From the NCBI GenBank assembly GCA_903896505.1, contig CAITXU010000114.1, positions 1 through 34,967 on the forward strand: a DNA stretch of 34,967 bases, read 5' to 3'. Shown piece after piece: positions 1 to 34,967 of the stretch. The stretch is from an uncultured Verrucomicrobiota bacterium. Lineage in GTDB: Bacteria > Verrucomicrobiota > Verrucomicrobiia > Limisphaerales > UBA9464. The notes under the pieces are model-generated. The model was not told where the DNA came from. It saw only the letters and a program-made list of their open reading frames with translations, and ran no database searches. Made by a program: the position numbers and the translations under genes. Position 1 is the stretch's first letter, and each line of letters opens with the position of its first letter.

Positions 1-316
1 GAATTCGCCGTCCGCAGGACCGCGGCGGTCCAAACCGCGCCAATTCCGCAGGACTGGGAACGCGGACGTCTCGTCCGCAGGGCGGTCCTGAATGACCATC
101 CATCCGCAAACGCGAAGCGAATTCGCCGTCCGCAGGACCGTGGCTCGCGGGAAAATGCGCACTCTGTGGCCCCAACGGGGCGAAATGAGACAGCCCGGGG
201 CAACGCCCCGGGAATGAATTCACGGAAATTTTAGCCCTGAAGGGGCGAAACCAAAAAACCTATCGACGTCCGAGCCATGTCCCACATTTGGGACTGTCCT
301 ATCCCCAACTATCGAT
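1..316. repeat. Intergenic block of dispersed repeat modules
   Basis: No gene is visible here. A 22-bp segment starting GAATTCGCCGTCCGCAGGAC occurs exactly at 1-22 and again at 119-140. With its left flank GCGAAGC (112-118) it recurs at 18397-18425 with one mismatch in 29. The adjoining stretch 21-51 (CGCGGCGGTCC...ATTCCGCAG) also has a diverged relative at 18364-18394. Positions 194-212 form a perfect 8-bp hairpin (CCCGGGGC, loop AAC, GCCCCGGG), flanked by two similar blocks, CCCAACGGGGCGAAA and CCCTGAAGGGGCGAAA. Such modules are typical of the dispersed palindromic repeats in verrucomicrobial and planctomycete genomes (from memory, not searched). Confidence 0.75.
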
Positions 317-1204
317 TCAAAAACTGTAGATATACGTCAACCGATACAATTGGTCGTACGGCTTCGGATCGTTGAGTGGAAAATCCACCCCAAACATCAC
401 CACATGATGGTGCGCCAGGGTTGTCCGGACTCCCGGCGTCAAGGTGAACACCGTTCTTCCGGAATGATGGCCATCCAAGTCTGTCTTGGCATAAGTCTCA
501 ACGAACGTACTGAGAAGTCCAAGGGGCTCTCCCGCGCCTGTCCAAGTTTGCGCCAGGCTCAAGTCGTACGTGAGGTCATTTTGACGGGCACCCGGCACTC
601 TCGGCCCAAGCAAGGTTTCCTCCTGAAGATGCCAGTAGAGACCCATGCGCCCCAGTCCCAATGGCCTCAGATTGTGCCACCCGGCCAGGGCAAAACTGGT
701 CAGGGTTTGATGCTCGCCCAGACCGGAATTGGGAGCTGCCATCTTGAAATTGAAGGCGTACGAGGTGTTGGCGGTGTCCACCAACTGCAGCCGGACGAGT
801 CCACCATAGGTCCATCCCTCGCGTCCGCCTCCAGAGGAGTGATCGAACTCCTGGTAATTGACGAAGAATCCCGGCATCAACCGGCGGTTCACCGCATACT
901 CGACGAGTGGTGTGACCGATGAAACCCGGCTGTCTCCGCTGGCGGCTGTCGGTTGCTCGATAAAGCCGTCGGTTCGCAGCGACCGCAGTAAAAGATTGGA
1001 CTGCACCCGGAGCAGGGTGAGGTCCGGTGCTCCTTCTGGACGGGATCGTTTGACCCAGGGGTCGGTCCAGCCGTCGGAAAAGAAATGTTGGAGGGTCAGG
1101 TCCGGAAGTGGACCGGTCTCCACCGTTCCGGCGGCACTCGCACAACTCATCCATGCTGTTCCGATCCAGGTCAGAACGGCGGTTTGGGTCAAAACCGGTC
1201 GCAT
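317..1204 (-). CDS. Predicted outer-membrane beta-barrel protein of unknown function
   Basis: The product is 295 aa from the ATG at 1204. An upstream ATG at 1312 would add 36 arginine-rich residues ahead of the signal peptide, so I chose the later start. The N-terminus (MRPVLTQTAVLTWIGTAWMS) has one basic residue, then a hydrophobic stretch ending in AXA-like CASAA, a plausible Sec signal peptide. The rest consists of alternating hydrophobic/polar strands rich in Y, W, G and T, and it ends in Y-I-Y-S-F, the terminal aromatic residue used by BAM substrates. Layout and the late GVD.PLNDPKP segment resemble the MetA/transporter-like barrel families (Phenol_MetA_deg type), but I cannot assign a substrate. 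It is divergent from the DUF5069 gene across a 187-bp spacer. No Shine-Dalgarno is visible. The protein is confidently real; its function is unknown. Confidence 0.7.
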   Translation of the reverse strand: MRPVLTQTAVLTWIGTAWMSCASAAGTVETGPLPDLTLQHFFSDGWTDPWVKRSRPEGAPDLTLLRVQSNLLLRSLRTDGFIEQPTAASGDSRVSSVTPLVEYAVNRRLMPGFFVNYQEFDHSSGGGREGWTYGGLVRLQLVDTANTSYAFNFKMAAPNSGLGEHQTLTSFALAGWHNLRPLGLGRMGLYWHLQEETLLGPRVPGARQNDLTYDLSLAQTWTGAGEPLGLLSTFVETYAKTDLDGHHSGRTVFTLTPGVRTTLAHHHVVMFGVDFPLNDPKPYDQLYRLTYIYSF

Positions 1205-1391
1205 TCGATCAAAGGGATACGCCGATAGGGATAGTCTGTCTCGCCGCCTATTGGCGGTTGCTGGACGCAAATTGCGCTGGAATGGAAAATGCCCTCGTGA
1301 ACTGGACCCCATTCAACCGACGCTCCCCTTGCCGACTGGGACTCTGGCCGTCAGAATCGTTGAAAACAAATTGACCGGACCAGCCCTCCCC

Positions 1392-1841
1392 ATGATCTCC
1401 GCCCCAAACTTGACCCAACGCCCACCCCGCAGCCCCAGAGTCCGCCTGGGTGGATATGTCATTCTACCCCGCGTCCTCGATAAGGGCCGGGCCGAGTTGG
1501 CTGGAACCGCAGGAGAATACAAATACAACAACCCAATGGACCGACATTGGTTTCGATTCACCGGCATCCAACCCGACGCCCTAAAAGCTGAAATCGCTGC
1601 AGGGAAGGGCGATGGGGAGATTTTGACCTGGATTCAGGAGCACGCTCCAAATCAACGGACGCCTTGGGAGATTCAGCAGTGGAGTGCCTACCACAATGAA
1701 CGCGGCCCCGACGGTGATGTGGAAACTCTCGAATACTTCGCCCAGCGGGTCGGTGTTCTCAGCCCGGTTCGAGAGGACATCAAATCGTGGTTCGATTACC
1801 TCGATCTCGACGACCACGTTCACTTCGGAGGCAAGCCATGA
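1392..1841 (+). CDS. DUF5069 domain protein
   Basis: 149 aa. The sequence matches the DUF5069 family along its whole length as I remember it. It opens with a PRSPRVRLGGYVILPRVLDK motif (about residues 12-31), followed by GEYKYNNPMDRHWFRFTGI and GKGDGEILTWI, and has an acidic, aromatic C-terminus (SWFDYLDLDD). These are small cytosolic proteins of unknown biochemical role, frequent in Verrucomicrobiota and Planctomycetota. The reading frame stays open upstream to 858, but that part lies antisense to the barrel gene and is not family-like, so the ATG at 1392 is preferred; it gives the usual family length of about 150 aa. No signal peptide or membrane segment. The gene stands alone between the divergent barrel gene and a 770-bp repeat block. 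Confidence 0.8.
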   Translation: MISAPNLTQRPPRSPRVRLGGYVILPRVLDKGRAELAGTAGEYKYNNPMDRHWFRFTGIQPDALKAEIAAGKGDGEILTWIQEHAPNQRTPWEIQQWSAYHNERGPDGDVETLEYFAQRVGVLSPVREDIKSWFDYLDLDDHVHFGGKP

Positions 1842-2610
1842 CTCACCGGCTTTCCCGGTGCTGATTAAGAATCGCGGGTGGGGGCAGAGCCGGGATGTGG
1901 CCCGTGCCCGACCCACCCTTGAACCATCACCGGTGCGTAGCGCAGGCATTCCTGCCTGCCGTTTCGCAGACCTCCAGGTCTGCCGGGCTCGTCCCCGTTG
2001 CCAAGGCTGCGGGACTTGCCGAGGGTTGGGCAGGTTTGAAAACCCGCGTCACACCGGTGGCGACGGGGGGCGACATCAATAGGGGGGATTTCCCTCAGCG
2101 GCGGGAGGTCCATCCGAACGCAAGACCCTCCGAAGGAGGGACATCCAACGGAGGGACGCGCTCCAGCAAGTCCCCAATCATTGCACGGATCATCACCTCT
2201 CCCGCTCTAAAGGCACCTGTCTATCGAGGCTCCGGCCAAGTCTCTGGCGGTTCGAACCGTGCCTACCCAGGGAACTCGGACGTCTCGGCCGAACGGCGAT
2301 CCGAACCGCGCGTGCCCCGCAAGTTATATCCAGCCTGCCCCAATCGCCACTGGTTTGCGCTCTTAGTGAAGTGGAAGCGGCGTCCCGCCGCTCCTTACCT
2401 CCCAGCGCCACGGGTAGGAAGGTGCCGTATCGCCGACTCTCCAGTCGACGGGGCTGAACCCCGGCCCAATGCACCGCGACTGACCGACGTCCGGGCAGGT
2501 TTGAAAACCTGCGCCACATCGCATGGCTGTCGGAATGCCGGTCCGGTTCATGGTCTCGATGAGCATCCAGATTTTGGAGCTTTCCCGACCCTCTCGCTGC
2601 AAAACTCCAC
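1842..2610. repeat. Gene-free 770-bp block of palindromic repeats
   Basis: No credible gene on either strand; the open frames here encode low-complexity CGAGFQTC-like peptides produced by the repeats. Perfect or near-perfect hairpins are: 1942-1959 (GCAGGCA/TGCCTGC); 1966-1983 (GCAGACCT/AGGTCTGC, loop CC); 2030-2047 (one arm mismatch); and 2495-2512 (GCAGGTTT/AAACCTGC, loop GA). The last two are copies of one element that also shares flanks (GGGCAGGTTTGAAAACC, then CGYSACAYC). Around 2250-2330, stretches such as GGTTCGAACCGTGCCTACC and GGACGTCTCG echo the modules at 21-80 and 18364-18394. The block separates two converging transcription units, the DUF5069 gene (+) and the KAPA-synthase-like gene (-). 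Confidence 0.75.
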
Positions 2611-3702
2611 CTAACCCTTCAATGCCTGAACCAAAAGTGCCAATTCTACCGGCCTGTGCTCGCTGGAAATGGCAAATCGCCAGGCACCGCCCTCCGCCGT
2701 ACCCGGATAATGGATGAACGACGGGTAGATTCCCGATGCCAGGAGTCGGCGTCGCACTCGGTGGCGCTCCGAAGCCGACTTCGGCGTCACCAGGAACATC
2801 GGCCCCGGTGATACGACATCCAGAATCCCGGCCTCATGGAGGCGTCGCTTGACCCATAATCCGTTCTCCTGAAGGCGTTTGATTCGCTCCGGTTCAGCGG
2901 CCAACACCCGGAGACTTTGGCGGGCGGCCGCCACCAGCGGAAGTGGAGGCGGACTCGAACCCGCAAAACTGCGACTTTTCCGCCACAATTCCCGAATGGT
3001 CTGCCGGTCCGCGAGCACAGCGCCTCCGAACGATCCCAAGGCCTTGCTCAAGGTGATGATCTGATAAACACCTTTTCCCAGCCCCCCGTGGTACTCGATG
3101 CTCCCGCGTCCTCGCTGGCCCAAGGTTCCCGCAGCATGACAATCGTCGATCCACCACTCCACCTCCGGACCCAATCGACTCCGATACTCCGCCAGCGGCG
3201 GCACAACGCCGTCCAACGGAAACATTCCATCCGTCATCACCACCGCCTTCGCACCCGACGGCAATTCCAGGAAGACCTTCTCCAGGCCATCCGCGTCAAC
3301 GTGGCGAAATTCCCGGACCGTGGCCCCCATCATCGCGGCGGCGTCTCGCAAGCTGACATGCGCCCGTTCATCTATCAGGACATGGGTGAATCTCCCAGCC
3401 AATGCCTGACCCAACGCCAAATTGGCCATGTAGCCCGTGGCTGTAAGAACGCAGGCTTCAGCCTGAAAAAATCGGGCCAACTCCCGCTCGCAGGTCACCA
3501 GGCTCGGGTCGTTTCCTGTGGTCAGGCGTGATGCCGCCACACCCAAGCCCCGCGCGGTGGCATCACCGGCCGCCGCCGTCACTGCCGGATGCACACTCAA
3601 CCGCAGGTAATCGCATCCACCAAAATAGATCAGGGAGCGCCCCCGATGAACGACCCGTGTCTGTCCCTCTACTGCCAGGGTTGCCGGTATCGAGGTGTGC
3701 AC
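2611..3702 (-). CDS. PLP-dependent alpha-oxoamine synthase-like protein (8-amino-7-oxononanoate synthase/BioF-like)
   Basis: 363 aa, starting at a GTG (3702) only 3 bp after the stop of the upstream peptidase gene on the same strand, so the two are probably one operon. The fold-type I aminotransferase pattern is clear: FGGCDYLRL near the N-terminus (BioF/KBL: NYLGL), VLTATGYMANLA, the PLP-ring aspartate and histidine in WWIDDCHAAGTLG, and the Schiff-base lysine K220 in TLSKALGSFGG. The family condenses an acyl-CoA with an amino acid (pimeloyl-CoA with alanine in BioF; other members use glycine or serine). The protein is shorter than E. coli BioF (about 384 aa), and no other biotin gene is nearby, so the substrate is uncertain; a ligase-like or sphingoid-type oxoamine synthase is possible. 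No signal peptide, so cytosolic. Confidence 0.8.
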   Translation of the reverse strand: MHTSIPATLAVEGQTRVVHRGRSLIYFGGCDYLRLSVHPAVTAAAGDATARGLGVAASRLTTGNDPSLVTCERELARFFQAEACVLTATGYMANLALGQALAGRFTHVLIDERAHVSLRDAAAMMGATVREFRHVDADGLEKVFLELPSGAKAVVMTDGMFPLDGVVPPLAEYRSRLGPEVEWWIDDCHAAGTLGQRGRGSIEYHGGLGKGVYQIITLSKALGSFGGAVLADRQTIRELWRKSRSFAGSSPPPLPLVAAARQSLRVLAAEPERIKRLQENGLWVKRRLHEAGILDVVSPGPMFLVTPKSASERHRVRRRLLASGIYPSFIHYPGTAEGGAWRFAISSEHRPVELALLVQALKG

Positions 3703-3705
3703 ACC

Positions 3706-5862
3706 TTAGTGGCTGGGACTCGGTGTCGGGGGAAGCGGGACCCCCAAGTGAGCCGCAGCAAAGGCAAGGATGTCCGATGTCTCCTCAATCGTTTTGCTGG
3801 TCGGCTTTCCCGCTCCGTGTCCGGCCTTGGTCTCAATCCGGATCAAGGTGGGAGCCGGTCCCTTTTGATATTCCTGGAGCCGTGCGGCGAACTTGAAGCT
3901 GTGGGCCGGAACCACACGATCATCATGGTCCGCCGTGGTCACCAGCGTCGCCGGATAATGAACTCCCGGACGCAAGTTGTGATAGGGGGAATAGGCATAC
4001 AGGGCGCGAAATTCATCCGGCTGATCGCTGCTGCCGTAATCGCTCGTCCATGCCCAGCCAATGGTGAACTTCTGGAACCGGAGCATGTCCATGACTCCCA
4101 CCGCCGGAAGGCAGACTCCGTACAAGTCAGGGCGCTGGGTCATGCAGGCCCCGACCAATAGCCCGCCATTGCTTCCCCCCTGAATTGCCAGTTTTCTGGG
4201 TTCGGTGTAGTGATGCTGGATGAGCCATTCTGCGGCCCCAATGAAGTCATCAAAGACATTCTGCTTCCGCAGCTTGGTTCCGGCCTGATGCCAGTCCTCC
4301 CCATATTCTCCTCCCCCACGGAGATTTGGAACCGCATACACCCCCCCTAACTCCATCCATGCCAGATTCCGCACGCTGAATGCCGGGGTCAGGGAGATAT
4401 TAAATCCACCATATCCATAGAGGAGGGTGGGCTGATGCCCGTTCAGCGTTAGCCCCCTCTTGTGGGCGATGAACATCGGAATCCGGGTCCCATCCTTGCT
4501 TGGATAGAAGACCTGGCTGACCACGTAGGCATCGGGGTCAAAATCCACCTTGGGCTGACGCCACAACGTGCTTGTCCCCGTGCTCACGTCATACCGGTAG
4601 ATGCGCCCCGGCACCGTAAAACTGGTAAAGCTGTAAAAGGTCTCCGTGTCCGACGGCTTTCCGGAAAATCCAGCGGCCGTTCCTATGCCGGGAAGAGAGA
4701 CTTCCCCCTGAGGATGGCCCGCCAGGTCCACCCGTTGGATCACGCTTCGAGCATCCTTGAGGTATTCGAGGACAAAAACATCCTTGAGCAAAGAAACCCC
4801 GGTCAGCGTGGCGGTCGTCTCCGCGACCCGTTCCTCCCAGCGGCTTCGGTCCGGATTTCGAGTATCCACCGCGATTAACCGGCCCCGGGGTGCCTTCAGG
4901 TCGGTCAGGAAAAAGAAGATCGGACCCTGGTTACCAACAAACGTGTAGCTGGCGTCAAATTCGTTCAGCAGTTCCACCACCGGAGACCCGGACGTGGCCA
5001 ATTCCTGATAATACACCCGGTTCTTGGTGTCAGTCCCCTCATGGATCGAAAGGATCAGGTAGTGACCATCGTCGGTGACTTGAGCCCCAAACTCCCATTT
5101 CGGATGGTCCCGTCGTTCATAGACCAGACGGTCTTCCGCCTGCGGCGTCGCCACCCGATGGAAATACAACTTGTTATACTCATTGATGGCCGTCAGCCGG
5201 TTTCCGTCTGCCGGAGCGTCGAAGCGTGAATAGTAAAAACCCGAGCCATCGTGAGCCCAGGAGGCTTGGGAGAATTTGACCCAATCCAATCGGTCTTCGA
5301 GGTCCTGGCCGGTCTCGACATCACGAACTTTCCACGTTTGCCAGTCCGATCCCGCCTCCGACAAACCGTAGGCCATGCGTCGCCCATCCTCGCTGATGGA
5401 GTATCCGCTGAGAGCCATTGTCCCATCCTTGCTCAAGAGATTGGGGTCCAGAAGCACCGTTGGAGGGGCATCAACAGCGGTAGTCCAGTAGAGGACCGAC
5501 TGATTCTGCAATCCATCATTCCGCGTAAAGAAATACCGCCCACCCTGACGGAAGGGGATGCCGTAGCGCTCAAAGTTGATGAGGTGGGTCAGCCGGTCCC
5601 TTAGTCCGGCTCGGTGGGGTAGGGCGGACAGGTAGGACTCAGTGACCTGTTGCTGACGGTGTACCCAGTCCTGGGTTTCCTCCGAGTTATCGTCCTCAAG
5701 CCAGCGGTAGGGATCGGGAACCGCGGTACCGTGGTAATTGTCAACGACATTGGTTTTCCTAGTCGGAGGGAGAGTGGGCGTCGAGGGAATCACAAGCGAA
5801 GAGACCGCACATCCGGCCGCCACGAGCCACAACGCGGCCGCCATGCAAAAGCCGGACTTCAT
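3706..5862 (-). CDS. Prolyl oligopeptidase family serine peptidase (S9A), predicted lipoprotein
   Basis: 718 aa from the ATG at 5862. An upstream ATG at 5889 exists, but the 5862 start gives a proper lipoprotein signal: MKSGFCMAAALWLVAAGC, with a lipobox VAAGC. The N-terminal half has the S9A opening (NYHGTAVPDPYRWLED, about residues 40-55) and beta-propeller repeats. The C-terminal alpha/beta hydrolase domain has YGYGGFN (oxyanion region), the nucleophile S564 in GGSNGG, the aspartate in ADHDDRVVP and H682 in KAGHGAGKP, so the triad is complete. Such enzymes cut short proline-containing peptides; the lipobox places this one in the periplasm or outer membrane, where it would process imported peptides. 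The KAPA-synthase-like gene follows after 3 bp. No Shine-Dalgarno. Family assignment is very secure; the substrate is unknown. Confidence 0.93.
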   Translation of the reverse strand: MKSGFCMAAALWLVAAGCAVSSLVIPSTPTLPPTRKTNVVDNYHGTAVPDPYRWLEDDNSEETQDWVHRQQQVTESYLSALPHRAGLRDRLTHLINFERYGIPFRQGGRYFFTRNDGLQNQSVLYWTTAVDAPPTVLLDPNLLSKDGTMALSGYSISEDGRRMAYGLSEAGSDWQTWKVRDVETGQDLEDRLDWVKFSQASWAHDGSGFYYSRFDAPADGNRLTAINEYNKLYFHRVATPQAEDRLVYERRDHPKWEFGAQVTDDGHYLILSIHEGTDTKNRVYYQELATSGSPVVELLNEFDASYTFVGNQGPIFFFLTDLKAPRGRLIAVDTRNPDRSRWEERVAETTATLTGVSLLKDVFVLEYLKDARSVIQRVDLAGHPQGEVSLPGIGTAAGFSGKPSDTETFYSFTSFTVPGRIYRYDVSTGTSTLWRQPKVDFDPDAYVVSQVFYPSKDGTRIPMFIAHKRGLTLNGHQPTLLYGYGGFNISLTPAFSVRNLAWMELGGVYAVPNLRGGGEYGEDWHQAGTKLRKQNVFDDFIGAAEWLIQHHYTEPRKLAIQGGSNGGLLVGACMTQRPDLYGVCLPAVGVMDMLRFQKFTIGWAWTSDYGSSDQPDEFRALYAYSPYHNLRPGVHYPATLVTTADHDDRVVPAHSFKFAARLQEYQKGPAPTLIRIETKAGHGAGKPTSKTIEETSDILAFAAAHLGVPLPPTPSPSH

Positions 5863-5921
5863 CCCGCAAGCCTTGCCCGTCCAAGCCATCGGCGCAAGCC
5901 GCTACGTCAGCGGTAGATACA

Positions 5922-5941
5922 AAACAAATGACCTGTCCCTT
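5922..5941 (+). repeat. Copy 1 of a 20-bp intergenic motif (AAATGACCTGTCCCTT core)
   Basis: The sequence AAACAAATGACCTGTCCCTT here is identical to 20265-20284, differs by one base from 20225-20244, and is present inverted at 32049-32068. The flank AGATAC upstream also resembles AGATATCC upstream of the 20225 copy, so similarity extends over about 30 bp. It lies 60 bp upstream of the peptidase start. Confidence 0.85.
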
Positions 5942-6167
5942 AGTCGTATTCTCGCCGCCGTAGTTCGCAATGTCGGGGAAGGTTTCCCCCGCCTTTTGTT
6001 GTAAATTTCACCTACCCTCAGAAAGAAACCGATATCCGTGATGGTGGGTGTTCAGACTTGAGGGATGAGCGGTTTTTCCGGTAACTCTTTGGTCCTACTT
6101 GGGTCATTTTCCATGCGACGCCTTTGCTCTCCTCCGGCTTTCTGGTCGGCCTGCAGTAGGAAGTCGC

Positions 6168-6196
6168 TTGACTTGACTGTATGGCGATTGCATAAC
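6168..6196 (+). promoter_or_regulatory. Candidate sigma70-type promoter for the prepilin-like gene
   Basis: TTGACT (6168-6173) and CATAAC (6191-6196) are separated by exactly 17 bp, matching the bacterial -35/-10 layout at 5/6 and 4/6 positions. Transcription would begin about 6203, leaving a leader of about 20 nt before the ATG at 6225 with no Shine-Dalgarno. Prediction by eye only. Confidence 0.35.
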
Positions 6197-6224
6197 TGTC
6201 CGTAATATTTTACGTCCCATCGAT

Positions 6225-7085
6225 ATGACAAAGACCGAGATTTGCAAAACGACCGAACGACGACGTTCCGGTTTGGGTGGTTTCACCCTGATTGAACTGC
6301 TGGTGGTAATTGCCATCATCGCCATTCTGGCCGGAATGCTGCTCCCCGCTTTGGGCAAGGCCAAGACCAAGGCTCAAGGCATCCTGTGCATGAACAATGG
6401 CAAACAGTTGATGCTGGGCTGGAATCTTTACGCGGGCGACAACCGAGAGGGATTGGTCACCCCCTTGGACGATGGGTCCAATCAAACGAAAAATCGCCCT
6501 GTCTGGGTTAAAGGCGACATTAGCGGATATACCAACCCCCAGAACACCAATGTCAACGTTCTGACCAATAGCCCGCTCTATACCTATACGGGGCGTTCGC
6601 TGCCGATTTATCTTTGCCCCGCCGACCGTTCCGCCACAGGGCGACTTCCCAATTCCAAGGGAACACCCCGAATTCGCAGCATTTCGATGAGTCAGGTTTT
6701 TGACTTCGGGTCATGGCTTCCCGCAAACAAATATCGGGTGTATGCCCGCTCGACGGACATCGTGAGCCCTGCTCTGACGTTCGTCACCGTTGACGAGGCC
6801 CCAGACTCTATCAATGACGACGCCATCGCCGTCCAAATGATGGACCCTGGCGCAACCAGCGGCAGCCTGATTGACTATCCGTCGCAGGAACACGGTGGAG
6901 CTTGCGGTTTTTCCTTCTCTGATGGCCATTCTGAGATTCACAGATGGCTCAGCAAGGTTTTCCGGACCAAGTCCACCTATAAGACGACGGTGGCTGGTGC
7001 TGGTACCATTAGTTCCAAGGGTGGTGACCCGCTCTCGGTGACGGATGGTCTTTGGCTCTCGGAGCACACGACGGTGAAGAAGTAG
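6225..7085 (+). CDS. Prepilin-like protein with type II secretion/pseudopilin N-terminus and H-X9-DG C-terminal motif
   Basis: 286 aa. Residues 18-40 are the class III prepilin signal: cleavage G19|F20, then F-T-L-I-E with the mature Glu5 equivalent at E24, followed by a hydrophobic helix ([17 protein letters not shown]). The C-terminal third has [13 protein letters not shown], i.e. H, nine residues, DG: the H-X9-DG tail of the large Verrucomicrobiota/Planctomycetota/Lentisphaerota family. PilD-type peptidase would cleave and methylate it, and the product would sit at the inner membrane or in a pseudopilus. The real role of this expanded family is unresolved; surface display or secretion of polymers has been suggested. 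It is monocistronic: a candidate promoter lies upstream and a strong terminator follows at 7107-7135. Confidence 0.9.
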
Positions 7086-7106
7086 TTGTTCACCTTACTT
7101 TGAGAC

Positions 7107-7135
7107 AGTGCCGCCATTTCGGCGGCACTTTTTTT
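7107..7135 (+). terminator. Rho-independent terminator after the prepilin-like gene
   Basis: A perfect 9-bp stem (AGTGCCGCC / GGCGGCACT, loop ATTTC) is followed by seven T (7129-7135). It ends the prepilin-like transcript 22 bp after its stop. Unusually, the last T is directly followed by the ATG of the next gene (7136). Confidence 0.9.
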
Positions 7136-8149
7136 ATGCCCTCATCGCCCCGCCGTCGGCTCTTGGCCGGACTGATCCTGACGCTATGTTGCGCCGGTTG
7201 GGCCTTCAGTTTTCCGGGGATGAAGGCCCTGACGGCGCTGGGGCTGAAGCAGGTTCCGGGAAGTTCAACGGTTTTTCTGGCCTTCTGGTGTGTCGGCCTT
7301 CGATTTCTCGCCGCCGCCTTGGTTTTGTCGCCGTTTGTTTTTCTCACCGGATGTCTTCCGTCCCGACGGGAAGTGCAACAGGGCCTGGGGATCGGTTTTT
7401 TTGGTGGCTTGGGTCTGGTGCTGCAAATGGATGGGGCGACCTATACCCACGCATCTACGGCGGCCTTTCTCACTCAGGGTTATTGTCTCTGGATTCCGAT
7501 TTTTGTTGCCATACGGAGTCGGCGATGGCCCGCAACGGTGGTCTGGGCGGCCTGTCTGTTGGTGTTGGTTGGTGCTGGATTTTTGGCGGGTGTCCGTTGG
7601 AACAATTTTCACCTGGGCCGAGGGGAACTGGAAAACCTGCTCGGTTCGGTCCTTTTCGCCGGTCAGATCCTCTGGCTGGAACGGCCCATTTTCTCTGGCA
7701 ATCACGTGCTTCGGTTCACCTGGGTGATGTTTGTCACCATGGCGGCCCTCTGTATCCCGTGGGCCATGGCCACCGCCCCCTCGTTTGGTTCACTCCTGGC
7801 CGTGTACAGCACGGGTCCCAGCCTGGTCATCCTCTTTTTCCTCATCGCCATTTGCACGGTGGCCAATTTTCTTTTGATGAACCGTTGGCAACCGCAGTTG
7901 AGTGCCACCGAAGCCGGCTTGATCTACTGCACGGAGCCGGTGTTCACGAGCGGAGTTTCCCTGTTCCTTCCGGGATGGATGTCCTCGGCGTTCGGCCTCG
8001 ATTACGCCAATGAATCCCTGACATGGAATCTGCTTCTCGGTGGTGGTTTGATCCTCGGTGCCAACGCCTTGCTACAATTATTCCCGCCTCATAGATCAGA
8101 CGGATCCCCAGAAATTACTGGCGTGCTTCGCGACTCGATTGAGGGATAA
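7136..8149 (+). CDS. EamA/DMT-superfamily transporter
   Basis: 337 aa with about ten hydrophobic segments and the duplicated EamA architecture. The first segment (LLAGLILTLCCAGWAFSFPGMKAL) carries the usual W-x-x-x-F-P-x-x-K pattern, and the second half repeats a similar fold before ALLQLFPP. These inner-membrane carriers export or import metabolites such as amino acids or nucleosides; the substrate here cannot be told. The start at 7136 is fixed because the conserved first membrane helix begins only about eight residues later. An upstream in-frame start would run through the terminator hairpin. There is no room for a Shine-Dalgarno: the codon abuts the T-tract of the preceding terminator. 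The gene ends 172 bp before the deaminase gene. Confidence 0.88.
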   Translation: MPSSPRRRLLAGLILTLCCAGWAFSFPGMKALTALGLKQVPGSSTVFLAFWCVGLRFLAAALVLSPFVFLTGCLPSRREVQQGLGIGFFGGLGLVLQMDGATYTHASTAAFLTQGYCLWIPIFVAIRSRRWPATVVWAACLLVLVGAGFLAGVRWNNFHLGRGELENLLGSVLFAGQILWLERPIFSGNHVLRFTWVMFVTMAALCIPWAMATAPSFGSLLAVYSTGPSLVILFFLIAICTVANFLLMNRWQPQLSATEAGLIYCTEPVFTSGVSLFLPGWMSSAFGLDYANESLTWNLLLGGGLILGANALLQLFPPHRSDGSPEITGVLRDSIEG

Positions 8150-8321
8150 ACCACAAAGAGCGCAGGGGGCACAGAGAAAGAAAATCGGTCCATTGGTGCC
8201 TTAGAAAGTGGTCCCCCGAGAGTTTGGTCCGGGGAGAGGGGCAGCTTCAAGTTGGTCCGAATATTTCCCACCGCTCCAACTTTTTCTTTTGCCGGTTCAG
8301 TGCTGCTGCTTCCCTCATGCC
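8150..8321. other. Short spacer with ACCACAAAGAGCGCAG-type sequence
   Basis: Just after the transporter stop, 8150-8182 reads AACCACAAAGAGCGCAGG then GGCACAGAGAAAG. It resembles the degenerate CACAGAG-rich intergenic sequence seen in many unrelated genomes (from memory). A weak stem (CCCCG 8214-8218 / CGGGG 8230-8234) follows. No promoter is recognisable. Confidence 0.35.
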
Positions 8322-9341
8322 GTGCCTTATCGCGCCGACCCGGACCTAGCCGATTTCGTGCAACGCCTGCCCAAGACGGAAACTCACCTCCATCTCGAGG
8401 GGGCCTGTCCTTTCGAACTCCTGCAACAGCTCGATCCCGTGAAATACGCCGCGCCTCCGCCGTTTTGGGAGGACGGGTACCGCTACCGCAGTTTCAACCA
8501 GTTCATGGACCTGTACGTGGAGTACTGTGCCGCATTTTTCACGTCGGCGGACCGCTACCATGAAGCGGCAAAGATCATTTTCGCTCGTTGTGTGGAACAG
8601 GGCTGCCGGTACGTGGAGACGAGCTTTCACCTGCCGACGTTGCTGTTCATGAAGGACACCGGTCCGGAGGTGATTCGTGCTGTTCGTGCAGCGGCACCGC
8701 GTGGACTTGAGCTCCGTATTTTCGCGGGCATGTGTCACAATGATTATCGGGATGCAGGGCGTGACCTGATTGAGGAATGCCTCCGCTGGCCCGAGTTGGA
8801 CGGGATCGACCTGCACGGATGGGAAGACTTACCTTTGGAGTCGTGGACGGATGATGTCTGGGCGCGGGCACGGGCGCTCGGCAAGTTCACAAAAGTACAT
8901 GCAGGTGAGTTCATGGGGGCGGACTTTGTCGACCTTGTTCTCGACCGACTCAAAGTGACCCGCATTGAACACGGCGTGAGATCGGCGGAAAGCCCGGCGA
9001 CGGTCGCCCGCCTGCTGCGGCAGAACGTGGCGCTCGACATTTGTCCCATCAGCAACGTCAAGCTGGCCGTGCGCGGCATCCCGAGTATGAAAACGCACCC
9101 CATCCGTCGGCTTTTTGATGCCGGTGTGACCGTCACGATCAACTCCGACGATCCCTTCTTTTTTGGCAATTCCCTCAGCGAGGAATACTACGCCCTGCAC
9201 CAGGAACTCGGCTTCAGTCGCACCGAGCTGGTTCGGGTGGCGGCGAACGGCTTCCGGGTGGCCCTGTTGCCGGAGCATGTCCGGCGAGCCCACCTCGATG
9301 AGTTGGCCGGAATTGCCGCTTCGGAGGCCCTTTCTTTTTAA
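8322..9341 (+). CDS. Adenosine deaminase family metallohydrolase
   Basis: 339 aa from the GTG at 8322. An upstream in-frame ATG at 8208 would add 38 residues unlike the family, so the GTG is preferred, though without Shine-Dalgarno support. Zinc-site residues of the ADA family are present: H22/H24 in TETHLHLEG, H193 with the catalytic E196 in VHAGEF, the histidine in RIEHGVRS, and D276/D277 in INSDDPFFFG. The family hydrolytically deaminates adenosine, adenine or modified adenine nucleosides such as aminodeoxyfutalosine; the sequence alone does not choose between them. It ends 5 bp before a Rieske oxygenase gene, so the two are very likely co-transcribed, suggesting a catabolic route that combines deamination with oxygenation of a purine-type compound. 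Cytosolic. Confidence 0.85.
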   Translation: MPYRADPDLADFVQRLPKTETHLHLEGACPFELLQQLDPVKYAAPPPFWEDGYRYRSFNQFMDLYVEYCAAFFTSADRYHEAAKIIFARCVEQGCRYVETSFHLPTLLFMKDTGPEVIRAVRAAAPRGLELRIFAGMCHNDYRDAGRDLIEECLRWPELDGIDLHGWEDLPLESWTDDVWARARALGKFTKVHAGEFMGADFVDLVLDRLKVTRIEHGVRSAESPATVARLLRQNVALDICPISNVKLAVRGIPSMKTHPIRRLFDAGVTVTINSDDPFFFGNSLSEEYYALHQELGFSRTELVRVAANGFRVALLPEHVRRAHLDELAGIAASEALSF

Positions 9342-9346
9342 GCCAG

Positions 9347-10390
9347 ATGACTGCTCATCAACGGATCGCATCACTCCCACACCACTGCACCTTTACCGAG
9401 GGCGAGTGGCGTGCCCTGGCGCGGCATTGGTATCCGATTGCCTACAGTGACGAGGTGGCGGGCAAGCCCCTCGCGCGCACGCTCCTCGACCAGCCGCTCA
9501 TTCTCTATCGAACCACCGGTCGCCAGATCGTAGTCGCACGCGACCTGTGCATTCACCGGGGTGTGCCGCTGCATCTCGGCTGGCAGGAGGGTGACGAGTT
9601 GGTGTGTGCCTACCATGGTTTTCGCTATGGTACCGATGGACGTTGCACCAAGGTTCCGGCCCAACCGGAGCTGCCCATCCCTCGGAATCTCTGTCTTGAG
9701 ACCTATCCGACGGTGGAGCGGGGCGGCTTGATCTGGACCTGCCTTGGGCCTGATCCTTCTTCCTCAGCCACGGTGCCCGACTGGCCTGAGTTGGAGGACC
9801 CGACCTACCGCATGCTGCATGATCCCCCGCCCGAATGGGATGTCACTGCGGGACGCCAGCTCGAGAACTTCATCGACGTAGGCCATTTCTCGTGGATACA
9901 CGCCGGGACCTTTGGCAACCGCGAACGTCCCGAAGTGGCCCCCTACGATGTGGTCCGGACGCCCTCTGGTTTTCATGTGGAATATCCCTACCTGGCAGTG
10001 AACACGGCGGCCTCGGCGCTGGGTACGGAGACCACCATCGAACGCTGGATGGTGTACGACCTGCACCTGCCGCTGGCGTGTCGACTGATGATCGACTACG
10101 GCGAAGGCCGGCGGCACTGCATTTTTGATGCGCCCACCCCGGTGTCGCGTCGGCGGACACGGATTTTCTTTTTCATCGCGCGCAATTTCGATCACCACGT
10201 GCCTGCCCGCCAGCTCCTCGATTGGGAGAACTCAATCCTGGCCGAGGACAAACCCATCGTCGAAAGCCAACGCCCCGAGGAATTGCCGGTCGACCTGAGC
10301 GAGGAATTCCACATTCGTAGCGACCGCTTTGCGACGCAGTTCCGGGCTGCGATGAGGGACCTGGGTCTGGGTGCGAACTATTCCGCATGA
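9347..10390 (+). CDS. Rieske [2Fe-2S] non-heme iron oxygenase, alpha subunit
   Basis: 347 aa. The N-terminal Rieske domain has C68-x-H70 (CIHRG) and C87-x2-H90 (CAYHGF). The catalytic domain has the mononuclear iron signature ENFIDVGHFSWIH with D177, H180 and H185, N174 preceding. Length and layout fit the single-component-alpha group (vanillate O-demethylase, N-demethylases, pheophorbide oxygenase), which take electrons from a separate reductase. No reductase or ferredoxin gene lies nearby. It follows the ADA-family gene by 5 bp and is followed by a membrane-protein fragment, so a role in purine or N-methylpurine breakdown is my inference, by analogy with N-demethylases of the NdmA type. The family call is firm; the substrate is open. 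No Shine-Dalgarno; cytosolic. Confidence 0.9.
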   Translation: MTAHQRIASLPHHCTFTEGEWRALARHWYPIAYSDEVAGKPLARTLLDQPLILYRTTGRQIVVARDLCIHRGVPLHLGWQEGDELVCAYHGFRYGTDGRCTKVPAQPELPIPRNLCLETYPTVERGGLIWTCLGPDPSSSATVPDWPELEDPTYRMLHDPPPEWDVTAGRQLENFIDVGHFSWIHAGTFGNRERPEVAPYDVVRTPSGFHVEYPYLAVNTAASALGTETTIERWMVYDLHLPLACRLMIDYGEGRRHCIFDAPTPVSRRRTRIFFFIARNFDHHVPARQLLDWENSILAEDKPIVESQRPEELPVDLSEEFHIRSDRFATQFRAAMRDLGLGANYSA

Positions 10391-10432
10391 AACTTTTCGT
10401 CAAAGGGGACCTGGTCGGGTGCCGTGGTCTCG

Positions 10433-10648
10433 ATGACCGAACGCCGCTTTCGCCAAGCCGCCTGCTGGATGCTCGGGGCTGCGGCCTTTTCCGCGCTGGG
10501 CTTCATGCACGCGACCAAGATTACTCCCTTCGATGTGATCGGTTCGGTCGAGCCCGCATGGCCCTGGGTCTGGGCTTACGTGGGCACCGCGGGGTTGCTG
10601 GCGGTCATCCCGTGGATCTCCCGTCCCGCGGATGATGTCCAAATTTAG
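10433..10648 (+). CDS. Short two-helix membrane protein, possibly the orphaned C-terminus of a nucleobase permease
   Basis: 71 aa from the ATG at 10433; a GTG at 10424 would add three residues. Two hydrophobic segments are visible: ACWMLGAAAFSALGFMH and the stretch PWVWAYVGTAGLLAVIPWIS. The frame is open upstream to the stop codon of the Rieske gene (10388-10390). The RRFRQAACW...ALGFMHA pattern reminds me of the C-terminal extension of some NCS2/AzgA-like xanthine/uracil permeases; this is memory-based and uncertain. If right, the rest of the permease has been lost and this is a remnant, which would fit a former purine-uptake gene beside the ADA and Rieske genes. It might instead be a genuine small membrane protein. 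It converges on the copper-protein gene with a 46-bp gap. Confidence 0.5.
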   Translation: MTERRFRQAACWMLGAAAFSALGFMHATKITPFDVIGSVEPAWPWVWAYVGTAGLLAVIPWISRPADDVQI

Positions 10649-10694
10649 CGACCATCGCCTATATACCCCCTTACCCATTCGCCCTGAGGCCTGC

Positions 10695-11645
10695 CTACCG
10701 GTGGTCGGCCCCGGCGGCCACAACGGCTTCCGTCAGTTCCTCCACCGTCCATTGATTGCCCTTGAAGACCTTGAACAACTTTCCCTGCCGATCCAACACG
10801 ACGGTTCGCAGATTGTGATTCTGTTGCGCCGGTTCCACGTCGCGGGCGAAGTAGAGTTCGAAGTGACCTGCCAGTCGTTCGATGGAGTCCATAGACGCCT
10901 GACAGAACGACCAGAGGGCGGGATCGTTCCCGTAGGTGCGTCCGTAGTTCAGGAGCCGTTCCAGGGTGTCGTAATGGGGATCGAATGATAGGGACACCAG
11001 GTGACAGTTGGTCAGGAGGGGAGGGGACTCCTTCAATCGTCGTTGCAGCGCCGCCAGGTTCCGACTCAGTCGGGGACAAAAATCGGGAAAGGGACAACGG
11101 GTGAAGATGAAATCGAGAACCACCACCTGTCCCCGGAGCGAGTCCAACTCGAAGCTCTGGCCCAGTTGGTTGGTCAAGGTGTAGTTGGGCACCCGGTCGC
11201 CGGGATTCAACACGTCCACCACAGGCACCTGCCGGACTTCCGGGGGAGGGGTTGGGAACGAGGCCTTCTCCGGGTTCGAATTGGTCACTGTTCTGGTTGG
11301 GGCATTTGTTGTCTGAGCCAGTTGTATCTCATCAATCCAGCCATCCGTGGCGGTGACCCGGAGGCGGAAGGTGATACGATCGCCAGGCTTCAAGCCCTGG
11401 AGTTCCTTGGGTTCCCGCACCGGGAACGGCATGGTCATGGCCTCCATGAAATTGGTGAAGGCCTCATGCTTTACCACCACACTCTTTCCGTCGGTCCCCA
11501 GGCTCCTGACTTCACCGACCCCAAAGTAGTTGGTGATTTCCCCGGAAGCCTCCGATTTTGAGGAGGGTCGGGTGGACGCCGAATCGCACCCGATTCCGCA
11601 TCCGAGGGCTACGAGGAAGGTGAAAACCGCGAAGAATCGACGCAT
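10695..11645 (-). CDS. CusF-like plus SCO1/SenC fusion lipoprotein (copper chaperone)
   Basis: 316 aa from the ATG at 11645; another ATG lies 18 nt upstream. The N-terminus MRRFFAVFTFLVALGCGIGC is a signal peptide with cysteines at 16 and 20 suited to lipidation. Residues 44-110 form a CusF-type copper-binding domain (VVVKHEAFTNFMEAMTMPF, with H60, M70 and M72 as likely ligands). After a proline-rich linker (about 120-140) comes a SCO1/SenC thioredoxin-like domain with C184 and C190 in CPFPDFCP and H277 in AQQNHNLRT. The cysteines are five residues apart rather than the usual three, a known subgroup pattern. SCO proteins deliver copper to, or reduce, the CuA site of cytochrome c oxidase in the periplasm. 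No oxidase gene is nearby. Divergent from the SRP RNA gene. Confidence 0.88.
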   Translation of the reverse strand: MRRFFAVFTFLVALGCGIGCDSASTRPSSKSEASGEITNYFGVGEVRSLGTDGKSVVVKHEAFTNFMEAMTMPFPVREPKELQGLKPGDRITFRLRVTATDGWIDEIQLAQTTNAPTRTVTNSNPEKASFPTPPPEVRQVPVVDVLNPGDRVPNYTLTNQLGQSFELDSLRGQVVVLDFIFTRCPFPDFCPRLSRNLAALQRRLKESPPLLTNCHLVSLSFDPHYDTLERLLNYGRTYGNDPALWSFCQASMDSIERLAGHFELYFARDVEPAQQNHNLRTVVLDRQGKLFKVFKGNQWTVEELTEAVVAAGADHR

Positions 11646-11747
11646 AACCTGTAAAGTCAGCATAAGCGGGGACGGTTCAGCCGGCAACCCGGGCCGTCGA
11701 TGACGATGCGCGGATGGTCTCGTCGGCCGTTTTATCACGCATTGCCC

Positions 11748-11776
11748 TTGCGCGTCGGGCCGCGCTTCTCCTAAAT
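11748..11776 (+). promoter_or_regulatory. Candidate promoter for the SRP RNA / dnaX unit
   Basis: TTGCGC (11748-11753) and CTAAAT (11771-11776) are spaced by 17 bp. Each hexamer matches consensus only partly, but the predicted start about 7 nt downstream falls at the 5' side of the SRP RNA closing helix (11784), which supports the call. By eye only. Confidence 0.35.
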
Positions 11777-11777
11777 G

Positions 11778-11880
11778 CCGTTGCCAGGGCCCATGGAACG
11801 CGGACCTGCAAACCCCGCCAGGGTCGGAAGGCAGCAACGGTAGCTGGCTCCCGTCTGCCGTGGTCACCCTGGTATTTTTA
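11778..11880 (+). ncRNA. ffs: Signal recognition particle RNA (4.5S/small SRP RNA)
   Basis: The conserved domain IV is plain: GCCAGGGTCGGAAGGCAGCA (11817-11836), with the GGAA tetraloop and the asymmetric-loop AGCA that bind the Ffh M domain. The outer helix is formed by CCAGGG...CCATGG (11784-11796) pairing with CCGTGG...CCCTGG (11858-11872). A T-rich tail TATTTTTATTTT (11872-11884) would end the transcript. Length, about 95-100 nt, fits the short bacterial form without an Alu domain. Location directly upstream of dnaX-ebfC-recR is the classic synteny for this RNA in many bacteria. The RNA joins Ffh and FtsY in co-translational targeting of membrane proteins. The exact ends are estimated. 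Confidence 0.93.
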
Positions 11881-11939
11881 TTTTCGACGTTTGAAGGGAT
11901 GGCTCGCTCCTTGTAGGGGCGGCCTTCCGTGGTTAACCG

Positions 11940-13823
11940 ATGTCCTACCAGGTCATAGCCCGGAAATACCGGCCGCAGCGGTTTGAGGACGTGGTGGGGC
12001 AGGAGCATGTCACCACCACGCTCATGAACGCCATTCGGGCGGGCCGAATCGCCCATGGCTACATCTTTTGCGGACCCCGGGGGACCGGAAAAACCACCCT
12101 GGCCCGCATCTTCGCCAAAGCTTTGAATTGCACCGGCGGACCCAAGGCCGATTTCTCCGTCGATGATCCCCGCGTTCGCGAGATCACCGAAGGTCGTTCG
12201 CTGGACGTCCTTGAAATTGACGGGGCCAGCAATAACGGCGTCGAACAGGTCCGGGAGCTCCGGGACACCGCCCGGTTTGCGCCCGCTTCGGGTACCTACA
12301 AGATTTACATCATCGACGAGGTGCACATGCTGTCGACAGCGGCTTTCAACGCGCTGTTAAAAACGCTGGAAGAACCTCCCGCCCACGTCAAATTCCTGTT
12401 TGCCACCACGGACCCCGAGAAGGTTCTGGTCACCATTCTCAGCCGGTGCCAGCGGTTTGACCTTCGTCGAATCCCCGCCGCTCTGATTTCAAAGCACCTG
12501 GCCTGGATTGCCTCCCAGGAAGGAGTCACCTTGGATGATGCCGCCTTGTTTGCCATCGCCCGCGGTGCCGAGGGCGGCATGCGCGATGCCGAGTCGACCC
12601 TGGACCAGTTGATCAGTTTCTGCGGCAACCGGATTGAGGAGGCCGATGTCCTCTCGATGTTTGGTCTGGCAGCCCGTCGGCAGCTGCTTGACCTCACCGG
12701 TGCCATTCTTGGGTCGCAGCCCGACGTGGTCTTGCGACTCCTCGATGAACTGGCGCGCAGTGGCAAGGATTTGGGACGCCTGCTCAACGACGTTTCGAAT
12801 CACTTCCGAAATCTGCTGGTGTACCACATCAGCAAGGGGGACCGCAGTCTCCTGGAGGCCACCGAGTCCGAATTTGAGGTGTTGGCCGCTCAAAGCCGAG
12901 CCATCGAAGTGGAGTCGTTGACCCGGGTGCTCGAAAGCCTCAGTCAGGCGGAAAGCCATTTGCGGGACGCGCCGTCCAAACGCATCTTCCTGGAAGTCGC
13001 CCTTCTGAAGGCGATTGAAGCCCGAAATGCCGTCAGCCTGGATGTAGTCCTTCGCCAGCTGCAGGCCCTGCGGGCTGCGGCACCTACTTTAGTCCCAGCC
13101 GCTTTGCCGGCTCTGGCAGCGGTGCCCGCGCCCACCCCGGCGATATCCAGAGAGTCGGTTCCAAGCCCGGCGGTGTCGACGCCCCAGCCTCCTCCCAGTC
13201 CCGCTCTTCCAACGCCACCGGTTCCGGAAACGTCGGTCGCTCTGGCTCACGGTGGGACTGTTCCGTCCACTGCGGCAGAAAGACCACTTGAATCGCCCCG
13301 CGAAGTCGCGCCGTCGACCCCGGTTGCAAAGCCAACTCCACCGGAAAAACCGGTCAACGCTCCGGTACAACCGGCTCCCGAAGCTTCCCCGGACACAGTC
13401 TGGTCCGCACTGCTTCAGCAGATCACGACGGAACCCATTTTTCTGGCGCAGATGGCCCATGGACGTCCGCTGACGTGGATAAGCGGGGTTCTATCGGTGG
13501 AGTTTCCGCTGGCGGAATATGAGCTGCTCAACGCCACTTCCCAACTCAACAAGCTGCGGGCCTACCTGCAACAGGCGGGGTATGCGCGGGGAGAGATTCG
13601 ATTGGTGGAAGGGGCTGCCCCACCCCACGTTGAGGTGGCCAAGCCAGTTCCGGTCCAACGGGCGGCGCCGAAGCCCCCGGAACCCAAACCTGCCAAGCCA
13701 CAGCCGGTTCGGCTCAACAAAGAGGAGTTCCTGAACGACCCCGCCATACGGGCCGCCATTGAGGTCTTTCGCGCCCAGCTGATCGAAGTCCGGGCACCCG
13801 GTGAGTCGTCAGCCACCACCTAG
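11940..13823 (+). CDS. dnaX: DNA polymerase III subunit gamma/tau
   Basis: 627 aa clamp-loader ATPase. Walker A GPRGTGKTT is at residues 45-53, Walker B in IIDEVHML near 127, and the SRC arginine-finger motif in ILSRCQRF near 166. Clamp-loader domains II and III run to about 370. A proline/alanine-rich linker (about 385-490) precedes a tau-like C-terminal domain. Of the four zinc-binding cysteines of E. coli DnaX (64, 73, 76, 79) only C64 remains; the others are replaced in ADFSVDDPRVREI. I saw no A-rich slippery heptamer for programmed frameshifting to make gamma. The protein loads the beta clamp and couples polymerases at the fork. It follows the SRP RNA by about 60 bp and precedes ebfC by 29 bp. 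No Shine-Dalgarno; start chosen because MSYQVIARKYRP is the conserved family N-terminus. Confidence 0.97.
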   Translation: MSYQVIARKYRPQRFEDVVGQEHVTTTLMNAIRAGRIAHGYIFCGPRGTGKTTLARIFAKALNCTGGPKADFSVDDPRVREITEGRSLDVLEIDGASNNGVEQVRELRDTARFAPASGTYKIYIIDEVHMLSTAAFNALLKTLEEPPAHVKFLFATTDPEKVLVTILSRCQRFDLRRIPAALISKHLAWIASQEGVTLDDAALFAIARGAEGGMRDAESTLDQLISFCGNRIEEADVLSMFGLAARRQLLDLTGAILGSQPDVVLRLLDELARSGKDLGRLLNDVSNHFRNLLVYHISKGDRSLLEATESEFEVLAAQSRAIEVESLTRVLESLSQAESHLRDAPSKRIFLEVALLKAIEARNAVSLDVVLRQLQALRAAAPTLVPAALPALAAVPAPTPAISRESVPSPAVSTPQPPPSPALPTPPVPETSVALAHGGTVPSTAAERPLESPREVAPSTPVAKPTPPEKPVNAPVQPAPEASPDTVWSALLQQITTEPIFLAQMAHGRPLTWISGVLSVEFPLAEYELLNATSQLNKLRAYLQQAGYARGEIRLVEGAAPPHVEVAKPVPVQRAAPKPPEPKPAKPQPVRLNKEEFLNDPAIRAAIEVFRAQLIEVRAPGESSATT

Positions 13824-13852
13824 TTCCGGCGATTGCATTTTATCCCAATTCC

Positions 13853-14164
13853 ATGTCGAACATTGGCAAGATCATGAAACAGGCCGCCCGTCTCGAACAA
13901 GAGATGGCACGGGTTCAACAATCCCTGGCACTCAAGACGGTGGAGGGCACTGCCGGAGGCGGCACCGTCAAAGTCGTCGCCCGCTGTGACCAGACCGTTG
14001 CCTCCATCTCCATCGCTCCGGCGGCGGTCAATCCGGCGGATGTGGCTTTTCTGGAAGACCTGGTTCTTACCGCCGTCAATCAGGCGCTGACCCAGGCGCG
14101 GGAGACATCGCAGAGGGAAATGAGCGCAGTAACCAAGGGGATCAGTATTCCCGGTCTCATGTGA
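13853..14164 (+). CDS. ebfC: YbaB/EbfC family nucleoid-associated protein
   Basis: 103 aa, typical length. The opening MSNIGKIMKQAARLEQEMARVQ is the conserved amphipathic helix. The core (VEGTAGGGTVKVVA...) holds the GGG-x-V element, and LEDLVLTAVNQALTQARE matches the family's dimerisation helix. It ends in the usual glycine/methionine-type tail (SIPGLM). EbfC proteins are small homodimers that bind DNA and are associated with nucleoid structure and recombination. Position between dnaX and recR is the standard gene order. 11 bp separate it from recR. Confidence 0.95.
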   Translation: MSNIGKIMKQAARLEQEMARVQQSLALKTVEGTAGGGTVKVVARCDQTVASISIAPAAVNPADVAFLEDLVLTAVNQALTQARETSQREMSAVTKGISIPGLM

Positions 14165-14175
14165 CCTGATCTGAC

Positions 14176-14784
14176 GTGACCGTCCTGCCCGCACCTCTGG
14201 TCCAATTGGCCGCCGCCCTCGGGCGACTGCCTGGCATTGGTCCGCGGTCTGCCGAACGGCTTTCCCTCCATCTGGTTCAGGCCGACAAACAGTTTGTCGA
14301 ACACCTTGCCGCCGTGCTGGTGGGAGCACGAACCAGTGTCGGACCTTGCCAGACCTGCGGGGCACTGACCGAAGCCCAGCCTTGCGGCATCTGCGCCGAT
14401 CCCAACCGGGATGGCTCGGTGCTCTGCATCGTCGAACGTCCGGTGGATATTTTGGGTTTCGAAAAATCACGGTCGTTCAAGGGGCGATACCATGTCCTTG
14501 GAGGAAAACTGAGTCCCACCCAGGGAGTGGGGCCGGAGGACCTTCGGATAGCGGAACTGGAGCGGCGAATCTCTGGGGAAGGGGTGAATGAAATCATTCT
14601 GGCCCTCGGTTCGGATGTGGAAGGTGATGCCACCAGCCATTACCTGGCCCGCCGACTGCGGGCGGTCGGCCTCAAGGTGACGCGCCTGGCCCAGGGACTT
14701 CCGGTTGGAAGTGGCCTCGAATACGCCGACGAACTCACCTTGGGCCGCGCACTGGAGGGGCGCCGAGAGATGTCCCCAGGTTGA
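14176..14784 (+). CDS. recR: Recombination mediator protein RecR
   Basis: 202 aa, normal for RecR. It begins at a GTG (14176). The helix-hairpin-helix is LPGIGPRSAERLSLHL (about residues 18-33). The C4 zinc finger is C-Q-T-C (about 58-61) plus C-G-I-C (about 72-75). The Toprim domain starts at LCIVERPVDILGFEKS and contains YHVLGGKLSPTQGVGPEDL. RecR acts with RecO (and RecF) to load RecA on SSB-coated gapped DNA. Last gene of the ffs-dnaX-ebfC-recR block; the HAD gene begins 21 bp further on the same strand and may be co-transcribed. Confidence 0.96.
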   Translation: MTVLPAPLVQLAAALGRLPGIGPRSAERLSLHLVQADKQFVEHLAAVLVGARTSVGPCQTCGALTEAQPCGICADPNRDGSVLCIVERPVDILGFEKSRSFKGRYHVLGGKLSPTQGVGPEDLRIAELERRISGEGVNEIILALGSDVEGDATSHYLARRLRAVGLKVTRLAQGLPVGSGLEYADELTLGRALEGRREMSPG

Positions 14785-14805
14785 AAATTTGAGTCGAACT
14801 ATCCC

Positions 14806-15426
14806 ATGACCCCACCCCAGGCAGCCGTCTTCGATATTGGCAAGGTGCTCCTCAACTTCGATTTTCAACGGTCTGCGGATCATTTGAGCCCGGACAGTGA
14901 TTTGACACCGGCTCAGTTCCGAGAACTGATCGATCAATCCCCTCTGCTTCATCGCTACGAAACCGGGCAGTTGACCTCGGAGAAATTCTACCACGAGGTC
15001 CGGATTCGTTCCAGATATCGGGGTTCGTTCGAGCAATTTGCACCCAGATTCGCCGATATGTTTGCCGAAATCCCCCGCATGACAGCCTTGCTGGCGGAAT
15101 TTCGGCGTCGAAAGATTCCCACCTACATTTTCAGCAACACCAACGAACTGGCGGTTCGTTGGATGCGTTCTCAGTACCCGTTCATGGCTGATTTTGATGA
15201 ATTTATCTTCAGCTTTGAGGTGGGGGCGATGAAGCCAGACGAACTGATTTACCAGGCTTTGGAGGAGCTCAGTGGGTTCTCCGGCGACGAGTTGTTCTAT
15301 ATGGATGATCGCCCTGAAAATGTGATGGCCGGACGGGATCGCGAATGGCGGGGCGTGGTTCATTCGGACCCGGAAGTCACTTGGCGGACCGTCGAAGAAG
15401 TCTTTGGTTGGACCGGACCCGGCTGA
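14806..15426 (+). CDS. HAD-superfamily hydrolase, YihX-like phosphatase
   Basis: 206 aa. Motif I is F-D-I-G-K-V-L-L-N-F-D-F with nucleophile D10; as in E. coli YihX (alpha-D-glucose-1-phosphate phosphatase), the position two residues later is glycine rather than the usual second aspartate. Motif II is F-S-N-T-N-E, motif III the lysine in G-A-M-K-P-D-E, motif IV M-D-D-R-P-E-N-V. The cap is small and helical, type C1. The likely reaction is dephosphorylation of a sugar phosphate. It is followed closely by a GH31 glycosidase (24-bp gap to its ATG), so the pair may serve glucan or glucoside breakdown, though this link is only contextual. Cytosolic. Confidence 0.87.
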   Translation: MTPPQAAVFDIGKVLLNFDFQRSADHLSPDSDLTPAQFRELIDQSPLLHRYETGQLTSEKFYHEVRIRSRYRGSFEQFAPRFADMFAEIPRMTALLAEFRRRKIPTYIFSNTNELAVRWMRSQYPFMADFDEFIFSFEVGAMKPDELIYQALEELSGFSGDELFYMDDRPENVMAGRDREWRGVVHSDPEVTWRTVEEVFGWTGPG

Positions 15427-15449
15427 CCGTCACGCTCCCGGGGCATGGC

Positions 15450-17822
15450 ATGGAGACTATGAAGAAGGGCATCGCCCCGGTTTGGAAAGTAGCGTCACTC
15501 GGTAAATCCACGGCCAACCTCCGCCGGGGTGCCGAGTCGATGACCATTGAAGTCCTCGCACCTGACCTTTTTCGATTTCGGGTAGCCCCGGACCATCAGA
15601 TACCCGGATACGCATCATTTGCCATTGTCGGGGAGCCGTCGGACTCGGTCGTTGCCGATTTCAAAGTCCAGGGTGGTTACCTCGAAGCCCGCACACCGGT
15701 GGCGACCTTCCGCTTGTCGCTGCGGTCGGGAGCCTGGCAGTTGGCGGACGCTATTGGACTGCCGGTTTTTGAATCAATTGCCTCGGAGCCTGTGGCATCC
15801 GGTTTGGAAACATCCGTGGAGTTGGCCTTGGTGGATGGAGAATCCATTTTTGGAATGGGGGAGAACACCGGCTCATGGAACCTTCGGGGACGGCGTCGGG
15901 ATTTCTGGAACACCGATGTTCTAGGTCTGGCCCCGGCCATTTACCCGGGAATTCCATCCCTTTATGTCTCCATCCCCTTTGCGCTCTCGCTTCGTGATGG
16001 ACGTGCGGCGGGTCTGTTCTGGGACAATCCCGGGCGTCAACTTTGGGATGTGGGTGCACGCCGCCTGGACCGGTGGTCGATGACGGCATCGACCGGCACG
16101 ATCAACCTTTACCTCTTTGCCGGACCTGAAGTTCCCGCCGTGGTGGAGCGCTTTACCGAATGGACGGGACGCATCCCGCTCCCGCCCCGTTGGGGGCTTG
16201 GCTTCCACCAATGTCGGTACTCCTACTCCAGTCGCCGAGAATTGGAACAAATCGCCCGGGAGTTCCGTCGTCGGAAACTACCCTGCGATGCCCTCTATCT
16301 GGATATCCATCACATGGATGCGTACCGGGTGTTCACGTTTGGTACCGAATATCCAAAACCCGGCGAAATGGTCCGACGCCTGGGGCGGCAGGGATTCCAG
16401 GTGGTGACCATTGTCGATCCCGGAGTGAAAGAAGACCCTGACTTTGGAGTTTTTCAAAGAGGCCTTGCCCGGGATGCCTTCGTCAAGGGCCCCAAGGGAA
16501 AGGCGGATTTCGTTGGGGAGGTCTGGCCGGGCAAGTCCCGGTTTCCAGATTTCCTGAAAGCAGAAACCCGTGCTTGGTGGGGAGACGAACAGGCGGCTCT
16601 TTTGCGTCTGGGTGTTGCTGGCGTCTGGAACGACATGAACGAGCCGGCCAACTTTGCACGTAGCGATAAGACGCTGGACCCGGCGTGCCAACAGGGCGTG
16701 GCACCTTCACAGACGCGCCATGGTGATGTTCACAACGCCTACGGTTCCGAGATGGCCCGGGCCTCGCGTGAGGGTATCCTCGACCACGGCGGAGGTCGGC
16801 GTCCGTTCGTTATCACCCGGGCCGGTTATGCCGGCGTCCAGAGGCATGCCCTGGTCTGGACCGGTGACAATTCTTCCTCCTGGGAGCATCTGAGGGACGT
16901 CATTCCCGAACTGCTGAATCTCTCCCTCTCAGGCCTGCCGTTTTGTGGCGCGGATGTGGGCGGATTTTTGGACCATTGCCCACCCGAATTGTTTGTTCGT
17001 TGGTTTCAGTTGGCGACGTTCACTCCGTTTTTCCGTAATCACAGCAATCTGGGAACCCGCGCCCAGGAACCATGGGCATTTGGTTCCGAGATCGAGGGAA
17101 TTTGCCGCGCCTACCTCCACCTTCGGTATCAATGGCTGCCCCATCTCTACTCGCTGCTCGCGGGAGCTCGCGAAACGGGCGCTCCCCTCATGCGTCCCCT
17201 ACTTTGGCATTATCCGAACGATCCCCGGTCGGTTTCCTGTGGCAGTCAATTCCTGGTCGGTCGCGACCTGCTCGTCGCCCCCATTCTTGAGGCCGGTGCC
17301 GCCGCCCGTTCCGTCTATCTGCCGCCCGATTTGTGGTATGATTATTGGACGGGGGAGCTCCTGCAGGGGGGGGAAGATATCCTGGCCGAGGCACCCCTCG
17401 ACCGGTTGCCCCTCTTTGTCCGCGCCGGTGGGATTTTAGCCTTGGGCAGGGTGGGCGCTTGGGCCGGATCGGAAGATAGATCGGTCGTCACCCTAGCATG
17501 CTGGCCCGGAACCGATGGCGAGCTCCTGTGGTACGAAGACGATGAAGCGACCGAGGCTTATCAGCAGGGAGTCTTCCTGCGGCGGACCATCCGCTCGGCT
17601 CGTCGGCGCTCCCGGTTTCGAATCGATTTCTCTGCCGTGCAAGGAAACTTCGGCAGTCGCGTACTGTCCTGGCACCTCCGGGTTCATGGCTGTGGAGTTC
17701 GGGCGCGCGCCCGATTCTCTGGCGTGACCGGCACTGCGTCGGTGGACTCGGAATCGGGCATTTTCGAGATCGACATTCCCAATTCATCGGGCGAGATGTC
17801 GGTGGAATTGACTGGAATATGA
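15450..17822 (+). CDS. Glycoside hydrolase family 31 (alpha-glucosidase/alpha-xylosidase type)
   Basis: 790 aa from the ATG at 15450. A second ATG nine nt later (15459) has a GGAG three bases upstream and could be the true start; earlier in-frame starts overlap the HAD gene and are unlike the family. An N-terminal beta-sandwich (about 1-230, including GMGENTGSWNLRGR) leads into the (beta/alpha)8 barrel. The nucleophile is D395 in GVWNDMNEP and the acid/base D473 in VWTGDNSSSWEHL; both GH31 signatures are complete. FTPFFRNHSNLGTRAQEPW and WYDYWTGE are further family hallmarks. The enzyme releases alpha-linked glucose or related sugars. No signal peptide is seen, so it probably acts on imported oligosaccharides. 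Its TGA overlaps the ATG of the following lipoprotein gene. Confidence 0.95.
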   Translation: METMKKGIAPVWKVASLGKSTANLRRGAESMTIEVLAPDLFRFRVAPDHQIPGYASFAIVGEPSDSVVADFKVQGGYLEARTPVATFRLSLRSGAWQLADAIGLPVFESIASEPVASGLETSVELALVDGESIFGMGENTGSWNLRGRRRDFWNTDVLGLAPAIYPGIPSLYVSIPFALSLRDGRAAGLFWDNPGRQLWDVGARRLDRWSMTASTGTINLYLFAGPEVPAVVERFTEWTGRIPLPPRWGLGFHQCRYSYSSRRELEQIAREFRRRKLPCDALYLDIHHMDAYRVFTFGTEYPKPGEMVRRLGRQGFQVVTIVDPGVKEDPDFGVFQRGLARDAFVKGPKGKADFVGEVWPGKSRFPDFLKAETRAWWGDEQAALLRLGVAGVWNDMNEPANFARSDKTLDPACQQGVAPSQTRHGDVHNAYGSEMARASREGILDHGGGRRPFVITRAGYAGVQRHALVWTGDNSSSWEHLRDVIPELLNLSLSGLPFCGADVGGFLDHCPPELFVRWFQLATFTPFFRNHSNLGTRAQEPWAFGSEIEGICRAYLHLRYQWLPHLYSLLAGARETGAPLMRPLLWHYPNDPRSVSCGSQFLVGRDLLVAPILEAGAAARSVYLPPDLWYDYWTGELLQGGEDILAEAPLDRLPLFVRAGGILALGRVGAWAGSEDRSVVTLACWPGTDGELLWYEDDEATEAYQQGVFLRRTIRSARRRSRFRIDFSAVQGNFGSRVLSWHLRVHGCGVRARARFSGVTGTASVDSESGIFEIDIPNSSGEMSVELTGI

Positions 17823-18256
17823 AATCACGACCCTTTTTGCTGAGCACTCTGGTGGCGGCGGCCTTGTTAGCGGGGTGTACGTCATTTGAGTCGGATTGGA
17901 ATGCCACCACCCGCTATCCCGCGCCTACCGGCGATATCTCGGGTCCCTGGATCGGGACGTGGCAAAACACCAACAACGCACACCGAGATCAGCTTCGCGC
18001 TGTGGTCAAGCGTGTGGGATTGCACGAATGGCAGGCCCATTTTCATGCCCACTATGGACGGTTGCTGACCTTTTCCTATCGGGCGAAGTTGACCGGCGAC
18101 GAAAAGGACGGACAGGTTCATTTCACCGGCGAACAGAACCTCGGTTGGCTCGCTGGCGGGACCTTCCGCTACGTCGGGGAAGCCAGTCCGACCAACTTTT
18201 TCTCCACCTACGAAAACGCCTACGACTCCGGTACCTTCACCCTCCATCGCCCGTAG
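17819..18256 (+). CDS. Small predicted lipoprotein of unknown function
   Basis: 145 aa. It begins with MKSRPFLLSTLVAAALLAGC, a lipoprotein signal with lipobox LLAGC. The mature part is short and beta-rich: GPWIGTWQNTNNAHRDQLRAVV, then HAHYGRLLTFSYRAKLTG and ending YDSGTFTLHRP. The GxWxGxW opening and the strand pattern suggest a small beta-barrel or lipocalin-like fold, but I do not recognise a named family. The start codon overlaps the stop of the GH31 gene (ATGA), so translation is probably coupled. A role next to the glycosidase is inferred only from this overlap. Likely anchored in the periplasm. Confidence 0.8.
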   Translation: MKSRPFLLSTLVAAALLAGCTSFESDWNATTRYPAPTGDISGPWIGTWQNTNNAHRDQLRAVVKRVGLHEWQAHFHAHYGRLLTFSYRAKLTGDEKDGQVHFTGEQNLGWLAGGTFRYVGEASPTNFFSTYENAYDSGTFTLHRP

Positions 18257-18334
18257 CGCCGACGTTCCGATCCTCCAAATAACAGCCTGTCTTTCCAACT
18301 CAATGATTCAAAGGCAACCGATTGAACCAGAAGA

Positions 18335-18440
18335 ACATCGGTAGGGCGAGGCTCCTGCCGAGCCGCGGCGGTTCGAACCACGCCCATTCCGCAGAAGCGA
18401 AGCTAATTCGCCGTCCGCAGGACCGAGGGTCCTGCCAAGC
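18335..18440. repeat. Dispersed repeat patch between convergent genes
   Basis: GGTAGGGCGAGGCTCCTGCC (18342-18361) precedes CGCGGCGGTTCGAACCACGCCCATTCCGCAG-like sequence (18364-18394), which matches 21-51 of the window with a few changes. Then 18397-18425 matches 112-140 at 28 of 29 positions. AGGACCGAGGGTCCT (18419-18433) is a small palindrome. The patch lies between the plus-strand lipoprotein and minus-strand scpB genes. Confidence 0.75.
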
Positions 18441-18498
18441 CGAGTCGGTCCGGATCACTTTTCGGCCCAACGCCACTCGACAGGATTCCCGGATTGAC

Positions 18499-19266
18499 CT
18501 ACTGCCCGGGCTCCGCATCTGCAGGGGGGGCGGATGCCGGTTCCGATACCGCAGCCGGGGTGACGGCTTGCTCCACGGGCCCTGTCGTTGCAGGAACCTC
18601 GGCTGCCTTTTCCTCGACCGTGTTGGGCAAAGGCAACTGGGCAGGATCGGCGGTGACCACCGCTTCCGGGCGGACCACGGGGATGCGCCGCAATTCATCA
18701 GCGGCAGGAAGCCCGTCCAGACTGGCCAGGCCAAAATACTCCAAAAAGGCAGGGGTGGTTCCGTACTGCATGGGGCGCCCGACCACCTCAGCGCGGCCGG
18801 CTTCGTCGATGAGCCCGCGTTCCTTGAGAGTGGTGATGACGCCATCCACCGCCACGCCACGAATCTGTTCCATCTCAGCGCGTGTGACCGGTTGGCGATA
18901 GGCGATCACCGCCAGCGTCTCCAAAGCAGGCAGGGAAAGGCGGGCAGGGCGATTCTTGACCCCGAGGAAGGCCCGCACCCAGGGAGCAAATTCGGGTAAG
19001 GTGACGAACTGCCAGGCCCCGGCAACACAGGCAACCCGGTAGCTCCGTGCGGCAGTGGCATAATCTTGGGACAGTTCCTCGAGTGCCGCCTGAATCCGCT
19101 TGGGGTCCAACTTGCGAAAGGCCCGAGCTGCCTCCGTTGCCCCCTCTTCATCCGCTGCTTTCCCAAGAACATCTCGCAATTCGGCGACGGAAAGCGGTTT
19201 GGGAGCCGCCATCAGTAGCGATTCCAGGATGTATTTGAGCTCGGTAAACAGTAACTGCTGGTCCAT
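18499..19266 (-). CDS. scpB: SMC-Scp complex subunit ScpB
   Basis: 255 aa. Two winged-helix domains are visible. The first covers ELKYILESLLMAAPKPLSVAELRDVLG. The second covers LSLPALETLAVIAYRQPVTRAEMEQIRGVAVDGVITTLKERGLI, the most conserved ScpB signature, followed by GRPMQYGTTPAFLEYFGL. A poorly conserved alanine/proline-rich tail of about 60 residues (VEEKAAEVPATTGPVEQAV...) ends the protein, longer than in E. coli-type or Bacillus homologues. ScpB dimers bind ScpA to form the kleisin complex that closes SMC rings in chromosome segregation. It follows scpA by 11 bp on the minus strand. Confidence 0.95.
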   Translation of the reverse strand: MDQQLLFTELKYILESLLMAAPKPLSVAELRDVLGKAADEEGATEAARAFRKLDPKRIQAALEELSQDYATAARSYRVACVAGAWQFVTLPEFAPWVRAFLGVKNRPARLSLPALETLAVIAYRQPVTRAEMEQIRGVAVDGVITTLKERGLIDEAGRAEVVGRPMQYGTTPAFLEYFGLASLDGLPAADELRRIPVVRPEAVVTADPAQLPLPNTVEEKAAEVPATTGPVEQAVTPAAVSEPASAPPADAEPGQ

Positions 19267-19277
19267 GCGGGTATTCT

Positions 19278-20093
19278 TCAGGCCGATAGCGGCAATTCCA
19301 GGGGTGTCGGCACGGGTGCATCCGGGACGATGTCAACCGCTGGTGGCTCCGGTTCGCCGGTAAGAGCTGGAGCCGCCGCGATCTCAATATCACCAAATTC
19401 TGCCCCCTGGGTCAGATGCACCTGCCGGAGGCGGGTCAATTCCAGGACTGCGAGGAAGGTGACAACAACTTCGAGGCGGCTTCGGGCCTGCGAAAACAAT
19501 TCGGCAAAGCCGATACGGGGACGTTCAAGCAACAAAGCCCGCAGCGACTCCAGCTTTTCGCTGACCGTATGAGCGTCCGCTTCGATCTCTCGAACGTCGT
19601 CGCGGTTTTTAAACCGCTTGAGGATTTCGTTGATAGCGCCGATGAGGTCAAAAACGGAAGCTTCGGCACCCTTTCGAGCCGGTGCCGTCGGCAGCTCCAT
19701 CCGGGCCGCCCGTCGCTCGTACACCAACGCCTGGTGCTCTTCGTAATGCTGAAGCCGCCCGGCGGCATCCTTGAACTTCTTGTACTCCACCAGGCGACGG
19801 ATGAGTTCCCACCGCGGGTCGTCCCCTTCTTCCGCTGATTCCTGAACCACCACCTGCTTGTCCACCGGCAAAAGTTCCCGGCTCTTCAGGTAGAGGAGAT
19901 TGGCTGCCATCACCACAAACTCCCCGGCCACCTCCAGGTCAAGGTCCCGCATCTGACCCAGATAGGCCAGAAAGTCTGCCGCAATCCGGGTCAGGTTGAC
20001 CTGATAGATGTCCACCTCCTGCTTGCGCACCAGATGGAGCAGCAGGTCGAGAGGACCTTCGAAGACCTCAAACTGGACGCGATATTCACTCAT
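19278..20093 (-). CDS. scpA: SMC-Scp complex subunit ScpA (kleisin)
   Basis: 271 aa. The N-terminus YRVQFEVFEGPLDLLLHLVRKQEVDIYQVNLTRIAADFLAYL is the strongly conserved kleisin helical domain that contacts the SMC neck. An acidic/charged middle region (about 75-190) follows, and the C-terminal winged helix (FLAVLELTRLRQVHLTQGAEFGDIEI) binds the other SMC head. The tail after about 245 is proline/alanine-rich. With ScpB and SMC it forms the condensin that organises the replicated origin region. No smc gene is in the window. First gene of the scpA-scpB pair; upstream is the 465-bp spacer with two copies of the 20-bp motif. Confidence 0.96.
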   Translation of the reverse strand: MSEYRVQFEVFEGPLDLLLHLVRKQEVDIYQVNLTRIAADFLAYLGQMRDLDLEVAGEFVVMAANLLYLKSRELLPVDKQVVVQESAEEGDDPRWELIRRLVEYKKFKDAAGRLQHYEEHQALVYERRAARMELPTAPARKGAEASVFDLIGAINEILKRFKNRDDVREIEADAHTVSEKLESLRALLLERPRIGFAELFSQARSRLEVVVTFLAVLELTRLRQVHLTQGAEFGDIEIAAAPALTGEPEPPAVDIVPDAPVPTPLELPLSA

Positions 20094-20558
20094 TGAATCC
20101 GCGGCCGACTGGGTCCGCGGGGGAGAGGGCTTACCACATCAGCGACCCTTTTGGCAACGGCGGCGTAGGACATCGCCAGCGGTCTGTCCCGCAGAACGCC
20201 CGGAAATCTCATCACCAGATATCCAAACAGATGACCTGTCCCTTAGTTGACTACCGGAAATGACAAACAAATGACCTGTCCCTTAGTTTGATACCAAGTC
20301 GGGACTAGTGGGTATGGACCGCGGTAGGTTCGCTTTTCCTGTTGAGTCAAAGATTTTCAGCTTGACACACGGAACCGGTTCAAGATGGCACGGTTTGTCC
20401 CACTCGTTTCGAACCGATTATGCGTAAGTACCTGATGATCAATGCTTAGCTGTTTGCCGGCGAGGGGTTCATTCCCGGCATCTCTCATGCGGCCAGTGAG
20501 TCAAGGTGTTCCCGGACGGGTTCGCCAAAAATAAATCAACTTAGACTCATCACTTGTT
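20094..20558. other. 465-bp divergent spacer between scpA and hsp20
   Basis: No gene visible. It holds the two direct copies of the 20-bp motif (20225-20244 and 20265-20284, exactly 40 bp apart), a TTGACA hexamer (20362-20367) with no good -10 partner, and a GCCGG/CCGGC stem (20456-20460 and 20475-20479). I found no CIRCE element, although a heat-shock gene follows. A 9-codon ATG frame at 20419-20448 has no ribosome binding site and is probably chance. Confidence 0.6.
20225..20284 (+). repeat. Copies 2 and 3 of the 20-bp motif in direct repeat
   Basis: 20225-20244 reads AAACAGATGACCTGTCCCTT and 20265-20284 reads AAACAAATGACCTGTCCCTT, both followed by AGTT, in the same orientation as 5922-5941. 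Their 40-bp period and the shared AGTTGACTACC / AGTTTGATACC right flanks suggest a tandem duplication of a slightly longer unit. Confidence 0.85.
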
Positions 20559-21014
20559 ATGACACTGATCACTCCCACTCATCGTTCGGTCTCCTATCCG
20601 GTCAGCCCGCTGGCTTCGTTGCTCAGCTTGACCCGGGATTTTGACCGATTGTTTGAAACGGCGGCTCAAGCCCGCGACACCCAGGTTGCCTTTGTTCCCT
20701 CGGTGGAACTCCGCGAGAACGTGGATCGCGTCCAGGTTATTCTGGAGCTTCCCGGTGTCGACCGCAGTGCTGTATCGGTAACGTTCCATGACGGAGTCCT
20801 CACCATCAGTGGCGAGCGTAAGGCCGAAGCCCCTGCCGAGAGCGAGGTCGTCCGCAGCGAACGCAGCTACGGTCGTTTCGAGCGCCAAGTCAATGTGGCC
20901 TATCCGGTCGACTCCTCGAAGATCGTTGCAGGTTACAAGGACGGCATCCTCACAGTGACCCTACCCAAGGGCCCTGAGGCGCGTCCGAAGACCATCGACG
21001 TGGCGGCCAACTAA
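20559..21014 (+). CDS. Hsp20/alpha-crystallin family small heat-shock protein
   Basis: 151 aa. After a variable N-terminus with an FDRLF segment, the alpha-crystallin domain runs from about residue 45 (VPSVELRENVDRVQVILELPGVDRSAVSV) through LTISGERK to the conserved GRFERQVNVAYPVDSSKIVAGYKDGILTVTLPK, with the A-x-x-x-n-G-v-L core seen here as AGYKDGILTVTLPK. A short tail (ARPKTIDV) includes an I-x-V-type C-terminal anchor for oligomerisation. It is an ATP-independent holdase binding unfolding proteins in the cytosol. It is monocistronic: a long spacer lies upstream, and a 12-bp-stem terminator begins 21 bp after the stop. Confidence 0.95.
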   Translation: MTLITPTHRSVSYPVSPLASLLSLTRDFDRLFETAAQARDTQVAFVPSVELRENVDRVQVILELPGVDRSAVSVTFHDGVLTISGERKAEAPAESEVVRSERSYGRFERQVNVAYPVDSSKIVAGYKDGILTVTLPKGPEARPKTIDVAAN

Positions 21015-21034
21015 ACGCCAATTCTGAAATATGC

Positions 21035-21066
21035 AGCCCGTCGGGCCCCGGCCCGACGGGCTTTTT
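21035..21066 (+). terminator. Rho-independent terminator after the Hsp20 gene
   Basis: A perfect 12-bp stem (AGCCCGTCGGGC 21035-21046 / GCCCGACGGGCT 21051-21062, loop CCCG) is followed by T's to 21066. It lies between the convergent Hsp20 and pseudouridine synthase genes. The weaker T-run on the opposite side (AAATAT upstream) means it might work for both. Confidence 0.9.
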
Positions 21067-21071
21067 GCCGG

Positions 21072-21638
21072 TCAACGGTCCAAGACCAATCCCCGTTCCC
21101 GGGTGTTGAGTTCCCTCCATTCACCGGGGCTCAACGTGCCTAGAGTGAGGCCTCCGATGGCAACCCGAAGGAGTCGGAGTGTGGGGTGTCCTATCGCCGC
21201 CGTCATGCGACGGACCTGTCGGTTTTTCCCTTCGTGCAACTCGAGGCCGATCCAACAATCGGGCACGGTCTTTCGAAATCGAATCGGGGGTATCCGTGGT
21301 GGGACTACCGGAACGGGGTCGAGGCGCCAGGTTCGTAGTTTTCTAGCCTGGTATCCTCCCATTTGCAGCCCATCCTGAAGTTGCTGCAAGGCGTCATCGG
21401 TCGGGATGCGCTCGACCTGTGCCCAGTAGGTTCGAGGGTGGCCGTGGGCAGGGTTTAGTAGCCGGTGGTTGAGTGCGCCCTCATCACTGAGGAGTAGAAG
21501 TCCCTCTGAATCCGCGTCGAGCCGACCCAAGGGATAAACGCGGGAGGGGAATCCGAATTCGGCAAGCGGACGGTTCGGCGAGCCGTCGGGAGTAAATTGT
21601 GACAGCACCCCATACGGTTTATTGAACGCCAGAAGCAC
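21072..21638 (-). CDS. rluE: Pseudouridine synthase, RluE-like (RsuA/RluB/E/F family)
   Basis: 188 aa from a GTG at 21638, giving M-L-L-A-F-N-K-P-Y-G-V-L-S-Q-F-T, the usual start of RluE-type proteins. In-frame ATGs at 21758 and 21890 would add N-termini unlike the family, the latter overlapping ptsH. The catalytic aspartate is in GRLDADSEGLLLLSD, and YWAQVERIP, RKTVPDCWIGLELHEGKNRQVRRMTAAIGHPTLRLLR and the closing PGEWRELN match RluE (which modifies U2457 of 23S rRNA in E. coli). No S4 domain is present, consistent with RluE rather than RsuA/RluB. Convergent with Hsp20, divergent from ptsH. Confidence 0.88.
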   Translation of the reverse strand: MLLAFNKPYGVLSQFTPDGSPNRPLAEFGFPSRVYPLGRLDADSEGLLLLSDEGALNHRLLNPAHGHPRTYWAQVERIPTDDALQQLQDGLQMGGYQARKLRTWRLDPVPVVPPRIPPIRFRKTVPDCWIGLELHEGKNRQVRRMTAAIGHPTLRLLRVAIGGLTLGTLSPGEWRELNTRERGLVLDR

Positions 21639-21761
21639 TTCCCCATCAAAAGGAGCATTCCGTGACAAAAACCAGAACAATTTGGTAGCCGAAAGGGTTC
21701 TTTCCCCGTCAGAGACACGATTGACTGAAATCGCCGCTTTCCAACCCGAATTCTCCATCTC

Positions 21762-22070
21762 ATGATAACCGCCGAAGTGAACGTCGCGGCCACCAAGCAA
21801 CCTTCCCTCCAGCGCGAGGTTACCATCCGTAACCGGCAGGGAGTCCATGCCCGTCCCTCTTCTCAATTCGTCAAGCTCGCGGCCAAGCACACTTGTGACG
21901 TGTTCGTCGAAAAGGATGGGGAGACCATCAATGGCAAAAGCATCATGGGGCTATTAATGCTGGCGGCTGGCCCGGGTAGTCGATTGCGGATCACCTGCGA
22001 GGGTGATGGTGCCGAACAGGCGATGCGGGATTTGGTGGCGCTGGTGGAAAACAAGTTTGGAGAGGAGTAA
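21762..22070 (+). CDS. ptsH: HPr family phosphocarrier protein
   Basis: 102 aa, about 15 residues longer than E. coli HPr at the N-terminus. The active-site histidine is H29 in NRQGVHARPSSQFV, and the regulatory serine of Gram-positive-type HPr is present as S60 in INGKSIMGLLML, so control by an HPr kinase is possible. The phosphotransferase partner (enzyme I) is not in the window, so whether it serves sugar uptake, nitrogen-type PTS regulation or both is unclear. It is followed by gatC after 10 bp and probably belongs to the long plus-strand run. Start: only this ATG lies in frame near the family N-terminus. Confidence 0.93.
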   Translation: MITAEVNVAATKQPSLQREVTIRNRQGVHARPSSQFVKLAAKHTCDVFVEKDGETINGKSIMGLLMLAAGPGSRLRITCEGDGAEQAMRDLVALVENKFGEE

Positions 22071-22080
22071 GGAGAGGCGC

Positions 22081-22362
22081 ATGTCGGACTTTGATATCCG
22101 CTATGTATCGCGGCTGGCCCGGGTGTCGCTGACACCGGTCGAAGAGGAAAAATTGGGCAACCAATTGGGACTCATCCTCGGTTACATCGCACAGCTCAAG
22201 GAGGTGGACGTCAACGGCGTGGAACCCCTGGCCCACGCGATTCCTCTCGTGAACGTCACCCGCCCGGATGTTCCCACCGGTTCGCTCGACCACGAAGAAG
22301 CCCTCCGAAATGCCCCGGCCCGGTCCAACGGCTTATTCGTCGTTCCCAAAATAGTCGAGTAA
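22081..22362 (+). CDS. gatC: Asp-tRNA(Asn)/Glu-tRNA(Gln) amidotransferase subunit C
   Basis: 93 aa from the ATG at 22081. This is one of the few genes here with a clear Shine-Dalgarno: AAGGAG (22069-22074), seven bases before the start, which decides it over an upstream in-frame start. The GatC pattern is VSRLARVSLTPVEEEKLGNQLGLILGYIAQLKEVDVNGVEPLAHAIPLVNVTRPDVP, ending in LFVVPKIVE. GatC wraps the GatA/GatB interface and is needed for transamidation of misacylated tRNAs. Followed by gatA after 63 bp; gatB is not in the window. Confidence 0.96.
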   Translation: MSDFDIRYVSRLARVSLTPVEEEKLGNQLGLILGYIAQLKEVDVNGVEPLAHAIPLVNVTRPDVPTGSLDHEEALRNAPARSNGLFVVPKIVE

Positions 22363-22425
22363 TGGACCAGCGATCGGCCTTTTTCCGGCCTTCTTCCGGC
22401 CGCGTTCCGCCCCTCCGGCTTCCTT

Positions 22426-23895
22426 ATGCTTCATCAATTGACCGTTGCAGAATTGACCGACCGGCTCGACCGGCGCGAATGCTCCTCAACCGAGGCTCTC
22501 GAAGCCTGCCTGGGTCAAATGGCTCGTGTGGAAGGTCAGCTCCACTCTTTTTTATCCTGGGATGAGGCCGACGCCCGCCGGCAGGCTGCGGTAGCGGATG
22601 CCGCCATTGCATCAGGTGCATACCGGGTGGAGCGTCCCTTATTGGGGGTTCCCATCGCCCTGAAGGACGTCTTTTGCCAGCAAGGCCAGCCGTGTGGCTG
22701 CGGCTCAAGGATTCTTCAGGGCTTCGTGTCGCCCTACGACGCAACGGTGGTTGCGCGATTAAAGGCTGCGGGAGCCGTGGTGTTTGGTCGGCTGAACATG
22801 GACGAGTTTGCTATGGGCAGTTCGACGGAAAATTCTGCGTACGGTCCAACCCTGAATCCGTGGGACACCAGCCGGATTCCCGGTGGTTCGTCGGGAGGCT
22901 GTGCCGCCGCGGTCTCCGCCAACGAATGTTTCGCAGCCCTCGGTTCGGATACTGGTGGGTCTATCCGACAGCCGGCCGCCCTTTGCGGCATTGTTGGGCT
23001 CAAACCTACCTACGGTTTGGTCTCGCGTTATGGTCTGGTCGCTTTTGCTTCTTCCCTGGACCAAGTCGGCCCTTTCACCAAGGACATTCGCGATTCAGCC
23101 TTGGTCCTTCAGTCCATCGCCGGTCACGACCTCCACGATTCGACCAGCCTTCCAGCACCCGTTCCCGATTATCGAACTGCCCTCACCGAGGGAAGCCTGA
23201 AGGGCGTGCGTCTCGGTCTACCGAAGGAGTACCAGGTGGGAGGGATGGACCCTGAGGTTACAGCCGCCTTCGAGTCTGCCTTGAAGCAATTGACCAGCCT
23301 GGGTGCGGAATTGGTGGAGGTATCCCTCCCGCATACGGAATACGCTGCGGCAACCTATTACATCATCGCTCCCGCCGAGGCTTCCGCCAACCTCTCCCGG
23401 TTTGATGGGGTTCGCTATGGCCTGCGAGTCGATGGCTCCTCTCCGGAGGAAATGAACAGTCGGACCCGCGGTGCCGGTTTCGGGCCTGAGGTGAAGCGAC
23501 GCATCATCCTGGGGACCTACGTCCTCAGTTCGGGCTATTACGATGCCTTTTACGTCCGCGCCCAAAAGGTTCGAACCCTGATCCGTCAGGACTTCCTCCA
23601 AGCCTTTGAGCAGGTGGATGCGATCGTCACTCCCACGACCCCCACTCCCGCCTTCCGGCTGGGCGAAAAATCGGAGGACCCGTTGCAAATGTATTTGAGC
23701 GACATCTTCACCATTTCCTGCAACCTCGCCGGTATTTGTGGTGTGAGTGTTCCATGCGGTCTAACCCGCTCACCCCGTCTGCCGATGGGCCTTCAAATCC
23801 TTGCACCTCCATTTGGCGAGTCGACCTTGTTCCGCGTCGCCCATGCCTATGAGCAAAGCACGCCGTGGCACCGGGAGCGCTCACCGTTAAGCTAG
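22426..23895 (+). CDS. gatA: Asp-tRNA(Asn)/Glu-tRNA(Gln) amidotransferase subunit A
   Basis: 489 aa, normal for GatA. The amidase-signature catalytic triad is complete: K80 in PIALKDVF, the cis-serine in GGSSGG (153-158) and the nucleophile S179 in GSDTGGSIRQPA. NMDEFAMGSSTENSAYGPTLNPW and YYIIAPAEASANLSRFDGVRYG are GatA-specific rather than general amidase motifs. The subunit hydrolyses glutamine and channels ammonia to GatB for making Gln-tRNA(Gln) and/or Asn-tRNA(Asn). gatC is directly upstream and dnaB starts 9 bp downstream. The ATG follows CCGGCTTCCTT with no Shine-Dalgarno. Confidence 0.97.
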   Translation: MLHQLTVAELTDRLDRRECSSTEALEACLGQMARVEGQLHSFLSWDEADARRQAAVADAAIASGAYRVERPLLGVPIALKDVFCQQGQPCGCGSRILQGFVSPYDATVVARLKAAGAVVFGRLNMDEFAMGSSTENSAYGPTLNPWDTSRIPGGSSGGCAAAVSANECFAALGSDTGGSIRQPAALCGIVGLKPTYGLVSRYGLVAFASSLDQVGPFTKDIRDSALVLQSIAGHDLHDSTSLPAPVPDYRTALTEGSLKGVRLGLPKEYQVGGMDPEVTAAFESALKQLTSLGAELVEVSLPHTEYAAATYYIIAPAEASANLSRFDGVRYGLRVDGSSPEEMNSRTRGAGFGPEVKRRIILGTYVLSSGYYDAFYVRAQKVRTLIRQDFLQAFEQVDAIVTPTTPTPAFRLGEKSEDPLQMYLSDIFTISCNLAGICGVSVPCGLTRSPRLPMGLQILAPPFGESTLFRVAHAYEQSTPWHRERSPLS

Positions 23896-23904
23896 CCGTC
23901 GACC

Positions 23905-25368
23905 ATGACCGACGAAGCCGCGGAATTGTTCGAGCAGGAAAAAGTTCCCGACCTCAAGAAAAAGCGTCGGAATCGAAATACCGTGGACCTCGGTCGGGTC
24001 GACCGGCTTCCACCCCACTCCCTGGAGGCGGAACAGGGGGTCCTTGCCTGTGTTCTCCTTTCTCCCAACGACAGTCTGGGATTGTGCCTGGAACAACTCC
24101 GGTCTGGAGCCGAAACGTTTTACGATCTCCGGCACCAGATGCTCTACGAGCATTTGGTGGCCATGTACGACTCCAAGACACCGGTGGACCTGATCACGGT
24201 TCCCCAACGTCTGAAAGATGCGGGTCAATTGGAGGCCATCGGGGGGCTTGCTTACCTCAGCAGCTTGATGGATGCCGCGCCCAGTGCGGCCAATCTGGGG
24301 TACTACCTCGAAATCGTCCGGGAGAAACACGTCTTACGGCGGATTCTTCAGACCTGCACTGCGGCGGTCGGTCGCGTTCAGGAACACGAAGGCGGGGTCG
24401 ATGAACTCCTGGACGAAGTCGAGCGGGACATCCTCAAGATCAGCCAGGACCGGGAGGACAAGGCGCTGCGCGGGGTCAAAGACCTGGTCCGCGGAGCGAT
24501 CGACCTCATCCAAAAATTCCATGCCCGCGCTGGTGAACTCACCGGTATTGGCACTGGGTTTTCCGACCTCGACAAAATGACCAGCGGGTTCCATGAGGGC
24601 GAGATGATCGTGATCGCCGCCCGCCCCTCGATGGGAAAAACCTCACTGGCGATGAACATCGCGGAAAGCGTGATCATCGATCAGAATTTGCCAGTAGGGG
24701 TGTTCAGCTTGGAAATGACCGCCGAATCACTGGTCATGCGGATGCTCTGTTCTCTGGCTCGCGTTAATGGCCGCAGCATTCGGGACGGTTTTCTGAACCA
24801 GGGCGACTTCCAAAAATTGACGGCAGCCGCCTCCAAGCTCTCGAGGGCACCTCTCCACATTGATGATACAGCCGGGCTTTCGATTCTTCAATTGCGCGCC
24901 CGGGCCAGACGCATGTGGCAGCAGCACGGCATCAAACTGATCGTCATTGATTATCTCCAGCTCCTTCATTCGACCTCCAAGAAGGCGCAGGACAACCGAC
25001 AGCAGGAAATCGCTGACATCTCCAGCGGAGTCAAAGCCCTCGCCAAGGAGCTAAAACTGCCTGTGATCGTGCTGAGCCAGCTCAACCGCGAATTCGAAAA
25101 AGACAAAAACCGCAAACCGCGGCTTTCTGATCTGCGCGAATCCGGGGCCATCGAGCAGGACGCCGATGTCGTCGGGCTCCTCTACAAACCGGCTGCGGGA
25201 GAGGAAGAGGAACCCTCCACCGAGGCGGAATCGCAGGAGGCCGTGCCGGTCAACCTGCTCATCGCCAAACAACGGAATGGACCCACGGGAGATGTCCGAT
25301 TGTCCTTCCTCAAGGGACTGACCCGGTTCGAGTCGGCGGCCAGAATTGGGGAGGAAAATGAACCGTGA
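23905..25368 (+). CDS. dnaB: Replicative DNA helicase DnaB
   Basis: 487 aa. A basic leader (KKKRRNRNTVD, about 18-28) precedes the N-terminal collar domain (LPPHSLEAEQGVLACVLL). The RecA-like motor has Walker A at about 239-247 (ARPSMGKTS), the H1a/H2 region VFSLEMTAESLVMRM, Walker B LIVIDYLQLL and the H3/H4 segment VIVLSQLNREFEKDKNRKPRLSDLRESGAIEQDADVV with the arginine finger downstream. No intein is present, unlike many dnaB genes. The hexamer unwinds DNA at the fork and contacts primase and the tau subunit. The C-terminus has an acidic stretch (EEEEPSTEAESQEA), an insertion within the motor's last strands. Gap to gatA is 9 bp. Confidence 0.97.
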   Translation: MTDEAAELFEQEKVPDLKKKRRNRNTVDLGRVDRLPPHSLEAEQGVLACVLLSPNDSLGLCLEQLRSGAETFYDLRHQMLYEHLVAMYDSKTPVDLITVPQRLKDAGQLEAIGGLAYLSSLMDAAPSAANLGYYLEIVREKHVLRRILQTCTAAVGRVQEHEGGVDELLDEVERDILKISQDREDKALRGVKDLVRGAIDLIQKFHARAGELTGIGTGFSDLDKMTSGFHEGEMIVIAARPSMGKTSLAMNIAESVIIDQNLPVGVFSLEMTAESLVMRMLCSLARVNGRSIRDGFLNQGDFQKLTAAASKLSRAPLHIDDTAGLSILQLRARARRMWQQHGIKLIVIDYLQLLHSTSKKAQDNRQQEIADISSGVKALAKELKLPVIVLSQLNREFEKDKNRKPRLSDLRESGAIEQDADVVGLLYKPAAGEEEEPSTEAESQEAVPVNLLIAKQRNGPTGDVRLSFLKGLTRFESAARIGEENEP

Positions 25369-25479
25369 ACTTGAGCCAATCATCGCCCGTCATTTTTTGG
25401 GGATTGCTTCCCGGGGCGGAGATTGGCTTCCATGCACCCGACCGGAGGTTGTTTTCGAGCCTCATTTGACGTGAAACCC

Positions 25480-28053
25480 ATGAAATTTGCCGTTCGCCCG
25501 TGGTTGCGCACCGCCGCGCTGATTGTGGCCTGCCTCCAATTAACGGCACTCGCCCAGGATACCCGCCGCCCGGACCCGCCCAAAATTGATGCGGTCGTGA
25601 TTCGCCATGCCGGACCTGCCGCCGTGTCCGACGATCTGATTCGCGCGAATATCCGCATCCGGGTGGGTGACAAGTACAGCCGACCCAGTGTTGACGACGA
25701 CGTGCGCAACCTGTACGGCACCGGATACTTCTATAACATCCGGGTGGCAGAGGAAATCACCTCAACCGAGGCCGACTCCGCCGGCATACCGGTGCCGAAA
25801 ACGGTCACGTTGACCTACGTGGTTCAGGGGAAACCGGTCCTGACCGAAATCCGCTTTAGTGGTAACAAGCGCTACAGCGCTTCCAAACTGCGCCGCAAGG
25901 TCACCTCCAAAGCCGGTGAGCCGTTGGACGAACGGAAGCTATTCAATGACTCCCAGGAGATATTGAAGATGTACCAGAAGGCGGGCTTGCAGAAGACCAA
26001 GGTAGACCCTGTTCCCAGCATCAATGAACAGTTGGGTAAGGGGACCGTCACCTTTGAGATCAGCGAGTCCCCGAAAGTTCGGATCGACGACGTTGTCTTT
26101 CAGAACGCCAAGGCCTTCAAGCAGAAGAAACTGCATTATGTCATCAAGACCCGCCGGTGGTGGTGGCTCTCCTGGCTGACCGGTAGCGGCAAGCTCAAGG
26201 ACGACGTTTTCGAAGAAGACAAAGACCGTCTGCGCGAGTTTTACGCCGATCACGGCTACATCGACTTCGATCTTCGGGGCGTGAAGTTCGATTATCCCTC
26301 CACCAACCACATGGTCATCCGGTTGGACCTGGACGAAGGCCAGCAATACCGGGTGGGTAATGTCGATTTCAAAGGCAACGATCTCTTCCAAAAATACGAG
26401 ATCATTGGAAATCTCGTGACCCGGGACGGCCAAAAAACCACCCGAGGCCTTCAACTGAGTCCGGGACAAGTCTTCACCCCCAAGAAACTCGATAAAGACC
26501 GGGAAGCCATCGAAGACTTCTACGGGTCTCAGGGCTATATCGAAGCCCGGATTGATCCAAAGAAGATCGCCAACATTGACAAGGGGACCCTGGACCTTTC
26601 CTATGACATCAAGGAGGGGCAGAAATATTATGTCGAGCGTATCGACATCAAAGGGAACACCAAGACCAAGGACAAGGTCATTCGTCGCGAATTGGCGCTG
26701 TCACCTGGCGAACCGTTTGACATGGTTCGGGTTAAAGCCTCGAAGCAACGACTCGAGCAGACCCAGTTCTTTGAAAAGGTCGACACACAAAACGAACCGA
26801 CCGAAATCGAGAATAAACGGAACCTCGTTGTCGGGGTGCAGGAAAAGAACACGGGTAACATTTCCGTCGGTGCCGGTTTTAGTTCCGTCGACAGCATCGT
26901 CGGGTTCGTCGAGTTGTCCCAGGGCAACTTTGACTTGTTCAACGCGCCCCACTTTACCGGTGCCGGACAAAAGGCACGCATTCGCGCTCAATACGGAAGC
27001 CAGCGGCAGGACTACATCATTGGTTTTACCGAGCCGTGGTTTCTCGACCGTCCGCTCCGCTTGGATACCGAGTTGTTTTATCGGCAGCTCAATTACCTTT
27101 CGGACAACTACACCCAGACTCAGGCGGGTGGCACGGTGGGCCTGGCCAAGCGGTTGCCGTTCAATCTGACCGGTGGCGTCAACTACACGCTGGAAAACAT
27201 CAAGATCAAGTTCTCCGACGCCTACAAGGCCTCCTATCCGCAAACGATCACCAACACCACCTACCAGACCAACATCGTGAACGGCAAGCCGGTGGTGGGC
27301 GTGATTCAAACTCCCGCACCCGGGCCTCAGCCGGTTCTGTTGCAGGAAGAGGGTGATCGCCTCGTGTCGCGTGTCGGTTTTTCGCTGGCCTACGATACCC
27401 GCAACAGCGCACTGCTTCCAAGCCGCGGGCACCGTTTGGAATTTGTTCCCGAAGTGGCCGGCGGACCTCTGGGTGGGGACGTCAACTACTACAAGCTCGA
27501 GCTTCGGGCGGCGCAGTATTGGAGTCCCCAACGGCTGGCAGGTCCGTCCAGTGTCTGGCAGGACATTCTCGAAGGGCACATCGTTGAATTGGTCGGTCGG
27601 GTCGGGGTGATTGATGCCTACGGCGACGGCGATCGGGGCGCCCACGGTCGTGTGCCGCTATTTGACCGCTACTACCTCGGCGGCCTCTACAGCCTCCGCG
27701 GATACAAGTATCGTACGGTCGGACCCATCGATGAACTGACAGGGGAACCCATCGGGGGAAAGACGGCTTGGTTTGCTTCTGCTGAATACAGCTTGCCCAT
27801 TATTGAACGTTTGCGCTTCGCGATGTTCTACGATGTGGGCATGGTTTACGAAGACGCATACAGCTTTACGCCGTATAAGTTTAAGGACGGTAGTGACACC
27901 GGGTTTTACTCGGACAACTTCGGCTTTGGATTGCGCTTGAACCTTCCCATCGGTCCGCTTCGCCTCGACTACGCGATTCCGATAACCCGCGACAAGTATC
28001 AGGGGCACTCCGGACGCTTCCAATTCGGAGTTGGCTATCAGCGGGAATTCTGA
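25480..28053 (+). CDS. bamA: Outer-membrane protein assembly factor BamA
   Basis: 857 aa from the ATG at 25480, which begins a signal peptide (MKFAVRPWLRTAALIVACLQ...ALAQ); an earlier in-frame TTG at 25423 would mask it. Five POTRA-like repeats follow (to about 440), each with the GxxF/YF-type turn, e.g. GTGYFYNIRV, IRFSGNKRYS, HGYIDFDLRGV, IKGNTKTKD. The second half is the 16-strand Omp85 barrel (GAGFSSVDSIVGFVELSQGNFDLFN; GGLYSLRGYKYR, the conserved loop-6 RGY motif) ending in YQREF. A WWW cluster in RRWWWLSWLTGSGKL (third POTRA region) is striking but I believe common in this phylum. It inserts barrel proteins in the outer membrane; skp follows, as is usual. Confidence 0.96.
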   Translation: MKFAVRPWLRTAALIVACLQLTALAQDTRRPDPPKIDAVVIRHAGPAAVSDDLIRANIRIRVGDKYSRPSVDDDVRNLYGTGYFYNIRVAEEITSTEADSAGIPVPKTVTLTYVVQGKPVLTEIRFSGNKRYSASKLRRKVTSKAGEPLDERKLFNDSQEILKMYQKAGLQKTKVDPVPSINEQLGKGTVTFEISESPKVRIDDVVFQNAKAFKQKKLHYVIKTRRWWWLSWLTGSGKLKDDVFEEDKDRLREFYADHGYIDFDLRGVKFDYPSTNHMVIRLDLDEGQQYRVGNVDFKGNDLFQKYEIIGNLVTRDGQKTTRGLQLSPGQVFTPKKLDKDREAIEDFYGSQGYIEARIDPKKIANIDKGTLDLSYDIKEGQKYYVERIDIKGNTKTKDKVIRRELALSPGEPFDMVRVKASKQRLEQTQFFEKVDTQNEPTEIENKRNLVVGVQEKNTGNISVGAGFSSVDSIVGFVELSQGNFDLFNAPHFTGAGQKARIRAQYGSQRQDYIIGFTEPWFLDRPLRLDTELFYRQLNYLSDNYTQTQAGGTVGLAKRLPFNLTGGVNYTLENIKIKFSDAYKASYPQTITNTTYQTNIVNGKPVVGVIQTPAPGPQPVLLQEEGDRLVSRVGFSLAYDTRNSALLPSRGHRLEFVPEVAGGPLGGDVNYYKLELRAAQYWSPQRLAGPSSVWQDILEGHIVELVGRVGVIDAYGDGDRGAHGRVPLFDRYYLGGLYSLRGYKYRTVGPIDELTGEPIGGKTAWFASAEYSLPIIERLRFAMFYDVGMVYEDAYSFTPYKFKDGSDTGFYSDNFGFGLRLNLPIGPLRLDYAIPITRDKYQGHSGRFQFGVGYQREF

Positions 28054-28079
28054 CAACCTAACAACACTAATCGAAATTA

Positions 28080-28730
28080 ATGATGAAATTGACCTCGACT
28101 AACTGGATTGGGATCGCCTGTGGGCTGCTCCTCGCGGGTTCCGCTTTGGCGGAGACCAAGATCGGTGTGGTGGACCTTAAGAAAGTGTTTGAAGGTTACT
28201 GGCGTACCGGTCAGGCCGACAAGCAACTCAAGGATCGAAAGTCCGAATTTGACCGGATGCTCGGCAACCTGGAAGAAGACTATAAAAAGTCCAATGAGGA
28301 GCTGAAAAAGTTGGTCGAAGCCGCCAACGATCAGGCTGTCTCCAGTCAGGAACGCGACAAGCGCAAGGTGGACGTTGAAAAGAAGGTGGCCGACATCCGC
28401 GAACAGGAGAACAGCATTCGCAATTACCGCGACACGGCCGGCCGGGAACTCAATACCCAAATGACCCGGCTGCGTGAAAGTGTGCTCCGCGAAATTCGCG
28501 GTACGGTGGAGGAAAAGTCCAAGTCCGCCGGGTATCAACTCGTTTTTGACATCGCCGCTGTCTCCGGCAACAACACCCCCGTCATCCTCTATACCGTCCT
28601 CAACGGCACCGAAGTCGATATCACCGACTCCGTTCTCAAATCCCTGAATGCCAATGCTCCGGCCGACGCTCCGTCCGACGACAAAAAGGACGACAAAAAG
28701 GACGACAAGAAAGCCGATCCCAAGAAATAG
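28080..28730 (+). CDS. skp: OmpH/Skp family periplasmic chaperone
   Basis: 216 aa. A signal peptide ends at SALA|ETKIGVVDLKKVF; the mature start K-I-G-V-V-D is the OmpH strand. A long charged coiled-coil (about 45-135) forms the tentacle arms. The body ends with YQLVFDIAA...ILYTVLNGTEVDITDSVLKSLN. Then comes an unusual Asp/Lys-rich tail (DDKKDDKKDDKK), encoded by three 12-nt repeats at 28677-28712. Skp trimers hold unfolded outer-membrane proteins in the periplasm for BamA, the gene directly upstream (26-bp gap). A 10-bp-stem terminator follows at 28797. Confidence 0.94.
   Translation: MMKLTSTNWIGIACGLLLAGSALAETKIGVVDLKKVFEGYWRTGQADKQLKDRKSEFDRMLGNLEEDYKKSNEELKKLVEAANDQAVSSQERDKRKVDVEKKVADIREQENSIRNYRDTAGRELNTQMTRLRESVLREIRGTVEEKSKSAGYQLVFDIAAVSGNNTPVILYTVLNGTEVDITDSVLKSLNANAPADAPSDDKKDDKKDDKKADPKK
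28677..28712 (+). repeat. Three 12-nt tandem units at the skp 3' end
   Basis: GACGACAAAAAG occurs at 28677-28688 and 28689-28700, and in variant form GACGACAAGAAA at 28701-28712, coding D-D-K-K three times. Such in-frame 12-nt units can change copy number by slippage without breaking the frame. Confidence 0.85.
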
Positions 28731-28796
28731 CGGGAACCTGCCTGCCGAGGCTTTTTTCGACCAAGGTTGGACTAAGGCCTCTCGGTCCTGCTGAAA

Positions 28797-28828
28797 GCGG
28801 CGCGGATATCTCCGCGCCGCCCTTTTTT
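28797..28828 (+). terminator. Rho-independent terminator between skp and ispD
   Basis: Perfect 10-bp stem GCGGCGCGGA (28797-28806) / TCCGCGCCGC (28811-28820) with loop TATC, then CC and six T (28823-28828). It lies 66 bp after skp, and its T-tract ends only 4 nt before the ispD start codon. Confidence 0.9.
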
Positions 28829-28832
28829 ATCC

Positions 28833-29507
28833 ATGACCTCTGCGGTGATTGTTGCGGCCGGTCGGGGCACCCGAATGGGGCCGGGTATCGATAAACTCTT
28901 CCTCCCCCTCAAGGGAGTTCCCGTCGTAGTGCATTGCTGGAGATGTTTTGATGCGTCGCCCGAGATCGATGACATCGTTCTCGTCGTCCGGGACGGATGG
29001 CAGGAGTCATTTGACGAATTGGCCCGAAACCATCATTTCCTAAAGCCCTATCGACTGGTCGTCGGGGGAGCGGAACGACAGGACTCTGTTGCCAATGGGG
29101 TCGCCGCTTTGAAAAACGGTTCGGAATGGGTGGCGATTCATGACGGTGCCCGTCCGCTTCTGAGTCAAGTTGCACTGGCTCGATGCCTCATGGCTGCCCG
29201 CCAGCATGGCGCAGCAGTGGCTGCCCAGCGCGCGGTGGATACCATCAAGGAGGCATCGCCGGACGGGACCATAGCCCGGCATCTGGATAGGAATCTCCTT
29301 TGGACGGTCCAGACACCCCAGTGCTTTCACGTGCCAATCATCCGCAAAGCCATGGCGGCCGTGAAGGCGGAGGGTAAGCAAGTCACGGACGATACCGCAG
29401 CGTGCGAATTTATCGGGCAATCGGTCCGGTTGGTCGAATGCCCGGAACCGAATCTGAAGGTCACCGCGCCGGGAGATATTCCTTTGTTGGAAAGCCTGTT
29501 GGGATGA
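28833..29507 (+). CDS. ispD: 2-C-methyl-D-erythritol 4-phosphate cytidylyltransferase
   Basis: 224 aa. The nucleotide-binding loop AAGRGTRMG (about 8-16) with K21 in DKLFLPL, then VVGGAERQDSVANGV, AIHDGARPLLS (metal/CTP-binding aspartate), R-A-V-D-T-I-K-E, QTPQCFHVPII and the C-terminal NLKVTAPGD are the IspD signatures in order. It makes CDP-methylerythritol, the third step of the MEP isoprenoid pathway. ispF, often adjacent, is absent. The N-terminal MTSAVIVAAGRG fixes the start at 28833, so the terminator hairpin four bases upstream is in its leader unless a promoter lies within it. No Shine-Dalgarno. Confidence 0.95.
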   Translation: MTSAVIVAAGRGTRMGPGIDKLFLPLKGVPVVVHCWRCFDASPEIDDIVLVVRDGWQESFDELARNHHFLKPYRLVVGGAERQDSVANGVAALKNGSEWVAIHDGARPLLSQVALARCLMAARQHGAAVAAQRAVDTIKEASPDGTIARHLDRNLLWTVQTPQCFHVPIIRKAMAAVKAEGKQVTDDTAACEFIGQSVRLVECPEPNLKVTAPGDIPLLESLLG

Positions 29508-29579
29508 GGTCGACCACCTCCGTTTTCCAGGGAATGACAAGTTCATGGCCCGATTCCATCGCTGATGGTTGCGTCCGCA

Positions 29580-29614
29580 CCTTGGCGGTCGTAGCCTGAA
29601 CGCACCGCCCAAGG
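29580..29614 (+). promoter_or_regulatory. Leader hairpin just upstream of ctpA
   Basis: CCTTGGCGGT (29580-29589) pairs with ACCGCCCAAGG (29604-29614) with one bulged C, loop of 14 nt. It lies 10 nt before the ctpA ATG, with no T-tract. It could be a leader structure controlling translation, or chance in GC-rich DNA. Confidence 0.4.
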
Positions 29615-29624
29615 CGGCAATATC

Positions 29625-30977
29625 ATGCAAAAGCGCCTGACCTACGCCGTTTTCTTCATTGTCCTTGGTGGGTATATTTTTACCGGCGCACACCTTTCCC
29701 GGCTGAGCGCCGACGACAAGGATGACGCCTACCAACAGTTGGAGGTCTTCACGCGGGTTCTGGAGCGCGTCCGTAAGGACTATGTCGACGGCGACAAGTT
29801 GACCTATAAAGACCTCGTTCAGGGGGCTTTGAAAGGAATGCTCGGTTCGCTCGACCCGCACAGTGAATACATGGAGCCGGTCAAATATGGGGAGCTCAAG
29901 GAAGACACCGAAGGTTCCTTCAGCGGCGTGGGCCTTCAGGTCGGCATCAAGGATGGGGGGTTGGTGGTGATCTCCCCCATGGAAGATACACCCGCTTTTG
30001 AGGTCGGAATCATGACAGGCGACCGCATTGAAAAGATCGACGGCCAGTCGACCGAAAGGTTCGGTATGAACGATGCCGTCAAACGGCTTCGCGGTCCCTC
30101 CGGCAGCAAAGTCACCGTGACCGTCTCGCGGGCTTCCTGGTCCGAGCCCAAGGATTTCAGTCTCGTAAGGGCCGATATCCGCATTTATTCCGTCAAGGAC
30201 ATCAATAATCGCCGCCAATTTCCCGTGGATGCCAACCACATCGGATACGTCCGTCTCACCCAATTCGGTGAGCGAACCGCCGACGAACTTGAGGAGGCAC
30301 TCGTGGAATTGGAAAAACAGGGGATGACCGGATTGGTGATGGACCTGCGTGGGAACCCGGGCGGACTCTTGGATCAGGCCGTTGAGGTTTGCGAAAAATT
30401 CCTGGAGGCAGGAAAACCGATTGTTTCAACCGAGGGACGCAACCCGGCAGGCGACCTGCAACGCCGCTCTTCCAAGAAATCCGGCAAGCGGTTGAGTTTG
30501 CCGATGGTTGTTCTGGTCAATGGCGGAAGTGCCAGTGCTTCGGAGATTGTCACCGGCTGCCTGAAGGACCTGAAGCGTGCGGTAATCGTGGGAGAACAGA
30601 CTTTCGGTAAGGGCTCGGTCCAAAGCATTCTGCCCCTTCCAGATGGTTCTGCCCTGCGGTTGACCACGGCAAAGTATTACACTCCCAGCCATCAAGTGAT
30701 TCACGAAAAGGGTATTGGGCCCGACATTCTCGTTCCCATGAGCGACGATGAAGAGCTGGCTGTCCAACTCCGGCGCATTCCGGGAGGTGAAACCAACCTC
30801 GACGAAGTTCTTCGAGCGTATGAACCCGAGAAGCGGTCGCGTCTTCGCGAATTGGTGACCGACAATCGGGATGTCCAATTGGAACGAGCCAGCGATCTGC
30901 TCAAGGGGATCAGTCTTTTTGGACGCAAGCCGGCCGAAAAAGCGCCCGCCAAATTCCCCCACACCTCTGTTAACTAG
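29625..30977 (+). CDS. ctpA: S41 family C-terminal processing peptidase
   Basis: 450 aa. An N-terminal hydrophobic stretch (TYAVFFIVLGGYIFTGAHL) exports or anchors the protein. A cap helix region (LERVRKDYVDGDKLTYKDLVQGALKGMLGSLDPHSEYM) is followed by a PDZ domain (about 95-185, GVGLQVGIKDGGLVVISPMEDTPAFEVGIMTGDRI). The catalytic core has YVRLTQFGE, DLRGNPGGLL, the serine in NGGSASASEI and the lysine in TFGKGSVQ, so the Ser-Lys dyad is complete. It trims or degrades periplasmic proteins from the C-terminus. It starts 117 bp after ispD; tsaD follows after 21 bp. Confidence 0.95.
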   Translation: MQKRLTYAVFFIVLGGYIFTGAHLSRLSADDKDDAYQQLEVFTRVLERVRKDYVDGDKLTYKDLVQGALKGMLGSLDPHSEYMEPVKYGELKEDTEGSFSGVGLQVGIKDGGLVVISPMEDTPAFEVGIMTGDRIEKIDGQSTERFGMNDAVKRLRGPSGSKVTVTVSRASWSEPKDFSLVRADIRIYSVKDINNRRQFPVDANHIGYVRLTQFGERTADELEEALVELEKQGMTGLVMDLRGNPGGLLDQAVEVCEKFLEAGKPIVSTEGRNPAGDLQRRSSKKSGKRLSLPMVVLVNGGSASASEIVTGCLKDLKRAVIVGEQTFGKGSVQSILPLPDGSALRLTTAKYYTPSHQVIHEKGIGPDILVPMSDDEELAVQLRRIPGGETNLDEVLRAYEPEKRSRLRELVTDNRDVQLERASDLLKGISLFGRKPAEKAPAKFPHTSVN

Positions 30978-30998
30978 TAGTTCCATTCGAAAAGCGAG

Positions 30999-32033
30999 AT
31001 GATCTTGGGGATCGAAACCTCGTGCGACGAAACGTCGGTCGCGGTGGTGACCAATGGTCGCGTATTGGCCAATTGCGTCGCTTCGCAGACGCAGCTGCAT
31101 GCGGAATATGGGGGAGTCGTCCCGGAATTGGCCACCCGCGAACACTTGCGAAACCTCATCCCCATGGTCCGGACAGCTCTTCGGGAATCAGGGTCGACTC
31201 TGGGTGACATCACGGCCATCGCTGCCACCCGGGGACCGGGGTTACCAGCTGCACTCCTGGCGGGCTATACCGCTGCCCAGGCCATGGCCTATGCTTTGGC
31301 GATCCCCCTCTTCGGGATACATCATCATGAGGCCCATTTGTACTCCCCTTGGATTGACAGTAAATCCCGCGCTGCCGATTGGGCCAAATTCGAACCGCAT
31401 GTCGCCCTGATCGTCAGCGGAGGTCACACCCTTCTGGTGGCGGTGAATGGCCTGCTTGACCACCAAGTTCTTGGAGGAACCCTCGACGACGCAGCCGGTG
31501 AATGCTTCGACAAGACGGCAAAATTGCTGGGCCTCCCCTATCCGGGTGGACCAATTCTCGATCGATTGGCCATGGAAGGCGACCCGTCGAGCCACGCCTT
31601 TCCACGACCTCGAATCACCGATCCCGACGATGACTTTAGTTTTAGCGGCCTAAAAACCAGCGTGCGCTACTGGCTGGAACGGAATCCGGCAGTTGCCGAC
31701 GATCCCACGTCGCTGCGAAACCTTTGCGCTTCAATACAGGCGGCCATCGTTGAGGTTCTCGCCGTCAAGGCGGTTCGGGCAGCGAAGCGTGTCGGAGTCG
31801 GCGGGGTGACTGCCAGCGGTGGAGTGACCTGTAATTCAGGGCTACGGAGGGAATTGGCCAACCGCTGTGAGCGACACCGACTTTGGCTTCGAATCGCTGA
31901 CCCCAGCCTTTGCACGGACAACGCAGGCATGGTGGCGGTCCTGGGCGAACGCCTATCTCTATCCGGTTCCGCACCGGACACCTTCGACGCCGAAACGCGC
32001 CCCAGCTGGCCCTTGAACGAGCTCATCCGCTAG
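30999..32033 (+). CDS. tsaD: tRNA N6-adenosine threonylcarbamoyltransferase TsaD
   Basis: 344 aa. The opening MILGIETSCDETSVAVV is diagnostic. Metal ligands are H109 and H113 in HHHEAHLYSPW, and the C-terminal aspartate lies in CTDNAGMVA. SGGHTLLVAVNG, LDDAAGECFDKTAKLLGLPYPGGP and FSFSGLKTSVRYWLE complete the ASKHA-fold signatures. With TsaB, TsaE and TsaC it attaches threonylcarbamoyl to A37 of ANN-decoding tRNAs. The start is at 30999, with no true Shine-Dalgarno (GCGAG only). Last gene of the long plus-strand run; the RAYT remnant follows immediately. Confidence 0.97.
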   Translation: MILGIETSCDETSVAVVTNGRVLANCVASQTQLHAEYGGVVPELATREHLRNLIPMVRTALRESGSTLGDITAIAATRGPGLPAALLAGYTAAQAMAYALAIPLFGIHHHEAHLYSPWIDSKSRAADWAKFEPHVALIVSGGHTLLVAVNGLLDHQVLGGTLDDAAGECFDKTAKLLGLPYPGGPILDRLAMEGDPSSHAFPRPRITDPDDDFSFSGLKTSVRYWLERNPAVADDPTSLRNLCASIQAAIVEVLAVKAVRAAKRVGVGGVTASGGVTCNSGLRRELANRCERHRLWLRIADPSLCTDNAGMVAVLGERLSLSGSAPDTFDAETRPSWPLNELIR

Positions 32034-32041
32034 TTCCCGTT

Positions 32042-32254
32042 AACTACAAAGGGACAGGTCATTTGTTTGATGGAGCAGCGATTGGGAGTCGGGGCTGGGT
32101 GAATCAGGTGTTTGAAGACCATCGCCAGCGGTTTGGACCCAGGCGCAAGGATGGGGCGAGGCAGTTTAGGTTCCTGAATGAATCCGATGTTTTTGGATTG
32201 CGGGATCTGAGGTTGGAGCCCGTGGGGGGTTCCGCCAGTGCAGCGACAAAGTGA
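32042..32254 (+). pseudogene. C-terminal remnant of a REP-associated tyrosine transposase (RAYT, Y1_Tnp/IS200-like)
   Basis: The plus-strand frame reads, after the repeat, FDGAAIGSRGWVNQVF then EDHRQRFGPRRKDGARQF, and later DVFGLRDLRLEPVG before a TGA at 32252-32254. This matches the C-terminal end of RAYT proteins as I know it (DGxxxGSxxFV...F...RxxFGxKRKxGARxxxG...LRDL). The catalytic HUH and tyrosine regions and everything before are missing. The remnant starts at the inverted copy of the 20-bp motif (32049-32068), just 8 bp after tsaD ends. The frame remains open back into tsaD, but that is overlap, not transposase. Recognised by eye; a protein search would settle it. Confidence 0.7.
32049..32068 (-). 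repeat. Copy 4 of the 20-bp motif, inverted, at the transposase remnant
   Basis: AAGGGACAGGTCATTTGTTT is the exact reverse complement of the 5922-5941 and 20265-20284 copies. It forms the left edge of the RAYT C-terminal remnant. Confidence 0.85.
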
Positions 32255-32548
32255 AAGCGTTCGGACCATCATTGCTTGGTTCGACGCCCCTTTCCGGCCT
32301 CAAAGCCTTCGTTGTGTCGACGATTTCCCTACGGCGGTACCTTTTTGACGCCATAAGCACGTCTCCTCTGCCTCAATGAATCATGTGACCGGCAGGAATT
32401 TCCCGTCCGTTTTGGTCGGGAAAACGGCGACTTTGTACCCAGGGCACACAAAATTTCCAAAAAACCTATTGCACTCAAGCGGGCGATTGATACCTTCTGC
32501 CTCCCCGTTGCCGCCGGTTGGTGGTGACTCAATATTTTTTCGGCCGCA

Positions 32549-32950
32549 ATGCCCACGATTAATCAGTTGGTCCGCAAGGGCCGTAGCAAGCTGCGCTACA
32601 AAAGCAAAGCACCCGCACTCGAGGGTGCGTCATTTCGCCGTGGAGTCTGCCTCCAAGTGATGACGCGTACGCCCAAGAAGCCCAACTCGGCCATGCGTAA
32701 GGTGGCCAAGGTGCGGTTGACCAATGGCTTTGAGGTGATCGCCTACATCCCCGATGAAGGTCATAACCTCCAAGAACACTCCATCGTGCTGGTTCGCGGC
32801 GGCCGCGTCAAAGACTTGCCCGGTGTCCGTTACCACATCGTTCGTGGTACCTTGGACTGCGCCGGCGTTGAAAAGCGTCGTGTCAGCCGGTCCAAGTATG
32901 GTGTCAAACGTCCAAAACCCGGAGCAGCCAAGGCTCCCGGCAAGAAGTAA
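32549..32950 (+). CDS. rpsL: 30S ribosomal protein S12
   Basis: 133 aa. [35 protein letters not shown] and [20 protein letters not shown] are S12 hallmarks. The lysines in TPKKPNS and in RVKDLPG that change in streptomycin-resistant mutants are the normal ones, so these positions predict a sensitive ribosome. The aspartate of KDLPG, the beta-methylthiolation site, is present. S12 sits at the decoding centre of the 30S subunit. First gene of the str operon (rpsL-rpsG-fusA); the 515-bp spacer with transposon debris separates it from tsaD, so it is not next to rpoBC. No Shine-Dalgarno upstream (TTTTTTCGGCCGCA). Confidence 0.98.
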
Positions 32951-32956
32951 TCCAAA

Positions 32957-33035
32957 GGAGAGAGGGATGAAACTGTCGGTTTAAATCACCGAGCTTCAGT
33001 TAGTTTCCTCTCGCCGTTTTCGACCCCTTTTTTTT
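32957..33035 (+). promoter_or_regulatory. rpsL-rpsG spacer element: Shine-Dalgarno, hairpin and T8 tract
   Basis: AAGGAGAGAGGG (32955-32966) is the strongest ribosome-binding sequence in this spacer and leads directly into a 5-codon frame. AACTG-TCGGT (32971-32980) can pair with ACCGA (32988-32992) and CAGTT (32997-33001) around a GCTT bulge. Eight T (33028-33035) follow 26 nt later, too far from the stem for a standard terminator. The arrangement suggests a leader for rpsG rather than a plain spacer. Confidence 0.45.
32967..32984 (+). CDS. Five-codon mini-ORF (MKLSV) before rpsG
   Basis: ATG AAA CTG TCG GTT TAA follows AAGGAG with a 7-nt spacing. It is in the same frame as rpsG (26 codons upstream of its ATG) but closed by TAA. 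Its codons form the 5' arm of the hairpin 32971-33001, so translating ribosomes would melt that hairpin. In a region where nearly all genes lack a Shine-Dalgarno, this is notable. It might be a leader peptide for reinitiation at rpsG, or chance. Confidence 0.4.
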   Translation: MKLSV

Positions 33036-33044
33036 CAAAACCGT

Positions 33045-33518
33045 ATGGCCCGCCGTCGCCAAGCAATAAAACGTCCTCCCCAGATTGACGCACGCTACAA
33101 CAGTCCGGTCGTTGCCCGCCTGATCACGGCGGTGATGCGCTCTGGAGGTAAAAACGTGGCCCGCCGCATCGTATACCGGGCATTGGATGTCCTCGCCGAA
33201 AAAAATCCGGGCGTCAATACCCTCGATATTCTGCAGCGCTCTCTCGAGAACGCCAAGCCACGGATTGAGACCAAGGCTCGACGTGTTGGTGGTGCCACCT
33301 ACCAAGTTCCATTGGAAATTCCAGGGGACCGTCAAACGGCTCTGGCCATGCGCTGGCTGGTGACCTTTGCAGACAATCGGAAGGGAATTCCCATGCAAGA
33401 GGCTCTTGCTGCTGAGTTGATGGACGCCTATCAGGGTCAGGGCGCAGCAATTCGCAAACGGGACGACGTCCACAAGATGGCGCAAGCGAACAAGGCTTTC
33501 GCCCATTTCCGTTGGTAG
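33045..33518 (+). CDS. rpsG: 30S ribosomal protein S7
   Basis: 157 aa. MARRRQAIKRPPQIDARYNSPVVARLITAVMRSGGKNVARRIVYRAL is the conserved start, with PRIETKARRVGGATYQVPLEI (rRNA and E-site contact) and RKRDDVHKMAQANKAFAHFRW ending the protein. It nucleates folding of the 16S rRNA 3' major domain and in other bacteria represses the str mRNA by binding the rpsL-rpsG spacer, which is of interest given the structured spacer here (94 bp). No Shine-Dalgarno directly before its ATG (TTCAAAACCGT). Confidence 0.98.
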   Translation: MARRRQAIKRPPQIDARYNSPVVARLITAVMRSGGKNVARRIVYRALDVLAEKNPGVNTLDILQRSLENAKPRIETKARRVGGATYQVPLEIPGDRQTALAMRWLVTFADNRKGIPMQEALAAELMDAYQGQGAAIRKRDDVHKMAQANKAFAHFRW

Positions 33519-33545
33519 GAATATTTCCCGAATCTCCCACTTTAT

Positions 33546-33572
33546 GCCCCGAGGGTAACCCGGGGCCTTTTT
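33546..33572 (+). terminator. Possible attenuator/terminator between rpsG and fusA
   Basis: GCCCC (33546-33550) and GGG (33553-33555) pair with CCC (33559-33561) and GGGGC (33562-33566); the bases G-A at 33551-33552 are bulged and the loop is TAA. The run of T (33568-33572) follows one C. It lies 28 bp after rpsG and 34 bp before fusA, inside a normally co-transcribed operon, so partial termination is more likely than complete. Confidence 0.6.
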
Positions 33573-33605
33573 CATCTCTCGAACCCGACCGTAACCGAAC
33601 CGAAT

Positions 33606-34967
33606 ATGAGCGACGTCACCACGATCAACGCCGCGTTGAATTCTCCGCTGCGGCAGTACGCATTGGAGCGGACGCGGAACATTGGAATTGCCGCCCACAT
33701 CGACGCAGGCAAGACCACGACCACTGAGCGTATTCTCTTCTACACCGGTCTGATTCACAAAATCGGCGACGTGGATGACGGCAATACGGTGACGGACTGG
33801 ATGGAGCAGGAAAAGGAACGCGGTATTACCATCACCTCTGCCGCTGTGACTTGCTATTGGACGCAGAAAAAGGAGGCCGGAATATTCAAAACGTTCGAGA
33901 CGATTCCCAATCGAATCAACATCATCGACACTCCGGGTCACGTGGACTTCACCGCTGAAGTCGAACGTTCGATGCGGGTGTTGGATGGTGCCGTCGCTGT
34001 GTTTTGCGGAGTTGCAGGTGTCCAGCCGCAGTCCGAGACGGTCTGGCGGCAGGCCACCAAGTACAAGGTTCCGCGCATTGCGTTCGTCAACAAGATGGAC
34101 CGTACCGGCGCGAACTTCGAAAATGCGCTCAACGACATGCGCAAGAAGTTGAACGCTTATGCGTTCCCCGTTTTTCTGCCCATCGGTGCCGAAGACCGTT
34201 TTGAAGGCCTGATTGACGTGGTTAATCAAAAGGCCTTTGTCTGGGGGCCTGGCGATGTGCCCAATGAGGGACTGAAGTACGAAGTCACCGAAATACCCGA
34301 GGCCTTGAAGGAAAAGGCCCAACAGGCCCTCGCTGACCTGATTGATGCGGTTTCCAACAAGGACGACACGATTGCCAACCTTGTTCTGGAGGAGCAGCCC
34401 ATCAGCGCGCCGGTTCTCAAACTGGCCATTCGTCGCCTCACCTGCCGGATCGAACTAGTCCCCGTGCTCTGCGGGTCGGCCTTTAAGAAGAAGGGCGTAC
34501 AATGCTTGATCGATACCGTCATCGATTACCTTCCTTCTCCGATTGATATTCCGGCCACTGTCGGACACGTACCGGGAACCGAAGAGACCCGCGAAGTGCC
34601 ACCGAACGACAATTCCCTCTTTTGCTCCCTGGCGTTCAAACTCTGGACCGACCCATTCGCGGGCAAACTGGTGTTCTTCCGTGTTTATGCAGGCAAGCTG
34701 AAGAAGGGCGACACCGTTTACAATCCTCGCAGCCGCCGCCGCGAGCGCGTCAGCCGCCTCATGATCATTCAGGGCAGCGAGCGTAAGGATGTGGACTCGG
34801 TGTATTCTGGTGATATCGCGGCACTCGTCGGCCTGCGGAACATCTGGACGGGCGATACGTTGTGCGATGAGTCATTCGACGTGACTCTCGAGCCGCCGAC
34901 CTTCCCTGAGCCGGTCATCAGCATGGCCATCGAGCCCAAGACCAAGGGTGATCGTGACAAGATGTCC
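33606..34967 (+). CDS. fusA: Elongation factor G, 5' part (truncated by window end)
   Basis: The first 454 codons, open to the last base of the window. G-domain motifs: G1 AHIDAGKTTTTER (about 30-42), G3 DTPGHVDF, G4 NKMD. Domain II is entered near AFKLWTDPFAGKLVFFRVYAGKLKKGDTVYNP, and domain III begins near EPPTFPEPVISMAIEP. The segment between YW and RINIIDTPGH (TQKKEAGIFKTFETIPN) is about seven residues longer than in E. coli EF-G. EF-G is the translocase of translation. Start: the extension MSDVTTINAALNSPLRQYALERTRNIGI carries the ATG at 33606, with no Shine-Dalgarno. Confidence 0.97.
   Translation, partial: MSDVTTINAALNSPLRQYALERTRNIGIAAHIDAGKTTTTERILFYTGLIHKIGDVDDGNTVTDWMEQEKERGITITSAAVTCYWTQKKEAGIFKTFETIPNRINIIDTPGHVDFTAEVERSMRVLDGAVAVFCGVAGVQPQSETVWRQATKYKVPRIAFVNKMDRTGANFENALNDMRKKLNAYAFPVFLPIGAEDRFEGLIDVVNQKAFVWGPGDVPNEGLKYEVTEIPEALKEKAQQALADLIDAVSNKDDTIANLVLEEQPISAPVLKLAIRRLTCRIELVPVLCGSAFKKKGVQCLIDTVIDYLPSPIDIPATVGHVPGTEETREVPPNDNSLFCSLAFKLWTDPFAGKLVFFRVYAGKLKKGDTVYNPRSRRRERVSRLMIIQGSERKDVDSVYSGDIAALVGLRNIWTGDTLCDESFDVTLEPPTFPEPVISMAIEPKTKGDRDKMS

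Follow-up and report, generated by a model that had tools for sequence, protein, structure and literature searches.

The open frame that follows tsaD poses a question of origin, since it encodes the C-terminal ~53 residues of a RAYT/TnpAREP-type Y1/HUH transposase and these are fused straight to a 20-bp motif that recurs elsewhere in the window (the whole 34,967-nucleotide stretch analysed here). The 3' boundary of tsaD is at 32033 and the frame begins 8 bp beyond it, with the reading first given for it (Table 1). By itself, the 70-residue frame matched no Pfam or NCBIfam model. It does match 24 other C-termini encoded by the same genome, at 62-83% protein identity, and the complete copies among these genes carry the Pfam Y1_Tnp domain, which bears out its original identification as the end of a RAYT. 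One further weak match, C248, is to a left end and not to a C-terminus. The stub is very probably a defunct copy, left by an internal deletion, of a single-strand (Y1/HUH) transposase element that is present in many copies.

Table 1. Features of the window that bear on the origin of the stub.
Feature	Position	Strand	Basis or remark
Solo motif copy ACTAAGGGACAGGTCATTTGTTT, between two divergent open frames	5922..5944	-	exact 20-mer at 5922-5941
Solo motif copy, second of a direct pair	20225..20247	-	20-mer at 20225-20244, one mismatch
Solo motif copy, first of a direct pair 40 bp apart	20265..20287	-	exact 20-mer at 20265-20284
Open frame of the stub	32042-32254	+	translation NYKGTGHLFDGAAIGSRGWVNQVFEDHRQRFGPRRKDGARQFRFLNESDVFGLRDLRLEPVGGSASAATK, then stop
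Left end of the element, ACTACAAAGGGACAGGTCATTTGTTTGA	32043..32070	+	base-by-base profile of RAYT-linked and solo motif copies
20-bp motif in the stub, AAGGGACAGGTCATTTGTTT	32049-32068	+	exact
Deletion join	32069..32070	+	GA common to left end TTTGTTTGACAT and codon 284 GATGGAGC
Remnant of the transposase C-terminal tail, DGAAIGSRGWVNQ...FGLRDLRLEPV	32069..32229	+	81-90% DNA identity to subfamily-A copies of the same genome
Frame tail without counterpart in other copies, ending in TGA; apparently host DNA at the right end of the element	32230..32254	+	boundary accurate to a few bases

The genome is a MAG in 298 contigs, many of which break within the transposase gene, and copy numbers are therefore given as counts of ends. 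We recovered 25 5' ends, at least 25 3' ends, and seven complete copies inside contigs, the last being open frames 339-364 residues long that match Pfam Y1_Tnp (PF01797; 45.3 bits for a full-length copy, against a cut-off of 23). When the motif was sought genome-wide beside these genes, as the original prediction had proposed, it or a close variant was present at all 25 recovered 5' ends. Three other Y1-type genes (C127, C275 and C272) have no comparable motif copy within ~1.5 kb; with up to 4 mismatches allowed, the flanks of two of them gave none and a single 4-mismatch match lay near the third. The usual order at the 5' end is motif, then TTGACA-N16/17-TACTTT or similar, then ATG 5-7 nt later, although in L038 the motif directly abuts the ATG. 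The TTGACA-N16/17-TACTTT sequence is probably a promoter carried within the left end, from which a leaderless message would be made. This promoter-like left end is conserved in two species (e.g. L036, L044, L161-L168). A hairpin, GTCA-N6-TGAC, was also considered for the left end; its energy is weak, and its right arm is better read as the -35 element of the promoter-like sequence. Five of the complete copies differ by 8-12% in DNA sequence with dN/dS of 0.07-0.15 (Nei-Gojobori), which indicates descent from functional genes, and their dS values of 0.34-0.54 argue that they are not very recent.

The motif is much more numerous than the gene. Four matches occur in the window compared to 0 in 100 shuffles; two of the three outside the stub are exact copies, as had been claimed for all three, and the one at 20225-20244 departs from the motif by one base. 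Exact copies of GGGACAGGTCATTTG number 54 genome-wide, and at up to 3 mismatches the 20-mer is found at 120 places in the 5.36-Mb genome (reversed control, 0). At least 84 copies lie away from the transposase gene. Motif copies occur singly, in 13 direct pairs 21-44 nt apart (two of these at gene starts), and in at least 5 inverted pairs. Profiles of 27 gene-linked and 84 solo copies share the core AC(A/T)AAGGGACAGGTCATTTGT. Gene-linked copies run on as TTTGACA; the solos fade past TGT and lack the six conserved bases TTGACA, of which the stub keeps the first four (TTGA). The original prediction had connected the motif with REP-type palindromes; it is not palindromic, and hence not a REP, no GTAG head appears in the profile, and the gene is nearer the TIRYT type discussed below. 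A single 21-nt unit has a folding energy of 0 kcal/mol, no better than shuffles, and inverted pairs of the motif fold into long hairpins. A second, unrelated family of dispersed repeats (GAATTCGCCGTCCGCAGGACCG..., GGCGGTTCGAACCGCGCC) is also present in the window (1-146, 2246-2263, 18367-18431, and about 6279-6443 and 18239-18459), with dozens of copies at ~70-93% identity in sister genomes.

The relatives used for comparison are uncultured Verrucomicrobia MAGs. A search of the sister species G001 for AAGGGACAGGTCATTTG, with 1 mismatch allowed, gave nothing; most RAYT 5' ends there carry GGGCCAGGTCA instead, as far from the ATG as in the source genome and with the same TTGACA, and this variant also has solo copies. 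In these two assemblies, the motif is thus seen to co-vary with the transposase lineage between sister species. In more distant genera the sequence upstream of the gene is GGGACGGGTCATTTG (G004, G006), GTGACAGGTCTT (G005) or GGGACAGGACG (G011). A second sister, G002, has one motif in the spacer orthologous to window 20225-20284, which has two. C66, C24, C26 and C2 are complete copies with a conserved gene to one side, and in both G001 and G002 the corresponding neighbourhoods lack the transposase gene (4 of 4), with one side only alignable in each; the intergenic flanks in the sisters are too diverged for the exact insertion join to be read. As judged from these alignments, the insertion locations are species-specific. 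Several Verrucomicrobia members of the family have from 12 to 48 transposase matches each.

The motif had been suggested to be either the terminal or the target sequence of the transposase. It is unlikely, in our estimate, that it is the target, with the element beginning at TTGACA and inserting just 3' of a pre-existing host repeat. Under such an arrangement the solo copies would be empty targets, the retention of a target at the left flank would have its parallel in IS200/IS605 elements, and the two gene copies that adjoin a second motif copy (L034 and L081) would be readily understood. Yet the RAYT-linked motifs differ in composition from what sampling of the solos would give: the base at -1 is A in 25 of 27 gene-linked copies but in 36 of 84 solos, and the base at -4 is T in 18 of 27 compared to 11 of 84. 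Motif variants also track the transposase subfamily, with subfamily 2 (C24, C244 and C82) having GGGACAGG(T/C)ATTTTGTATTG, and in L034 two left ends stand in succession, the first of them complete with TTTGACA, as would suit an end carried by the element itself. A terminal position is favoured, although the choice is not strictly settled.

Alignment with five full-length copies indicates that the stub keeps the left end CATTTGTTTGA and then jumps to codon 284, so that ~880 nt are absent, with a 2-nt overlap (GA) at the join. The missing segment includes the remainder of the promoter-like region together with the initiation codon, the HUH motif and the catalytic Tyr residue. Allowing up to 3 mismatches, we found no second occurrence of the join in this genome or among 18 relatives. 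A join found once in the genome is that of a dead copy with an internal deletion, and we reject the alternative of an amplified miniature element. These observations uphold the earlier view of the stub as a relic. The truncated copy C120 (L064) is a second internal deletion, in which the left end is joined at ~codon 142. Another copy, C169 (L263), is cut past ~codon 145, a break point that nearly complements that of C120. Relative to the subfamily consensus the stub shows 11 synonymous and 7 nonsynonymous changes, comparable to other copies, and the deletion may therefore be recent. In itself the stub is an ordinary relic, yet it is useful in defining the left end of the element. The genes tsaD and rpsL are also adjacent in G001 (window 31999-32450 compared to L118), where the remnant is absent; the tsaD C-terminus and the tsaD-rpsL spacer differ strongly between the two. 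The G001 locus was considered as an exact empty site and rejected, since the end of tsaD differs too and leaves no exact join.

Solo motifs and gene 3' ends are both common in this genome, and two unrelated events, in which recombination united a solo motif with a gene 3' fragment or a motif inserted into such a fragment, might also have produced the stub. We regard this as improbable: the left end of the stub reads TTTGTTTGA where the join begins, which marks its motif as the gene-linked type; it runs on as TTTGA, as gene-linked ends do and solos rarely do; its flank, ACTACA|AAGGG, is likewise of the gene-linked type; and C120 has the same left end joined to a different internal codon, as would be expected of internal deletions. 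That the fragment has been retained as a small protein, such as a transposase tail serving as a DNA-binding repressor, is very improbable, for although its 52 codons contain no stop or frameshift and its ratio of nonsynonymous to synonymous changes is inside the range of other copies, similar counts are expected under a recent deletion, the -10 region and ATG are lost with TTG the only in-frame start near the motif, and the unique join is absent from all 18 relatives.

The right ends of the elements are less regular than the left. The subfamily-A 3' ends recovered all agree as far as FGLRDLR; beyond it the point of divergence varies, lying from 2 to 69 nt past the FGLRDLR codons (median 18.5, a rough ungapped estimate), and it follows that the final residues and the stop codon are largely host DNA. 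Some extra tail sequence is common to L053 and L069, and some to L064 and L068. In other genera, the common sequence likewise stops near the stop codon. An inverted motif lies downstream within ~210 bp in L053, L055 and L061, and as a variant in L075; these 4 of ~25 copies exceed the chance expectation from motif density but are still a minority, and the element thus appears to lack the two defined ends of a normal IS. A terminal inverted repeat within the RDL codons, whose GACCTG reverse-complements the CAGGTC that the motif contains, was rejected because of synonymous variation: the same codons also read GATTTG, GACTTG and GATCTT, with no evident constraint at the DNA level.

Taken with the preferred reading of the stub as a deleted copy, these ends outline an intact element. 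It is ~1.05-1.15 kb long and opens with the 20-bp motif as its probable left terminus; TTGACA-N16/17-TACTTT comes next, the ATG stands 5-7 nt beyond it, and the frame of ~335-350 codons closes at roughly the right end of the element. In the copy beside tsaD, a deletion with a 2-nt overlap would have taken the interior and left both ends. The transposase would presumably cut and join single-stranded DNA at the motif, as do IS200/IS605 and TnpAREP enzymes, and the same reaction may move both the gene and the bare 20-bp motif; movement of the bare motif would account for the solo copies. We offer more tentatively, as a possibility we would not favour at present, a TnpAREP-type gene that is still mobile and is one-ended: the left motif would be the fixed end, the right end would be set by where, close to the end of the frame, transfer of the strand happens to stop, the protein would be finished in host DNA, and the bare motif would be scattered by the same reaction. 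The genes encoding RAYTs have been described as single-copy and domesticated (PMC8049555), and tnpAREP as mostly single-copy, with no evidence of gene mobility (PMC8266576). The genomic distribution described here suggests that a transposase of this type, usually seen as a domesticated single-copy gene, behaves in this lineage like a mobile element. What is unusual is that so many copies are under purifying selection, at locations that differ between species, and that their right ends vary. For the spreading of repeats by RAYT/TnpAREP enzymes, this genome is a natural system for testing end sequences and strand chemistry: its ~25 copies are dispersed and selectively constrained and have their left end in common, a solo repeat co-varies with them, and deletion relics are present.

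Among known systems, the protein belongs with the TnpAREP enzymes. The HUH motif (NHFH) and Tyr motif (AAYIDLNP), both missing from the stub, are evident in the alignment, and YIDLNP is invariant across 15 aligned relatives, in agreement with the TnpAREP class 2 signature Y---NP (PMC6006769). The match to NCBIfam NF047646 (RAYT sensu stricto), at 48.1 bits, is below its cut-off of 80. An AlphaFold model built from 15 relatives (mean pLDDT 72.5, poor over much of the C-terminal tail) has as its best structural match the E. coli RAYT 4er8 (E 1.3e-4), followed by the ISDra2 and IS608 transposases. The family protein has a ~50-residue insertion after NHFHILVEV and a long C-terminal tail. TnpAY1 subclass 2.3 is described as having a ~55-residue insertion between beta3 and alphaC and a long subclass-specific tail; its members are long (median 325 aa), multi-copy (mean 3.9) and found mainly in Chromatiales and Alteromonadales, with no flanking REP or repeat detected (PMC6006769). 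Likenesses to this subclass, an assignment that rests on motif and length and not on the published HMM, are the long protein (here about 335-350 aa), the extra core segment, the WE motif, Y(V/I)DLNP, several copies per genome, and the lack of a hairpin REP beside the gene. The present family differs in its occurrence in Verrucomicrobia, in the number of matches in several members, and in its clear left-end repeat.

REPtrons, such as E. coli TnpAREP, similarly combine HUH and a single Tyr having Y---NP with a dispersed repeat matching the gene flank, but the repeat here has no GTAG head or hairpin and the gene is not single-copy. IS200/IS605 elements (IS608, ISDra2) share the catalytic-domain fold and a dispersed, multi-copy gene; they differ in that the family studied here has no stable subterminal left hairpin, a longer protein and an imprecise right end. 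TIRYTs have non-REP inverted repeats on either side, which contain the motif GGGGWSAS and form moderately abundant TIR families (PMC3733652). Distant Y1 genes in G040 and G008 (L140 and L143) have the classic TIRYT layout, with inverted repeats on both sides, e.g. GGGGTCGGTCCTCACTATTGACA / TGTCAATAGTGAGGACTGACCCC. Like the TIRYT/TIRtron, the present system joins a RAYT-like Y1 gene to a genomic family of short non-REP repeats that match the gene end and occur singly, as dimers and in clusters, and AGGGACAG fits GGGGWSAS at 7 of 8 positions. In contrast to the inverted copies expected on both sides of a TIRYT, the motif here is always at the left and at the right in only the minority noted above; the right end lies inside the reading frame or shortly beyond it; and ~25 genes replace the few per genome described in PMC3733652. 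On these features, the closest described kind appears to be a TIRYT/TIRtron with a TnpAREP subclass 2.3-like protein. The family is intermediate, combining a TIRYT-like end motif and a subclass 2.3-like protein with high copy number, constant left ends and variable right ends.
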